DNA of 64,000 bases, from assembly GCA_015056575.1 (NCBI GenBank), contig SVGA01000001.1:1-64000 (forward strand), in the 5' to 3' direction. Below are positions 1 to 64,000 of this stretch, one piece after another (the stretch's first letter is position 1; each line of letters starts with the position of its first letter). The translations under genes were made by a program, and so were the position numbers. This stretch comes from Butyrivibrio sp. Lineage in GTDB: Bacteria > Bacillota > Clostridia > Lachnospirales > Lachnospiraceae. Below the pieces are notes generated by a model that saw only the letters and a program-made list of their open reading frames with translations, searched no databases and was not told the DNA's origin.

Positions 1-5
1 ATAAG

Positions 6-224
6 ATGCAGGAGTATTCAAGAATCCTTATTGAGCAATACTGTATGACACACAAAAATACTAAGAAAAGCAAGTTCCTGTGGGATTTAGTTGATCTCTC
101 TTACACCATGGAGTGTGAACCTGAAGAATGGGAAGCGTTACAGCTGGAACGCTATATAAATCAGGAAAGGAACCCTGAACTTCGAGAAGCCTTAGAAGAT
201 CTTGACGAATTTTTATTTGGATAA
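6..224 (+). CDS. hypothetical small acidic protein (72 aa)
   Basis: ORF followed immediately by a terminator-like hairpin. Confidence 0.5.
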   Translation: MQEYSRILIEQYCMTHKNTKKSKFLWDLVDLSYTMECEPEEWEALQLERYINQERNPELREALEDLDEFLFG

Positions 225-230
225 TTATAA

Positions 231-279
231 GCCCTACTGGTAGGCAATAATTGAGCCTGTCAGCAGGGCATCTTTTTTT
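231..279 (+). terminator. Rho-independent terminator-like hairpin
   Basis: gccctactg ... cagcagggc stem with inner aggc/gcct pairing, then TTTTTTT. Confidence 0.7.
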
Positions 280-439
280 GAGTGGTAAAACTATTGGAAG
301 TTAAGAATAAAAATAAGAAGTTTTTTAAGAAAAATAAATATCTGTATAATTGACTTAAGGCGAAAAAAGATTTAGTATAATGATACGAAACAAACAAAAC
401 ATATAATAACGTATCATTTTAAGGAGGAGGAAAAAAGTT

Positions 440-928
440 TTGGAGAAAGACCCCAAAAAGGGTCACGTCAAGCCGTTACCAATTGATTCAATAACTGAAG
501 AAATTGATGCACGGCCCAAAGTACCCTGTAATGACGAAGAAGTACTTGGAGTATTAGAAGACTTAGTCAACGCTGTGGATAATGAATCGTATATCCCCGC
601 AATTCCGACTAAGGAAAATCCAGCTCTGTCAGATGATTATATATTTGATAAGACAGATGAGATGCTGGTTCTTAAAATGTTGAACTTGGAAAACTTTGTT
701 GCTAAAGTCAAGGATGTAGGTAAAGGGTCAAAGCGCAGAGTAGAACAAGGATTACCCCAAGAATTCCTTTATGTTTTAAAATTTCCATGTGAATTAACAA
801 GAAGAGATTCTGATATTAGCGGCATAGAGACAGAGCAGGTACTTATATATATCAAGATAAACAATAGAAAAGTACCAGATGAAACTGTATTTATTATTTC
901 TTTTCATAAGAATAACCCAAGAACTTAG
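440..928 (+). CDS. hypothetical protein, candidate toxin partner of the downstream Panacea-like antitoxin (TTG start)
   Basis: ORF with aaggaggagg SD upstream; adjacent to and co-directional with a SocA/Panacea-like gene; C-terminal ...VFIISFHK. Toxin role inferred from position only. Confidence 0.5.
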   Translation: MEKDPKKGHVKPLPIDSITEEIDARPKVPCNDEEVLGVLEDLVNAVDNESYIPAIPTKENPALSDDYIFDKTDEMLVLKMLNLENFVAKVKDVGKGSKRRVEQGLPQEFLYVLKFPCELTRRDSDISGIETEQVLIYIKINNRKVPDETVFIISFHKNNPRT

Positions 929-1065
929 AATATTACTTATCCGGCACATTGATTAAAAGTGTGCCGGGAAGATTACACATATATAAAATATAATTAATAA
1001 TAGAAACAGATTGAGTAAAACAAAAGAAAAAACAAAAAGAAAGAAAAACCACCAGAGGAATTATA

Positions 1066-2070
1066 ATGAGTAAACTAAACATGGCATATTGCAATGAATG
1101 TGAAGATTTAGTAGAGTTCGATCTCAAGGATGAACTTGTTGCAGAATCTTATAAAGGAACTAAAATTGAATATCCTTTCAAGGTCGCAAGATGCAAATGT
1201 TGCCATAGTGAAGTTGCGGCTTCCATTGACTATAATTATGAGAAGTCAGCAGCACGAATCAGAGCATATAAAAAAGCGCAAGGCATAATTGATTTAGACG
1301 AAATCAATGAGATTATTGATAAATATGATGCAGGCAAAGAATCATTGGCAGTAATTGCAGGGTTCGGGAAGGTTACTATCAAGCGTTATTATGAGGGGGT
1401 AATTCCTACGATAAACTATTCCAACCGGCTTAAAGAGTTGCTTGTAGATGAAAATGAATTTAAACGGTCATTTGAGAAAAATATAGATAAATTGAATGAC
1501 GTATCAGTAAGAAAGATTCAAAAAAGATTAGAAGACTTAAACAACATTGGGAAATCCAAGATAGATCAAATCGCAAATTACATTATTATTCAATTAGAAG
1601 AGGTTACACCATTAGCGCTTGAGAAGCTTTTGGCATTTTCGGAAGGTGTGAATTACGCCCTCAACGGAACCCGACTTATACCAGATGTATGTCAGGCTTG
1701 GCAACACGGATATGTATATCCAACCGTATATGCAAAGTATAAGAAATATGGATTTAAGCCAATTGATAATGGAATCAGGAGTAAACATGGGGCATTGTTA
1801 TCAAAGCTTTCAAATGATGAACTTAATGCGATAGACCTTGTAATCAACACATTTGGCTTATATTCTCCAAAAACATTAGAACTCATCAGTCATAGCCAAA
1901 CTCCGTGGAAAGAGAAACGAATTGGCTGTAATAAAAATGATTCATGTACCAATGTTATTGATGAAGAATCTCTTATGCAATTCTATGTTGATAATAATCT
2001 CAACTCAGAAGAACGGATAAATGCTTATATTAGCAGAATTATAAGCTATTATAGAAAAGCACTCATTTGA
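1066..2070 (+). CDS. zinc-ribbon + HTH + Panacea/SocA (DUF4065)-like antitoxin
   Basis: N-terminal CNEC...CKCC cysteine pairs; C-terminal LEKLLAFSEGVNYALNGTRLIPDVCQAWQHGYVYPTVYAKYKKYG... typical of SocA/Panacea domains. Confidence 0.75.
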   Translation: MSKLNMAYCNECEDLVEFDLKDELVAESYKGTKIEYPFKVARCKCCHSEVAASIDYNYEKSAARIRAYKKAQGIIDLDEINEIIDKYDAGKESLAVIAGFGKVTIKRYYEGVIPTINYSNRLKELLVDENEFKRSFEKNIDKLNDVSVRKIQKRLEDLNNIGKSKIDQIANYIIIQLEEVTPLALEKLLAFSEGVNYALNGTRLIPDVCQAWQHGYVYPTVYAKYKKYGFKPIDNGIRSKHGALLSKLSNDELNAIDLVINTFGLYSPKTLELISHSQTPWKEKRIGCNKNDSCTNVIDEESLMQFYVDNNLNSEERINAYISRIISYYRKALI

Positions 2071-2098
2071 TTTATAAAGAAGCTGATATGTTTTGTAA

Positions 2099-2542
2099 TA
2101 CTTATACGGAAAGCTACGTAGAGCAAGTGTGACAATCATAATATTGACGCCTCTTGCGATTAATCACAATAGAGATTGGCGTGGACAATATGATGATTGG
2201 ATTTATGATGAAATTAGATATTCGCTTGAAAACAGAGTGGGCAACAGAACAAATGGTATTGTAGCTGTTTATACACCTGAGGCAGAACCGTATCTTATAT
2301 CTGGAAAAGAAAACGGAGCTGTGTCTATAAGGGATGTTGATAATCTGTTCAGAAAGAATATGATGAATGTAAAGGAACAATACAAGCTAAATTCTAATCC
2401 CAATATCTATGACAGGGATTATGACTCATATTGTTCGTTAATATCATGGAGTACTTTTGTGAGTGATATGGGACGATATGTTGATATTGCTTTTCGTAAG
2501 CGAGATGAAGTAGATAAGTACAATATCGTGAAGAGGCTTTAA
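2099..2542 (+). pseudogene. N-terminally truncated TIR-like (ThsB-type) protein
   Basis: Open frame KLRRASVTIIILTPLAINHNRDWRGQYDDWIYDEIRYSLENR aligns by eye with the second half of TIR/ThsB; stop codon TAA at 2096-2098 precedes it in frame and the first half of the domain is absent; the track's GTG start at 2129 gives 137 aa. Confidence 0.6.
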
Positions 2543-2587
2543 AGGGAAGAAAATAATGCTATGAATATGTTATATGAGGTTTGATGT

Positions 2588-4012
2588 ATGGCAGTGAAGA
2601 AGGATGAATTAATCAGAAAGTATGTAAAAGCAATGCAAGAAGGTAACGCTGCAGTTTTTGCGGGTGCTGGGTTATCACGTCCATCAGGATTTGTGGACTG
2701 GAAAGGACTACTTCGACCATTGGCTTCTGATATCGATTTGAATGTAGATAAGGAAACAGATTTGTTATCAGTGGCTCAGTTCTATAGGAACAAAAAAGGT
2801 AGCCATACGCCGATTAGCCAAGCGATTGTTGATGCTTTTTCTAAAGATGTTGCTACAAATGAGAATGTTAAGATAATCACACGCTTGCCTATCTTTACCT
2901 ATTGGACGACCAATTATGACAAGCTTATTGAAAAGGCTCTCGAGGAGGCTAATAGGAATCCAGAAGTTAAATCTGAGCAGGATCAACTTGCTTATATAAA
3001 ACATGACAGAGATGCAATCGTGTATAAGATGCATGGTGATGTGACTCGACCGGCAACGGCAGTATTAACAAAGTCTGATTATGAGCTATACGAAAACAAA
3101 CGTCCGTTGTTTAGGACAGCACTTAAAGGTGATTTGATATCTAAGGTTTTTCTTTTCATAGGCTTTAGTTTTGAAGATCCAAATCTTGACTACATATTAA
3201 GTCAAATTCATTCGTTGCTGAACGAAGAGGTACCTGAACATTTTTGCTTTTTCAAAAGAGTTCAAGAGGCCGATTATTCTGATAAAGCTGAATATGGATA
3301 CGATTTGGCAAGACAAGAGATGCAGACTGAAAATCTGAAATATTATGGAATTCAAACTGTGTTTGTAGACTCTTATGATGAAATAACAGAAATATTGCGT
3401 GAGCTTGAAAAAGCCTCTAAGATGAAAAATGTATTCATATCAGGAAGTATTGAAGAATATGTGGATCCATGGAGTAAAGATAGGGTTGAGGAGTTTGCAG
3501 GGAAACTTGCAGGTGCTTTAGTTCACGGAGACTGTCGTGTTTATTCTGGATTTGGTCTTGGAATAGGTTCTTCTGTTGTTAATGGTGCATTGGACATTAT
3601 ATATAATGAGAAGTTTAGACATGTAGATGAGCACCTTTGCTTAAGACCTTTTCCACAGAACATATCTGATCCGATAAAAAGAGCGGATAGATGGAAGAAG
3701 TATCGCGAAGGTATTCTTGAAGAGACAGGTATTTCCATTTTTATGTTCGGAAATAAGACTGATAAGACATCTGGGAAATTACTTGAAGCAGATGGTTGCA
3801 TAAAAGAGTACGAGATTGCAAAAGAGAAAGGAAACTTGATTATACCAATTGGGAGTACCGGATTTGTTGCTAAGAAGATATTGGATGAAGTAAAAGCTGA
3901 CATTACAAATTATTCATATCTGAAGGATTATATAACGCAGTTAGAATCAGAAACAGATATTGATAAGATTGTTGAGATTGTGACAGAGATAGTTAAGAAT
4001 CAGGAGAAGTGA
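2588..4012 (+). CDS. thsA: Thoeris effector ThsA (SIR2 NADase + C-terminal SLOG-like domain)
   Basis: SIR2 motifs FAGAGLS, TYWTTNYDKLIEKAL, VYKMHGD, FLFIGFSFEDPNLDYIL; C-terminal MKNVFISGSIEEY...YSGFGLGIGSSVVNGAL...RPFPQ as recalled for B. cereus ThsA; directly upstream of a TIR-like gene. Confidence 0.9.
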   Translation: MAVKKDELIRKYVKAMQEGNAAVFAGAGLSRPSGFVDWKGLLRPLASDIDLNVDKETDLLSVAQFYRNKKGSHTPISQAIVDAFSKDVATNENVKIITRLPIFTYWTTNYDKLIEKALEEANRNPEVKSEQDQLAYIKHDRDAIVYKMHGDVTRPATAVLTKSDYELYENKRPLFRTALKGDLISKVFLFIGFSFEDPNLDYILSQIHSLLNEEVPEHFCFFKRVQEADYSDKAEYGYDLARQEMQTENLKYYGIQTVFVDSYDEITEILRELEKASKMKNVFISGSIEEYVDPWSKDRVEEFAGKLAGALVHGDCRVYSGFGLGIGSSVVNGALDIIYNEKFRHVDEHLCLRPFPQNISDPIKRADRWKKYREGILEETGISIFMFGNKTDKTSGKLLEADGCIKEYEIAKEKGNLIIPIGSTGFVAKKILDEVKADITNYSYLKDYITQLESETDIDKIVEIVTEIVKNQEK

Positions 4013-4021
4013 GGATACACA

Positions 4022-4519
4022 ATGGCAAAAAGGCAAGTGTTTTTCAGCTTTGAGTTTAAAAAGGATGCTTGGAGAGCTGGCCAGGTACGAAACATGGGCA
4101 AGGTAAGCGATTCTTCTACATTCTCAGATAATGATTGGGAAGAAGTAAAAAGCAAAGAAGATTCTGTTATCAGAAAGTGGATTGATGATCAAATGGCGAA
4201 CCGTTCCTGCATTGTAGTACTTATAGGGAAAACCACTTCTACACGCAAATGGGTTAAGTATGAGATAGAAAAAGCCTACGAACTAAATAAGGGGATTGTA
4301 GGAATCTATATTCACAAGCTTAAAGATAAAGATGGGAACCAAACAGATCAAGGGACTAATCCGTTCTACTCTGTATACACCAATGATGGAGAAAGACTTT
4401 CAAAATATGTTACATGCTTTGATTCATCATATAGCAAAAGTGAAAATGTATATAGTGATATAGAAGACAACATTGAAGATCTGATAGAGAATGCAATAAT
4501 TAACAAGGCGCCACAGTGA
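4022..4519 (+). CDS. thsB: Thoeris sensor ThsB, TIR-like (MTH538/DUF1863 type)
   Basis: RQVFFSFEFKKDAWRAGQVRNMG N-terminus, SCIVVLIGKTTSTRKWVKYEIEKAYELNKGIVGIYIH core; 9 bp downstream of thsA. Confidence 0.88.
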   Translation: MAKRQVFFSFEFKKDAWRAGQVRNMGKVSDSSTFSDNDWEEVKSKEDSVIRKWIDDQMANRSCIVVLIGKTTSTRKWVKYEIEKAYELNKGIVGIYIHKLKDKDGNQTDQGTNPFYSVYTNDGERLSKYVTCFDSSYSKSENVYSDIEDNIEDLIENAIINKAPQ

Positions 4520-4559
4520 GTTAGTCATGAGACATTGGGGTCAGACCCCTTTACGTAGG

Positions 4560-5487
4560 ATTCATCCTCGATAGGGGATATTTTAGTGAGGCAAACATTC
4601 ACTACATGGATCACCACGGCTACAGCTTTGTGATTATGGTCAAGGGCATGAAGGACCTTGTGAGTGAGCTTGTTTTAAAACATAGAGGCAGCTTTGAGCA
4701 GAGCAGGGCAAACAGCATAAGATCCTATAAAGTCAATGGAATGACAGTTAAGATGCAGCTGTTCCATTCGGATGAAAAGGACAGATATTTCCACATATAC
4801 TACAATGACAGAAAACATGCAGCAGAACGCGAGAATGTAGAGAGGAAGATAGACAGGATAGTCGAGTTTTTGGAAAAGAACAGGGGCAAGAAGATACCCC
4901 CAAGTCCAAACATTGAGAAATACTTTAAACTTGAGATTTACAATAAGGGCAAGGAAGATGAACGACTCCTTGCATGGCGCGAACGCACTGATGTCATAGA
5001 CGGGGAGATTGCACTCTGTGGATACTTTGTACTTATCACATCAGAGTCCATGACAGCGGAAGAAGCAATAAACCTGTATAAGAGCAGGGATGTTTCCGAA
5101 AAACTGTTCCGCGGAGATAAATCATATATGGGAGCAAGGGCAGAAAGGGTTTATGGAAATGAATCTCTGGAGACCAAGCTTTTCATAGAGTTCATAGCTC
5201 TTATCATACGTAATAAGATATATACATGCCTTAAGGATGAAGTAAAGGAGAGTGGACAGAAAGAGAATTACATGACAGTTCCTGCCGCACTTAAGGAACT
5301 TGAAAAGATAGATATGATAAAGTCCTCTGACAATACATACAGGATAGATCACGCAGTAAGTGCTACCCAGAAAGCGATACTGAAAACATTCGGGATGAAT
5401 GCAGCAGATATAAAGACGCTGGGAAGAGCACTCGGAGAAGATCTAAAGAATGTAACTGTTAAGGCAAATGCAGAGAGGGAGGACTGA
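4560..5487 (+). mobile_element. 5'-truncated IS4-superfamily (IS1634-type) transposase remnant
   Basis: Frame opens ...FILDRGYFSEANIHYMDHHGYSFVIMVKG; catalytic Y-x2-R-x3-E-x6-K signature YKSRDVSEKLFRGDK present; N-terminal portion with upstream catalytic residues absent. Confidence 0.8.
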
Positions 5488-5491
5488 TATC

Positions 5492-5710
5492 ATGGCAAGA
5501 ACAAGTTTAGACGATAGAATCAAGAAGCAGGAAGAGGCAGTATTTAAGGCAAAAGACAGATATGAAGCAGAGCTTAAAGAACTGGACAAGCTCATAACAA
5601 AGCGCAGGGAACTTGAGAGCAAGGAACTGGTGAAGGCTTTCGAGAAGAGTAAAAAGTCACTGAAAGAGATCATAGAATTCATGAATGGTGATTCAGATGA
5701 TGAGGATTAA
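5492..5710 (+). CDS. small coiled-coil protein, probable passenger/accessory ORF of the IS remnant
   Basis: ATG at 5492 with gggagga SD; charged coiled-coil MARTSLDDRIKKQEEAVFKAKDRYEAELKELDKL; starts 5 bp after the transposase stop. Confidence 0.55.
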   Translation: MARTSLDDRIKKQEEAVFKAKDRYEAELKELDKLITKRRELESKELVKAFEKSKKSLKEIIEFMNGDSDDED

Positions 5711-5806
5711 AAATCATCAACCCTGTGTTGAAAGATTTTGGGGGATTCTGATTGAAAGTGCTGACGAGAGTTAAAAAGATAGGAAGTTAGCATAGATTGT
5801 TGGATA

Positions 5807-5858
5807 AAAGTTGTGGAGAGTTGTGGAAGAAAATTAAAGTTGTGGAGAGTTGTGGAAG
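5807..5858. repeat. two direct copies of aaagttgtggagagttgtggaag
   Basis: 23-bp identical copies at 5807-5829 and 5836-5858, upstream of the AAA ATPase gene. Confidence 0.85.
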
Positions 5859-5906
5859 GTTTTATAATTTAAGCAAGTACTGAGATTATGGCAAGGGGTC
5901 ATAGGA

Positions 5907-7004
5907 ATGCGGGAATTTAAGACTATAAACAATCCATATACATTGCAGTTTAGCTATATTCCGCCAAGGTTTATTGAGAGGACTGCTGTCACAAATGAAA
6001 TCATTGAGAATTTCATCCGGGATATACCTACTTACAGAGGAATGTTTATCTCCGGGGTAAGAGGAACCGGTAAGACTGTTATGCTTGGCGATATACGGAA
6101 TAAAATAGCTGCCATGGATAAATGGATCGCTGTGGATGTTAATCCGGAAAGCGACCTGCTTGATTCTCTTGCAAGGGCACTCTATCTTATTCCGGAGGTG
6201 AGAGCGCTTTTCCTGAAAGCTAAGATTGATGTTTCGGTTATGGGCATTGGAGTGCATATAGAAGGCGCAGAGCTTGTGGCTTCAAATTCGGAAGATGCGT
6301 TAAAAATGATGCTGCAGGTTTTGAAGAAGAATAGGAGAAAGGTGCTGGTGACAATTGATGAAATTGTCTACAGCAAGGAAGTTGCAAGATTTTCCCATGC
6401 ATTATCGTCTTATGCCAGTGCGGATTATGATATCTATGTGTTGATGACCGGTCTGAAGGATAATATAAATAGCATCAAAAATAATAAGTCTCTTACTTTT
6501 CTTTACAGAGCGAAGGTGAAGGAACTGGAGACGCTGAATATAACGGCAATTTGTAAGGACTATGAGAATACTTTTGGAATTAAAAGGGATTTGGCCGAGA
6601 AACTTGCATTTGAGACCAAAGGATATTCTCTTGCTTTTCAAGCGCTTGGATATCACTATTGGAATGCACTGTGTGCGGAGCCTGTTACAGCGGTCAATCC
6701 TGAAAAGGTCTTTGAGGAATTGGACGTATCTTTGGCAGAACTGGCTTATGAAAAGATATGTGAAGAATTGTCTGCCACAGATATAAAGGTATTGCAAGCA
6801 ATGGCGGATATCATGGAGAAGACCGGAGAGAGTGTGATCAAAGTTGAGGATATCCGAGATGTGCTTGAAATGACATCCGACACATTTGCTACTTATAGGA
6901 AAAGACTTGTGGAAAGCGGTATTGTGGAGGGGAAGGTCTATGGGCACCTGAGAATGCTGCTTCCAAGGTTTGAAAAGTTCTTGAGCTTTAGAGTGAGATG
7001 GTGA
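5907..7004 (+). CDS. AAA ATPase (ORC/Cdc6- or STAND-like, with C-terminal winged helix)
   Basis: Walker A GVRGTGKT, Walker B-like VLVTIDEI; C-terminal winged-helix-like segment. Confidence 0.75.
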   Translation: MREFKTINNPYTLQFSYIPPRFIERTAVTNEIIENFIRDIPTYRGMFISGVRGTGKTVMLGDIRNKIAAMDKWIAVDVNPESDLLDSLARALYLIPEVRALFLKAKIDVSVMGIGVHIEGAELVASNSEDALKMMLQVLKKNRRKVLVTIDEIVYSKEVARFSHALSSYASADYDIYVLMTGLKDNINSIKNNKSLTFLYRAKVKELETLNITAICKDYENTFGIKRDLAEKLAFETKGYSLAFQALGYHYWNALCAEPVTAVNPEKVFEELDVSLAELAYEKICEELSATDIKVLQAMADIMEKTGESVIKVEDIRDVLEMTSDTFATYRKRLVESGIVEGKVYGHLRMLLPRFEKFLSFRVRW

Positions 7005-7005
7005 T

Positions 7006-8631
7006 ATGTTCAGTTACAAGCTGCCCGCTCCGGGATTTAAACTGAATAAGAAGATGGTACGGCTGTGCCTTATGGCGTTGTATGTGCTGAGCGTGGTTCC
7101 AATGCTGGTTATAGGATTCTATGACTGGCCTTCGGTGGACGACTTTTCAATGCCACTTCAGGTGCATCAGACATTTGTTGCTACAGGGAGTGTGTTTGCG
7201 ACTCTGGGAAGCGTATTTACGAAGACTGCGTATATTTACAACAACTGGGTTGGGTATTTCTTCTCGGATTTTATGACCTGTCTATGTCCAAGTATTTGGG
7301 GAGAGAAGTGGTATTTCCTGACAGTGTTTGTGGTGCTGATAGCGCTGACTTTGAGCGTGGTGTATTTCTTTGATTCACTGTTTGTAAGAGTGTTCGGACT
7401 TGATAGAGATTGGGTTAGATCTGCGGCATTTCTGACTTTGCTCATTATGGTTCAGTCCATGGAGAATGGGGCTTCAAGAGCGGAGGCCTTCTATTGGTGG
7501 AGCGGAGCCATTAATTATACGTTTATGTTTGGGCTGTGCCTTCTGTGGGTTGGCATGGCGTTAAGATATGTGTTTGAAAAGCAGGGGGCTGGACGGCTGG
7601 TTTGCCTGTGTCTGCTTGGATTTCTCCTTGGTGGATCCAACTATATGACAGCGCTGGTGGCGGCAGTATGCTCGGTGCTGGGACTGATCATTGTGCTGAT
7701 GGTGAAACTTGGAAAGTTCAGGCTATGGAGCTGCGTTGGCGAGAGTAGGAAGGCTTCTGATGGGAATGGGAAATTCTCTGACGGAGATTGCGTTCGTCTG
7801 TTGTGGCTTCCCTTTGTGCTGAATCTCCTTGGGCTTGTGGTATCAGCGGCAGCTCCGGGAAACAGGATCCGCGGTACGGGGATTGGTAATATAGGCCCTG
7901 TTAAGGCGGTCCTAAGGTCCTACTTTAGTGTTTTTGATGTTTGCGTTGACGGAATGCTCAGGTGGGAAGTGCTGCTGGCATTTGTCATAATGGCTGTGCT
8001 GTTTTGGAACATGGCTCCTGCCTTAAAGCATGATCTGGAGCATCCATTCATGTTTGCACTTTTTTCTGTTAGTATGATGGCGGTGTGTATTGTTCCGCCG
8101 CTGTTTGCTGTTGGGAATATTGATGCCCCCAGGATAAGGTCAACCATGTGGCTGCAGTTTGTGCTGATGATGGCGGTGACAGTATTTTACTATGTTACCT
8201 GGGCCAGGCAGAGGATAGTGGCTGAGAGTGGAAACGGCATTGCGAGCAGTGAGGCTGCCGGTGAGAACCTGGGAAAGGGTAAGACTGCGCCAAATGAGCC
8301 CTTGACTCCGTCCCTAGGGACCATTCTGGTGGCGGTGATGCTGATAGCTTTTGGGTCGCTGCTGTGCGTGTATGTTAATCCGGCATATTACAGCGGGACT
8401 TCTGCTGTATATGACTTGGTGACAGGTAATGCTGCGGGATATCGCGCTGAGAATGAGGACAGACTGGTCATCCTGAATGATGATACAATAAAAGAGGCGA
8501 TATTGCCGCCACATGAGTACAAGCCGGAGCTCCTTTTCCAGGGTGATGTGTACGAAGATGAGACGATGTGGGAGAATACAGCTGTAGCGACGTACTATGG
8601 TAAGGATACGGTGGCGCTGGAGAAAAGGTAA
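7006..8631 (+). CDS. multi-spanning membrane protein (DUF6056-like / glycosyltransferase-like)
   Basis: many hydrophobic segments, SVDDFSMP, NGASRAEAFYWWSGAINYTF motif. Confidence 0.65.
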   Translation: MFSYKLPAPGFKLNKKMVRLCLMALYVLSVVPMLVIGFYDWPSVDDFSMPLQVHQTFVATGSVFATLGSVFTKTAYIYNNWVGYFFSDFMTCLCPSIWGEKWYFLTVFVVLIALTLSVVYFFDSLFVRVFGLDRDWVRSAAFLTLLIMVQSMENGASRAEAFYWWSGAINYTFMFGLCLLWVGMALRYVFEKQGAGRLVCLCLLGFLLGGSNYMTALVAAVCSVLGLIIVLMVKLGKFRLWSCVGESRKASDGNGKFSDGDCVRLLWLPFVLNLLGLVVSAAAPGNRIRGTGIGNIGPVKAVLRSYFSVFDVCVDGMLRWEVLLAFVIMAVLFWNMAPALKHDLEHPFMFALFSVSMMAVCIVPPLFAVGNIDAPRIRSTMWLQFVLMMAVTVFYYVTWARQRIVAESGNGIASSEAAGENLGKGKTAPNEPLTPSLGTILVAVMLIAFGSLLCVYVNPAYYSGTSAVYDLVTGNAAGYRAENEDRLVILNDDTIKEAILPPHEYKPELLFQGDVYEDETMWENTAVATYYGKDTVALEKR

Positions 8632-8654
8632 ACGCTATAGAATTAGAGGCGCGT

Positions 8655-9425
8655 ATGTCACAGATAACATATGAAGCAGTAATAGAAGCTTGGAAACAAA
8701 AAAATATCAGTACTGTAGCAGATCTTGATGTGGTGCTGTCGGATTATAGGATTTTCTTTGCTTATAATTCAAACACTATTGAAGGTGCCGGGGTATCGCT
8801 TCATCAGACCAGAGAAATATTTGATAATGGCAAGGTTGTTGGATATACCGGTGATCTCAGAGCGTTGTTTGAAACTCAGAATCAGAAAGAGTGCTATGAT
8901 TTTCTGAAGAGCAAGATAGCTGACAAAGAATCTCTGACACCTGAGTTGATAAGGATTATACATGAAAAGCTTTGCCACGGATGTTACGATGAGAGCAGAT
9001 GGGCCAAAGGCGAGCGTCCGGGAGAATATAAGAAGAATTACTATGGAGTCGGGCTGTCCGTTGGAGTTCCACCGGAGGATGTGCCCGATGAGGTGGATTA
9101 TATCTGTAGAGAACTGGCGGAAGCTAAGCTTAATACCGCTGAGGCGGTTCTAAAGGCTGCTATCTGGTTTCACTGCAGCTTTGAGAGAATTCATCCCTTT
9201 GCGGATGGCAATGGCAGGATGGGAAGGACGATTTTGAATTATATTCTTACGATAAATGACCTTCCGCCGGTTATTATCTTTGATGAGGACAAAGAAGCCT
9301 ATTTCATGGCTTTGGAGATATTTGACCACAGTGACAGGATTGATGGATTCGTGTCTTTTATCAAGGAGCAGTATATCAAGACCTGGGTCAGGCGTGGACC
9401 AAAGGGAGACTTTGTGGCAATATAA
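8655..9425 (+). CDS. Fic family protein, N-terminal inhibitory motif type
   Basis: HPFADGNGRMGR catalytic motif; SNTIEG fits (S/T)xxxE(G/N) inhibitory motif N-terminal to the Fic core. Confidence 0.9.
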   Translation: MSQITYEAVIEAWKQKNISTVADLDVVLSDYRIFFAYNSNTIEGAGVSLHQTREIFDNGKVVGYTGDLRALFETQNQKECYDFLKSKIADKESLTPELIRIIHEKLCHGCYDESRWAKGERPGEYKKNYYGVGLSVGVPPEDVPDEVDYICRELAEAKLNTAEAVLKAAIWFHCSFERIHPFADGNGRMGRTILNYILTINDLPPVIIFDEDKEAYFMALEIFDHSDRIDGFVSFIKEQYIKTWVRRGPKGDFVAI

Positions 9426-9472
9426 GCGATTGGAAAGTCTTTAATAAAGAAAGATCATTAAAGGAGCATATC

Positions 9473-10789
9473 GTGAACATAGTTTTATTATCCGGCGGCA
9501 GTGGCAAGCGCCTGTGGCCGCTTTCAAATGATGTAAGATCCAAGCAGTTTATTAAGATATTTCATAATGATGATGGCGAACTGGAATCAATGGTACAGAG
9601 GGTGTACGGGCAAATCCGCAGAATGGACCCTACAGCCAGTATTACCATAGCTACCAGTAAGAGCCAGGTATCTTCCATCAGGAATCAACTTGGTGATGCG
9701 GTTAATGTATGTGTGGAACCTACAAGGCGAGACACATTTCCGGCTATTGCGCTGGCAGCAAGCTTTCTAAAGGATGAGCTTGGAGTAGCAGATGACGAGG
9801 CTGTTATCGTATGTCCTGTGGATCCGTATGTGGATGACTCATATTTTAAGTGCTTTGAAGAACTGGAGAAGATGGTGAAGGAGGGCACATACAACCTCAA
9901 CCTTATGGGTGTTGAACCGTCCTACCCCAGTGAGAAGTATGGCTATATTCAGCCTGATACCAAGGACCATATCAGCGCTGTGTCTGCATTCAGGGAGAAA
10001 CCTGATGTGGAGACTGCGCAGAAGTACATAGATGAAGGTGCTCTGTGGAACTGCGGAGTATTTGCCTTTAAGCTCAGTTATATCCTGGATAGAGCTCATG
10101 AACTCATAAAGTTTGAGGGCTTCACTGACCTTCGCGATCACTACGGAGACTGCAAGAAGATCAGCTTTGACTATGCGGTTGGTGAGCATGAGAAGTCCAT
10201 TGGCGTTGTGAGGTTTTCAGGAGACTGGAAGGACATCGGTTCCTGGAATACCTTTGCTGAGGAGATGCATGAACCCTTTATCGGCAAGGGGGAGATGGAT
10301 GACAGCTGCGTTAACAGTAACGTTGTTAATGAGCTTGATATCCCCATCATTGCCATGGGACTCAAGGACATGGTGGTTGCTGCCAGCAATGATGGTATTC
10401 TTGTTGCTGACAAGGAACAGTCCAGCTATATCAAGCCTTATGTTGAGAAGATAACAGACAATATTCGCTTCGCCGAGAAGTCCTGGGGAAGCTTTACTGT
10501 AGTAGATGTTCAGAGCAATGCGCTGGTTATACGAGTAGTTCTTTTGCCCGGAAACAGGCTTAAGTATCACAGCCATCAGCACAGGGATGAGGTTTGGACC
10601 ATTATGGAGGGCACCGGCACTGTGATCCTTGACGGTGAGAAGAGACAGGTGTCTGTGGGGGATGTTATCTCCATGAAGGCAGGACAGAAGCACACTATTA
10701 TAGCCGATACAAAGCTTGTGGTGAATGAAGTTCAGCTGGGAGAGGATATCAGCGAGCAGGACAAGATCAAATACGACTTTCCGGAGTGA
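9473..10789 (+). CDS. manC: mannose-1-phosphate guanylyltransferase, with C-terminal cupin (ManC type)
   Basis: LLSGGSGKRLWPLS N-terminus, C-terminal cupin KYHSHQHRDEVWTIMEGTG. Confidence 0.88.
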   Translation: MNIVLLSGGSGKRLWPLSNDVRSKQFIKIFHNDDGELESMVQRVYGQIRRMDPTASITIATSKSQVSSIRNQLGDAVNVCVEPTRRDTFPAIALAASFLKDELGVADDEAVIVCPVDPYVDDSYFKCFEELEKMVKEGTYNLNLMGVEPSYPSEKYGYIQPDTKDHISAVSAFREKPDVETAQKYIDEGALWNCGVFAFKLSYILDRAHELIKFEGFTDLRDHYGDCKKISFDYAVGEHEKSIGVVRFSGDWKDIGSWNTFAEEMHEPFIGKGEMDDSCVNSNVVNELDIPIIAMGLKDMVVAASNDGILVADKEQSSYIKPYVEKITDNIRFAEKSWGSFTVVDVQSNALVIRVVLLPGNRLKYHSHQHRDEVWTIMEGTGTVILDGEKRQVSVGDVISMKAGQKHTIIADTKLVVNEVQLGEDISEQDKIKYDFPE

Positions 10790-10792
10790 TGG

Positions 10793-12352
10793 ATGAAAAG
10801 AGCGTGGGAAATCCTTAACATAATAATAGCGGTTATTCTGAGTGTTGCTGCAGCTGCAGTTCTGGTGATAAGCAGTCTTTCAACTGTTTACTATGAGATG
10901 CACTGTGATAATGATCAGCCCCTTTACGGCAGGGAGAATTATCTTTTGCTTCTGATATCTGTTGTAGCGGTGCTGGTCGTATTTTATCTTTTCTACAGAT
11001 TGAAGCTTTTTAATAAGAGCAGCATTTTTGTGGCAGCAGGAATTATCTTTGTTACGGCATACAGTCTGATGCTGATCCTTACAATACATCCTCAGGCGGT
11101 GAATGATTCCAAGACACTTGATAATATAATTAACGCCTTCATGGAAGGCGACTATTCATCGCTGACGCAAAGGGGAGCATACCTTTTTACGTGCCCCTGG
11201 CAGCGAGGATATGTGGCTTTCGGGCAAGGGATGTATAAGCTGTTTGGTCCATCGAACTACTTTGCCTGGGATATAGTGCAACTCATCTCAGTGATCATTA
11301 CCATGTTCCTGATCTTTATGATTACCAGAGAGATATTTGAGAATGAGGTTGTTGCAGGTATTGCAGCACTGCTCTCGTTTGGGGCGTTGTTCTTTTATAA
11401 TTACGTTACCTATATCTACGGTGATATCATCAGTATGGCTCCTCAGACGTTGGCTCTTTATTCGATGATAAGATTTGTAAAGACAGAGAAGATCCGCTAT
11501 GGTATATTGTCGGCAGTCAGTATAGCTACAGCTATAGTTGTAAAGACTAATTGTGAGATCACTCTTATTGCACTGATGATGATACTTGTAGGCAGTACCT
11601 GGGATTACACTTATAAGAACAAGGATATTGAATCAAAAGCGATACCCAGGCGCCTTGCGAAGAGAATTGCTTTGGCTGCTTTTTCTGTAGCCCTTTCTTT
11701 TTGGGCTCTGGCTGCAGTTGATACTTATTTTTGCAATCTTACAGGACTTGATAAAATCCCTGACGGCGATCCTTCTGTGGCATACATTGCCATGGGACTT
11801 CAGGAGAGTGAGCTTGAGGATGGTTGGTTTAACGGCTATGTTTACAGGATTTTTGAAGAGAATGACTATGATTCATCCCGTACTGCAGAAGTTGCAAAAT
11901 CCAACATCGCCGACAGGCTTTCTTATTTTGTATCGAATCCCAAGGCCGGCATAAAGTTCTTTTCACGTAAATTTGCTACCCAGTGGGCAGATCCTGTGTG
12001 CGTATCAACTCACAACCTGGATCTTGTGAGCAGGCATGTGGAGGACCAGTCCAAGCTTTGCGATTTTCTGGTGTTTGGGAAGGGAAGCCGGATCCTTGCC
12101 TGGATCATGAACGTGTTTATGAGCGTTTGTTATCTCGGGGTTCTGGTATTTCTTATAAATGCCATTCGGATGAAGAAGCTTACCACGCCAAGGATGCTGC
12201 TTCTGATACTTATATTCGGTGGTATGCTGTTCCATGAGTTCTGGGAAGGGTCATCCCGCTATGCCATGAGATATTATATTTACTGGCTGCCCTATGCGGC
12301 TGCCGGTATGGAGGTTATTTTTGGATATATTCACAAACACGGTAAAAGCTAA
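10793..12352 (+). CDS. multi-spanning membrane protein, GT-C/ArnT-like
   Basis: multiple TM segments, CPWQRGYVAFGQGMYKLFG. Confidence 0.6.
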   Translation: MKRAWEILNIIIAVILSVAAAAVLVISSLSTVYYEMHCDNDQPLYGRENYLLLLISVVAVLVVFYLFYRLKLFNKSSIFVAAGIIFVTAYSLMLILTIHPQAVNDSKTLDNIINAFMEGDYSSLTQRGAYLFTCPWQRGYVAFGQGMYKLFGPSNYFAWDIVQLISVIITMFLIFMITREIFENEVVAGIAALLSFGALFFYNYVTYIYGDIISMAPQTLALYSMIRFVKTEKIRYGILSAVSIATAIVVKTNCEITLIALMMILVGSTWDYTYKNKDIESKAIPRRLAKRIALAAFSVALSFWALAAVDTYFCNLTGLDKIPDGDPSVAYIAMGLQESELEDGWFNGYVYRIFEENDYDSSRTAEVAKSNIADRLSYFVSNPKAGIKFFSRKFATQWADPVCVSTHNLDLVSRHVEDQSKLCDFLVFGKGSRILAWIMNVFMSVCYLGVLVFLINAIRMKKLTTPRMLLLILIFGGMLFHEFWEGSSRYAMRYYIYWLPYAAAGMEVIFGYIHKHGKS

Positions 12353-13982
12353 ATATGACCTGAGTGATGAAATCCCGGACAACAAATTGAAATCCTTTGT
12401 CTGGAGCCTTATTTGCGCTGTTGTGATCATGACTGTATGCAGCAGGTCGTCATTTTTGTACGTATTCAATCTCTGGGATGATGCTAACAGCTACTTTACA
12501 GTTGGCAAGTGCATTTTCAGAGGTATGGTGCCCTACAGGGACCTCTTTGATCAGAAGGGCATAATGCTGTACTTCATCTACGGGATTGCGTCACTGATAT
12601 CGCCCGTTACCTTTAAAGGCGTGTTCATAATGGAGATAATTGCCGCTACGGCGGCTCTTCTTGGGATACTTAGAATCTATCAGCTGTTTCTTGAGCCCAG
12701 CACCTTTCCCTATATCATCACTCCCATCACCGGGGCGGTGATATATTCCTCAAGGAATTTCTACTGGGGCGGAAGTGCGGAGGAATTTCTTTTCCCCTTT
12801 GTTGTGTGGGGGCTGTATCTGTCGGCAAGGTATTTTAGGAAGATCTATCCAAAGCCCATGGATTACAAGACAGTCCTGATCGGGGGAATCCTGGCAGGCT
12901 GTGTTCTCAATATCAAGTTTAACTCTCTGGGACTGTTCTTTGCCTGGATGATGATGGTGTTCATCGCTGATATCGTGGGTTCAAGGTCTGTGGCAAGAGC
13001 TTTTATCAGTTGTCTGGTGTTCCTTGGAGGAATGCTGCTGGCAACATTGCCCTGGCTATTGTATTTCGCGGTTAACGGAGCGGTTGGCGACTGGCTTTAC
13101 GTTTATATTTACAAGAATGTGTTTGAGTATTCGGCCAAGCTGACTTTTGCTGAGAGAGTGGCCAAGATATACGATATCCTGAAGAACCACTTTTTGAACA
13201 ATATTCTCCTGTATGTGCTGATGGTGTTTGGAGCGCTGTATTTGCTGGCGTCGACAATTTCGACCTGTGTTTACGAGGATCCCCACACCAGGTACAAAAG
13301 AAGCAGATTCTTTGTGGAACTTCAGGTGATGGAGCTTGTAAATATCGGCAGCCAGCTCTTTTTCCTGCTCCTTTTGATCTTCATCGGCGGAGTGAGCCTT
13401 CCCTACTACTCATTCCCTACAAATGTGTTTGTACTGTTTGGATTTATTCCGTTTTGTTATATAATAGAAAAGTTCCTGAAGGGAAAGATTGAGAAGCATA
13501 CCCACGGGCGGGCTTATGGTGGCTCTATCCTGGAAACGTCAGTTGCCTTTGGTACGAGCGTGGTGGCGCTGGTTGTTGGCGTAATTATCACGGTGCTTAC
13601 TTCAATCAATCCCAAGGTCATGGGCCTTAGAGCTGAGGATCTGTGGCTGTATCATTTTAAGGATTATATCGAGAATACAGGGATCGAGAATCCCGGGATT
13701 ATAAACGAATTCGGATTTGATGTGGGCCTGTACACGGTTCTTAATGCTAAGCCCATATGTTACTATTTCCAGACGCAGACCCTGAACATGCAGGAAGTTC
13801 TGGATTACCAGAAGACCTACCTTCACAGTGGCGAAGCTGATTTTGTTGTTAGTGTTAATAATCCGGCGGAGGGTATCGGCGACAGGTATGATCTTGTGAT
13901 GCAGGAACGCTGCGTATTCTATGAGTACGACGAGACCTTTTACCTCTATCAGAGGAATGACAATCCTCCGGATGAGGGATGA
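12294..13982 (+). CDS. multi-spanning membrane protein, GT-C-like (start uncertain; overlaps previous gene)
   Basis: FNLWDDANSYFTVGKCIFRGMVPYRDLFDQKGIMLYFIYGIASLI motif typical of bacterial GT-C-like membrane proteins. Confidence 0.65.
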   Translation: MRLPVWRLFLDIFTNTVKAKYDLSDEIPDNKLKSFVWSLICAVVIMTVCSRSSFLYVFNLWDDANSYFTVGKCIFRGMVPYRDLFDQKGIMLYFIYGIASLISPVTFKGVFIMEIIAATAALLGILRIYQLFLEPSTFPYIITPITGAVIYSSRNFYWGGSAEEFLFPFVVWGLYLSARYFRKIYPKPMDYKTVLIGGILAGCVLNIKFNSLGLFFAWMMMVFIADIVGSRSVARAFISCLVFLGGMLLATLPWLLYFAVNGAVGDWLYVYIYKNVFEYSAKLTFAERVAKIYDILKNHFLNNILLYVLMVFGALYLLASTISTCVYEDPHTRYKRSRFFVELQVMELVNIGSQLFFLLLLIFIGGVSLPYYSFPTNVFVLFGFIPFCYIIEKFLKGKIEKHTHGRAYGGSILETSVAFGTSVVALVVGVIITVLTSINPKVMGLRAEDLWLYHFKDYIENTGIENPGIINEFGFDVGLYTVLNAKPICYYFQTQTLNMQEVLDYQKTYLHSGEADFVVSVNNPAEGIGDRYDLVMQERCVFYEYDETFYLYQRNDNPPDEG

Positions 13983-14012
13983 TGTAAAAGAGAATGTGAG
14001 GAGATTTGAGAA

Positions 14013-15032
14013 ATGCCTATTAGAGTTAACAGTTTTATGGGAAAGTTCGGATGGTTTGCCAGGAAGCATTTTCCTATGCTTGCCAGCAACGCTTATCTTA
14101 AGCTTCAGTTCGCAACAAGGAGTAAATCACAGAAAGCCTACTGCGATTACTTCCTGAATGCCAAGGAAGTTCCCATGCCCAACGTCGTAAATATCGAGAC
14201 CATCAACAGGTGTAATTCCACCTGCGCTTTCTGCACTGCCAATGTGCATGCGGAGAAGAGGCCTCTTTGTAAGATAGATGATGAGGTTTACAAGAATATC
14301 ATCGACCAGCTGGCTGATTGGGGATACAAGGGACACCTTACCCTTTACGGAAACAATGAGCCCCTTCTTGATACCAAGATCGTGGAGAGACACAAATATG
14401 CCAGAGAGAAGCTTCCTGACAGCTTTATCTTCATGTCTACAAACGGCCTCATCCTGACTATTGATAAGGTAAAAGAGGTAGCTCCTTATATCGACCAGCT
14501 TATCATCAACAACTACTCCATGGAGATGAAACTCCACAAGAATATTCAGGAGCTTTACGATTATGTGAAGGCTCATCCCGATGAGTTCAAGGATCTGGAT
14601 ATCCAGATTCAGATGAGATATCTTCAGGAGGTCCTTACGAACCGCGCAGGCAGTGCTCCCAACAAGAAGGAAACTGAGAAGGTTATCAAAGAGACCTGCC
14701 TTCTTCCTTTCACAGATATGTGGATCATGCCCAACGGTAAGATGGGACTTTGCTGTTGCGATAACTTTGAGGTGACAGACTTTGGTGATCTTACCAAGAT
14801 GAGTCTCAAGGAAGCTTGGGGATCTGAGAAGTTCCAGGAGGTAAGAAGAAAGATTGCAGAGGGAAGGCAGAATTATCCTTTCTGTAAGCACTGCGACTTC
14901 ATCGATGCCGGATTCAGAATGCAGATCGTTAATGCAATCCTTCGAGGTGACCAGGATGCAGCCAATAAGCTTGGAGGTCACGAGCGTATGAAGATCGGAA
15001 ACAAGAATAACGATGATGATGGAATCAAATAA
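14013..15032 (+). CDS. radical SAM protein with SPASM domain
   Basis: CNSTCAFC (CxxxCxxC) with C-terminal CCCDN...CKHCDF cysteine cluster. Confidence 0.88.
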   Translation: MPIRVNSFMGKFGWFARKHFPMLASNAYLKLQFATRSKSQKAYCDYFLNAKEVPMPNVVNIETINRCNSTCAFCTANVHAEKRPLCKIDDEVYKNIIDQLADWGYKGHLTLYGNNEPLLDTKIVERHKYAREKLPDSFIFMSTNGLILTIDKVKEVAPYIDQLIINNYSMEMKLHKNIQELYDYVKAHPDEFKDLDIQIQMRYLQEVLTNRAGSAPNKKETEKVIKETCLLPFTDMWIMPNGKMGLCCCDNFEVTDFGDLTKMSLKEAWGSEKFQEVRRKIAEGRQNYPFCKHCDFIDAGFRMQIVNAILRGDQDAANKLGGHERMKIGNKNNDDDGIK

Positions 15033-15062
15033 GATTATTATCGGATGACCTGAGGAGATCCC

Positions 15063-16016
15063 ATGGACAAGATAGCGGTACTTATTCCCTGTTATAACGA
15101 GGAAAAGACAATTGAAAAGGTGGTAAAGGATGCCAGGGCAGCGCTTCCTGAGGCTACCATATATGTGTACAACAATAATTCAACGGATGCTACGGCAGAG
15201 ATTGCTGCCAAAGCCGGGGCTGTTGTTCGCAATGAATATATGCAGGGCAAGGGCAACGTAATAAGGCGTATGTTCCGTGAGATAGATGCTCTTGTGTATG
15301 TTATGGTGGACGGAGACGATACCTATCCCATGGAGTCGGCTCCGGAAATGGTTGATCTGGTGCTTAACCATAACTCCGATATGGTGGTGGGTGACAGGCT
15401 TTCTTCCACCTACTATCAGGAGAATAAGAGACCTTTCCACAATTTCGGTAATGACCTTGTAAGGGCCAGTATTAACAGACTCTTTGACTGCAACATCAGA
15501 GATGTCATGACGGGCTTCAGGGCTTTCTCCTATGAGTTCGTTAAGACGTTTCCTGTTCTGTCCAAGGGATTTGAGATTGAGACCGAGATGACCATACATG
15601 CTGTTTATAACAATATGCAGATTGACAATGTGATCATTGATTACAGAGATCGTCCCGATGGTTCTGTTTCCAAGCTCAATACCTTTGCGGATGGCTTCAA
15701 GGTTTTAAAGACCATAGCAAGACTTTACAGAAGCTACAAGCCATTCGGATTCTTCTGTATCATAGCGCTGGTGCTTGCTGCTCTTTCTATTGGATTCTTT
15801 ATTCCTATTCTTCGGGAGTACTGGGCAACTCATCTTGTTCCCAGGATTCCGACTCTGATCGTGTGCTGTTTTGTGATGATGGCGGCGGTACAGAGTATGT
15901 TTGCGGGAGTTATCCTGTCTACTCTTGCTATTGACAAGAGAAGAGATTTTGAGATGCAGCTTAACATGCTCCAGAGACATAAGGAGACTGACTACTCTAA
16001 AGACACGGAGAAGTGA
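15063..16016 (+). CDS. GT2 family glycosyltransferase with C-terminal TM segments
   Basis: VLIPCYNEEKTIEKVV, VDGDDTYP, TGFRAFSY; two hydrophobic C-terminal helices. Confidence 0.88.
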   Translation: MDKIAVLIPCYNEEKTIEKVVKDARAALPEATIYVYNNNSTDATAEIAAKAGAVVRNEYMQGKGNVIRRMFREIDALVYVMVDGDDTYPMESAPEMVDLVLNHNSDMVVGDRLSSTYYQENKRPFHNFGNDLVRASINRLFDCNIRDVMTGFRAFSYEFVKTFPVLSKGFEIETEMTIHAVYNNMQIDNVIIDYRDRPDGSVSKLNTFADGFKVLKTIARLYRSYKPFGFFCIIALVLAALSIGFFIPILREYWATHLVPRIPTLIVCCFVMMAAVQSMFAGVILSTLAIDKRRDFEMQLNMLQRHKETDYSKDTEK

Positions 16017-17065
16017 TGAAAACCGGGAAAAGGGTTGTATACATTGATGCGATAAGAATAATTGCATGTTTTTTTGTTATCCTTAATCATACGAGCGGAT
16101 ACATAAATTGTTTTAATGCGGCTGACAACATGCCCTTTCCTCTTTTTGTATGGCGTCTTTTTGTGGGAATGATTGTAAAAGCAGCGGTTCCGCTTTTCTT
16201 TATGATAAGTGGCAGTGTGCTGTTTGGTAAGGATAGAACATACGTGGAGATTTTTAAGCGTATAGCAAAGATGTTTTTTATCCTTCTGGTATTCAGCATT
16301 ATTGCAAATGTGTTGACTACAAAGAGCTTTTATCTTCCGGGATTTATCAGAACTTTCGCGTCTGCGAGGGTTGATGGCGCCAGAGCATACTGGTATTTGT
16401 ACTCCTATATGGGATTATTGATGATGTTTCCTTTCCTGCGATATGTGGCAGAGAAGATTACCCTTAGGGATACTATGTATCTTATAACTTTAAGACTTGC
16501 TTTCTTTGGGGTGGTTCCCGCATTATTCAGAATCTTGAATATCAGGCTACAATCTAATATATATCTGGCAGAAGAGTTTCAACCGGCTTTGGTAATGATT
16601 GACTGTGTTTTTTATTCACTTATCGGATATGGACTTGATAATCATTTGGATAAGGACAGGGTTGGTGGAAAAAAGATATTACTGCTAGCACTGATTTTGG
16701 TGGCCGCGCTTCTTGCTGAGGAGTATCTTACATATATTGCAGGCATGGACCAATTGTTTGATAAGTTTAACTTTTTGATCGCTGTTTCCCTTTTTCTGCT
16801 TATCAGGTACGCATTTGGGAAAGTGAGTTCTGAGAGTGCTTTGGGGAGGGGCGTGACATTATTGGGAGGTCTTACTTTTGGGATATATCTTTTGGATCCT
16901 TGTATAGGCGTTTATTTGAAGCCGGCGGTACATTCATTATACCCGGCGTGTCCGTCAATTCTACTTGTTTCGGTTCTTTATTGTCTTGTTTCTATGATGA
17001 TAGGCGCGATGCTTACTTTTGGGGGACAGAATGTCTTGAAAATGGTGATAAAAGGAGAGAGGTAA
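16013..17065 (+). CDS. acyltransferase family 3 membrane protein
   Basis: RVVYIDAIRIIACFFVILNHTSGY N-terminus; multi-TM. Confidence 0.85.
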   Translation: MMKTGKRVVYIDAIRIIACFFVILNHTSGYINCFNAADNMPFPLFVWRLFVGMIVKAAVPLFFMISGSVLFGKDRTYVEIFKRIAKMFFILLVFSIIANVLTTKSFYLPGFIRTFASARVDGARAYWYLYSYMGLLMMFPFLRYVAEKITLRDTMYLITLRLAFFGVVPALFRILNIRLQSNIYLAEEFQPALVMIDCVFYSLIGYGLDNHLDKDRVGGKKILLLALILVAALLAEEYLTYIAGMDQLFDKFNFLIAVSLFLLIRYAFGKVSSESALGRGVTLLGGLTFGIYLLDPCIGVYLKPAVHSLYPACPSILLVSVLYCLVSMMIGAMLTFGGQNVLKMVIKGER

Positions 17066-17069
17066 TACT

Positions 17070-18314
17070 TTGAAAAAAGGTTTTGCCGGCAGGATTTCAA
17101 GGGACTTTATACTAAGTATACTGGCAATCGTAATATATAACGGTGTCCTTCAGCTTGTGATCTACCCCGGGCTTAATGCCCGGATGGGAGCAGAAGCTTT
17201 TGGCACCGTTCTTTATTATATTTCCGCGGTGTCCATCATGGGCGCGGGATTCGGAACATCTGCTAGCTATTCCAGGATTGTGGCAAGAAAAGAGAGAGTA
17301 GAGGCCAACGGAGATTACAATGCTTTTCTGGGTATTGTGGCGATTATCTGTGTGCCTGTGAGCGCCGGGATAGCTGTACTTGTAAGTGGACTTGTACAAG
17401 GATCGTCAGAAAACTCAGGATTTATTGGTACTACTGCCGGTTTGTTTGTACTGATGGTCTTAACAGTGATTCGGTACTATTGTGATGTTGAGTACCGAAT
17501 GAACATAAGATTTGCAGACTACTTCCTGTTTTTCACTTTTGTGGCAGCAGGTTATGTTCTGGGACTTTTCATATTCGATAGATTCGGTGGATGGCTTTTT
17601 GTTCTGCTTTTAGGCGAGGCATTTGGTATCATCTACACTATCATCCGCGGATCCGTACTAAGACCACCCTTTTTTGAACGTTCTACGGCCTTTGATGCCA
17701 ATTTAAAGGCTGTATTCTATATTTCCTTTGGTAATCTCATATCAGCCCTGATTTTAAACGCTGACAGGATTTTTCTGCGGATCTTTACCGGAGCAGAGGA
17801 GGTGACCATTTATTATGTGGCAGGCCTTCTCGGAAAGATTGTGGCTCTTGTTACTACGCCTTTAAACGGTATGATCATCAGCTATCTTGCCGGATATAAA
17901 ATAAGGCTGGATAAAAGGAAGTTCCTTCTATCCAGCACTTTGCTTCTTGTTGTCACCGCAGTTCTTACTGCTGTTTGTACCGCGGCATCCTATGTTTTTG
18001 TTAAGCTAATGTACCCGGATGTATATGCCCAGGCAAAGGAGTATTTTCTTGTTGCTGCCCTGGGGCAGCTGTTGTACTTCCTGTCCGGGACTCTTATGGT
18101 CGTGGTCCTGAGTTTCTCTGATGAGAAACTTCAGATGATCATAAACTGCATCTATGCAGCGGCCTTTGCCTTGGTGGTGATTCCTATGTCTGTAAATATG
18201 GGAATTTCCGGTATGGCATACGGTCTTGTTATGGTCAATTTCTTGAGATTCCTCGTTACATTTATCCTGGGGTTTTATCAGTTATCCCAGGAAAGTGCTT
18301 CTTCTGAAGGCTGA
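17070..18314 (+). CDS. oligosaccharide flippase family protein (Wzx-like)
   Basis: multi-TM polysaccharide-biosynthesis transporter pattern in a glycan cluster. Confidence 0.75.
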   Translation: MKKGFAGRISRDFILSILAIVIYNGVLQLVIYPGLNARMGAEAFGTVLYYISAVSIMGAGFGTSASYSRIVARKERVEANGDYNAFLGIVAIICVPVSAGIAVLVSGLVQGSSENSGFIGTTAGLFVLMVLTVIRYYCDVEYRMNIRFADYFLFFTFVAAGYVLGLFIFDRFGGWLFVLLLGEAFGIIYTIIRGSVLRPPFFERSTAFDANLKAVFYISFGNLISALILNADRIFLRIFTGAEEVTIYYVAGLLGKIVALVTTPLNGMIISYLAGYKIRLDKRKFLLSSTLLLVVTAVLTAVCTAASYVFVKLMYPDVYAQAKEYFLVAALGQLLYFLSGTLMVVVLSFSDEKLQMIINCIYAAAFALVVIPMSVNMGISGMAYGLVMVNFLRFLVTFILGFYQLSQESASSEG

Positions 18315-19498
18315 GCCAGAGGAAATTCTCCCTTTATATACTTGGCCCATGACTCGGGATAGTATTCCTTCATCATGCCTTCGTCGTATCTGTAGTATTC
18401 CTCGGTATCGTACTCGGCTATTTTGATAAAGTCTGTCTCCAGATAAGCGTAGGGCTCATTGTGCTCATGGAAATTTACGTAATGAGCAAAAACACGCCCG
18501 AATATCTGTCTTCCTTTAAGAGTTAAATGAACACCGTCCATGAGATACTGATCAGATGTATCAAGGTAAAGATCTGTATGTGTTCTGAACATGGTATCTA
18601 TTGCAATGACTTGAGTGTCTTCGGCAACATTCTGTGATTTCTTGGCGTAGTCTGCAAGGGTTCCTATTCCGTTGCTGACAATGTAAGAATCACCAATATA
18701 ACTACCTTCAGGACTTTTGTATATGCTATAGAATGGAGACACAATAAAAATCGTAGCCTGAGGGCTTATTGCCTTAAGTTTTTCTACTCCGGCCTTGAGA
18801 GCACCGTAGTAGGTGTGAATCTGGTCGGGATCATGCAGGTCAATATCAAGTCTTACGTTGCTGAAGAAGTCGTTGGCACCATATTCGATGAAATAGTAAT
18901 CAACCTTGGAAGGAACAATACTGTTCATGGTGTTGAGGACTTCGTGATTGTCAGCAAGAATGGTATTTCTATCCGCTTCTCCTGCCAATGCATAAGCCAT
19001 TCCTACAAAGCAGTTACTGGTAACCTTATCGGGAGTGGTAAGGTTTGTAGATGCCTCCAAAGATGCAGTTGAACCGCCTATTCCAAGATTATATACCACT
19101 GAATTTGGTACTCTTGTGGCAATCATGTCCGCAATGCTGGATCCGTCGCTTCTGCCGTTGGCAAACTGGCTGTCTCCGAAGAATACCATTTCCACTTTGT
19201 CAACTTCTTCTGCTGTTTCTTCACCGGCAGTCTCTTCTGCGGGCTCCTCTTTAACTATAGTTGAGCTCTCGGCTGAAGATGAGATTTCCTCAAGAAGTGG
19301 CTCAAACAGATTCTCGATAACCACTATGGAAGAATCGGTGGCGGCAGCTTCCTCTGTGGTTTCTTCGGCAGCAGCCACATCATCATTGACATATTCCGTA
19401 GCGGTCTGAGTATCCTTGTCGGCATCCAGTGAACATCCACTAATTATCAGCGTTGTGGACAGCAATATTGTTGTTATAAGTTTCAATTTCTTTTTCAT
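18278..19498 (-). CDS. SGNH/GDSL-type hydrolase lipoprotein
   Basis: lipobox-like LSTTLIISGC; VEMVFFGDSQF and DGVHLTLKG blocks; internal ATG at 19498 preferred as start over 19525. Confidence 0.8.
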   Translation of the reverse strand: MKKKLKLITTILLSTTLIISGCSLDADKDTQTATEYVNDDVAAAEETTEEAAATDSSIVVIENLFEPLLEEISSSAESSTIVKEEPAEETAGEETAEEVDKVEMVFFGDSQFANGRSDGSSIADMIATRVPNSVVYNLGIGGSTASLEASTNLTTPDKVTSNCFVGMAYALAGEADRNTILADNHEVLNTMNSIVPSKVDYYFIEYGANDFFSNVRLDIDLHDPDQIHTYYGALKAGVEKLKAISPQATIFIVSPFYSIYKSPEGSYIGDSYIVSNGIGTLADYAKKSQNVAEDTQVIAIDTMFRTHTDLYLDTSDQYLMDGVHLTLKGRQIFGRVFAHYVNFHEHNEPYAYLETDFIKIAEYDTEEYYRYDEGMMKEYYPESWAKYIKGEFPLAQPSEEALSWDN

Positions 19499-19643
19499 AG
19501 ATTTCTCCTCGCTTTTCCAAAACACATTCTAACACCAAAAAAGAATTTTGGTGTTAATTCTGTAGAAAAATTAAGAAACAAAAGAATAATCTTAAGAAAA
19601 TCTTAAGAAATGTTCGGATCAGCGACAACATAATATTGCTATA

Positions 19644-22600
19644 TCAATAACTCTTTTTCTTTATCTTAAACGTGAGCACTTTCGTGCCACCGTAAGTTCC
19701 AAGGCCTCTGACAGTAATTTTTCCGGTGCCGGAATTAACGTTTGCGGTGTAGCCGATGATCATATAGTTATCTGCCGGGGCGATCTCACCTGTCCCCGCC
19801 TTGGCGTTCCTGGCTGAGGGATAGGCGTGGACATTGACGCCTGCCTGGGGCTCTATGGAGCGGCCTGTGTAGGTGATGACTTTCTCGGGATCCACAACGA
19901 AAGTGAGTTTACTTATGGCTTTCTCAAAAACCCGGTAGGATCTTGTTATAGAGGAGCCGGCGTAGTCCCCTTTTCCGATGGCGGTCACGTAGACTGTGGT
20001 TCTGGCGGCAGGCACAGGGGCGGTAGTCATTCCTTCGTAGGCAAAGATCAGGTTCTTTTCGTAATCTTTGCCGGATGTGAGGGCTTTGCCGTTAGTGTCA
20101 AGGAGCTTCACTGACGACTTCCATCCACTGCCTTTGGATACAGCTGCTTTGTCGGTGAGCACCATGGTTGCCTTTTTGAGGTCCCCCGGCGTCACGGAAA
20201 TGCTTAAGGTCTCGGACTTGTAGCCTTTAAAGGCACCTTTGCCAACAATCCGGAACTGCATGATTCCGGGCTTTCGATCACTCTTGTCAAGGATGACAAC
20301 AGAGTAATCCGTTTTGCTGCTAAGTACATATTCGGAAGCAGTGTTTTTTCCATAGGTTACGGTAACATTGGGCTTGGCACCGCCTTTGGTAAAAGACATT
20401 TCTTCCGGATGCTCCTCTGTTATGTCCAAGGTACAGGGTATGATCTTGAAACTCTTTGAAAGGCTTCCTGCATATCTTCCAAGGCCGGTTACGGTCATCC
20501 TGGCTGTACCGACTTTGGTGTTTCCGGAATAGGTTAACTTATAGTCTGTATCTTCAGTCAGGACTTCATCGTCCCACTTAAGGGATATTTCTTGTTCCAT
20601 ACCTCCCCCGGTCGTAGCTTTTACGTGATCAAATACCATGGAATCCGTAAATCCAATGATGGAGGCATCCTTGATACTTCTGTCAGCATATGTGGTGATG
20701 TTTACTGTCTTGTAACCAAAGACATTGTTTTTGTGCCCTTCTTCGGTTGCAGCTATGGTCACAGCTGCCTTGCCGGGCTTATCCGGAAGATCAGAGGTTA
20801 TCTCATAATATGCCGGAGCTATTTCTTTGCCCCCAAGTTTAACCACGATCTTCAGATCTTCAGGGGTAAGTGAGCCTTTGAAGAAAATCTTCTTTGATGA
20901 AGTATCTGAAGGACCGATGGTGACAGAAGCCTTGCCAAGGCTTTGGCTTGCCTCAACGATCCTGAATGTACCAGTTCTGACGCCTGCGAAATTACCCTTG
21001 CCTTTTATTGTAATGACGGGCAGATCATCACCACTGGGACCTGTATACTTTTCGGCTTCATCGTTATATTCACAGGTGAAATCCTTCTTGTTTACCAGTT
21101 TTTTACCTTTAAAGTACAGTTCCGGAACGGGCTTCTGAGCCTTCTTATTGTAGGTGACAGTCAGTTGACCGCTCTCTGTAACTTTGCTGCCATTTATATC
21201 CACAGGAGTGATAGCAAAATAGTAGGTCTTTTTACCCTGAAGATTTCCTTTGAGTGTAACCGTCATCTGAGGCGCCTTGGAGGAATCTGCCGGAGCCGCA
21301 TTTATATTGTACCTGTATGAGACGGTGTAATCTGTCTTCTCCTTGAGCAGGCGCTTGCCATAGTACAGCCTGATTCCGGGCTGGGTTATCTTTGCTCCCG
21401 TATACTCAATTTCTGTATCAAAGCTCTGACGCGCAAGCCAGATGCCGTCAATGTTTTCGTCCTCAAAAGGAGTATCTCCCAAGACAACATCTGAGGCGTA
21501 AACAGTTACTGTACAGTCAGCAGAGGTAAGACCATCGGATGATGCAGTGATCACGGCTGTTCCGGCAGCTATGGCAGTCACATTGCCACTATTGTCTACT
21601 GTTGCAACATCGGTATTATCAGATGTAAATGAGACAACTGCACCTTCCTCGGTTCCTTCGGGAAGAATGGCTGCAGTCAGCCCATAGCTTTCATCCTCAT
21701 ACAGCTCTAGAGTATCTCTGCTTAAAGAGATCGCATCTGCATAAATCCCGGTAGTGACTTCAAAGCTCTTAACTATCGGAGTGGGGGCATTGTTATTCGT
21801 GCAGGTGATTGTTGCAGTTCCTTTGCCGATGTAGCTGACGAGGGAGGAGGACTCATCTATTGCTGTGATCCGTGCAACAGTCGGGTTTGAGCTCTCCCAG
21901 ATAATGGAATTGTCGTAGGCATCGGCAGGGAAAACATCGCAGATATACTTGGTTGAAGCTCCAAGCTGCATCTTATTAAGCTCTTTTCCCGAAAGATCTT
22001 CTTCATCACCTTCTGCGTGAATGGTAAAGTCTTCAGTGGGCTTGGCGATGACGACCTTTACATCTTTCCGGAACTTGCCGTTTTCTGTAGAGACGCTAAG
22101 CGTGGCTTCGCCGTTTTCGGCAGCAACCCTGTTTAAAGTAACAGTGGCAACGCCGCTTTTGCCAGTTATGGTAACTTCCCCGGATCCTGTCTTCGTACCT
22201 TCGGAAACAGTGAACACTGAGGTATCGGAGGAGGCGAAGGTGACTCCTTTGTCCGAAGTATAAAGAGGTGTCAGAGTGGCCGTCAGCTGCGAGGAATTCT
22301 CAGTTGTGAAAAGGCGCTTCTCAGCCGCCTCTGTGGCTATTGCCTTGACCGGTGCATTAACCTCTACTTCACATGTCTTGGAAAAAGAGCCGGCGGTTGC
22401 CGTTATCGTCGCTGTTCCACCCGAAACTGCGGTGACAAGGCCCTTGTCATTGACTGTAGCCACATTTGGGTCAGAGCTGGTGTAAACCACATCGATGCTT
22501 CCCTCGGCGTCCGCAGGTACGATCGAAGTGGAAAGCTGAAGTGTGGGCGGCTTGGTGCCTGTGTAATTGAGAGTGGCCGACTCTTTATTTAACTTGATAT

Positions 22601-24221
22601 CGGTGATCGGAACCTTGACGTTAAGGGTAATACTTGCAGTAACGGTTGGCTTTGCTGCGTTTGAAGTTTTGGCAGTGGCTGTGATAACGGTCTGTCCGGC
22701 CTTGAGCAAAGTGAAGGCACCGCTTGAATTTACGGTGGCGACTTTGGTGTTGCTGCTCTTCCAGGTCACAGCTTTTTTGTCTGTGGCATCATCGGGAAGA
22801 TATTCTACGGATATGGTTCCGGTTTTGACTTCGTCCCTTATGAGCTCATAGGTGTTGTCGTTTAAAATGCCGTCAGCAATGGCACTGCAGGTCAGGCTTA
22901 GGCCATCCAGAGGAACTGTTACGGTGATTTCCTTGGAAGCGGTCTTGGAGGCAATGTTCGATTGTATGTTGACTTTACCGCCTTTGATACCGGTTACAAC
23001 GCCGTCTTCCACTGCGGCGATGGAGTTATCGGAGGTGGTCCATTCAAAGCCTCGGCCCTCTCCGCCCGGGGCAACATATGCAGGCGTAATGTTGCCGTAG
23101 CGAGAGGGATATGAGATTTTGCCCGTGAGATTGTAAGTGGCTGTTGCACCCTTGGCAACTTCATCCGGGCCGGAAAGATTGGCACTTGAAATATACCCGG
23201 GAGAGACTCTGAGAGTCTGGGTGGTTTTTCCGGTGGAGTTATCCTTGGTTTCGTCTATATCGTCGGTGATAGGATTTCCGCCAAGCTGCAGAGCAACAGT
23301 AAACCATCCGTTTGGAGTGCAGCTCATCTGACATCCGGCTACGCCGACATATTCATACTTCGGATTGATGATACTGGTGTAATGGCCGGTGACTCCGTGA
23401 GATTCTCCGCGCAGTTCCTTGAGATACTCGGATTTTTCTTCGTAGAACTGGTTGATTCCATAGGTTATTCCGGAGCTGTTGTGATTATTGTTCCATGCCA
23501 GGTCTTCGGCTACAGAGTAAAAGGGGGATTTATACCCTATATACTCATAAATGCTGCCCCCGTAAAGATTGTTATGATACATGGTGATTCCGGCTTCCAT
23601 GGCTCTTTTCCTGGCGGAGGCTTCAATCTTCGCTGACCATTTGAGGGGAACGTAGCTCGTGGCCAAGCCTTCATCGAAGGCTTCTTTTCTGATCTTGTTG
23701 AGCTGGTTGAGGATCGTATCCGCAGGCAGAGTGTAGTAGGTTCCTGTGATGTCTACGTAGACATCATCGTCACTGGCACCGTAAAGCGGCGGATTACCTT
23801 CAGAGTAATCTTCGAAGGACGGTTCATCGTCAACCATTCCTTCAAAGCCTTCGGGGAAGACGATGGCCGGAATAGTCGGAGAACTGTCTGCATCTGATGA
23901 ACCTTCAATTGTGGTAGAAGAGGATTCTTCCTGAAGCTCAGTGTCGGTTTCTTCAGGGAATTCACTGTACTCCCCGGTATTGCTATAAGAGGCGTCTTCG
24001 GGAAGAACTTCTTCAGTGGAGGATCCGTCAGCGCTTGGTTGCTCAGATGAGTATGTAGACTTTTCGGCTGCCGCTTCTTCTTTCTCTTCCGATTCTGCTT
24101 GACCTGTAATTTCAAGTGAGGCTTCTTCTTCGCCGGCGAATGAAACCATGCCTGTTGATGTGAATGACATGGTCAGAGTCAATACACTGCACAGTATTTT
24201 ACTGATTACTTTATTCCTCAT
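19644..24221 (-). CDS. secreted multidomain surface protein: CAP/SCP domain + multiple BIG2 Ig-like domains
   Basis: signal peptide; LNQLNKIRKEAF...KIEASARKRAMEAG (CAP); repeated BIG2-type segments such as TSSDPNVATVNDKGLVTAVSGGTATITATAG. Confidence 0.85.
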   Translation of the reverse strand: MRNKVISKILCSVLTLTMSFTSTGMVSFAGEEEASLEITGQAESEEKEEAAAEKSTYSSEQPSADGSSTEEVLPEDASYSNTGEYSEFPEETDTELQEESSSTTIEGSSDADSSPTIPAIVFPEGFEGMVDDEPSFEDYSEGNPPLYGASDDDVYVDITGTYYTLPADTILNQLNKIRKEAFDEGLATSYVPLKWSAKIEASARKRAMEAGITMYHNNLYGGSIYEYIGYKSPFYSVAEDLAWNNNHNSSGITYGINQFYEEKSEYLKELRGESHGVTGHYTSIINPKYEYVGVAGCQMSCTPNGWFTVALQLGGNPITDDIDETKDNSTGKTTQTLRVSPGYISSANLSGPDEVAKGATATYNLTGKISYPSRYGNITPAYVAPGGEGRGFEWTTSDNSIAAVEDGVVTGIKGGKVNIQSNIASKTASKEITVTVPLDGLSLTCSAIADGILNDNTYELIRDEVKTGTISVEYLPDDATDKKAVTWKSSNTKVATVNSSGAFTLLKAGQTVITATAKTSNAAKPTVTASITLNVKVPITDIKLNKESATLNYTGTKPPTLQLSTSIVPADAEGSIDVVYTSSDPNVATVNDKGLVTAVSGGTATITATAGSFSKTCEVEVNAPVKAIATEAAEKRLFTTENSSQLTATLTPLYTSDKGVTFASSDTSVFTVSEGTKTGSGEVTITGKSGVATVTLNRVAAENGEATLSVSTENGKFRKDVKVVIAKPTEDFTIHAEGDEEDLSGKELNKMQLGASTKYICDVFPADAYDNSIIWESSNPTVARITAIDESSSLVSYIGKGTATITCTNNNAPTPIVKSFEVTTGIYADAISLSRDTLELYEDESYGLTAAILPEGTEEGAVVSFTSDNTDVATVDNSGNVTAIAAGTAVITASSDGLTSADCTVTVYASDVVLGDTPFEDENIDGIWLARQSFDTEIEYTGAKITQPGIRLYYGKRLLKEKTDYTVSYRYNINAAPADSSKAPQMTVTLKGNLQGKKTYYFAITPVDINGSKVTESGQLTVTYNKKAQKPVPELYFKGKKLVNKKDFTCEYNDEAEKYTGPSGDDLPVITIKGKGNFAGVRTGTFRIVEASQSLGKASVTIGPSDTSSKKIFFKGSLTPEDLKIVVKLGGKEIAPAYYEITSDLPDKPGKAAVTIAATEEGHKNNVFGYKTVNITTYADRSIKDASIIGFTDSMVFDHVKATTGGGMEQEISLKWDDEVLTEDTDYKLTYSGNTKVGTARMTVTGLGRYAGSLSKSFKIIPCTLDITEEHPEEMSFTKGGAKPNVTVTYGKNTASEYVLSSKTDYSVVILDKSDRKPGIMQFRIVGKGAFKGYKSETLSISVTPGDLKKATMVLTDKAAVSKGSGWKSSVKLLDTNGKALTSGKDYEKNLIFAYEGMTTAPVPAARTTVYVTAIGKGDYAGSSITRSYRVFEKAISKLTFVVDPEKVITYTGRSIEPQAGVNVHAYPSARNAKAGTGEIAPADNYMIIGYTANVNSGTGKITVRGLGTYGGTKVLTFKIKKKSY

Positions 24222-24387
24222 TGGCAGTTCTCCTTATAATTACTGATATATATGTACAAAGATTATACACCATGTCGGCGATACTCTCACAACACACTCC
24301 ATCTGCCCGCAAACTGTTGAAGAAAACGGCGCTGTGGGGTATACTACTTATGTTGTGTAAAATATTATTTTTAGGAAGGTATTCCGT

Positions 24388-25971
24388 ATGAAAAAAGCGC
24401 TTATTATCGGAGCAGGCCCTGCGGGACTTACTGCTGCGTATGAGCTTCTGACCAAATCTAAGGATTATCAGGTAATTGTATTTGAGGAGTCTGACAAGTT
24501 CGGCGGCATTTCCAGAACAGTTGAGTACAAGGGCAACCGCATGGATATGGGTGGCCACAGGTTCTTTTCCAAGGTGCCTGAGGTAAATGAGTGGTGGGAG
24601 AATATGCTCCCTCAGCAGGGTGCACCCACTTATGATGATATCGTTCTTGACCGTCCCATGAAGATGAAGAAGGGCGGCCCTGATCCGGAGAAGACTGACA
24701 GGGTTATGCTCAGGCGTAACCGAGTTTCACGTATCTTTTTTGACAGGAAGTTCTATGATTATCCCATTTCACTGAAGGTTGAGACCTTCAAGAACATGGG
24801 CTTTGCCAAGACAATGGCTTGTGGATTTTCATATCTTCACGCCATGCTCTTTAAAAGGGAAGAGAAGTCCCTGGAGGATTTCTACGTAAACCGCTTTGGC
24901 AAGAAGCTTTATTCCATGTTCTTTGAGTATTATACTGAGAATCTTTGGGGCAGACACCCTTCCGAGATCGATCCTTCCTGGGGTGCTCAGCGAGTAAAAG
25001 GTGTATCGATCCTGGCAGTTCTTAAGAATGCCTTTAACAAGAAGCATGGCAAGACCGGTGGCAAGGTTGAAACTTCACTTATCGAGGAGTTCTCATATCC
25101 CAAGCTCGGACCCGGACAGCTGTGGGATGTTACCGCTGAAGAGATCAAGAAGCTTGGCGGCACCATCATAATGAATGCCAAGGTTGTAAAGGTTCGCAAG
25201 AATGGCAACCATATCAAGGGTGTTACCTATCTTCAGGATGGACAGGAGATCGATATCGACGGCGATGTAGTTATCAGCTCAATGCCTGTTAAGGACCTTG
25301 TTGCAGGCATGAACGATGTTCCTGCAGATCCCGCCAGGATTGCGGCAGGACTTCCTTACCGTGACTATATGACACTGGGCGTTCTTGTTCCCAAGCTCAA
25401 CCTTGTGAATAAGACCAATATCAAGACCATTGGCAATATCGTGCCCGACAACTGGGTTTACGTTCAGGACAGAACCGTTAAAATGGGACGTTTCCAGATT
25501 TACAACAACTGGTCACCTTACCTGGTTAAGGATATCAAGAACACTGTTTGGGTCGGACTTGAGTACTTCTGCTTCGAGGGCGATTCAATGTGGAACATGA
25601 CCGAGGATGAGTTTGCCAAGATGGCCATTGATGAGATGGTAACTCTTGATCTTATCAGCAATCCTTCGGAAGTTATTGATTATCATATGGAGCGTGTTAA
25701 GAAGGCATATCCTGCTTATTTCGATACCTATGATGAGATGGATAAGCTGGTTGAGTACCTCAACACCATTGACAACCTGTACTGTGTCGGGAGAAACGGC
25801 CAGCACAGATATAACAATATTGACCACTCCATGTGCACATCCTTCGAGACCGTCAAGAACATTCTTTCCGGAACTCAGGATCGCAGCAACATTTGGAACG
25901 TCAATACTGAGAAGGAATATCATGAGTCAGATGAATCCAAGGCCACAGAAGATGAGGTTGAGGTAGACTGA
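24388..25971 (+). CDS. NAD(P)/FAD-dependent oxidoreductase, UDP-galactopyranose mutase-like/amine oxidase fold
   Basis: [17 protein letters not shown] dinucleotide fold; [38 protein letters not shown]. Confidence 0.8.
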
Positions 25972-26006
25972 CCCCTGTGCCCATTGCGGCAATATATCAA
26001 ACAACC

Positions 26007-26040
26007 AAACTCGGAGCTACACACGGCTCCGAGTTTCTTT
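26007..26040 (+). terminator. Rho-independent terminator
   Basis: aaactcggagc ... gctccgagttt perfect 11-bp stem followed by ctttaaaa; downstream of 25971. Confidence 0.75.
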
Positions 26041-26052
26041 AAAAGGGAGATC

Positions 26053-27012
26053 ATGAAGAAGATCAGTATTCTTATTCCCTGCTTTAATGAAGTGGAAAAT
26101 GTGGCGGCTATCGCCGGTGCTGTGGAAGAGGAACTCCAAAAGAACCTTCTCTCCTACGACTACGAGATAGTCTTTATTGATAATGCCTCCACCGACGGCA
26201 CAAGAGAGGAGATAGAAAAGCTCTGCGCTCAGAACCGCAGGATCAAGGCAATCTTTAACGTGACCAACTTTGGCCAGTTCAGCTCACCTTTTTACGGCAT
26301 GTGCCAGCTTGACGGAGACTGCGTTATCCCTGTCTGCGCCGACTTCCAGGACCCCGTGGAACTGATTCCTCTTCTGGTAAAAGAGTGGGAGAAGGGGCAC
26401 AGGATTGTGAGCGCCGTCAAGAAATCCAGCAGGGAGAATCCATTTATCTATTTCCTAAGGACCTGCTATTACAGGCTTATCAGAAATATGTCCAATGTAA
26501 GGATGATAGAGCATTTCATCGGCTTTGGGCTCTATGACAGGACCTTTATCGAGCTGCTTCGAAAGCTTAACGACCCGGTACCCTTTCTTAGAGGAATTGT
26601 AGCGGAGTACGGCGAGGGCTTCAATATGACCACTGTGGAATATCAGCAGCCAAAGAGAAGAGCCGGCAGAACTCACAACAATTTCTATACCCTGTATGAT
26701 GCGGCAATGCTCAGCATAACCTCTTACTCCAAGGTAGGGCTGCGTCTCTGCACCTTTGCAGGGTTCTTCTGCGCACTTATAGATATTATCGTAGCCATTG
26801 TGTATCTGGTGCTGAAACTGACCCACTGGTATAGCTTCCATGCCGGTTACGCACCCATGATCATCGGCCTGTTCCTGATTGGCGCTATACAGCTCTTTTT
26901 CATAGGGATCATGGGCGAATATATTTTGAACATAAACACCCGGGTCATAGCAAGACCTTTAGTGGTTGAAGAGAAACGTATAAATTTTGATAACGAAGAT
27001 AAGAATCAATAA
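26053..27012 (+). CDS. GT2 family glycosyltransferase (DPM/GtrB-like)
   Basis: ISILIPCFNEVENVAAIAG; C-terminal TM pair; ATG at 26053 with gggaga SD, after the terminator. Confidence 0.88.
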   Translation: MKKISILIPCFNEVENVAAIAGAVEEELQKNLLSYDYEIVFIDNASTDGTREEIEKLCAQNRRIKAIFNVTNFGQFSSPFYGMCQLDGDCVIPVCADFQDPVELIPLLVKEWEKGHRIVSAVKKSSRENPFIYFLRTCYYRLIRNMSNVRMIEHFIGFGLYDRTFIELLRKLNDPVPFLRGIVAEYGEGFNMTTVEYQQPKRRAGRTHNNFYTLYDAAMLSITSYSKVGLRLCTFAGFFCALIDIIVAIVYLVLKLTHWYSFHAGYAPMIIGLFLIGAIQLFFIGIMGEYILNINTRVIARPLVVEEKRINFDNEDKNQ

Positions 27013-27024
27013 ACGGAGGAAACT

Positions 27025-27645
27025 ATGAGCGAGAATGCATGCATTGTAGGAATTGCGGGAGGCACAGCTTCCGGAAAGACCACTATCGTAAGAAAGATCA
27101 AGGAGAAATTCGGAGACGACATTGTGGTGCTGAACCATGACTCCTATTATAAGGCTCACGACGACCTTTCCTATGAGGACAGGAGCAGGCTCAACTATGA
27201 CCATCCCGAGTCCTTTGACACTGACCTGATGATCGAGGATGTTAAGAAGCTCAAGAACAACGAGGCAATTGACATGCCTGTTTACGATTACACCATTCAT
27301 AACAGGTCTGACGCCACAGTTCATGTGGTTCCCAAGAAGGTTATCATTCTTGAGGGAATCCTGATCCTTGAGAATAAGCAGCTTCGAGACCTCATGGACA
27401 TCAAGGTCTTTGTTGAGACCGATGCCGATGAGAGGCTTATGCGAAGGATCAGAAGGGATATGGTGGAGCGTGCAAGGAGCATCGAGTCCATACTTACCCA
27501 GTACAGAGAGACCGTAAAGCCCATGCACGAGCAGTTCGTTGAGCCCAGCAAGAAGTACGCCGATATCATAATCCCAAGAGGCGGAGAGAATCTCACCGGT
27601 ATCAGTATCCTTCAGGAACACCTTAAACTTATGCTTGCGGAGTAA
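27025..27645 (+). CDS. udk: uridine kinase
   Basis: GIAGGTASGKTTIVRKI P-loop; VLNHDSYYKAHDDL; YDYTIHNR. Confidence 0.9.
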   Translation: MSENACIVGIAGGTASGKTTIVRKIKEKFGDDIVVLNHDSYYKAHDDLSYEDRSRLNYDHPESFDTDLMIEDVKKLKNNEAIDMPVYDYTIHNRSDATVHVVPKKVIILEGILILENKQLRDLMDIKVFVETDADERLMRRIRRDMVERARSIESILTQYRETVKPMHEQFVEPSKKYADIIIPRGGENLTGISILQEHLKLMLAE

Positions 27646-27652
27646 ATAACAG

Positions 27653-28879
27653 ATGAGTATTGTTGTGGCGGCGCTTAGTCTGGTGCTGTGGCTGGTTCTT
27701 GTGCCTTTTTTCATCGGACTGGCCTTCAATTTCATATTGCCAAGACCAAGGCGTACAGCGGGTATAACCTTTATTCTGGGTTTTCTTATGTATATGGCTG
27801 TCTTCGAGGTGGTGGCTATCGCTTGTATGACCAGGATCGTATACGATGCCTTCAGTATTTGCTGCAGATTTTTTATGATAGCATCACTCCTTTTGGCCCT
27901 TGCAGGAGTTGTCCGGACTGCGATGCTTCTTTTCCGCGGGGAAAAGAACTTTCTTACGCTATTCCCGGGTGAGGCCCACGCCCAGGCTCAGGATCTTATG
28001 AATCCAAGGTCCGATCCGCTTATGTTCAAGCTTGATTATTCCAAAGAGAGCCTTATTTACTGGGGGATTTTCTTTGTTATCATGATCTTCCAGATGGTGA
28101 TGAGCGTTGTGATGGCAAGCTTTGACGGGGATGACGCCTACTATGTGGTGGAGTCGCTTCTGGCGCAGCAGGCGGGAGTCATGAACACGATCCTGCCCTA
28201 TACCGGGACCAGTACTTCACTGGATATCAGGCATGCTCTGGCGGTGATCACCATGTGGATAGGATTTGTTGCAAAGAAGAGTGACATTCATGCGACTATC
28301 CTTTCCCACAGTATATTGCCATTGTTCTTTATTCCCATGGTTTATCTGGTTTATGTTGAGATAGGCAGGATCCTGTTCAGAAGAAGACAACACGTGATAC
28401 CGGTTTTCATGGTATTCATCGCGGTTCTCATGATGTTCGGAAATGTTTCCATATACACTCCGGCCACCTTCTTTCTTATGAGGACCTGGCAGGGGAAAGC
28501 CCTGGTGGCAAACCTGGTATTCCCTATGATCGTCTGGATGTTCCTCTGGATGTTTGAGGATATCAAGCCGCGAGGCAAGGGCCTCGTGTTTGACAACAAG
28601 GACAGCGCACTTATGAAGCACACCTCTGTGGCAGAGAATGTTGCAAGATACCAGAGAATGTCGACCAAAAGAGAGCGCATCTCTCCATGGGTTATCTTGG
28701 GACTGATAAACATGTTCTCGGGAGTCTGCAGTTCCATGGGCGTTATCTTTGGAAGCGCACTGGTGGGCCTGTTTACGTTGATATTATTGTTCTTCTCCCG
28801 AAGATGGACTGTGCTGGTGGGAGCCTTCTTATGCATTCTGCCGAACCTGGCCTATCTGGCTGTGTATTTTTCGCTGTAG
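27653..28879 (+). CDS. multi-spanning membrane protein (DUF6077-like)
   Basis: hydrophobic ORF; FDGDDAYYVVESLLAQ motif. Confidence 0.6.
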   Translation: MSIVVAALSLVLWLVLVPFFIGLAFNFILPRPRRTAGITFILGFLMYMAVFEVVAIACMTRIVYDAFSICCRFFMIASLLLALAGVVRTAMLLFRGEKNFLTLFPGEAHAQAQDLMNPRSDPLMFKLDYSKESLIYWGIFFVIMIFQMVMSVVMASFDGDDAYYVVESLLAQQAGVMNTILPYTGTSTSLDIRHALAVITMWIGFVAKKSDIHATILSHSILPLFFIPMVYLVYVEIGRILFRRRQHVIPVFMVFIAVLMMFGNVSIYTPATFFLMRTWQGKALVANLVFPMIVWMFLWMFEDIKPRGKGLVFDNKDSALMKHTSVAENVARYQRMSTKRERISPWVILGLINMFSGVCSSMGVIFGSALVGLFTLILLFFSRRWTVLVGAFLCILPNLAYLAVYFSL

Positions 28880-28889
28880 GAGATAATCT

Positions 28890-29678
28890 ATGTACGGAAT
28901 TTTTATGGAATGCTGGGTTGATTTCAAGCTCTACTTCGGAAACCCGTTCCTTCCGATCCTTCTGATCGCGGCGGCAATTTATATCACCGTTACGGAGAAG
29001 GACCTGAAAAGAAAAATACTGCTGGGCATATTTCCCATTGTGGTGATGGTGGGATTTCTTTTGCCTGTAACAAAGATCGTGTATGTGGCAGCCTTCGACG
29101 ATGGAAGTGATACCTACTACAGGCTTCTGTGGCTGGTACCTATGTACGTGGTGATCGGCTACGCCGGCTGCAGGTTTGCTGTCAGCTTCGGGAAAAGAAA
29201 ATGGCAGAGAGTTGCAGGTGTTGCAGTGCTGGCAGCTTTGGTGCTGTCGGGATCTTTGGTGTACCTGAATCAATATGTGACTGTTGCTGAGAATGCTTAT
29301 CATATTCCTCAGCACGTCATCAATATCTGCGATGTGATAGCGCCCGCGGAAGGGGAGCCCAGAGTTCGTGCAGCTTTTCCTTCAGAGCTGGTTCATTTTG
29401 TGAGACAGTATGACACCGACATACTTATGCCCTACGGCAGAGAGATGGTCGCAACCCAGTGGGATTACTACAATGTAGTCTACGAGGCGATGGAGAAGCC
29501 TGATGTTATCGATGCGGAGGCGCTTCTTGAGGCGACAAGAAAGACAAAGTGCAGCTATATCGTGCTGTCTGCGGAGCGAAGGATTGATAAGTCCCTGACC
29601 ACACTGGGGCTTAAACTTATAGATACTGTGGACGGATATTACATCTATGCAGATCCTGAGGTTATTGAGCGGGGATGA
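28890..29678 (+). CDS. membrane protein resembling the C-terminal part of DUF6077-like proteins
   Basis: continues the topology of the previous ORF with TM helices and soluble tail; 10-bp gap. Confidence 0.5.
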   Translation: MYGIFMECWVDFKLYFGNPFLPILLIAAAIYITVTEKDLKRKILLGIFPIVVMVGFLLPVTKIVYVAAFDDGSDTYYRLLWLVPMYVVIGYAGCRFAVSFGKRKWQRVAGVAVLAALVLSGSLVYLNQYVTVAENAYHIPQHVINICDVIAPAEGEPRVRAAFPSELVHFVRQYDTDILMPYGREMVATQWDYYNVVYEAMEKPDVIDAEALLEATRKTKCSYIVLSAERRIDKSLTTLGLKLIDTVDGYYIYADPEVIERG

Positions 29679-29727
29679 GACGTTTTTGACCTATAAAGAT
29701 GAGCAGCGAGTGAGGATGGCATGAATC

Positions 29728-30636
29728 ATGGATGAGAAAACTGCAAAATATATGGAAAAGATCCATGATGCCAACTTCGACATGCTCTGCGAGGTGGACA
29801 GGATCTGCCGCAAGTATGATATAAAGTATTATCTTCACGGGGGCACGTTCCTTGGGGCGGTTAGGCATAAGGACTTTATCCCCTGGGACGATGATGTGGA
29901 TATAGGATTTGTAAGGGCTGAGTACGACAGATTTCTTGAGGTGTTTGAAAAAGAGGCACCGGACAGACTTAAACTCCTTAGACCGGAGGATTATCCCACC
30001 TTCTATGATTTCATGGTGAAGATTGCCAATACGTCTGTTACATATGCCGCCACCAATTTCGGGGCGGACGATTTTTATGATGGGAGATTTCTGCATCCCA
30101 CCATGGATTTGTTTGTTTATGATATAAAGAAAAGTGACTTTCAGCTGACAAAGCTCAAGTTCCTTTATGCTCTGGCTCTGGGTCACAGACCCTATGTGAA
30201 TTATGCTCACTTTAAGGGGGCGATGAAGGCGGTGGCCTTTGTGCTGTCATCCGTTGGAAAGCTGATACCCTTAAGTAAGATTGCCGCGTGGTACAAAAAA
30301 GTGCAGACAGAAGGCGGAGTGCTGACGATGCCCCAAGGTATGGATAAAGAAGACGCAGGCACTGCTGCGTCGGGGTGTTCTGATACCGGACATGACAAGA
30401 CAGAGGGCGAACTTCCAACCGTCTTCGTTTCCAACGAGCAGATGAATCCAAAGTACTGGGGACTTACATTTTTTGGCCCATGTATCCTGAATGGGTGCGA
30501 CACGGGCATTATAAGAGGAAAGGAATTCCCGATGCCAAAGCTCTATGACAGGTGGTTTTCCATTACCTACGGGGATTACATGTCCTATCCTCCGGAGGAT
30601 AAGCAGTGGCCTCAGCATGTATATGAAATAGAATAA
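29728..30636 (+). CDS. LicD family phosphotransferase
   Basis: YYLHGGTFLGAVRHKDFIPWDDDVDIGF signature. Confidence 0.92.
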   Translation: MDEKTAKYMEKIHDANFDMLCEVDRICRKYDIKYYLHGGTFLGAVRHKDFIPWDDDVDIGFVRAEYDRFLEVFEKEAPDRLKLLRPEDYPTFYDFMVKIANTSVTYAATNFGADDFYDGRFLHPTMDLFVYDIKKSDFQLTKLKFLYALALGHRPYVNYAHFKGAMKAVAFVLSSVGKLIPLSKIAAWYKKVQTEGGVLTMPQGMDKEDAGTAASGCSDTGHDKTEGELPTVFVSNEQMNPKYWGLTFFGPCILNGCDTGIIRGKEFPMPKLYDRWFSITYGDYMSYPPEDKQWPQHVYEIE

Positions 30637-30653
30637 GGGGTAACTCTGATCAT

Positions 30654-32180
30654 ATGTTGTTCAATTCATATATTTTTGTGTTGGCTTTTTTGCCGGTCTT
30701 TCTGATTGCGTTCTTTGCGGTCAGGAAGGCATCATATGAAAATCCTAAGATGAGGGGGCTGTGCAAGGCCTTGGTGGCTGCTTGCTCCCTTCTTTTTTAT
30801 GCGCCCTTCGGATGGCGTAATCTGCTGGCATTGGTGATGAGTATCGTGGTGAACGGGGTGCTGGCATGGATACTTGTAAGGCACAGAGGGCAAGCTGCTA
30901 TATTGCGCAAAGATGAAGGGCTTAAGGGAGCGGATGAATCTGCTTTAGGAAATGGTGCTGCCACTTTAACTCCAGGCAGAATTCTTCTTGGGGCCGCCGT
31001 GACGGTTAATGTGATCTGGCTTCTGGCTTTTAAGTTTAACGGAATATTCTTCCCCGTGGCGGTGAGCTTCTATACTTTTAATCAGATTTCATATCTGGTT
31101 GACCTGTATCGGGGAGAAATCCCGTTCTCCGGTGAAACTGCCGGAAACGGCAATGGATTTGATCTTCTTGGATATCTGTCCTATATCCTGTTCTTTCCTA
31201 AGCTCCTTCAGGGACCGCTGATGAGATATTCCGAGTTTGACAGTGAGTTTGAGAAGGCCATGGATGCGCGGGTGGACTATGAGGTTCTTCTGCGGGGGCT
31301 CTATCTCTTTTCCATGGGGCTCTTTAAGAAGGTTATCCTGGCGGATACCTTTGGGAAAGCTGTAAACTGGGGCTTCGATAATATTCCGACCCTTGGAAGC
31401 CTTGAAGCTGTGCTGGTTGCGGTGTTTTATTCCTTCCAGCTGTACTTTGATTTCAGCGGATACTGTGATATGGCAGCAGGTGTTTGCAAGATGATGGGAT
31501 TTGAGCTGCCGCTTAATTTCAACTCCCCCTACAAAGCGCAGAATATAATAGACTTCTGGAAGAGATGGCATATCACTCTGACGAAGTTTTTTACAAAATA
31601 CATTTATATTCCTCTTGGAGGAAACCGCAGAGGAATGGCCAGGATGTATATCAATCTTATGATCGTGTTCCTGGTAAGCGGCCTCTGGCACGGAAACGGC
31701 TGGACCTTCATTGTCTGGGGAGTGATGCATGGCGCATTGTATGTGGTGACAAGGATGCTGAAAGATCATCCTCTGCCGGTGCCACGGGCAATAAAAGTGA
31801 TAATGACCTTTATTTACGTAACTCTTGCATGGGTGTTCTTCAGGGCAGCTACTGTCAGAGATGCGCTTCTTCTTATCGTACGCATGTTTACAGGCGGCAG
31901 AAAGCCCATTGCTTCTGCGCTGTCATCATGCTTCATGCTGGATGAGCTGTGGTATGTGATAAAAGTGACTCCTGTCATGAAGCTGAGCTTTGCCTGGGAT
32001 ATCTGCCTGTGGCTGTTCGTAGTGTTCGCGGCAGCAGTTGTGTTTTTTGCCCCGAATGCCATAGAGAGGGCGGCCCGGGATCGTATCGGGGTGAAGACGA
32101 CTCTTTTGACCGGAGTATTACTGGTGTGGTCAGTGGTTAGCTTCGCGGGAGTGAGCACCTTCCTGTATATGAATTTTTGA
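30654..32180 (+). CDS. MBOAT family O-acyltransferase (AlgI-like)
   Basis: SYLVDLYRGEIP, FFPKLLQGPLMRYSEF, DFWKRWHITLTKFFTKYIYIPLGGNR, VSGLWHGNGWTF. Confidence 0.92.
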   Translation: MLFNSYIFVLAFLPVFLIAFFAVRKASYENPKMRGLCKALVAACSLLFYAPFGWRNLLALVMSIVVNGVLAWILVRHRGQAAILRKDEGLKGADESALGNGAATLTPGRILLGAAVTVNVIWLLAFKFNGIFFPVAVSFYTFNQISYLVDLYRGEIPFSGETAGNGNGFDLLGYLSYILFFPKLLQGPLMRYSEFDSEFEKAMDARVDYEVLLRGLYLFSMGLFKKVILADTFGKAVNWGFDNIPTLGSLEAVLVAVFYSFQLYFDFSGYCDMAAGVCKMMGFELPLNFNSPYKAQNIIDFWKRWHITLTKFFTKYIYIPLGGNRRGMARMYINLMIVFLVSGLWHGNGWTFIVWGVMHGALYVVTRMLKDHPLPVPRAIKVIMTFIYVTLAWVFFRAATVRDALLLIVRMFTGGRKPIASALSSCFMLDELWYVIKVTPVMKLSFAWDICLWLFVVFAAAVVFFAPNAIERAARDRIGVKTTLLTGVLLVWSVVSFAGVSTFLYMNF

Positions 32181-32289
32181 CGATTGATCATGGAGATTAT
32201 GGGTGTTCTACCGATACAAATTGTGATTCTTGGACTTTGCATAGGTAAAAGGAACATGTAATACACTTGAAATGTGAGAAAGCATAGTT

Positions 32290-33441
32290 ATGGCTGAAAA
32301 TGTGAAGGATAATGATCAATTGAATAGTGACATCGCAAAGGCCCAAAAGACCGGTGTAAAGGAAGACAAAAACTACTGCTACGGAGGGCTGTTTGCGGGA
32401 CTGATCGCGGGAGTGCTGGTGGTGTTTGCGGCCCTGGCAGCTCTTGTGGTGTATGTGGATCCCTTTTTTCATTATCACAGGCCGCTTCCGGGATTTCCTT
32501 ATATCATTGACAATCAGCTTAGTCAGAATCCGGGAATGGCGCAGAATATGACCTATGACGGATGTATCATCGGATCTTCCATGACTGTGAACTTTGATAC
32601 TGATGATTTCAGGGAGATTCTGGGGTACGATACCTTGAAGCTCAGCTACAGCGGGGCTTATCCAAGGGATGATTACAATATCCTGTCAATCGTGTTTGAT
32701 GAAAGCACAAGGGCAAGGCAGGTAAATCCCATGGGAGCTGTGTTTTTTGCCCTGGATATTCCTACAATGACGGCAGATACAATGGAGACCAAGTATCCGC
32801 TACCGGAGTACCTGTATGATGACAACGTGTTTAACGACGTGAAGTATGTGCTGAACAAGGATGTGATCCTGCAGTATATCATGAGGCCCCTGATACAACG
32901 CAAGGGCTCGGATCTTTCGGAGATCTACTTCAGCTGGTGGACGCCGGATTACTACAATATTCAGTGGGTTATGCACACCTATGAGGAACCGGAGAAGTCG
33001 GAGGTTGTATATGGGAAAGAGGACGTGCTCCCTGCTACCGAGGCGAACCTTAAGGAGAATATTCTTCCCTTTGTAGAGCAGCACCCGGAAACTCAGTTTT
33101 ATTTCTTTTTCCCGCCCTACAGCATTCTGTACTGGCACAACCTCCAGCAGGAAGGGTTCTACGAGGCGGCCTTTGAGCAGTACCAATGTGTGGCGGATGA
33201 ACTTTTGAAATATGAGAATGTGCATCTATTCTATTTCCAGACCATGGAGGAGGTCACGGACCTCAATAACTATGCGGATTATTCCCATTACAAACCCGAC
33301 ATTAACAGATTTATGGTAGAATGCTTTAAGAGCGGTGAATATGAAGTTCGCTCATCAGAGGAGATGGAAAATAAACTTTTGAAGATGCGAAGCATGGTTG
33401 AAGAATTCGACTATGACGCGCTGCTGTCACAGGACTGGTAA
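32290..33441 (+). CDS. membrane-anchored SGNH-like protein, MBOAT partner
   Basis: N-terminal TM, YDGCIIGSSMTVNF GSS block; directly follows MBOAT gene. Confidence 0.65.
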   Translation: MAENVKDNDQLNSDIAKAQKTGVKEDKNYCYGGLFAGLIAGVLVVFAALAALVVYVDPFFHYHRPLPGFPYIIDNQLSQNPGMAQNMTYDGCIIGSSMTVNFDTDDFREILGYDTLKLSYSGAYPRDDYNILSIVFDESTRARQVNPMGAVFFALDIPTMTADTMETKYPLPEYLYDDNVFNDVKYVLNKDVILQYIMRPLIQRKGSDLSEIYFSWWTPDYYNIQWVMHTYEEPEKSEVVYGKEDVLPATEANLKENILPFVEQHPETQFYFFFPPYSILYWHNLQQEGFYEAAFEQYQCVADELLKYENVHLFYFQTMEEVTDLNNYADYSHYKPDINRFMVECFKSGEYEVRSSEEMENKLLKMRSMVEEFDYDALLSQDW

Positions 33442-33525
33442 TGTATCGCGGCGATGGATGGACCAAAACCTGAGTTATGGCAGCCTATGGGCAGTTCAAA
33501 GAAGTGAAAAGGAAGGATATGCGTA

Positions 33526-34494
33526 ATGGGTAAAGATAGAGATGAGAGAGATGAATTGAATGAACAGAACGGCGTCCCTTCATGGGTATTCAAGGTGCTG
33601 CTTGGTGTGATAATCGCTGTGGTACTCTTCTCGGCGTACAAGCTTATTCGCTGGAACATGGGTACAGCCAAGACAGAAGGTGTGACGGGCGAAAGCTTTG
33701 AGGTTGAGGTTCTGGACCAGATATTCCTCATGCCTGAAGATAAAAAGGCCCTTCACGAGGATGACGGGAAGGAGACGATTCTTTTCCTGGGAAATGACAT
33801 CCTGACTTATTACAATGACGAGAATGGATTTGTGCAGCAGGTGGAGAAAAAGCTTGGCGCCAATGTTATCAATGCTGGCTTCCCTGCTTCCACGGTGGCG
33901 CTAAAGGATGCGAACGGAAGTGAGCCCATAGATGCCTTCAGTTTCTTTAATGTTGCGAAGAGCATTGTTAATGGCAGCTGCGGAGAACTTGTTGAGGCTT
34001 CTACACAGTTCGAGGATTCTACTTATGACAGGCACGCTGAGGAACTGGCTGCTCTTGATATGAACACTGTTGACACCCTGGTGATCTTCTATGATGCTCA
34101 GGACTATATCAGCCTTCGCATCGGCATGAACCCTGACAACGACTCTGATCCCGTGACTTACAGCGGTGCGCTGAATTCCGGGATCAAGATGATCCAGGAG
34201 AAGTATCCTTTTATCAGGATCGTGTGCATGTCATTCCCCATGTGCTACGCCTACGGCTCTGACGGATCGCTGGTTAGCGGCGACAGATATGACTTTGGAA
34301 ACGGTAAGCTGACCACCTATCTGCAGTTCATGATCGATGTGTCCGGATCTACCGGAGTGTCTTTTGTGGACAATTACTACGGAACCATTCACGAGGACAA
34401 CAGCTCCAGCTGGCTGCTTGATAATATCCATGTCAATGCGGACTGTAATGCATTTATGGCAGATCACTTTATCAGGGTGATCTATCCGGAGTAA
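33526..34494 (+). CDS. membrane-anchored SGNH-like esterase
   Basis: one TM; ETILFLGNDILTYY, C-terminal LLDNIHVNADCNAFMADHF (DxxH-like). Confidence 0.6.
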   Translation: MGKDRDERDELNEQNGVPSWVFKVLLGVIIAVVLFSAYKLIRWNMGTAKTEGVTGESFEVEVLDQIFLMPEDKKALHEDDGKETILFLGNDILTYYNDENGFVQQVEKKLGANVINAGFPASTVALKDANGSEPIDAFSFFNVAKSIVNGSCGELVEASTQFEDSTYDRHAEELAALDMNTVDTLVIFYDAQDYISLRIGMNPDNDSDPVTYSGALNSGIKMIQEKYPFIRIVCMSFPMCYAYGSDGSLVSGDRYDFGNGKLTTYLQFMIDVSGSTGVSFVDNYYGTIHEDNSSSWLLDNIHVNADCNAFMADHFIRVIYPE

Positions 34495-34563
34495 TGGAAT
34501 TTAGATGGATAAACATTAGAAATCCAATAGGGAGTTACAGTAAATATTTCAATATGAATGTGG

Positions 34564-34602
34564 CAAAAGTGTTAATGAATATATTTCATTAGCACTTTTT
34601 TA
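34564..34602. terminator. terminator-like hairpin, possibly bidirectional
   Basis: aaaagtgttaatga atatat ttcattagcactttttta. Confidence 0.75.
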
Positions 34603-34733
34603 TATCTATTATTTGTATGTGACTTAGTTGACTTGCATGTGCTGGCGATTTATAATGCAAATATAGCAGATATTACGCCAAATATATACTTTTGCAGGTG
34701 TGCTGTGGCGATTTATAGATGGGGAGAACACTT

Positions 34734-36155
34734 ATGAAGATTATTGGAAGAAAATGCGAAAAAGATTGTTTGATGCAATGCCTTAAGTCAAAAAGACCTG
34801 AGTTTGTTGTTGTATATGGCAGACGAAGAGTAGGAAAAACCTATCTGATTAAAGAGTTTTTTAATCAACAGTTTTCTTTTTATGCTACTGGTCTTACCGA
34901 CGAAAGGATGAAAGGACAACTAAGAGGATTTAACGCCAGTCTCAACGAGTTCGGCTATGGGGATCCAAGTACCCCGGCGGATTGGTTTGAGGCTTTTGCA
35001 CGCCTAAAGAAGTTTCTTGAAAACGATAAAGTATATCGCGAGCCAATAAATAATAAGAGGGTGGTTTTTCTTGATGAGCTCCCATGGATGGATACGGCAA
35101 AATCTGATTTCAAGAGTGCACTTGACTATTTTTGGAACAGCTGGGCATCATCCCAGGAGGATTTGGTACTCATAACCTGTGGTTCAGCCACATCGTGGAT
35201 TATTACTAATTTGCTTACAAACAGAAGAGGATTCCATAACAGAGTTACAAGACGTATTCATCTCATGCCGTTTACACTTGCGGAATGTGAAGAGCTATAT
35301 GAATTAAACGATATCGTTATGACAAGAAAGCAGATGATTGAAAGCTATATGTTTTTTGGTGGGGTACCGTATTATCTGAATCTCATGGATTCACGTCTCA
35401 GTCTTACACAGAATGTAAATGAAATGTGCTTTAAGGAGCAAGGCGCACTTCATGACGAGTATTATAGTCTCTTTCATTCACTGTTTGACAAACCGGAGAA
35501 GCATTTAGCTATACTTGGGGCTTTGGCTAATAAAAAAGATGGTATGACAAGGGCAGAACTTACTAGAATCAAGGAAATAGGTGGAGGCTCAGTCCTGACA
35601 AAAGATCTTAGAGAACTTACAGAATGTGGCTTTATTAGGAAGTTCAGCACATTATCTGAGGGGGAAAATGAGGAGTTTTATCAGATTATTGATCCATTCA
35701 CATTATTTAGCATTAAATTTCTAGAGAACAGGAAATTTGATTCCTGGAATGAATATATAAATTCTCCCGGATATAATTCATGGAGGGGGAATTCCTTTGA
35801 GATAGTATGTCTTAATCACATTGATCAGATAAAAGCCTCTTTGGGAATAAGTGGCATTGAGACAAAAGAATTTGCGTGGCGAAGCAAAGCTGAAAATGGA
35901 GCACAGGTTGATCTGGTCATAAGTAGAAAAGATGGAGTGATAAACCTTTGTGAAATGAAATATACAAATGAAGATTATTCGATCGATGCTGATGAATATA
36001 AAAAGATACAAAATAGACTGGCTCAGTTTCAAAAAGAATCCGGTACAAAAGATGCCATTCATGTAACAATTGTTTGTGGAACGGGATTTAAGCAAAACAA
36101 ATATTCCGGGATAATTCAGAATACTATCTTGGGTGATGATCTGTTTGATAATTAA
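34734..36155 (+). CDS. AAA ATPase with C-terminal DUF234-like nuclease-fold domain
   Basis: VVYGRRRVGKTYLIKEF Walker A, RVVFLDELPWMD; C-terminal EFAWRSKAENGAQVDLVISRKDGVINLCEMKYT. Confidence 0.88.
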   Translation: MKIIGRKCEKDCLMQCLKSKRPEFVVVYGRRRVGKTYLIKEFFNQQFSFYATGLTDERMKGQLRGFNASLNEFGYGDPSTPADWFEAFARLKKFLENDKVYREPINNKRVVFLDELPWMDTAKSDFKSALDYFWNSWASSQEDLVLITCGSATSWIITNLLTNRRGFHNRVTRRIHLMPFTLAECEELYELNDIVMTRKQMIESYMFFGGVPYYLNLMDSRLSLTQNVNEMCFKEQGALHDEYYSLFHSLFDKPEKHLAILGALANKKDGMTRAELTRIKEIGGGSVLTKDLRELTECGFIRKFSTLSEGENEEFYQIIDPFTLFSIKFLENRKFDSWNEYINSPGYNSWRGNSFEIVCLNHIDQIKASLGISGIETKEFAWRSKAENGAQVDLVISRKDGVINLCEMKYTNEDYSIDADEYKKIQNRLAQFQKESGTKDAIHVTIVCGTGFKQNKYSGIIQNTILGDDLFDN

Positions 36156-36249
36156 CATGTCAGTCAAAATGTTATGATTTGGCTGGCAAAAGGGAAAATT
36201 GATCATTCAATGCGTGGACATTCGCAGATATAGGGGATTCTATTGGATT

Positions 36250-36308
36250 ATATAGTTTTATGTAGAATTATGTAGATTATGTAGAATTATATAGAATTAT
36301 ATAGACCC
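36250..36308. repeat. six about 10-bp tandem units (atRtagaatt consensus)
   Basis: atatagtttt/atgtagaatt/atgtagatt/atgtagaatt/atatagaatt/atatagaccc. Confidence 0.85.
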
Positions 36309-36424
36309 CGGTGCCCGAAAGAACATCCTAAATTTGCCTATCTATCCCATAAATGTTAAAATTCAATGATAAGATATAGTGGCTGTAGTATGTCCACCAC
36401 AAGATATTGGTATGGGGAAAAGGT

Positions 36425-39400
36425 ATGAAAAAAGGATTAGGAATATTTAACAGGAAAACCCGCAGGAGACGCCCTGCGAAAAGACAGGATAATTACAGGC
36501 GGGATGATTACTACCGCAACGACGATGCGGATTACGCCGATGACGTTGATTACGAGGATGATGCGGAGTATGAGGATGAATACGCCGACGAAGATTATCC
36601 TGACGAGGATTATGAAGACGGCGAGTACGCCGATGAAGATTATCCTGACGAGGATTATGAAGACGGCGAGTACGCCGATGAAGATTTCTCTGACGAGGAT
36701 TATGAAGATGGCGAGTATGCCGATGAGGATTATCCTGAAGAAGACCATGAAGATGGTAATAATTACGATAATGCCGCGGATGACGATGACGAGCCCTTCA
36801 TAGAGACCGAGTCCTGGAATTCGGAAGCCGTAGATAAGGCTGTAGGAATAGAAGAACCCGAAGAAATTGAGGAATCACCGGCGTTCAGCGAAGGTTCCAA
36901 CATCATTCATGTTGCAGCCTTTGACAGGATTGCCAACAACATAACCGATGATCGCGGTTCTCAAAACGATGACGCGGCAAAGACCGCGACTGCAGCGAAT
37001 ATAGATGCAGAGAGCATATCAGCAGAGACCAAAGCGTTAGATAATACTGCTTCCCTCGATAATGCAGCCTACTCTGACGAGGAGTACTACGAGGACGAGG
37101 ATTACTCCGATAAGGAGGATTATCGCGAGGAAGAGAAGCAGGATTACTCCGAGGAAGATGTTTCCGACGGGGATGATTATGACCCGGAGTACGATGAGGA
37201 TGACGACTCCTACGAAGATGAAGAATTCGAGCGCGAGTACGGCGATGAATCCGATGACGACTACCCTGAGGATGATGAGTTCGACAGGGAGCATAGCGAC
37301 GACGATCGCTACGACGAGGATGATGAAGATGATCGCTACGCCGCAGCAGGTTTAGGTGCAAAGGCTTGCAGAGACAGTCGCAATGCCCGCGGATCTGCCA
37401 GCCGCTCAGGCAGGAACTCCCGCCATGAACTGAACTACCGCGATTCTCGCAACGCAGGGAGAGATTTCCGAAGGAACACCCGCCGCAAGTCAGGAGCCGG
37501 CGCAGCTTTTGCGGCAGCAGGAGCCAAGATCGTTGAATTTTTCAAGAACACCGGCGCAGTGGAGCGCATCGCCATGTTTGTGGCGCTGCTGCTTTTGATC
37601 TGCGGTATTTCCCTTGCAGGCTTTTATTCAAAGGCTCTGGACAGAAAGAGTGATATCGACGCTTTCGCCGAGATTGGCCAGTCCCTCAGTGAGACCACCA
37701 TCATCGGACAGAGCGGTCTTATTGCCATGGCGGATGCTCAGAAGGCCAAGGCTCTGGCCGCCGGCATGATTGAAGAGGAAGAAGAGCAGCTCGAGGAAGA
37801 GGTTATTGAGGAGAACGAGACCATAAGCGTCAAGGTGACTCTTACCTCCATCAAGAGTGATATGAAGGTGAAGTTCATCAACTCTGAAACCAAGAAGCTC
37901 ATCAGCAATGTTCACTTCGAGATAGATGTTGTGACCCCTGATGGAACAAAGGTCACCTATGACGATCACGACAAAGACGGAATCATTTACAAGAAGGACA
38001 TAACCGCCGGCAAGTACAAGATCACACCCAAGGCCCTGTCCTCCGAATATGAGAACTACAAGCTGGATACCTCCACTCAGACTCTCACGGTAAAAGACAC
38101 GGTGGAGATGAAAGCGGTTGATGTCAGCGATGAGATCAAGAAAGAATCTCAGATAAATGCGGCCGTTGAGGATACGGCCGAGAAAACAGCTGTGGAATCC
38201 CAGCTTACCGATACGGTTGAGTGGGTGGAGAGCAACCAGAACAGCTCATCCTCCAGCCAGGAGAAATACAAGTACGAAGAGATCAACAGAAGCGATATTC
38301 CTGCCCCTTACACCTCAGGAAAGGCAACCGGAACAAATGTATATACCGCAGCAAGGACCAAGGTTGTTTCATCACTGACTTACCTTGGAAGAACAGAGGG
38401 AGGCGGAACAGAATCTTCTCAGCCTTCCGAGGGCGGAAGCACCGGCGAAGGCGGCTCGGGCAATAGCAGCGAGAGCGGAAACGCCGGTGAAGGCGGCTCC
38501 TCCGAGGGTGGAAATACAGGCGGTGGATCATCTGAAGGCGGTAATGAAGGCGGCTCCCAGGAAGAGCTGTACAGCATGGAAGTAACCCCTTCAAGCATCA
38601 CCCTGAAGGAAGGCGAAGAGGCAACCATCAGCGTGGCAGGACCTTCAAGCCCTGAGTTCAGTTCCTCCGACAGCGGCGTCGCTTCGGTATCAGGCGGCAA
38701 GGTGACAGCTGTCAAAGCCGGAGATGCCACCATTACAGTAAGCGCATCGGGATACAAGTCAGTTACGGTGAGCGTTCATGTTGAAACAGCACCGGAACCT
38801 ACTCCTGCTCCCGAGCCGGCAGACGCGGAGAAAAAGAGCTTTAAGATAAGCAAGAGTGAGCTTGTCCTCAAGAAGGGCGACAAGGAGAAGATTTCGGTAA
38901 GTGATGCTCCTTCCAAGATCACCTTTGAGACTTCCGATACCAAGATAGCGACAATTGCCGAAGACGGTACCGTTACTGCAGTTGCATCAGGTACAGCAAC
39001 CATTACGCTCAAGGCTGACGGTTACAACGATGGCAAGGTAACTGTCAAGGTTTCCGAATCCGACAAATACACCATGGAGCTCAACGCCACCAAGATAACC
39101 CTGAAGGTTGGCGGAACCTCCATCATAACAGCCAAGGGCCCCGAGAAGGTGACCTTCAAGTCCTCCAAGGATTCCGTTGCCACCGTTGACAAGAACGGCA
39201 AAGTAACCGCTGTCGCACCGGGAAGCGCAACGATCACCGTATCCTCCGACAAATATGAGGATGCCAAGGTTGAAGTGGTTGTCGAAGGCAACAAGACGGT
39301 CTTAAAGGATAAGGACGGAAACGTCGTTTACATCAAAAATGACGACGGCAGTTACAGAGAAGCCACCTACGATGATTATTACGGCAAGAAAACTCTTTAC

Positions 39401-40156
39401 CTTCGCAAAGAAAACAAGGACAACAACGGCACAAGATACGGCTGGTGGACCATAAACGGAAACACCTATTACTACGACAAAAACGGAAATTATGTGACCG
39501 GTGAACAGGTCATTCAGGGAGCCAAGTACTCCTTTAACGGCGAGGGCGTGCTGTCATCATCCTCCGGCGTCATGGGTATCGACGTCAGCAAGTGGAACGG
39601 CAGTATCAACTGGGCTCAGGTCAGGAATTCCGGTGTTAAATTTGTTATCATAAGATGCGGCTACAGAGGTTCATCTGCAGGAGCACTTATCGAGGACCCT
39701 AAGTTCAGGGCCAACATCCAGGGTGCAACCGCTGCAGGCCTTAAGGTCGGCGTGTATTTCTTCACTCAGGCTGTGAACGAAGTGGAAGCAGTAGAAGAGG
39801 CTTCCATGGCCATCAGTCTGGTTAGGGGCTATGGCCTGAGCTATCCCATCTATCTTGATGTAGAGGGCAGCGGCGGCCGCGGAGACAGGATTTCTCCCAG
39901 CCAGAGAACCGCCAATATCAAGGCATTTTGCGGAACTGTTCAGAATGCAGGCTACAGAGCCGGAGTTTACGCCAACAAGACCTGGTTTACCAGCCAGATC
40001 AACACCGGAGCCCTTACCAACTACAAGATCTGGCTTGCCCAGTACGCAGCTTCGGTTACCTACAACGCCACCAGATACGACATGTGGCAGTATACTTCAA
40101 AGGGCAGGATTGCCGGCATTTCCGGCAACGTTGATATGAATATCTCCTACAATTAA
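36425..40156 (+). CDS. membrane-anchored GH25 lysozyme with Asp/Glu-rich N-terminal cytoplasmic region, BIG2 Ig-like domains and cell-wall-binding-like repeat
   Basis: C-terminal GVMGIDVSKWNGSINWAQVRNSGVKFVIIRCGYRG...YPIYLDVEG; TM RIAMFVALLLLICGISLAGF; acidic N-terminus; BIG2 repeats; WWTINGNTYYYDKNGNYVTG. Confidence 0.88.
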   Translation: MKKGLGIFNRKTRRRRPAKRQDNYRRDDYYRNDDADYADDVDYEDDAEYEDEYADEDYPDEDYEDGEYADEDYPDEDYEDGEYADEDFSDEDYEDGEYADEDYPEEDHEDGNNYDNAADDDDEPFIETESWNSEAVDKAVGIEEPEEIEESPAFSEGSNIIHVAAFDRIANNITDDRGSQNDDAAKTATAANIDAESISAETKALDNTASLDNAAYSDEEYYEDEDYSDKEDYREEEKQDYSEEDVSDGDDYDPEYDEDDDSYEDEEFEREYGDESDDDYPEDDEFDREHSDDDRYDEDDEDDRYAAAGLGAKACRDSRNARGSASRSGRNSRHELNYRDSRNAGRDFRRNTRRKSGAGAAFAAAGAKIVEFFKNTGAVERIAMFVALLLLICGISLAGFYSKALDRKSDIDAFAEIGQSLSETTIIGQSGLIAMADAQKAKALAAGMIEEEEEQLEEEVIEENETISVKVTLTSIKSDMKVKFINSETKKLISNVHFEIDVVTPDGTKVTYDDHDKDGIIYKKDITAGKYKITPKALSSEYENYKLDTSTQTLTVKDTVEMKAVDVSDEIKKESQINAAVEDTAEKTAVESQLTDTVEWVESNQNSSSSSQEKYKYEEINRSDIPAPYTSGKATGTNVYTAARTKVVSSLTYLGRTEGGGTESSQPSEGGSTGEGGSGNSSESGNAGEGGSSEGGNTGGGSSEGGNEGGSQEELYSMEVTPSSITLKEGEEATISVAGPSSPEFSSSDSGVASVSGGKVTAVKAGDATITVSASGYKSVTVSVHVETAPEPTPAPEPADAEKKSFKISKSELVLKKGDKEKISVSDAPSKITFETSDTKIATIAEDGTVTAVASGTATITLKADGYNDGKVTVKVSESDKYTMELNATKITLKVGGTSIITAKGPEKVTFKSSKDSVATVDKNGKVTAVAPGSATITVSSDKYEDAKVEVVVEGNKTVLKDKDGNVVYIKNDDGSYREATYDDYYGKKTLYLRKENKDNNGTRYGWWTINGNTYYYDKNGNYVTGEQVIQGAKYSFNGEGVLSSSSGVMGIDVSKWNGSINWAQVRNSGVKFVIIRCGYRGSSAGALIEDPKFRANIQGATAAGLKVGVYFFTQAVNEVEAVEEASMAISLVRGYGLSYPIYLDVEGSGGRGDRISPSQRTANIKAFCGTVQNAGYRAGVYANKTWFTSQINTGALTNYKIWLAQYAASVTYNATRYDMWQYTSKGRIAGISGNVDMNISYN
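36577..36756 (+). repeat. 45-bp in-frame tandem repeat encoding YADEDYPDEDYEDGE
   Basis: four consecutive units with point differences inside the GH25 gene. Confidence 0.9.
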
Positions 40157-40173
40157 CCTTCTTGGGAGGAACA

Positions 40174-41682
40174 ATGACAAGTTACGAGCATAAAAAAGAG
40201 GGAGTTGCATTCAGCATAGGTGCCTTCGGGCTTTCTGCAGCTTTTTTCCTGGGACTGGCAATCCTGGACGGCCCTGTGTGGTGCGTGGACAGCCCCAGCT
40301 ACACCGAAATGACCTTCGTCAGAGAGCCCCTGTACCCGCTGTTTCTGTGGTGCCTTCGCATGATCTGCGAGAAAACCGGCTTCACGGGCCTTATGTACGG
40401 ACAGGAGCGCTACCTCTTTGTGGCAGTGATCATCCAGAGCATAATCTGGGTGATCGCAACCTATGCCCTTGGCCGTTTCGTCTACAGACAGGCCTCAAAA
40501 TCTCTCTCCGGGAAAAGAGCCATCACTTTAGGCTTCATAGCGGTCCTTTCCCAGATTGCGGTGGCATCCCTCAACAGATTTGTCGCAGGCAGAGGCTCCA
40601 TGTATTCCGAGTCCATCATGACGGAATCCCTCGCCATGCCGCTTTTTATCATGTTTAACATCACTCTCATCGAGAGCTTCATCGATTACGACAAGAACGC
40701 CTTCATCCGCCTTGCCATCATGGGCTTCCTTATTGCAAGCATTCGCAAGCAGATGCTGATAACCCTGATAATCTGGGGCGGCTGCGCTTTTGTTATGTAT
40801 CTTTTTGTCAAAAGATATCGCGATCTGCGGAAATTTCTTCTGGTGCTTTTGGCAATTCTTATTTCTTTTACAGCAATAAATCTGATGGACAGAACCTATA
40901 ACTATGCCGTAAGAGGCGTGTTTACCGGCCATGTTGGAGACAGCAAGGGCGGTCTTAATACTGTGCTTTACACGGCTCTTCCGGAGGATCGGGAGCTCTT
41001 TTCCCCGCTGGAGGATGAGTATCCCGGAATTACACAGCTCTACGATGAGATCTACAGTGAGTGTATAGAGCAGGGGCTGACTATAGATTTCGCACAGGGC
41101 TATGAGTTAAAAGAAAAGTCCACAGTCTTTAACAGCGACTGGACAGCCATGGTTGAGCATTACGCACAGGCCTACGATATCATCGGCTTTGACGTGGTGC
41201 TGCCTGCAGGGGACAGGTATGTGGCACGGACATTTCCGGAACTTGATGAGGTTCACGCCCAGATCATGGAGAACCGGGTGGAGAAGGTTCTTTTCCGGAC
41301 TCTTCTAAAAGAGGCGTTTCACAAGATCGTCACCGGGCAGGACAGAGGTATAGCTTATGTATTCTGGGGAAATGTGCTAAAGGCATTTGTTATCTCCAAT
41401 GCCAACATGTATCCCAAGGTGCTGATATCGGTATCGGTTGTTATGTATGGAATCTTCCTGGGGCTGATGATCTGGACAGGAATAAGAAACCTGAAAGGAA
41501 GAGGCATACCCGAAGGTCGGAAAAACTTTGGAAGATTTGTGCTGGTGATGGGCTTTGTTGTTATGGCGGGAATCATTGTAAACTGCTTTATTACAGGCTC
41601 AATGATATTCCCTCAGGGGCGGTACATGTGTTATAGCATGGGTCTCTTCTACTTGACTCTTTCTTGTGCTATACTATGTTAG
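40174..41682 (+). CDS. multi-spanning membrane protein in glycan cluster
   Basis: many TM segments; ATG at 40174 (MTSYEHKKEGVAF) with gggagg SD. Confidence 0.6.
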   Translation: MTSYEHKKEGVAFSIGAFGLSAAFFLGLAILDGPVWCVDSPSYTEMTFVREPLYPLFLWCLRMICEKTGFTGLMYGQERYLFVAVIIQSIIWVIATYALGRFVYRQASKSLSGKRAITLGFIAVLSQIAVASLNRFVAGRGSMYSESIMTESLAMPLFIMFNITLIESFIDYDKNAFIRLAIMGFLIASIRKQMLITLIIWGGCAFVMYLFVKRYRDLRKFLLVLLAILISFTAINLMDRTYNYAVRGVFTGHVGDSKGGLNTVLYTALPEDRELFSPLEDEYPGITQLYDEIYSECIEQGLTIDFAQGYELKEKSTVFNSDWTAMVEHYAQAYDIIGFDVVLPAGDRYVARTFPELDEVHAQIMENRVEKVLFRTLLKEAFHKIVTGQDRGIAYVFWGNVLKAFVISNANMYPKVLISVSVVMYGIFLGLMIWTGIRNLKGRGIPEGRKNFGRFVLVMGFVVMAGIIVNCFITGSMIFPQGRYMCYSMGLFYLTLSCAILC

Positions 41683-41726
41683 TTAAACTATGATTTTTGA
41701 TACTTTAAGATGAAAGGAAATCCTAA

Positions 41727-42812
41727 ATGAGAACTTATCTTGTTACCGGTGGAGCAGGCTTCATCGGCTCAAACTACATTCACTATATGTTCAAAAAGTA
41801 CGGAGATGAGATCCGTATCATCAACGTGGATGTTCTGACCTACGCAGGAAACCTTGAGAACCTCAAGGACCTGGAGGGCCGTGACAATTACACCTTTGTC
41901 AGGGCTGACATCTGCGACAGAGATGCTATCAACAAGATCTTTGAGGAGAATGACATCGACAGAGTCGTTCATTTTGCCGCCGAGAGCCACGTTGACAGAT
42001 CCATCGTAAATCCTGAGGTCTTCGTACAGACCAATGTTCTCGGAACAGCTACAATGCTCAACGCAGCCAAGAAAGCCTGGGAGCTTCCCGATGGCTCTTT
42101 TAAAGAGGGCAAGAAGTTCCTCCACGTATCCACAGACGAGGTTTACGGATCACTGGATGATGATCCCAACGCATATTTCTATGAGACAACACCTTACGAT
42201 CCCCACAGCCCTTACTCAGCAAGTAAGGCAAGTTCGGACATGCTGGTGAAGGCTTACATGGACACTTACAAGTTCCCTGCCAACATCACCAACTGCTCCA
42301 ACAACTACGGGCCTTTCCAGTTTCCCGAGAAGCTGATCCCTCTTATCATAAACAATGCTCTCGCGGGAAAAGACCTGCCGGTATACGGGGACGGCAAGAA
42401 CGTCCGCGACTGGCTGTATGTTGAGGACCACGCCAAGGCCATCGACATGGTTCAGGAGAAGGGCAGGCTTTTTGAGACTTACAACGTAGGCGGACACAAC
42501 GAGAAGCAGAACATTGAGATCGTTAAGACTATAATCGATGTTCTGAGAGATGAGCTGGATGATTCGGATCCCCGCAAGGAGAAGCTTTCTTACGATCTTA
42601 TCAAGTACGTCACAGACAGAAAGGGCCACGACCGCCGATATGCCATCGCCCCCGACAAGATCAAGAAAGAGATTGGCTGGGAGCCGGAGACCATGTTCAA
42701 GGAAGGCATCCGCAAGACCATCAAGTGGTACTTCGATAATCAGGAGTGGATGGAGCACGTTACCAGCGGAGATTATGAGAAATACTACGAGAAAATGTAT
42801 GCTAACAGGTAA
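41727..42812 (+). CDS. rfbB: dTDP-glucose 4,6-dehydratase
   Basis: YLVTGGAGFIGSNYIHYM; HFAAESHVDRSI; SPYSASKASSDMLV. Confidence 0.93.
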   Translation: MRTYLVTGGAGFIGSNYIHYMFKKYGDEIRIINVDVLTYAGNLENLKDLEGRDNYTFVRADICDRDAINKIFEENDIDRVVHFAAESHVDRSIVNPEVFVQTNVLGTATMLNAAKKAWELPDGSFKEGKKFLHVSTDEVYGSLDDDPNAYFYETTPYDPHSPYSASKASSDMLVKAYMDTYKFPANITNCSNNYGPFQFPEKLIPLIINNALAGKDLPVYGDGKNVRDWLYVEDHAKAIDMVQEKGRLFETYNVGGHNEKQNIEIVKTIIDVLRDELDDSDPRKEKLSYDLIKYVTDRKGHDRRYAIAPDKIKKEIGWEPETMFKEGIRKTIKWYFDNQEWMEHVTSGDYEKYYEKMYANR

Positions 42813-42866
42813 CAAAGTGGAGCAATCCGTATCATACATGACAATTCTTTACAAGGAGGGCATTCC

Positions 42867-43736
42867 ATGAAGGGAATTATTCTTGCAGGCGGTTCCGGGA
42901 CAAGACTTTATCCTCTTACCAGAGCCATGTCCAAGCAGATGATGCCTGTCTATGACAAGCCTATGATCTATTATCCTCTGTCAACACTGATGCTGGCGGG
43001 GATCAGAGAAGTGCTTATAATTTCAACCCCCAGAGATCTGCCCATGTTTGAGGAACTCTTCGGAACAGGGGAGCAGCTGGGTATGAAATTCAGTTATGCT
43101 GTTCAGGAGCAGCCCCGTGGTCTTGCTGATGCATTTATTATCGGTGCAGACTTTATCGGATCGGACAGCGTAGCCCTGGTTCTTGGGGACAATATCTTTT
43201 ACGGACAGAGTTTTAGTAAGCTCCTTCGCGAGGTGGCTTCCCGTGAAAGCGGAGCTACGATCTTTGGCTACTATGTTCGCGACCCCAGAGCTTACGGCGT
43301 CGTTGAGTTTGATGAAAACGGCAAGGCGATCAGTATCGAGGAGAAGCCCGAACACCCAAAGAGCAATTATGCGGTTCCGGGACTTTACTTCTACGACAAC
43401 AAGGTTGTGGAGATTGCCAAAAATGTTAAACCCTCACCACGAGGTGAGATAGAGATAACTAGTATTAACAATGAGTACCTTTCAAGAGGCGAGCTTCGGG
43501 TGGAGACCATGGGGCGCGGATTTGCATGGCTTGATACAGGTAACCACGACTCACTGCTTGATGCTTCGGATTTCGTATGCGCCTTCCAGAAGAGACAGGG
43601 CCTGTACATCTCCTGCATCGAGGAGATTGCCTACAAGAGAGGCTTCATTGACAAGGAGCAGCTGCTCAAGCTGGCTGAGCCCCTTATGAAGACAGACTAC
43701 GGCAAATACCTGGTTGAGGTTGCTAACGGGCTGTGA
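42867..43736 (+). CDS. rfbA: glucose-1-phosphate thymidylyltransferase
   Basis: [38 protein letters not shown]. Confidence 0.95.
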
Positions 43737-43773
43737 CTGTGAACACCTGACGAAGTTTTTTTGAGTCTGGTGA

Positions 43774-43808
43774 GAACGTCGTTCCGTCGAGCCTGCTTGC
43801 AGGCGAGA
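43774..43808 (+). other. intergenic hairpin with CUUG-type apex
   Basis: gttccg tcga gcctgcttgcaggc gagag cggaac: outer gttccg/cggaac and inner gcctgc/gcaggc. Confidence 0.6.
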
Positions 43809-43900
43809 GCGGAACTTCCTTGTTAAAATGGAATTTTCTCACGAGAGCGGAACTTCCTTGTTAAAATGGAATTATCTCGCGAGAGCGGAACTTCCTTGTT
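43805..43900 (+). repeat. 38-bp tandem repeat, about 2.5 copies, ending at the SD of the next gene
   Basis: gagagcggaacttccttgttaaaatggaattttctcac at 43805 and 43843, partial at 43881. Confidence 0.9.
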
Positions 43901-43913
43901 TTAGGAGGAACAT

Positions 43914-44420
43914 ATGGACAGCAAGGTCTTTCGGATGGCAATCCTGACCATCATAAGCGCCTTTATTCTGGTGCTGGTGATCGTGTACGCCACCAATACA
44001 GACAAAATAAACAGTATATTCGGATGGGGAGACAGGAAGACCACTCAGGTCCGGGAGGCTGCCACCGAAGCCACTGCTGAGATTATCTATGGCGAGCAGA
44101 TCGGTGATAATCTCGGAGCCTTCATGTATGACGAAGAGTTTTTTGATGAGACCGAGAAGATTCCTGCGGTTGTAGTGATCCAGAAGGCATCGGGCCAAAG
44201 CAGCGACACCACTGACGAAAGTGGGATTGCCGCTTCATCAGAGGAAGAGGACAGAGCAGGCACCGGAATGGCCGTGGTTGGAGAACTCCAGAATCCCAAT
44301 CCGGAAGGAACATCCCAACCGCCCGTAGACGCTGACGGATATCTTACAACCCCTCCTACGGCACCACCCGGAGGATTCGGAGAGTTTATCCCCGGCGGCA
44401 GCGTAGTGGGATCGCCGTAA
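43914..44420 (+). CDS. hypothetical single-TM protein with acidic/Pro-rich tail
   Basis: ATG with ttaggagg SD; one N-terminal TM segment. Confidence 0.6.
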   Translation: MDSKVFRMAILTIISAFILVLVIVYATNTDKINSIFGWGDRKTTQVREAATEATAEIIYGEQIGDNLGAFMYDEEFFDETEKIPAVVVIQKASGQSSDTTDESGIAASSEEEDRAGTGMAVVGELQNPNPEGTSQPPVDADGYLTTPPTAPPGGFGEFIPGGSVVGSP

Positions 44421-44516
44421 GCTCTTTTTCCAAAGATATATCAGGCGAGATAGAAATGACTCATTTACAAAGATGAGTTACAAATTACAGAATAAACAAA
44501 TTGGAGATGAATAGAA

Positions 44517-45065
44517 ATGGGACAGATTACAGTAGAGACATGTGAAATAGAGGGACTTAAGGTCATTACACCCAAGGTTTTCGGTGATGCCAGAGGATAT
44601 TTTATGGAGACCTACAACAAGAACGATTTTGTTGCGGCAGGCATCGATGTTGAGTTCGTTCAGGACAATCAGTCAGCCAGCAGCAAGGGCGTGCTTCGCG
44701 GGCTTCATTTCCAGAAGAAATTCCCTCAGGATAAGCTGGTCCGCTGCATCAACGGTGAGGTATTTGATGTGGCTGTAGACCTTCGTAAGGATTCCAAGAC
44801 ATTTGGAAAATGGTTCGGAGTTGTGCTTTCAGCAGAGAATAAGAAGCAGTTCTTTATTCCTAAGGGCTTTGCCCATGGATTTTTGGTATTATCCGATTAT
44901 GCGGAGTTTGCTTACAAGTGCTCTGATTTCTATCATCCCGATGATGAGGGCGGCCTTAAGTGGGATGATCCCGATATCGGCGTAGAATGGCCTCTTTGGG
45001 ATGGCATTAAGCTTAATCTTTCCGAGAAAGATACAAAGTGGGGAGGAATCAAGGAGTTTTGTTAA
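44517..45065 (+). CDS. rfbC: dTDP-4-dehydrorhamnose 3,5-epimerase
   Basis: DARGYFMETYNKNDF, GVLRGLHFQ, IPKGFAHGFLVLSDYAEFAYKCSDFYHPDDE. Confidence 0.95.
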   Translation: MGQITVETCEIEGLKVITPKVFGDARGYFMETYNKNDFVAAGIDVEFVQDNQSASSKGVLRGLHFQKKFPQDKLVRCINGEVFDVAVDLRKDSKTFGKWFGVVLSAENKKQFFIPKGFAHGFLVLSDYAEFAYKCSDFYHPDDEGGLKWDDPDIGVEWPLWDGIKLNLSEKDTKWGGIKEFC

Positions 45066-46060
45066 CAGGATCAAAGAAGATCTCCAAGCAGCTTGTTCTG
45101 GTGATTTTCTATGCACTGGCGCTGGCTTTGGCGCTGCTTCTCATATTTCATAACAACCCATTGGCGGATCCCCACACTGAGATGCTCAAGAAGGTATGCG
45201 GATGTCTTCTTATCGGCATCAGTTGCATTCTGATCTTTGTGTGGTTCGACAGACTCATGGTGCTTCCCGTTGAGCTGTTTCATTCCAGGAAGCTCATAAA
45301 GCGCCTTGCCATCAATGATTTCAAGAAGCGCTATGCGGGTTCATACATGGGTATTGTGTGGGCACTGGCTCAGCCGGTGGTCACTGTTGTTATGTATTAC
45401 ATTGTTTTCGACATAGTATTCCGTCAAAGAGCCCAGGCGGTTTCAGGAGGTGTGGAGATTCCATACGTCCTGTTTCTTACGTCCGGACTTGTTCCCTGGT
45501 TCTTTTTTACTGAGGCTTTGACCAACGGCACCACTTCACTTCTTGAGTACAACTACCTGGTGAAGAAGGTTCTTTTCAAGATCAGTATTCTTCCCATTAT
45601 CAAGATAATTGCGGCTATGTTCATCCACGTGTTCTTCATTGGCGTTCTGATGATCATCGCCTGCGTATACGGGTATTATCCCAACATTTACTGGCTGCAG
45701 ATCATTTACTATGTGGGCTGCGAGTTCATCCTGGTGCTTTCGTTAAGCTACGCTACCTGCGCCATCGTGGTGTTCTTCAGAGACCTTCTGCAGATCATCA
45801 GCATCGTTCTGCAGCTGTTCCAGTGGGCAACCCCTATTCTCTGGAATATTGACATTGTTCCCGACAAATATCAGTGGATCATCAAGCTCAACCCCATGGT
45901 CTATATCGTGGAGGGTTTCAGAAATTCCATCTACGGCGACACCTGGTTCTTTGAGCACTTCTACTCATCCACCTATTTCTGGATCTTCGTGGTGGCTGCT
46001 TTCTGCCTGGGGGCGCTGATATTCAAACGCTCGAAGACTCACTTCGCAGACGTGTTATGA
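45038..46060 (+). CDS. ABC transporter permease, polysaccharide exporter (Wzm-like)
   Basis: NDFKKRYAGSYMGIVWALAQPVVTVVMYYIVF; followed by Wzt-like ATPase. Confidence 0.88.
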   Translation: MGRNQGVLLTGSKKISKQLVLVIFYALALALALLLIFHNNPLADPHTEMLKKVCGCLLIGISCILIFVWFDRLMVLPVELFHSRKLIKRLAINDFKKRYAGSYMGIVWALAQPVVTVVMYYIVFDIVFRQRAQAVSGGVEIPYVLFLTSGLVPWFFFTEALTNGTTSLLEYNYLVKKVLFKISILPIIKIIAAMFIHVFFIGVLMIIACVYGYYPNIYWLQIIYYVGCEFILVLSLSYATCAIVVFFRDLLQIISIVLQLFQWATPILWNIDIVPDKYQWIIKLNPMVYIVEGFRNSIYGDTWFFEHFYSSTYFWIFVVAAFCLGALIFKRSKTHFADVL

Positions 46061-46158
46061 TGCGCGAAGGATGAGCGGATCGATTTCTGAATGTTTGCAG
46101 GATTGCGAAAGCGCAGCGGAGCAATCCGTATCATTTACTATATTACTAAGGTATTCAC
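46061..46158 (+). repeat. dispersed structured intergenic element, homologous to part of the 152-bp repeats
   Basis: ggattgcgaaagcgcagcggagcaatccgtat resembles gatttgcggaagcgcagcggagcaaatcgtat with compensatory stem changes. Confidence 0.7.
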
Positions 46159-47502
46159 ATGGAACAAGACATTGCTATTGAGGTAAAAAACCTCACAAAA
46201 GTATATAAGCTCTACGACAAGCCCATGGACAGGCTCAAGGATTCACTGGGACTTCTTCGGAAAAAGAAGTATCGTGAGCACCTTGCTCTCAACAAGGTAA
46301 ACCTCACCGTCCATAAGGGCGAGACCGTAGGGATCATCGGTACCAACGGCTCCGGAAAGTCCACTATCCTCAAGATCATCACAGGAGTTCTTTCCCCCAC
46401 GGAGGGAGAAGTGAAGGTGGACGGCCATATTTCGGCACTTCTCGAGCTTGGCGCCGGCTTTAACATGGAATATAACGGAATCGATAACATATATCTGAAC
46501 GGCATGATGATCGGCTTCTCAGAGGAGGAGATCACCAAACGCCTTGATGCGATCCTGGAATTTGCCGACATCGGAGACTATGTGTATCAGCCGGTTAAGA
46601 CCTACTCCAGCGGTATGTTCGTGCGCCTTGCCTTTGCGGTGGCCATCAACATCGACCCGGAAATCCTTATTGTTGACGAGGCTTTGTCTGTGGGAGACGT
46701 ATTTTTCCAGGCCAAGTGTTATCACAAGTTTGAGGAGTTCAAGGAGCAGGGTAAGACCATCCTCTTTGTGTCCCACGATCTTTCCAGCATCAGCAAGTAC
46801 TGCGACAGGGCGGTTCTCCTTAATCAGGGTGTAATGCTGGGAGAGGGAACACCCAAGAAGATGATAGACATCTATAAGCAGGTGCTGGTGGGACAGTATC
46901 CGCTGCCAAAGGGCGAGGGAGAGAATCTTCTTGATGACGAGGAGATCCGTGCTGCGGCAGCAAAGGCTGCGGACGGGAAAACGGGCAGCAAGGCCGACGT
47001 TGTAAAAAGCGGCGAAGGTAAGTCACAGGCCCGCAAGGATTCCGAGAATCCCGATACCCTTGAGTATGGGGACGGCGCTGCTGTTATCGAAGACTTTTTT
47101 GTTACTGATTCAAAAGGAACCGTCACCAATTCCATTATCAAGGGAACTGACTTTACGGTGCACATGAAGGTCCGCTTTAACAGAGATGTTGCGGCACCTA
47201 TATTCGCCTTTACCTTCAAGAATATCATGGGTATAGAGATCACCGGAACCAACTCCATGGTGGAGAAGGCATTTCTGGAGCCGGTAGCAGCAGGTGAGGT
47301 TAAAGATATCTCTTTTTCCCAGAAGATGAACCTCCAGGGTGGGGAATACCTGTTAAGCTTTGGAGTTACAGGCTTTGAGCAGGACAATTTTACGGTTTAT
47401 CACAGGTTGTACGACGCACTTAATGTGACAGTGGTGTCGGACAAGAATACGGTGGGTTACTACGACATGGAATCCAGGTGCACGGTTACGGACGCAAAGT
47501 GA
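46159..47502 (+). CDS. ABC transporter ATP-binding protein with C-terminal glycan-binding (Wzt_C-like) domain
   Basis: Walker A GTNGSGKST; signature YSSGMFVRLAFAVA; Walker B EILIVDEALSVGD; C-terminal beta-rich extension. Confidence 0.9.
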   Translation: MEQDIAIEVKNLTKVYKLYDKPMDRLKDSLGLLRKKKYREHLALNKVNLTVHKGETVGIIGTNGSGKSTILKIITGVLSPTEGEVKVDGHISALLELGAGFNMEYNGIDNIYLNGMMIGFSEEEITKRLDAILEFADIGDYVYQPVKTYSSGMFVRLAFAVAINIDPEILIVDEALSVGDVFFQAKCYHKFEEFKEQGKTILFVSHDLSSISKYCDRAVLLNQGVMLGEGTPKKMIDIYKQVLVGQYPLPKGEGENLLDDEEIRAAAAKAADGKTGSKADVVKSGEGKSQARKDSENPDTLEYGDGAAVIEDFFVTDSKGTVTNSIIKGTDFTVHMKVRFNRDVAAPIFAFTFKNIMGIEITGTNSMVEKAFLEPVAAGEVKDISFSQKMNLQGGEYLLSFGVTGFEQDNFTVYHRLYDALNVTVVSDKNTVGYYDMESRCTVTDAK

Positions 47503-47576
47503 TAATCTGCGGAGTGTGAAACAGGCTTAAAGCATGGGTTGCCAAAGCCGTAAGAAAATGATTCAGGGGTGAGCAA

Positions 47577-49742
47577 TTGCAGGAGATTATAAAGATAGGC
47601 GGTGTGAGCCTAAATTTCAAACATTATTCGGGGGTTGATCTCTACAGCGACGGTGCCATAGAGAACGACCTTCTTGAGATCGTAAAAAAGTACAAGAAGG
47701 AAGATTACCAAAAGGTCATCGAGGAGAGGGGCAGCTGGCCGATTCTCTACCATCTTTCCGAGCAGAGGGCCAATATCGTTGAGTGGATACCCATGGACAA
47801 GAATGCAAAGGTTCTTGAGGTGGGCTCAGGCTGCGGCGCCATCACAGGTATGCTATCAAGCAAGGCAAAAGAGGTAGTGGCCTGCGACCTGTCAAGACGA
47901 CGCTCCGAGATCAATGCCACCAGGAACAGTGACTGCGAGAATGTTACAATTCATGTGGGCAACTTCAGGGATATCGAGCCTGATCTTCCCAAGGACTTTG
48001 ACTACATCTTCCTCATCGGCGTTTTTGAGTACGGCCAGGGCTATATAGGAACAGACAGTCCCTATGAGAGATTCCTTAAGATGCTCCAGAGGCACCTTAA
48101 GAGAGGCGGAAGGATTGTCATCGCTATCGAGAACAGGTTGGGACTTAAGTACTTTGCCGGCTGCGCTGAGGATCATCTTGGTACCTATTTTACGGGGATC
48201 GAGGGCTACCCTGCGGACAGCGTTGCCAAGACCTTCTCAAGGAACGGGCTCATCAATATATTCAAGAAGTGCGGCATAAACGAGTACCACTTCTATTATC
48301 CTTACCCCGATTACAAGCTCATGACCATGATCCACTCGGATTCATATATGCCAAAGCACGGAGAGCTTCAGGACAATGTAAGGAATTTTGACAGGGACCG
48401 CATGGTGCTATTTAACGAGAAGCATGCCTACGAGGAACTGGTGCGGGACGGCATGTATGCTGATTTCGCCAACTCTTTTGAAGTAATACTGGGACCGGGA
48501 TTTGACACCATCTACAGTAAATACAGCAACGACCGCGTGGACGAATTCAAGATAAGGACCGACATCGCAATTGACCGCGCAGGCAGGAAGATCATCAAGA
48601 AGTTCCCTCTCACCGAGGCCGCCAAAGAGCACGTTTTCGGCATCAGGGACGCATACCTTAATCTTCTCGAGAAGTTCAGGGGAGGTGACCTGGAGATCAA
48701 TGACTGCCAGCTGAGCGAACAGGAAGGCTGTGCCATTTTTTCTTTTGTCAACGGAGTCCCGTTATCTTCGCTGCTTGATGAGTGTATCGACAGAGATGAC
48801 ATGGAGGGCTTCAACGCCCTTTTGAACGAGTACATCAAACGAATAGGTTACAAGGAGGATTATCCCGTCTCCGACTACGATCTGATATTCTCGAATATTA
48901 TGGTCAATGGGCCTATTTGGACTATAATAGATTATGAATGGACCTACGGTAAGTGCATTCCGGTAAAAGAGCAGGTGTGGAGAGCGCTCTACTGCTACAG
49001 ACTGGAAGACAGAAAGCGGGAACACTTCGATCCCAAGCCGGTTTACAAGAGGCTTGGCCTTACAGACAAGGAAATGTCCGAACTTCTGGAGGAGGAGTAT
49101 GCTTTCCAGAAATATGTTACCGGAAATCGCAAGTCCATGGTTGAGATATTTAAGGACATCGGCAGGAAAGTTTCGGTGCCCAGAGAACTTATGGAAAACG
49201 GCGAGGCTGCAAGGCCCGATGACTGCGTTCAGATATATCTGGATGAGGGCAGTGGCTATTCTGAGGAGGAATCCATTTTCCCTGAGGAGCAGTACGACGA
49301 GAACAATATAATCAATCTTGATATCAGGGTTTCCTCAGATTGCAGGAATGTCAGGGTAGACCCGGCATTTGCGCCCTGTATCGTGACGATCCTGGATGCC
49401 ACCTGGAACGGCAAATCCCTCTCCGACGGAAGCATGAACATCAGCATCCATCCCGGAAACGGCCAGTGGATCTCAGACGACACCATGGTGTTCAACACCG
49501 ATGACCCCAACATCGAGTTTGGACTTGAGAGTAACACCCTTAGCGTACAGGAGCGCAATCATCTGAAGCTGTCTCTTTTGATGGCTTTTCTGCCCAGTAA
49601 ATCAGCAGATGCGGTGGTTGAATCCGTGGAGGCTCAGGAGGAGAAGGCTTCCTCAAAGGGAGAGAGTATTCTCGGCAGGATTGGGAGAAAGATAAAGCAA
49701 AAACGCGAAGAAAAGTTCTATAAAGACGAGGAGTGGGACTAA
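47577..49742 (+). CDS. large methyltransferase-domain protein with extra C-terminal domains (TTG start)
   Basis: AKVLEVGSGCGAITGMLSSKAKEVVACDLS; downstream kinase-like NDCQLSEQEGCAIFSFVNG...DYDLIFSNIMVNGPIWTIIDYEWTYG. Confidence 0.75.
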   Translation: MQEIIKIGGVSLNFKHYSGVDLYSDGAIENDLLEIVKKYKKEDYQKVIEERGSWPILYHLSEQRANIVEWIPMDKNAKVLEVGSGCGAITGMLSSKAKEVVACDLSRRRSEINATRNSDCENVTIHVGNFRDIEPDLPKDFDYIFLIGVFEYGQGYIGTDSPYERFLKMLQRHLKRGGRIVIAIENRLGLKYFAGCAEDHLGTYFTGIEGYPADSVAKTFSRNGLINIFKKCGINEYHFYYPYPDYKLMTMIHSDSYMPKHGELQDNVRNFDRDRMVLFNEKHAYEELVRDGMYADFANSFEVILGPGFDTIYSKYSNDRVDEFKIRTDIAIDRAGRKIIKKFPLTEAAKEHVFGIRDAYLNLLEKFRGGDLEINDCQLSEQEGCAIFSFVNGVPLSSLLDECIDRDDMEGFNALLNEYIKRIGYKEDYPVSDYDLIFSNIMVNGPIWTIIDYEWTYGKCIPVKEQVWRALYCYRLEDRKREHFDPKPVYKRLGLTDKEMSELLEEEYAFQKYVTGNRKSMVEIFKDIGRKVSVPRELMENGEAARPDDCVQIYLDEGSGYSEEESIFPEEQYDENNIINLDIRVSSDCRNVRVDPAFAPCIVTILDATWNGKSLSDGSMNISIHPGNGQWISDDTMVFNTDDPNIEFGLESNTLSVQERNHLKLSLLMAFLPSKSADAVVESVEAQEEKASSKGESILGRIGRKIKQKREEKFYKDEEWD

Positions 49743-51868
49743 GGGGAATGCTTAAGGACCTGGCGAAGGAGGCGCTTGTAAAGCGCAGGATAAAAAAATA
49801 CGACAAGATGGTGGCTGCCAAGTCTTCGGCCTATGATAAGTGGCAGAAAGCCATGGAAAAAGAGCCTGTTGCCAAGCGCGAGGCTCCCATCCGCTACGAG
49901 GAAGGTCCGGACGGGGAGATGATCCCCCACAAGAAGCCGGAACCCACTGTCAAGGTCATTCCCTATGCCAAGGTCTGGGAAGTTTCTGATGTCAAAAAAG
50001 ATGACAATGTGGTCTACATCTTTGTGAGCCCCAAGGGCAAGCTGGTTAAGAAGGCCCAGGAAGTCATCAGGCAGTACTTTATTGCCCACCCCGAACACAA
50101 TGTAGTTTACGGAGACGAGGACGAGATTTCATCCAATGGAAAGTATATTCATCCCTATTTTAAGCCCGACTGGTCTCCGGATTCATATCTCAATGCCTTC
50201 TATATAGGCAGTTTCTTTGCCTGCAGGGCTGAGACCATGCATGCAAGTGCAGTTGAATATGACAATGCAGTAAGGATGCTTGGGGGCACCGCCAATAAGC
50301 GGGGCTCGGTAGAGCAGACCGGGCTGGAGGCATCTCTTTTGTCCGCGGATGTACTGTTCTGTATGCTTGCCATACATGAACATGCCTTTGGAAAGCGCAT
50401 GGGGCTTGAGTTCCCCATCGGGCACATTAAAGAGGTGCTGTTCCACAGAAGTCCCGAGCAGGATGTGTTCTACGGAAGGAACTTCCACAGCTCCAGGCAT
50501 ATGCTGCTTAAGCCTACAACGGTCAGCATTGTCATTCCTTCTATGGATCATCCGGAAATTCTCAATCAGTGTCTGAATTCAATAATTGAGACCAACACCG
50601 ACGAGAACATAACCTTCGATGTGGTCATCGTGGACAACGGCAGCAGTGCCGCCAACAGGGTGAAGTATGGCGTTTATGCAAGCCGTGCCCCCAGAAAGAA
50701 TGGTCTGACCAAAATCAACTATATCTACAAGCTTCAGGAGTTCAACTTCTCCGCCATGTGCAATCAGGGGGCAAGGAATTGCCAGGGTGAGTATCTTCTG
50801 TTCATGAACGATGACATCGAGTGCGTCAAGGAAGGGTGGCTTCGGGAGATGATTTCCCAGGCTCAGCTTGGGCATGTGGGTGCAGTGGGAGCAAAGCTTA
50901 TTTACCCCGATACCGATCTTATCCAGCATGCAGGCATTGCCAACGTGCGTCGGGGACCGGTTCACAAGCTGCAGAAGATGCACGATAACAAGAACCATTA
51001 CTTTGGATATAACAGGGGAATTCACAACATGATCGGCGTGACTGCCGCGTGTCTCATGATAAGCCGCAAGAAGTTTGCCGCTGTGGACGGTTTCCCTGAG
51101 GAACTTAAGGTGGCCTTCAACGATGTTGATTTCTGTTACAGCATCCACGAAAAGGGCTACTACAATGTGTGCTGCAATCACATTTATCTTTATCATCACG
51201 AGTCCCTGACAAGGGGCCTTGATAACCTGGATCCCAAGAAGATGGAGAGGCTTGCGGTTGAGGGAGATACGCTTATGACCAGGCATTCTCACCTCTACAA
51301 CGTTGATCCTTTCTACAGTCCGCACCTTACCGAGGATGAGACTATTTCGGCTATCATTCCCAAGGAGGACTATACTCCTGTGGAAGACCTGCCTCTTGCT
51401 GAGGTTTCCATCCATGAGAAGGGAATTCACGGCGCCAGAGAAGATCAGTGCCTGCGTATAGGCTGCGAGTACAACGGGACTATGGACAACTGGCTCTACG
51501 GAGTTACGGCTGTGGGGCACGAAGAGGGCTACTTCCTCAAAGGCTACAGCTTCGTCATCGGCTCCGACAATGCTATTTACGACAAGAAGCTTCTGCTCAG
51601 GCAGGTTGAGCGCCGGCAGGACGGCGCCGGCCCGGTGAACTCCAAGGTTTACAGTATTTCGCCCTACATCTGGTACCGCCCGGACATCCGGGTGCGTCTC
51701 CAGGATCAGGTCAACGTGGACCTCACCGGATACAAAGTCCGCATAGATAAGAACACCCTTCCGGCAGGGTATTATCAGATTGGCATGCTGGCCATAGACC
51801 GCACCAGCCGTCTGAAGCTGATCAACTGGGTGCCAAACATACTGAGAATAAGGGATTCAAGGTTATAG
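49733..51868 (+). CDS. GT2 family glycosyltransferase (rhamnosyltransferase-like), start possibly 49748
   Basis: VSIVIPSMDHPEILNQCLNSI; EYLLFMNDDIECVKEGWLREM; AFNDVDFCYSIHEKGYYNVCCNHIYLYHHESLTRG. Confidence 0.88.
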   Translation: MGLRGMLKDLAKEALVKRRIKKYDKMVAAKSSAYDKWQKAMEKEPVAKREAPIRYEEGPDGEMIPHKKPEPTVKVIPYAKVWEVSDVKKDDNVVYIFVSPKGKLVKKAQEVIRQYFIAHPEHNVVYGDEDEISSNGKYIHPYFKPDWSPDSYLNAFYIGSFFACRAETMHASAVEYDNAVRMLGGTANKRGSVEQTGLEASLLSADVLFCMLAIHEHAFGKRMGLEFPIGHIKEVLFHRSPEQDVFYGRNFHSSRHMLLKPTTVSIVIPSMDHPEILNQCLNSIIETNTDENITFDVVIVDNGSSAANRVKYGVYASRAPRKNGLTKINYIYKLQEFNFSAMCNQGARNCQGEYLLFMNDDIECVKEGWLREMISQAQLGHVGAVGAKLIYPDTDLIQHAGIANVRRGPVHKLQKMHDNKNHYFGYNRGIHNMIGVTAACLMISRKKFAAVDGFPEELKVAFNDVDFCYSIHEKGYYNVCCNHIYLYHHESLTRGLDNLDPKKMERLAVEGDTLMTRHSHLYNVDPFYSPHLTEDETISAIIPKEDYTPVEDLPLAEVSIHEKGIHGAREDQCLRIGCEYNGTMDNWLYGVTAVGHEEGYFLKGYSFVIGSDNAIYDKKLLLRQVERRQDGAGPVNSKVYSISPYIWYRPDIRVRLQDQVNVDLTGYKVRIDKNTLPAGYYQIGMLAIDRTSRLKLINWVPNILRIRDSRL

Positions 51869-52335
51869 CTTGCTGCTGCTTGCAGCGAGCAAGCTATGAC
51901 TTTGAAGACCAAACACGTATGAGGAAGCAGGACGGTAGTCCGGATTCCGAATACGTGGAGATTTGCGGAAGCGCAGCGGAGCAAATCGTATTCTCAATTT
52001 AAATAGATTCAAGGTTATAGCCTGCTGCTGCTTGCAGCAGGCAAGCTATAACTTTGAAGACCAAACACGTATGAGGAAGCAGGACGGTAGTCCGGATTCC
52101 GAATAGGTGGAGATTTGCGGAAGCGCAGCGGAGCAAATCGTATTCTCAATTTAAATAGATTCAAGGTTATAGCTTGCTGCTGCTTGCAGCAGGCAAGCTA
52201 TAACTTTGAAGACCAAACACGTATGAGGAAGCAGGACGATAGTCCGGATTCCGAATAGGTGGAGATTTGCGGAAGCGCAGCGGAGCAAATCGTATTCTCA
52301 ATTTAAATAGATTCAAGGTTATAGCCTGCTGCTTG
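51855..52335 (+). repeat. 152-bp tandem repeat: three full copies (51855-52006, 52007-52158, 52159-52310) plus a truncated fourth
   Basis: nearly identical units starting attcaaggttatag; each contains a CUUG-capped hairpin and a gatttgc/gcaaatc hairpin. Confidence 0.95.
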
Positions 52336-52690
52336 CGTAATTGGATATGTGCGGCGTACTTACAAGATTTCGATGATTTTTACAGGAGGTTTCCGACACA
52401 ATTGTCTTTGATGGGACTTTGCGTGGGTGAAATTGACGAAATAACATACAGAAAACGCAGAACGAAAACGCTATCCCGACAACTATGCGCTCAAAAAGGC
52501 CATTTACCGATATAACGTCAAGTTTTGGGGCTATTTTACCTACTCAATCAGCTTGTAGAACACTTTGCGTTGGAAAGAGCTCAATTCACATGCTCTTCGC
52601 ACTATCACACCTGATTATACCAAACGCAAGAAAACCTGAATTCCGGTTTGTACAATAGATACATTTTTGTAAAATGATACATGAATATAT

Positions 52691-52740
52691 TCAAGTTCAT
52701 AGCCTACTGCTGCTTGCAGCGAGCAAGCTATGACTTTGAA
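52691..52740 (+). repeat. partial copy of the 152-bp repeat 5' segment in the leader of the next GT2 gene
   Basis: attcaagttcatagcctactgctgcttgcagcgagcaagctatgactttgaaga. Confidence 0.85.
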
Positions 52741-52756
52741 GATTTACGAGGAAATT

Positions 52757-54964
52757 ATGTCACAGGAAATGGATTACAAGGCCGCCTACGAGCGGGAGAA
52801 ATTAAAAACTGCGGATCTGGCGGGCAGGATTGCCGAGCTGGAGGACAAGAACCAGGAGCTTGAATTCAAGCTTAACAGGATCAAGAACAATCCCATCTGG
52901 AAAGCCTCCACACCGGCGCGAAATGCCATGCACTGGGTAATCCGCCAACGAGACAGGATCAGAAATCAGGGTTCACTAAAGGGCGTCATCGCCAAGATCA
53001 GGTACAAGCAGGTTGAGAAGAGAGCCATGACTCACTATGGCACTGAGAGCTTCCCCTCAGAGGAGACAAGGAAGCAGCAGGAGAGTGCGGTATTTGAGAA
53101 GATGCCTCTTATTTCCATACTGGTTCCCCTTTACAACACACCCGAGAAGTTCTTAAGAGACATGATCGAGTCAGTGCTGGATCAGACCTACGGAAACTGG
53201 CAGCTGTGCCTGGCCGATGGCTCCGATGACGAGCACGTTGGACTTGTTCAGACCATTGTAAAAGAGTATCAGGCAGACCCAAGAGCCTTGCGAAAAGCCG
53301 CAAATGCCGGTTCCGGCGCGGCAGGTGACTTAGAAAAAAGCGCAGCAGGCGATTCGGTAAAGAGCACGGAGGCAGGCTGCAGGATCAAGTACCAGAAACT
53401 TGCAAAGAACGAGGGCATTGCCGGAAACACCAATCATTGCCTGGAGCTGGCTGACGGAGAATACATCGGACTTTTTGACCACGATGATATCCTTCATCCT
53501 GAGGTTCTCTACTGGTATGTAAAAGCCATCAACGAGCAGAATGCAGACTACATCTACTGTGATGAGACAACCTTCAAGGGTGACGACATCAACAGGATGA
53601 TAACCATGCATTTTAAGCCTGATTACGCCATCGATAACCTGAGGGCCAACAACTACATCTGTCACTTTAGTGTGTTCAAAAGAACTCTTCTGGATGGCAC
53701 AGAACTCTTCAGACCCAAGTTCGACGGAAGCCAGGACCATGACATGATCCTGCGCCTTACCGACAGGGCGGAGCACATCGTACATGTGCCCAAGCTCCTC
53801 TACTACTGGAGAAGCCATGCGGGAAGTGTTGCATCAGATATCAGTGCCAAGCCCTATGCCATAGATGCTGCCAAGGGTGCTGTAGCAGATCACCTGCGCC
53901 GTCACGGCTACGATCACTTCAAGATCACCAGCACAAGAGCCTTTGAGACAATTTTCAAGATTACTTATGAGGTTCAGGGAACTCCCAAGATCTCAATTGT
54001 CATACCTAACTGTGAGCACAAAGATGACCTCAAGAGATGCATAGATTCCATCTATGAGAAGTCTGTATATGACAACTACGAGATCGTCGTTGTGGAGAAC
54101 AATTCCAAGGGCAGCGAGATCCGCGGTTATTACGAGGAACTTAGAACCGGTGCTCTTAAGGACATCGTCAAGGTGGTTGATTTTACCGCTGCTAAGAAGG
54201 CAGGAGAAATCCCCGAGAAGAAGGCTGCGACATCTGAAAGCACACCCAAGGATGGTGCCACTGCATCATCAGCACCTGCCAATGCTAACGCTGCCTACGA
54301 CGCACCCTTTAACTTCTCGGCTGTTGTAAACTACGGCGTATCACAGTCCACAGGAGAGTATATCATTCTTCTCAACAACGACACTCAGGTCATTACCGTG
54401 AACTGGATGGAAGAGCTCCTGATGTATGCCCAGAGAGAGGACGTTGGAGCAGTTGGTGGAAAGCTCTATTTCCCGGACCGCAAGATACAGCATGCAGGTG
54501 TTGTGCTTAAACTCGGAGCGCACAGAACAGCAGGACATTCCCATTACGGACAGGCCGGCATGAACCTGGGTTACATGGGGCGTCTTTGCTACGCTCAGGA
54601 TGTGAGCGCAGTAACCGGAGCATGCCTCATGGTATCAAGAGCTAAATGGGATGAGGTTGGCGGCTTCGACGAGAGCTTCCAGGTGAGTCTCAACGACGTG
54701 GACTTCTGTCTGAAACTCCGCGACAAGGGATACCTCAACGTATTCACTCCATTTGCTGGGCTGTTCCACTATGAGTCATTGTCCAGGGGTCTTGACCTTG
54801 AGGGAAAGAACGCTAAACGCTACGAGATAGAATCCGAACACTTCAAAACAAAGTGGAAGGAAGTGCTTGATAAAGGAGATCCCTACTACAATCCCAACTT
54901 CTCCCTGGACCGCAGCGACTACAGCCTGAATGTTGAAGGCTATTCAAGCCTGAGAACCCAGTGA
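52757..54964 (+). CDS. GT2 family glycosyltransferase, two GT2-type domains (ORF extends to 52730)
   Basis: ISILVPLYNTPEKFLRDMIESVLDQTYGNWQL and KISIVIPNCEHKDDLKRCIDSIYEKS; ATG at 52757 with gagga SD. Confidence 0.9.
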   Translation: MSQEMDYKAAYEREKLKTADLAGRIAELEDKNQELEFKLNRIKNNPIWKASTPARNAMHWVIRQRDRIRNQGSLKGVIAKIRYKQVEKRAMTHYGTESFPSEETRKQQESAVFEKMPLISILVPLYNTPEKFLRDMIESVLDQTYGNWQLCLADGSDDEHVGLVQTIVKEYQADPRALRKAANAGSGAAGDLEKSAAGDSVKSTEAGCRIKYQKLAKNEGIAGNTNHCLELADGEYIGLFDHDDILHPEVLYWYVKAINEQNADYIYCDETTFKGDDINRMITMHFKPDYAIDNLRANNYICHFSVFKRTLLDGTELFRPKFDGSQDHDMILRLTDRAEHIVHVPKLLYYWRSHAGSVASDISAKPYAIDAAKGAVADHLRRHGYDHFKITSTRAFETIFKITYEVQGTPKISIVIPNCEHKDDLKRCIDSIYEKSVYDNYEIVVVENNSKGSEIRGYYEELRTGALKDIVKVVDFTAAKKAGEIPEKKAATSESTPKDGATASSAPANANAAYDAPFNFSAVVNYGVSQSTGEYIILLNNDTQVITVNWMEELLMYAQREDVGAVGGKLYFPDRKIQHAGVVLKLGAHRTAGHSHYGQAGMNLGYMGRLCYAQDVSAVTGACLMVSRAKWDEVGGFDESFQVSLNDVDFCLKLRDKGYLNVFTPFAGLFHYESLSRGLDLEGKNAKRYEIESEHFKTKWKEVLDKGDPYYNPNFSLDRSDYSLNVEGYSSLRTQ

Positions 54965-54996
54965 GCTAACGGGAGAATTACGCATTGAATAACAAT

Positions 54997-55023
54997 AAGC
55001 CACTCCCATTACCGGAGTGGCTT
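54997..55023. terminator. terminator-like perfect hairpin
   Basis: aagccactcc cattacc ggagtggctt then tatga; between 54964 and rnj. Confidence 0.6.
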
Positions 55024-55063
55024 TATGATATACTGAATCCAGTTACGGGAAGGCGAGTTTACC

Positions 55064-56806
55064 ATGGCAGACACTGTGCGAATAATACCACTGGGTGGTT
55101 TTGACAAAATAGGCATGAATATGACTCTCATAGAGTCAAAAGACAGCATAATAGCCATTGACTGCGGTATGTCTTTTCCTCCGGACAATATGCCCGGAGT
55201 GACGGCTATGATCCCGGATGTGTCATATCTTGAGGAGAACGTAGATAAGTTTAAGGGCATTGTTCTTACTCACGGCCACGAGGACCACATCGGGGCTCTT
55301 CCGTATATTCTGGAACAGCTGAAAGCCCCGGTTTACGGAACGCCGCTTACCATCGCTCTGGTGGAGAAAAGACTCTCTGACTTCGGTGTAAAGGGAATTA
55401 AGACGAAAGTCATAAAACAAGGCGCTACCATAGTTGTAGGAGATTTTAAGGTTGAGTTCATAAAGGCCAGCCACAGCATCCCCGATTCAGCTATGCTGGC
55501 CATCTACACATCACTTGGAATAATACTGAGTACCGGTGATTTCAAACTGGATATGACTCCGGTAACCGGCAAAATGGGCGACATCTCAAGGATCACAGCT
55601 CTGGGAAGCAAGGGGGTTCTTGCTGTCCTGTCCGACAGCACAAATGCCATGACTGAAGGATTCTCAAGGTCTGAGTTGTATGTCTATGAACAGCTTGATG
55701 TCATGTTCAGCAGATACCGTGGAAGCAGGCTCATCATCGTTACCTTTGCCACCAATATGGACAGGATACAACAGATCATCAATCTGGCGGCCAGGTACGG
55801 AAGAAAGCTCGTTATGGAAGGCGAGCTGATGCTTGAAGTTTTTTCGGCTGCCCAAAAACTTGGCTATGTGGAAGTCCCTGAGGGAATGATCGTGGATTCC
55901 GACACCATAAATAACTATGCTGACGGTGAGATCATCTTTCTCACCACGGGAAGCCACGGAAAGTCCGTGCAGTGTATCTCCGAGATCGCCCGGGGCAGCC
56001 ACCCCGGTATCAGGATAAAAGAAAATGATGTTGTCCTTTTCAGCTCCATAGCGATCCACGGTAATGAGGTTGAGTTCAACAGAACCCTTAACAGCCTTGA
56101 GGAACAGGGTGCTATCGTTGTTTTTCAGGATCTTCACGCTACAGGTCACGCCTGCTCGGAAGAGCTTAAACTCCTGTTTGCGTTGCTTCATCCAAGGTTT
56201 GTTATTCCGGCCCACGGTGAGTACAGATACAGACGTGAAGCCAAGAGAATAGCCACAGAGGTGGGAATTCCGGCGAGGAACATATTTCTTATGGATAACG
56301 GAGACATCCTGGAAATCAGCAGGACACCCGGCAAAAAAGAGACATGCGATGCAATAAGCACCGCGCTTCCTGAGAAAACGCAGACTGCCGGATTGGAAAA
56401 AGGTACCGAAGTACTGGCCGCTGCCATCACCGGACACCTTCCTCTTTGCGATATCCTTGTGGACGGCAACGAGCGTACCATGATAGACAGGGCTCTTATC
56501 CGGGACAGGCAGCAGCTCTCGGGATCCGGAGTTGTGGTAATCGAGGTCTGCATCCACAAGAAGACCGGGCGCCTTGCATCCGGTATAAATATCACAAGCC
56601 GAGGCTTCTTGGATGAGAATAATTCTCAAGGTCTTAGGGATGAACTGGAAACAGCCGTATCCAGAGAAATTTCAAGATTCATAGGTCAGGGAGTTCATGA
56701 CGAGCGTATCGCTAAGGGTGTCGAAACAGTGGCCGGTGCCCTGATCGGAGAAATGACCGGCAAGAATCCGGTGGTAATTGCCCTTGTTACCAATGTTATG
56801 ATATAA
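55064..56806 (+). CDS. rnj: ribonuclease J (MBL-fold / beta-CASP)
   Basis: IPLGGFDKIGMNMTLIE; LTHGHEDHIGALPYIL; HSIPDSAMLAI; PAHGEYRY. Confidence 0.93.
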   Translation: MADTVRIIPLGGFDKIGMNMTLIESKDSIIAIDCGMSFPPDNMPGVTAMIPDVSYLEENVDKFKGIVLTHGHEDHIGALPYILEQLKAPVYGTPLTIALVEKRLSDFGVKGIKTKVIKQGATIVVGDFKVEFIKASHSIPDSAMLAIYTSLGIILSTGDFKLDMTPVTGKMGDISRITALGSKGVLAVLSDSTNAMTEGFSRSELYVYEQLDVMFSRYRGSRLIIVTFATNMDRIQQIINLAARYGRKLVMEGELMLEVFSAAQKLGYVEVPEGMIVDSDTINNYADGEIIFLTTGSHGKSVQCISEIARGSHPGIRIKENDVVLFSSIAIHGNEVEFNRTLNSLEEQGAIVVFQDLHATGHACSEELKLLFALLHPRFVIPAHGEYRYRREAKRIATEVGIPARNIFLMDNGDILEISRTPGKKETCDAISTALPEKTQTAGLEKGTEVLAAAITGHLPLCDILVDGNERTMIDRALIRDRQQLSGSGVVVIEVCIHKKTGRLASGINITSRGFLDENNSQGLRDELETAVSREISRFIGQGVHDERIAKGVETVAGALIGEMTGKNPVVIALVTNVMI

Positions 56807-56941
56807 TCAGATTTACTTGATTGACTTAATAGATTTGCTTCGTTATACGGCCACAGGGTCAATGCTTTTATGATACCGTTTGCGTCGCTTCATATCTGCG
56901 AAAGCGAGCATCCGGATCGTGAAAAGAAACGTGTACACAAG

Positions 56942-56996
56942 GCAGAATATGAAAAACAGGCATTTATGCCTTCTTTTTCATGTTCTGCTTTTTTTA
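56942..56996 (+). terminator. strong Rho-independent terminator
   Basis: gcagaatatgaaaaacaggcatttatgccttctttttcatgttctgc followed by ttttttt. Confidence 0.85.
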
Positions 56997-57042
56997 TTGC
57001 ACAAGGCCGGAAGACTTACGGATACATGCTCGATTGGGGACA

Positions 57043-58506
57043 ATGTTAATGACACTGCAGTTTACAACCATAGTATTTGTAATAGTGATGCTTGTGCTGT
57101 TCCAGCTATCGCCGGGGCAGCTTCGCAAATATGTGCTCCTATTGGGCAGTCTTGGCTACATCTTTGTGGAAGGGGGCGTGCTTGGGCTTACTGTGATCCT
57201 TTTGGTGACCCTGATCTCCTGGGGCACAGGGAGAGTATTTTTCGCGGGAAAAGAGACTACAAATGAAGGCAGATCACGAAAAATAGCCATGATTTCAGTG
57301 ATCGCTCTTCTTTCGGCAGTTCTTTTCGGCTGGAAATATCTGCCATGGCTTGCGGGGGTTCTTGGCAAGGATGTAAGCGGCAAGACCTGGGCTGCGGTGC
57401 CCATAGGCCTATCGTTCTACACCTTCCAGGCCATCAGCTATGTTGCGGATCTTTATACCGGCAAGATGAAGCCGCTGAAAAGTCCCGTGAAATACAGCAT
57501 CTACATGACCTGGTTTCCAAAGTGGATGAGCGGACCCATCGAGAGGGTAGGCACCTTCATAGATCAGCTGAAATATTCGGGAAACATCAGGTCTTATTCC
57601 TTCCTGCGTATCACTGCTGCAGCGCCCTACTTTATCTGGGGCCTGGTGATGAAACTGCTTATTGCCGACAAGATTGCAAAGCCGGTGGATGCGGCTTTTG
57701 CGGACATAGGTTCCATGGGGCCTCTGGCTCTTTTACTGGCCTCGCTCCTATACACGCTGCAGATATACTGCGACTTTGCAGGCTATACAAATATCGCCAT
57801 AGGTCTTTCGAAGCTCTTTGGTATTGACCTTACCCAGAATTTCAAAACTCCGTACTTTGCCGAGAATATCACGGATTTCTGGAGGCGCTGGCATATATCC
57901 CTTAGCAGTTTTCTGAGGGATTACATATACATCCCTCTTGGGGGAAACAGGAAGGGAGCCTTAAGAAAGCACCTTAACACGGTTATCGTGTTCTTTATCT
58001 GCGGAATGTGGCACGGTGCCGGGCTCAGCTTCATTGTATGGGGCCTGCTCCACGGCTTTTTCAGCATTGTTACTGCCTTTCTTAAGAAGTCAAAGCTTGA
58101 CTTCCTGGTAAAGGGCGGTATTGGAAGAGTGCTCACCTTTATAGCTGTTTCTTTTGCCTGGATATTCTTCAGGGCGGACTCCATGTCCCAGGCGCTGCAG
58201 TTTATAAAGGGAATGGTGCCCGGCATTAATGCCAATGGGGCGGCAGCCGGTCTTGCCATCAGTGAAGGGGAAATCCTAAGCCTTGGGACCATGGACTGGT
58301 GGATCGCCGGTATCGCACTGGCGGTGCTTGTCGTTCTGGATATCCTTTCCTATAGGAGGGATTCGGTTCCCCCTGCGCTGATGATCGAAAGCTTAGGTGC
58401 CAACAGGAGGATCGTTATTCTTGCGGCCGTTCTGTCTCTGGTTCTGATCTTTGGGGAGTACGGAGCCGGTGAGGACATAAGGAAATTTGTTTACATGAAT
58501 TTTTAA
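57043..58506 (+). CDS. MBOAT family O-acyltransferase (second copy)
   Basis: SYVADLYTGKMKPLKSPVKYSIYMTWFPKWMSGPIER, DFWRRWHISLSSFLRDYIYIPLGGNRKG, CGMWHGAGLSF; start set after the terminator. Confidence 0.92.
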   Translation: MLMTLQFTTIVFVIVMLVLFQLSPGQLRKYVLLLGSLGYIFVEGGVLGLTVILLVTLISWGTGRVFFAGKETTNEGRSRKIAMISVIALLSAVLFGWKYLPWLAGVLGKDVSGKTWAAVPIGLSFYTFQAISYVADLYTGKMKPLKSPVKYSIYMTWFPKWMSGPIERVGTFIDQLKYSGNIRSYSFLRITAAAPYFIWGLVMKLLIADKIAKPVDAAFADIGSMGPLALLLASLLYTLQIYCDFAGYTNIAIGLSKLFGIDLTQNFKTPYFAENITDFWRRWHISLSSFLRDYIYIPLGGNRKGALRKHLNTVIVFFICGMWHGAGLSFIVWGLLHGFFSIVTAFLKKSKLDFLVKGGIGRVLTFIAVSFAWIFFRADSMSQALQFIKGMVPGINANGAAAGLAISEGEILSLGTMDWWIAGIALAVLVVLDILSYRRDSVPPALMIESLGANRRIVILAAVLSLVLIFGEYGAGEDIRKFVYMNF

Positions 58507-58518
58507 CGGGGAAAAGAG

Positions 58519-59610
58519 ATGGATCTAAAAACCAAAAAGAAGCTATGGGCCAGCTTTCTGAGTATTGCGATACTGGCAGGTACGCTTTTTGCAGCGGATG
58601 CGATAATCAAACAGCATACAACCGACGGCGTCAGGCAGTCCATGGCCATCTACGACCAGCCAAAGAACAGCATAGATGTGCTGGTCCTGGGCTCAAGCCA
58701 TGCCTACTACGGTATAAATACCGCCAAGCTCTGGGAGGATTACGGGATTTCGGCTTATGACTTTGGCTCGGCAGAGCAGTCTTTGTGGGTGTCATATCAC
58801 TATCTGATCGAGGCCTGCAAGGATCAGAAGCCTAAGGTAGTGGTGCTGGACTTCTATTCTCCGGCGGCTTATCAGGAGGACCACAAGTTCAAGTATGCTT
58901 TTTTGGCAGATGCCCTCTATGGCATGAAGTTTTCCTTCAACAAGCTGGCTATGATGAATGCCTGCTTTGACGGCGACCGGGATCTGTGGAACAGGTATTT
59001 CCCGTCATTCTTTGGATATCACGATCAGTATGAGGAGGTGACGGCCGAGGATTTTGAGAAGCTGTTTGCAGATCATGCGGATTTCAAAGGCTTTGTTCCG
59101 CACTTTGAAAAGACTTCCGTAAACGGCTTTGAGATCGGCACTGACGAGGTGCTTGCCCCTTCCGATAAGTCGGTCAGGTATCTTGAGAAGATCGTGGATT
59201 ACACCAAAAAGCACGGCATGGAGCTCTACATTACAATTACACCCTACAGGTTAAACGAAGAGCAGACCATTGGTGAAATTCAGGAGGAGGACAAAAGATA
59301 CAACTGGCTTGAGAAGTACGTTGCCAACCTGCGGGAAAGCGGGGATGAGCATGTGTACTTTGACTATACATTAAAGCACATGGATTCCTTTGGGATCCTT
59401 ATGGCCATAGGCGAAGACATGGATGATGCCACCCATCTTAACTACTATGGCAGCTGTAAGTTCACGGATTTTCTGGGAAAAGACCTAAAGGCAAGATACG
59501 GGGATGAGCTGATACCGGATCACAGAGGGGATGAAAAGTATGTCTCCTGGGATGAAAATGTTGAGATCATAAAAAAGGATGTGGAAGATAACGGGTTTGA
59601 GTGGAGATGA
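58519..59610 (+). CDS. SGNH-like protein, partner of MBOAT
   Basis: DVLVLGSSHAYYGINTAKLWEDYG; DDATHLNYYGSCKFTDFL. Confidence 0.8.
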   Translation: MDLKTKKKLWASFLSIAILAGTLFAADAIIKQHTTDGVRQSMAIYDQPKNSIDVLVLGSSHAYYGINTAKLWEDYGISAYDFGSAEQSLWVSYHYLIEACKDQKPKVVVLDFYSPAAYQEDHKFKYAFLADALYGMKFSFNKLAMMNACFDGDRDLWNRYFPSFFGYHDQYEEVTAEDFEKLFADHADFKGFVPHFEKTSVNGFEIGTDEVLAPSDKSVRYLEKIVDYTKKHGMELYITITPYRLNEEQTIGEIQEEDKRYNWLEKYVANLRESGDEHVYFDYTLKHMDSFGILMAIGEDMDDATHLNYYGSCKFTDFLGKDLKARYGDELIPDHRGDEKYVSWDENVEIIKKDVEDNGFEWR

Positions 59611-59758
59611 TTCCCTCAAACCCATATTTTATGAGATAACAGATGAAAAGAATCTGCTGTCATCGGCGGGCATCGAATGTGCATAATTGTTCACTCGGCC
59701 CGCCGCTTTGTGGTATAATAGCTTGATATGTAATTTGCGCTATTAAGGAGGAAAGATC

Positions 59759-61498
59759 ATGAGCGAAGCAACGAAGCAGTTGGAATACTGGCTTAACGAC
59801 GAGTATTTTGATCAGGAGACCAAGAATGAGCTCCTCTCCATCAGGAATGATGAGGCTGAGGTAGAGGATCGTTTCTACAGAGAGCTTGAGTTTGGTACCG
59901 GCGGACTTAGGGGGGTTATCGGAGCCGGAACCAACAGAATGAACAAGTACACTGTACGCAAGGCTACACAGGGTCTTGCAAACTATATCAAAAAACACGG
60001 TGGCGAAGGCGCAGCACAGAAGGGTGTAGCTATTTCTTTTGACTGCAGACGTTTCTCACCTGAATTTGCCGATGAGACAGCCCTTTGCCTTGCTGCAAAC
60101 GGCATCAAAGCCTATGTCAGTGATATTCTTCGTCCCACACCGGAGCTGTCCTTTGCTCTGAGGGAATTTGGATGTATCGCAGGCGTTATGGTCACTGCTT
60201 CACACAATCCCCCCGAGTACAACGGATACAAGGTTTACTGGGAGGACGGCGCGCAGGTTACTCCTCCTCACGATACAGGAATCATCGGCGAGGTAGTTGC
60301 CATCACCGATTATCACGATGTTAAGACCATGCCCAAGGAAGAGGCCATCGCCAAGGGACTATACGTTACCTTCGGCGAGGAGATCGACGACAAGTACATG
60401 GTTGAACTCAAGAAGCAGATCATCCATCAGGATGTTATTGACGAGATGGCTGACAAGTTCACCATCGTTTACACACCTTTCCACGGAACAGGTAACCTGC
60501 CTGTAAGGCGTGTCCTCAAGGAGCTTGGCTTCAAGAACGTATTCGTTGTTCCCGAGCAGGAAGAGCCTGATCCCGATTTCACAACTCTGGATTATCCTAA
60601 CCCCGAGGATCCCAAGGCCTTCGAGCTTGCCCTTAAGCTTGCCAAGGAGAAGGATGCAGACATCGTTCTTGCCACAGACCCCGATGCCGACAGACTCGGT
60701 ATTTATGCAAAAGATACTAAGACAGGAGAGTACATCGGATTTACCGGAAACATGTCCGGAATGCTGATCGGCGATTATATCTTAAGAGAGCGTGAGGCTA
60801 CAGGCACAATGCCAGCCAACCCCGCTTTCGTTACAACTATCGTTACCACAAACATGGCCAAGGCTGTTGCCGAGAGCTATGGACTTAAATATATTGAGGT
60901 TCTCACAGGATTTAAGTACATCGGTGAGCAGATCAAGCTCTTCGAGGAAAACGGACAGTGCAACAACTATGTATTCGGTCTTGAGGAGTCCTACGGATGC
61001 CTTGCAGGAACCCACGCAAGAGATAAGGATGCCGTTGTGGCTGTAATGATGCTCTGCGAGCTGGCTGCTTTCTACAAGAAGCAGGGTAAGAGCGTTTGGG
61101 ATGCCATGATCGATCTCTACGAGAAATACGGCTACTACAAGGAAGGTCAGTACTCCATCACCATGAAGGGCAAGGAGGGCGCTGAGCAGATAGCAGCTCT
61201 TATGGACAGACTCCGCAGCAATCCTCCCAAGGAGTTCGGACAGTGGAAGGTTGAACAGTTCAGAGATTACAAGACCGGCAAGACTCTTGATATGGCTACA
61301 GGAAAAGAGGGTGAGACCGGACTTCCCACATCCAACGTTCTGTACTTTGCTCTTGATAATGACGCATGGTGCTGTGCAAGACCTTCAGGTACAGAGCCCA
61401 AGATCAAGTTCTACATGGGTGTTAAGGGCAAGAACCTTGATGATGCAGCAAAGCTTCAGGATGAGCTTACAGAAGCTGTTAAGAAGGTAATTGGCTGA
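59759..61498 (+). CDS. phosphoglucomutase/phosphomannomutase
   Basis: FGTGGLRGVIGAGTNRMN; GVMVTASHNPPEYNGYKVYWEDGAQ; ATDPDADRLGIY; RPSGTEPKIKFY. Confidence 0.95.
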   Translation: MSEATKQLEYWLNDEYFDQETKNELLSIRNDEAEVEDRFYRELEFGTGGLRGVIGAGTNRMNKYTVRKATQGLANYIKKHGGEGAAQKGVAISFDCRRFSPEFADETALCLAANGIKAYVSDILRPTPELSFALREFGCIAGVMVTASHNPPEYNGYKVYWEDGAQVTPPHDTGIIGEVVAITDYHDVKTMPKEEAIAKGLYVTFGEEIDDKYMVELKKQIIHQDVIDEMADKFTIVYTPFHGTGNLPVRRVLKELGFKNVFVVPEQEEPDPDFTTLDYPNPEDPKAFELALKLAKEKDADIVLATDPDADRLGIYAKDTKTGEYIGFTGNMSGMLIGDYILREREATGTMPANPAFVTTIVTTNMAKAVAESYGLKYIEVLTGFKYIGEQIKLFEENGQCNNYVFGLEESYGCLAGTHARDKDAVVAVMMLCELAAFYKKQGKSVWDAMIDLYEKYGYYKEGQYSITMKGKEGAEQIAALMDRLRSNPPKEFGQWKVEQFRDYKTGKTLDMATGKEGETGLPTSNVLYFALDNDAWCCARPSGTEPKIKFYMGVKGKNLDDAAKLQDELTEAVKKVIG

Positions 61499-61525
61499 TA
61501 GGACTTAAAAAGTAGGAATATTTAT

Positions 61526-63013
61526 ATGTCAATAATAAATGCGGTCCGAAAGACAATTGCATACGCTAAGCGCAATGGTGTCAGGGCCGCATTTTTTGCT
61601 GCCCTGGAAAGAGTACATGACAACGCAGCTTCCGGGTATGAGTACAGGCCCTTATCAGGTGGAGTGCTGGAGGAGCAGAAAAGAGAATACAAGGTTCTTG
61701 CGGAAAAGGACAACCTTGTGCGCTTTTCCGTTGTGGTTCCTCTGTACAACACTCCGGAGCAGTACCTTCGGGAGATGATAGAGTCTGTTATAGCCCAGAC
61801 CTATGGCAACTGGGAGCTGATCCTTGCGGATGCCTCAGAGCAGCCGCTGGAGGCAGCTAAAGCCTATGCCAAGGATGATCCCAGAGTCAGATATTTTCAT
61901 TTGGAGAGTAATGACGGAATTGCCGCCAACACCAACTTTGGCATAAAAGAAGCCGGCGGCGATTATATAGGTCTTCTGGATCATGACGATCTTCTGACCC
62001 CCGACGCCCTGTATGAGGTTGACCGCGTCATCAGGAAGAGCATGAAGACCAACAAACTGGTGAAGTACGCAGGATGCCCGGTGCGCCTCATCTACTCCGA
62101 CGAGGATAAGTTCGACGACGCGCAGGGACGCTACTATGAGCACCACCAGAAACCAAACTTTAACATGGACTATCTTTTGTCCAACAATTACATCTGCCAT
62201 TTTACCGTGATAAGGGCAGATATCATAAAAAGATTAAAGCTTCGGGCGGAGTTTGACGGTGCCCAGGATTTTGATCTTGTACTTCGTGCCTGCGCCGAGA
62301 CTGCGCTTTCCATGCCTTTTGCATCGGATCAGATCGTGCACATCGGAAAGGTGCTCTATCATTGGCGCTGCCACGAAGGTTCAACGGCGGCCAACCCTGC
62401 CAGCAAGTCCTACGCCTACGAGGCCGGAGGCCGTGCGATCCAAAGCCTTCTGGATAGTAGCGGCGTTAACGGCAAAGTGTCGGCTCTTAAGCACCTTGGT
62501 TTTTATCGCGTGGACTATGAGCCTGATGTTTTCTCTTCAAGGAGCGATGTGGGCTGCGTTGGGGGCAGGATCCTTGATAAAAAGAACCGTATCTGCGGCG
62601 GTATGTATCGCAAGGATAAAACTCTTGTGTTCGCCGGCCTTCCTTCCGACTACAGCGGAGGCTTCCAGCACCGGGCATCGGTCCAGCAGGATGCCTATGG
62701 GGTGGACATCAGGTGTATCAGTGTAAGACCCGAGCTTGTTCCTCTCTTTGAGGAGACAACAGGGCTTAAATACGTGGATTCTTTTACCGGGGCCAAGCGG
62801 CCTTCTGAGACTTCGGGAACCGGTGGCAATAAAACTGCACCGGCAGTTTCTTTGGAAGATGGCCAAAAACGTAGAAAAGCGGAAGCTGCTTATGGGGATG
62901 TTCCCGTGGAGACGATAGCCGAGCTATCCGTCAGATTTGGTGCCGAGCTAAAAAAACGCGGATACCGGGCTTTGTGGGATCCCGGTGTTACAGTGAAAAT
63001 AAGTCATGGTTAA
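61526..63013 (+). CDS. GT2 family glycosyltransferase
   Basis: FSVVVPLYNTPEQYLREMIESVIAQTYGNWELILAD; YIGLLDHDDLLTPDALYEVD. Confidence 0.9.
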   Translation: MSIINAVRKTIAYAKRNGVRAAFFAALERVHDNAASGYEYRPLSGGVLEEQKREYKVLAEKDNLVRFSVVVPLYNTPEQYLREMIESVIAQTYGNWELILADASEQPLEAAKAYAKDDPRVRYFHLESNDGIAANTNFGIKEAGGDYIGLLDHDDLLTPDALYEVDRVIRKSMKTNKLVKYAGCPVRLIYSDEDKFDDAQGRYYEHHQKPNFNMDYLLSNNYICHFTVIRADIIKRLKLRAEFDGAQDFDLVLRACAETALSMPFASDQIVHIGKVLYHWRCHEGSTAANPASKSYAYEAGGRAIQSLLDSSGVNGKVSALKHLGFYRVDYEPDVFSSRSDVGCVGGRILDKKNRICGGMYRKDKTLVFAGLPSDYSGGFQHRASVQQDAYGVDIRCISVRPELVPLFEETTGLKYVDSFTGAKRPSETSGTGGNKTAPAVSLEDGQKRRKAEAAYGDVPVETIAELSVRFGAELKKRGYRALWDPGVTVKISHG

Positions 63014-63019
63014 GTCGCG

Positions 63020-63061
63020 GGCAAGTCAGAAGAACCGTCCCCATGACCGGCCTGACTTGCC
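63020..63061. repeat. REP-like inverted repeat with agaaccgtcccc loop
   Basis: ggcaagtcag (63020-63029) ... ctgacttgcc (63052-63061), perfect 10-bp arms. Confidence 0.75.
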
Positions 63062-63093
63062 AATGACTTGAAGGCTCATGCGAGGATAACATC

Positions 63094-64000
63094 ATGAACA
63101 GACTTACTGTTATAATTCCAAACCTAAACGGCAAAAAATATCTGGAGGGCTGCCTTAAGAGCCTTCGCAAGCAGAGCATTTTGAATTTCGATGTTCTTGT
63201 GGTGGATGATGGCTCAAGCGACGGAAGCCCGGATTATATAAGAACTCATTTTCCTGAGGTCAAGGTCATTGAACTTGGGGGAAATACAGGCTTTGCCAAC
63301 GCGGTGAACGTTGGGATAAGAGCCTGCGACAGTGAGTATGTGTTCCTTCTAAACAACGATACCATATGCGACGACAAGGCTGTTGAGAACCTTTTGAATG
63401 TCATGGATCATAAGAGAAAGCTCTTTTCCGCCCAGGCTAAGATGCTGAAGATTCAGGCGCCTCACGATATCGACGATTCCGGAGATCTGTACTGCGCTAT
63501 GGGGTGGGCTTTTTCACCGGGCAAGGACAAGAGTAACGAGCATTTTTCAAGGCGTGAGTCCGTGACCAGTGCCTGCGCCGGTGCTGCGATCTACAGGAAA
63601 GAGTATTTTGAGACCGTTGGGTATTTTGACGAGGCGCACTTTTGCTATCTGGAGGATGTGGATATAGGCTACAGGGCAAGGCTTAAGGGCTACGCCAATG
63701 TTATGGAGCCAAAGGCCATCGTTTACCACGCGGGCAGCGCTTCCAGCGGATCCCGCTACAACGAATTCAAGGTGGAGCTTACGGCGGGCAATAATCTCTA
63801 CCTCATTTACAAGAACATGCCCGGTCTTCAGATATTTATAAATCTTCCCTTTATCATTGTGGGAATTGCCATCAAGCATGTCTTTTACGCAAGAAAAGGC
63901 CTTGGGGCTGCCCATATCCGCGGCCTTGCTGCAGGATTTAAGAAGATCAGGCAAAACCTTGGTAAAAAAGTCCTGTTTGGAAAAACAGAGCTTGTGAATG
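63094..64000 (+). CDS. GT2 family glycosyltransferase, truncated by window end
   Basis: own translation from ATG 63094: MNRLTVIIPNLNGKKYLEGCLKSLRKQSILNFDVLVVDDGSSDGSPDYI...; open to window end. Confidence 0.88.
   Translation, partial: MNRLTVIIPNLNGKKYLEGCLKSLRKQSILNFDVLVVDDGSSDGSPDYIRTHFPEVKVIELGGNTGFANAVNVGIRACDSEYVFLLNNDTICDDKAVENLLNVMDHKRKLFSAQAKMLKIQAPHDIDDSGDLYCAMGWAFSPGKDKSNEHFSRRESVTSACAGAAIYRKEYFETVGYFDEAHFCYLEDVDIGYRARLKGYANVMEPKAIVYHAGSASSGSRYNEFKVELTAGNNLYLIYKNMPGLQIFINLPFIIVGIAIKHVFYARKGLGAAHIRGLAAGFKKIRQNLGKKVLFGKTELVN

Follow-up and report, generated by a model that had tools for sequence, protein, structure and literature searches.

The window, a 64,000-nucleotide stretch of a Butyrivibrio genome (nearest named relative Butyrivibrio sp. 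FCS014, with 98% identity in the upstream GT2 protein), carries a tandem array with a 152-bp unit between two GT2 genes. The array and the features that bear on its interpretation, all on the plus strand, are as follows.

46017–46133, plus strand: weak remnant of RF01699, with a transporter gene on either side (21.9 bits, below the gathering score; 79% DNA match)
49733–51868, plus strand: upstream GT2 gene; the element covers its final codons and stop (PF00535, E = 3.5e-15; orthologue comparison)
51843–51849, plus strand: 5′ outer-stem arm TGAGAAT, the sole copy in the array
51843–51996, plus strand: first full RF01699 element, with both outer-stem arms (104.1 bits)
51854–52333, plus strand: 152-bp tandem array of 3.2 copies, its units marked by GATTCAAGG direct repeats
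51998–52148, plus strand: second RF01699 copy, lacking a matching 5′ outer arm of its own (85.0 bits)
52150–52300, plus strand: third RF01699 copy, likewise lacking a matching 5′ outer arm (90.3 bits)
52310–52335, plus strand: partial fourth copy, broken in hairpin 1
52336–52684, plus strand: unrelated dispersed repeat inside the 3′ end of the array, splitting its last copies
52684–52742, plus strand: terminal partial copy, hairpin 1 only (88% to the unit)
52757–54964, plus strand: downstream GT2 gene (PF00535; start corrected from the ORF start at 52730)

The downstream gene probably starts at 52757, as this start is conserved in orthologues. Elsewhere in the window, a 45-bp tandem repeat of D/E/Y-rich codons (36581–36786) lies inside an ORF of 1249 aa.

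Tandem Repeats Finder assigned the array a period of 152, 3.2 copies and 97% matches, resolving into three contiguous units (51854–52005, 52006–52157 and 52158–52309) and a broken fourth, with GATTCAAGG repeated directly at 51854, 52006, 52158 and 52310. The three units differ pairwise by 5, 5 and 2 substitutions. The first-pass annotation had recognized three contiguous copies with few differences but had omitted the partial copy at 52684–52742, the unrelated repeat at 52336–52684 and the single TGAGAAT arm. A single unit is predicted to fold at −60.1 kcal/mol (shuffled mean −37.0, z = −6.7) into three hairpins: hairpin 1, GGTTATAGC..CUUG..GCTATAAC; the middle hairpin, ACGTATGAGGA..TCCGAATACGT; and hairpin 3, gatttgc..gcaaatc. 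Hairpins 1 and 3 had been described before and both exist, but the middle hairpin, the most conserved of the three, had been missed. The units are contiguous, with no unique spacers and no variable template, so that the readings as a CRISPR or a diversity-generating repeat were rejected, in agreement with the first-pass annotation. A phage or plasmid source was also rejected, as blastn gave no match in either collection.

The repeat at 52336–52684 belongs to a second family with about 10 copies in the same genome and nine matches in another (G009). It gave no Pfam match in any forward frame, and its reading as a transposase relic was abandoned in favor of another dispersed repeat. The family takes in 52336–52684 in the window together with L347, L348, L350 and L352–L359, and some of its copies contain tandem subunits of ~52 bp around CTGCAGACTGCGCAATTGGATATGTACGGC.

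Using a covariance model, all three units were matched to Rfam family RF01699, the Clostridiales-1 RNA, over model positions 1–166, with the bit scores listed above set against a gathering score of 48 bits. The model comprises three hairpins and an outer stem; conservation across the family is highest in the loops AUGAGcA and CGGAaUgCGAAU of the middle hairpin. In the array, three 3′ arms (ATTCTCA at 51990, 52142 and 52294) are available as partners for the one TGAGAAT arm, which can pair with a single one of them at a time, and the outer stems of copies 2 and 3 contain mismatches. RF01699 has no assigned function and carries the Rfam type 'Gene; sRNA'; it was reported as a structured RNA candidate and judged not to be cis-regulatory ('y n n') (Weinberg et al. 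2010, PMC2864571). The window units share its sequence and its three-hairpin fold, but what was catalogued as a small RNA candidate here forms the body of an inserted DNA repeat, in tandem. The earlier suggestion of a new mobile repeat holds for the mobility (see below) but not for the novelty of the sequence family. No report linking Clostridiales-1 RNA to transposition was found in the literature searched, a search that left most subscription journals outside its range.

The element is not confined to the GT2 site, the restriction that the first-pass annotation had named among the signs against its own reading. The genome contains 28 copies of this short, non-coding sequence, dispersed over about 19 sites, and tandem sites occur on contigs C32, C13, C8, C33, C5 and C23 in addition to the window array. 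All 61 genomes of the genus that were searched (own genome included) contain a match, above the cutoff in 59, with 1–33 copies each. In a survey of the wider family with one genome per genus, RF01699 was present in 84/150 Lachnospiraceae genomes, and across the class it was found in only 9/288 genomes, nearly all from this same family, whose members live in the gut and rumen. The genomes G059 and G042 count as separate species, and the 155-nt element cores of L333 (G059) and L067 (G042) are identical, suggesting either that the element was transferred recently or that the two genomes diverged very recently.

The copies in the window's own genome, the array included, lack both the right-end hairpin and recognizable target duplications, and we therefore infer their insertion from relatives. 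One such genome, G042, contains 14 near-identical RF01699 copies, spread over two replicons and both strands, whose inverted ends are TGACGTAAGGGTCAAAAG and TGAGGTAGGTGTCAAAAG. These copies overrun the Rfam model on the right, where an added hairpin terminates with the left end in inverted orientation, and the same right-extended design is present in other genera (G098, G134, G087, G062 and G171). The terminal inverted repeats are about 18 bp long in copies from relatives (TGATACCAGGGTCAAAAGG versus TGATGTAGGGGTCAAAAGG; element ends TGATNNNRGGGTCAAAAGG), whereas the window copy retains only the outer stem TGAGAAT/ATTCTCA. Among the copies in relatives that have a right end, 53 of 68 are flanked by an exact 5-bp AT-rich target duplication; when left and right flanks were shuffled, the mean was 4.7 and the maximum 12 of 68. 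Two of the G042 insertions have clean empty sites in G059, with the sequence uninterrupted and one copy of the target. In one G042 insertion, the element directly follows a stop codon and TCTGA is duplicated. Since the element starts with TGA and its targets are AT-rich, a position at stop codons comes as no surprise. Judged by its near-identical dispersed copies, inverted ends, 5-bp duplications and empty sites, RF01699 is best classified as a MITE.

A MITE of this kind would be mobilized in trans by a putative transposase. MITE ends did not accompany any of 26 PF01609 matches in six genomes or 12 PF00665 matches in two genomes, and searches for an autonomous partner with the terminal inverted repeats in G042, G098, G134 and G062 produced no transposase candidate; the candidate inverted pairs 0.8–3 kb apart in G042 and G098 enclosed ordinary genes.

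Shorter derivatives, consisting of the ends only or of one hairpin, also exist. L279 (G098:C3:83154-83224) is a 71-bp derivative with both ends, a target duplication and hairpin 1 as a near-perfect palindrome; G098 as a whole has about 190 element-end matches in 3.7 Mb. In L081–L084 (G042), the third hairpin bears an extra inserted hairpin, GCGCAAGACATCC..GGATGTCTGCTTTGCGCC, and this variant looks as if modules can be swapped. The copies L344 (G020) and L345 (G028) stop at the Rfam outer stem and are directly flanked by TATAA repeats; they may be a mobile form that is itself shorter, or may have lost the right-end hairpin between ATCATAT repeats. A different dispersed element in G042, AATCGAGTAGG..TTGCACAAGACCGGC (L088 and L090–L093, some copies beside tRNA or rRNA genes), shares with RF01699 only the middle-hairpin motif AACATGGAGCAC..GTGCGGAATGTT.

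To follow the history of the array, 45 orthologous GT2 sites were compared. Five contain the full element (the window, L098, L109, L114 and L121), five a fragment and 35 none, with presence and absence scattered over the tree and differing between sister species. The five full copies all begin at the same codon, which suggests one old insertion followed by many losses, with repeated insertion at this site as a possible alternative. As most Butyrivibrio species have no element here, it appears dispensable at the GT2 site, with no essential role there. The nearest relatives, FCS014 and RUI079 (L094 and L095), keep hairpin 1 alone, the same state as at 52684–52742. In L098, L114 and L121, a partial second copy of the 5′ part of the element is present on the 3′ side, and tandem duplication has therefore happened repeatedly at this site. 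The right-end hairpin holds the left-end sequence as a direct repeat ~150 bp away, and tandem junctions in G098 and G134 (L233, L248 and L250) join at this repeat. The simplest explanation for the array is that it arose by unequal crossover or slippage between such direct repeats.

Orientation and pairing were considered for signs of a role in RNA. On simple ORF calls, which make the distances approximate, the upstream gene lies in the sense of the element at 19/19 sites in the window's own genome (P = 4e-6) and at 25/30 in a Butyrivibrio sample of one copy per genome (P = 3e-4), against 15/30, and thus no orientation bias, in other Lachnospiraceae genera (Butyrivibrio versus other genera, Fisher P = 0.013). 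Most Butyrivibrio copies lack the right-end hairpin, and many sit in sense at the upstream gene's stop codon. For the five orthologous copies at the GT2 site, pairing holds in 91.7% of cells, and both sides have changed in 31 of the 57 pairs; none of 500 shuffles was as high, and slid controls reached at most 6. The outer stem covaries even though its 5′ arm encodes GT2 residues. Covariation of this strength suggests more than tolerance at this site. The plus strand folds better than the minus strand in 77/78 copies, although the copies share ancestry. In a wobble-pair strand test, hairpin 1 showed no bias in Butyrivibrio and a mild bias in other genera, and the orthologous set gave GU 13 versus AC 5 (P = 0.1). 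Because strand bias is lacking within Butyrivibrio, the pairing of hairpin 1 may be maintained at the DNA level. The consistent sense orientation in the window's genome and the strongly conserved pairing make an effect at the mRNA level plausible.

The first-pass annotation proposed that the repeat arose by capture and amplification of the 3′ end of the GT2 gene. The final codons of the upstream gene, stop included, do fall within the first copy, and each unit starts with the sequence that forms those codons. However, the same element occurs at about 19 other sites in the genome and across the family, without the GT2 gene, and orthologous GT2 genes that lack the element end in other residues. 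The direction of capture is therefore reversed, the element sitting on the gene end and supplying its tail, and we give the capture of a gene tail almost no credence. Its further proposal of a recombination substrate for glycosyltransferase exchange finds no support, as elsewhere the element adjoins unrelated genes. A small RNA gene in its own right, acting in trans and with several paralogues in each genome, would agree with the Rfam type, with the conserved structure and loops and with the absence of a tie to one downstream gene family; we judge it improbable, given the target duplications and empty sites seen with identical copies, the copies that abut stop codons inside operons or overlap coding sequence, and the spread of 1–33 copies within one genus.

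A regulatory RNA exapted from the MITE carries greater weight but is still doubtful. Here, the former MITE in Butyrivibrio would set the ratio of upstream to downstream product, for example through RNase III cleavage of hairpin 1 or protection of the 3′ end of the upstream mRNA, and tandem copies would tune the dosage. It draws on the sense bias that separates Butyrivibrio from other genera, on the stop codons that the element abuts at most sites, on the compensatory changes at one orthologous site and on the folding preference for the plus strand; there are also precedents in RNase III-cut Correia elements and in ERIC, which unmasks an RNase E site (PMC10969869). Against it, 35 of the 45 orthologous GT2 sites have no element and sister species differ, the genes adjoining the different sites have no evident function in common, and the orientation bias could also result from harm done by antisense copies. 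The same evidence bears on the earlier suggestion of a processed or stabilizing RNA: sense orientation and covariation favor a role at the RNA level, but most species do without the element at this locus. We offer only tentatively the broader view that Butyrivibrio has recruited the MITE as RNA modules between genes, placed at stop codons in the sense direction only and adjustable in copy number by tandem expansion, while a conserved three-stem RNA body is kept in about half of the sampled Lachnospiraceae genera.

On balance, the array is likely to go back to an old insertion of a MITE of the Lachnospiraceae, the entire body of which is the RF01699 three-hairpin fold. The element would have inserted in the sense direction where the upstream GT2 gene ends, leaving the 5′ arm of the element to encode the last residues and stop of that gene. 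Left-end copies on both sides of the body (GATTCAAGG) would let crossover or slippage add and remove 152-bp units, giving three in the window strain and a lone hairpin in its nearest relatives. Co-transcribed with the operon, the element is predicted to fold into a stable intercistronic structure that is most likely tolerated and affects the stability or processing of the GT2 mRNA mildly at most.

Several known repeats resemble this arrangement. The BOX element of Streptococcus pneumoniae is likewise dispersed and non-autonomous, with an RNA-like fold and variable tandem modules, and is thought to affect co-transcribed genes (PMC3049150); its repetition is limited to the internal boxB module, whereas here the unit is nearly the whole element body. 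The ERIC and Correia (NEMIS) MITEs are also short, lie in or next to transcribed genes and fold in mRNA, with orientation-dependent effects and demonstrated effects of RNases (PMC10969869). They differ in host and sequence. BrickBuilt from Porphyromonas gingivalis (PMC4596501) provides another tandem array inside a MITE, but its repeat is 23 nt long, it is strictly intergenic and it belongs to another phylum.

What is new here is that RF01699 emerges as a family of mobile elements, and that its Butyrivibrio copies are sense-oriented at stop codons inside probable operons. As target duplications and empty sites show the family behaving like a mobile element, its annotation as an RNA gene is probably misleading and the catalogue entry probably needs rethinking. 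The family also provides a natural test of how operons tolerate or recruit a transposable repeat whose RNA fold is conserved, for which cultured Butyrivibrio offer many sites with and without the element for comparison.
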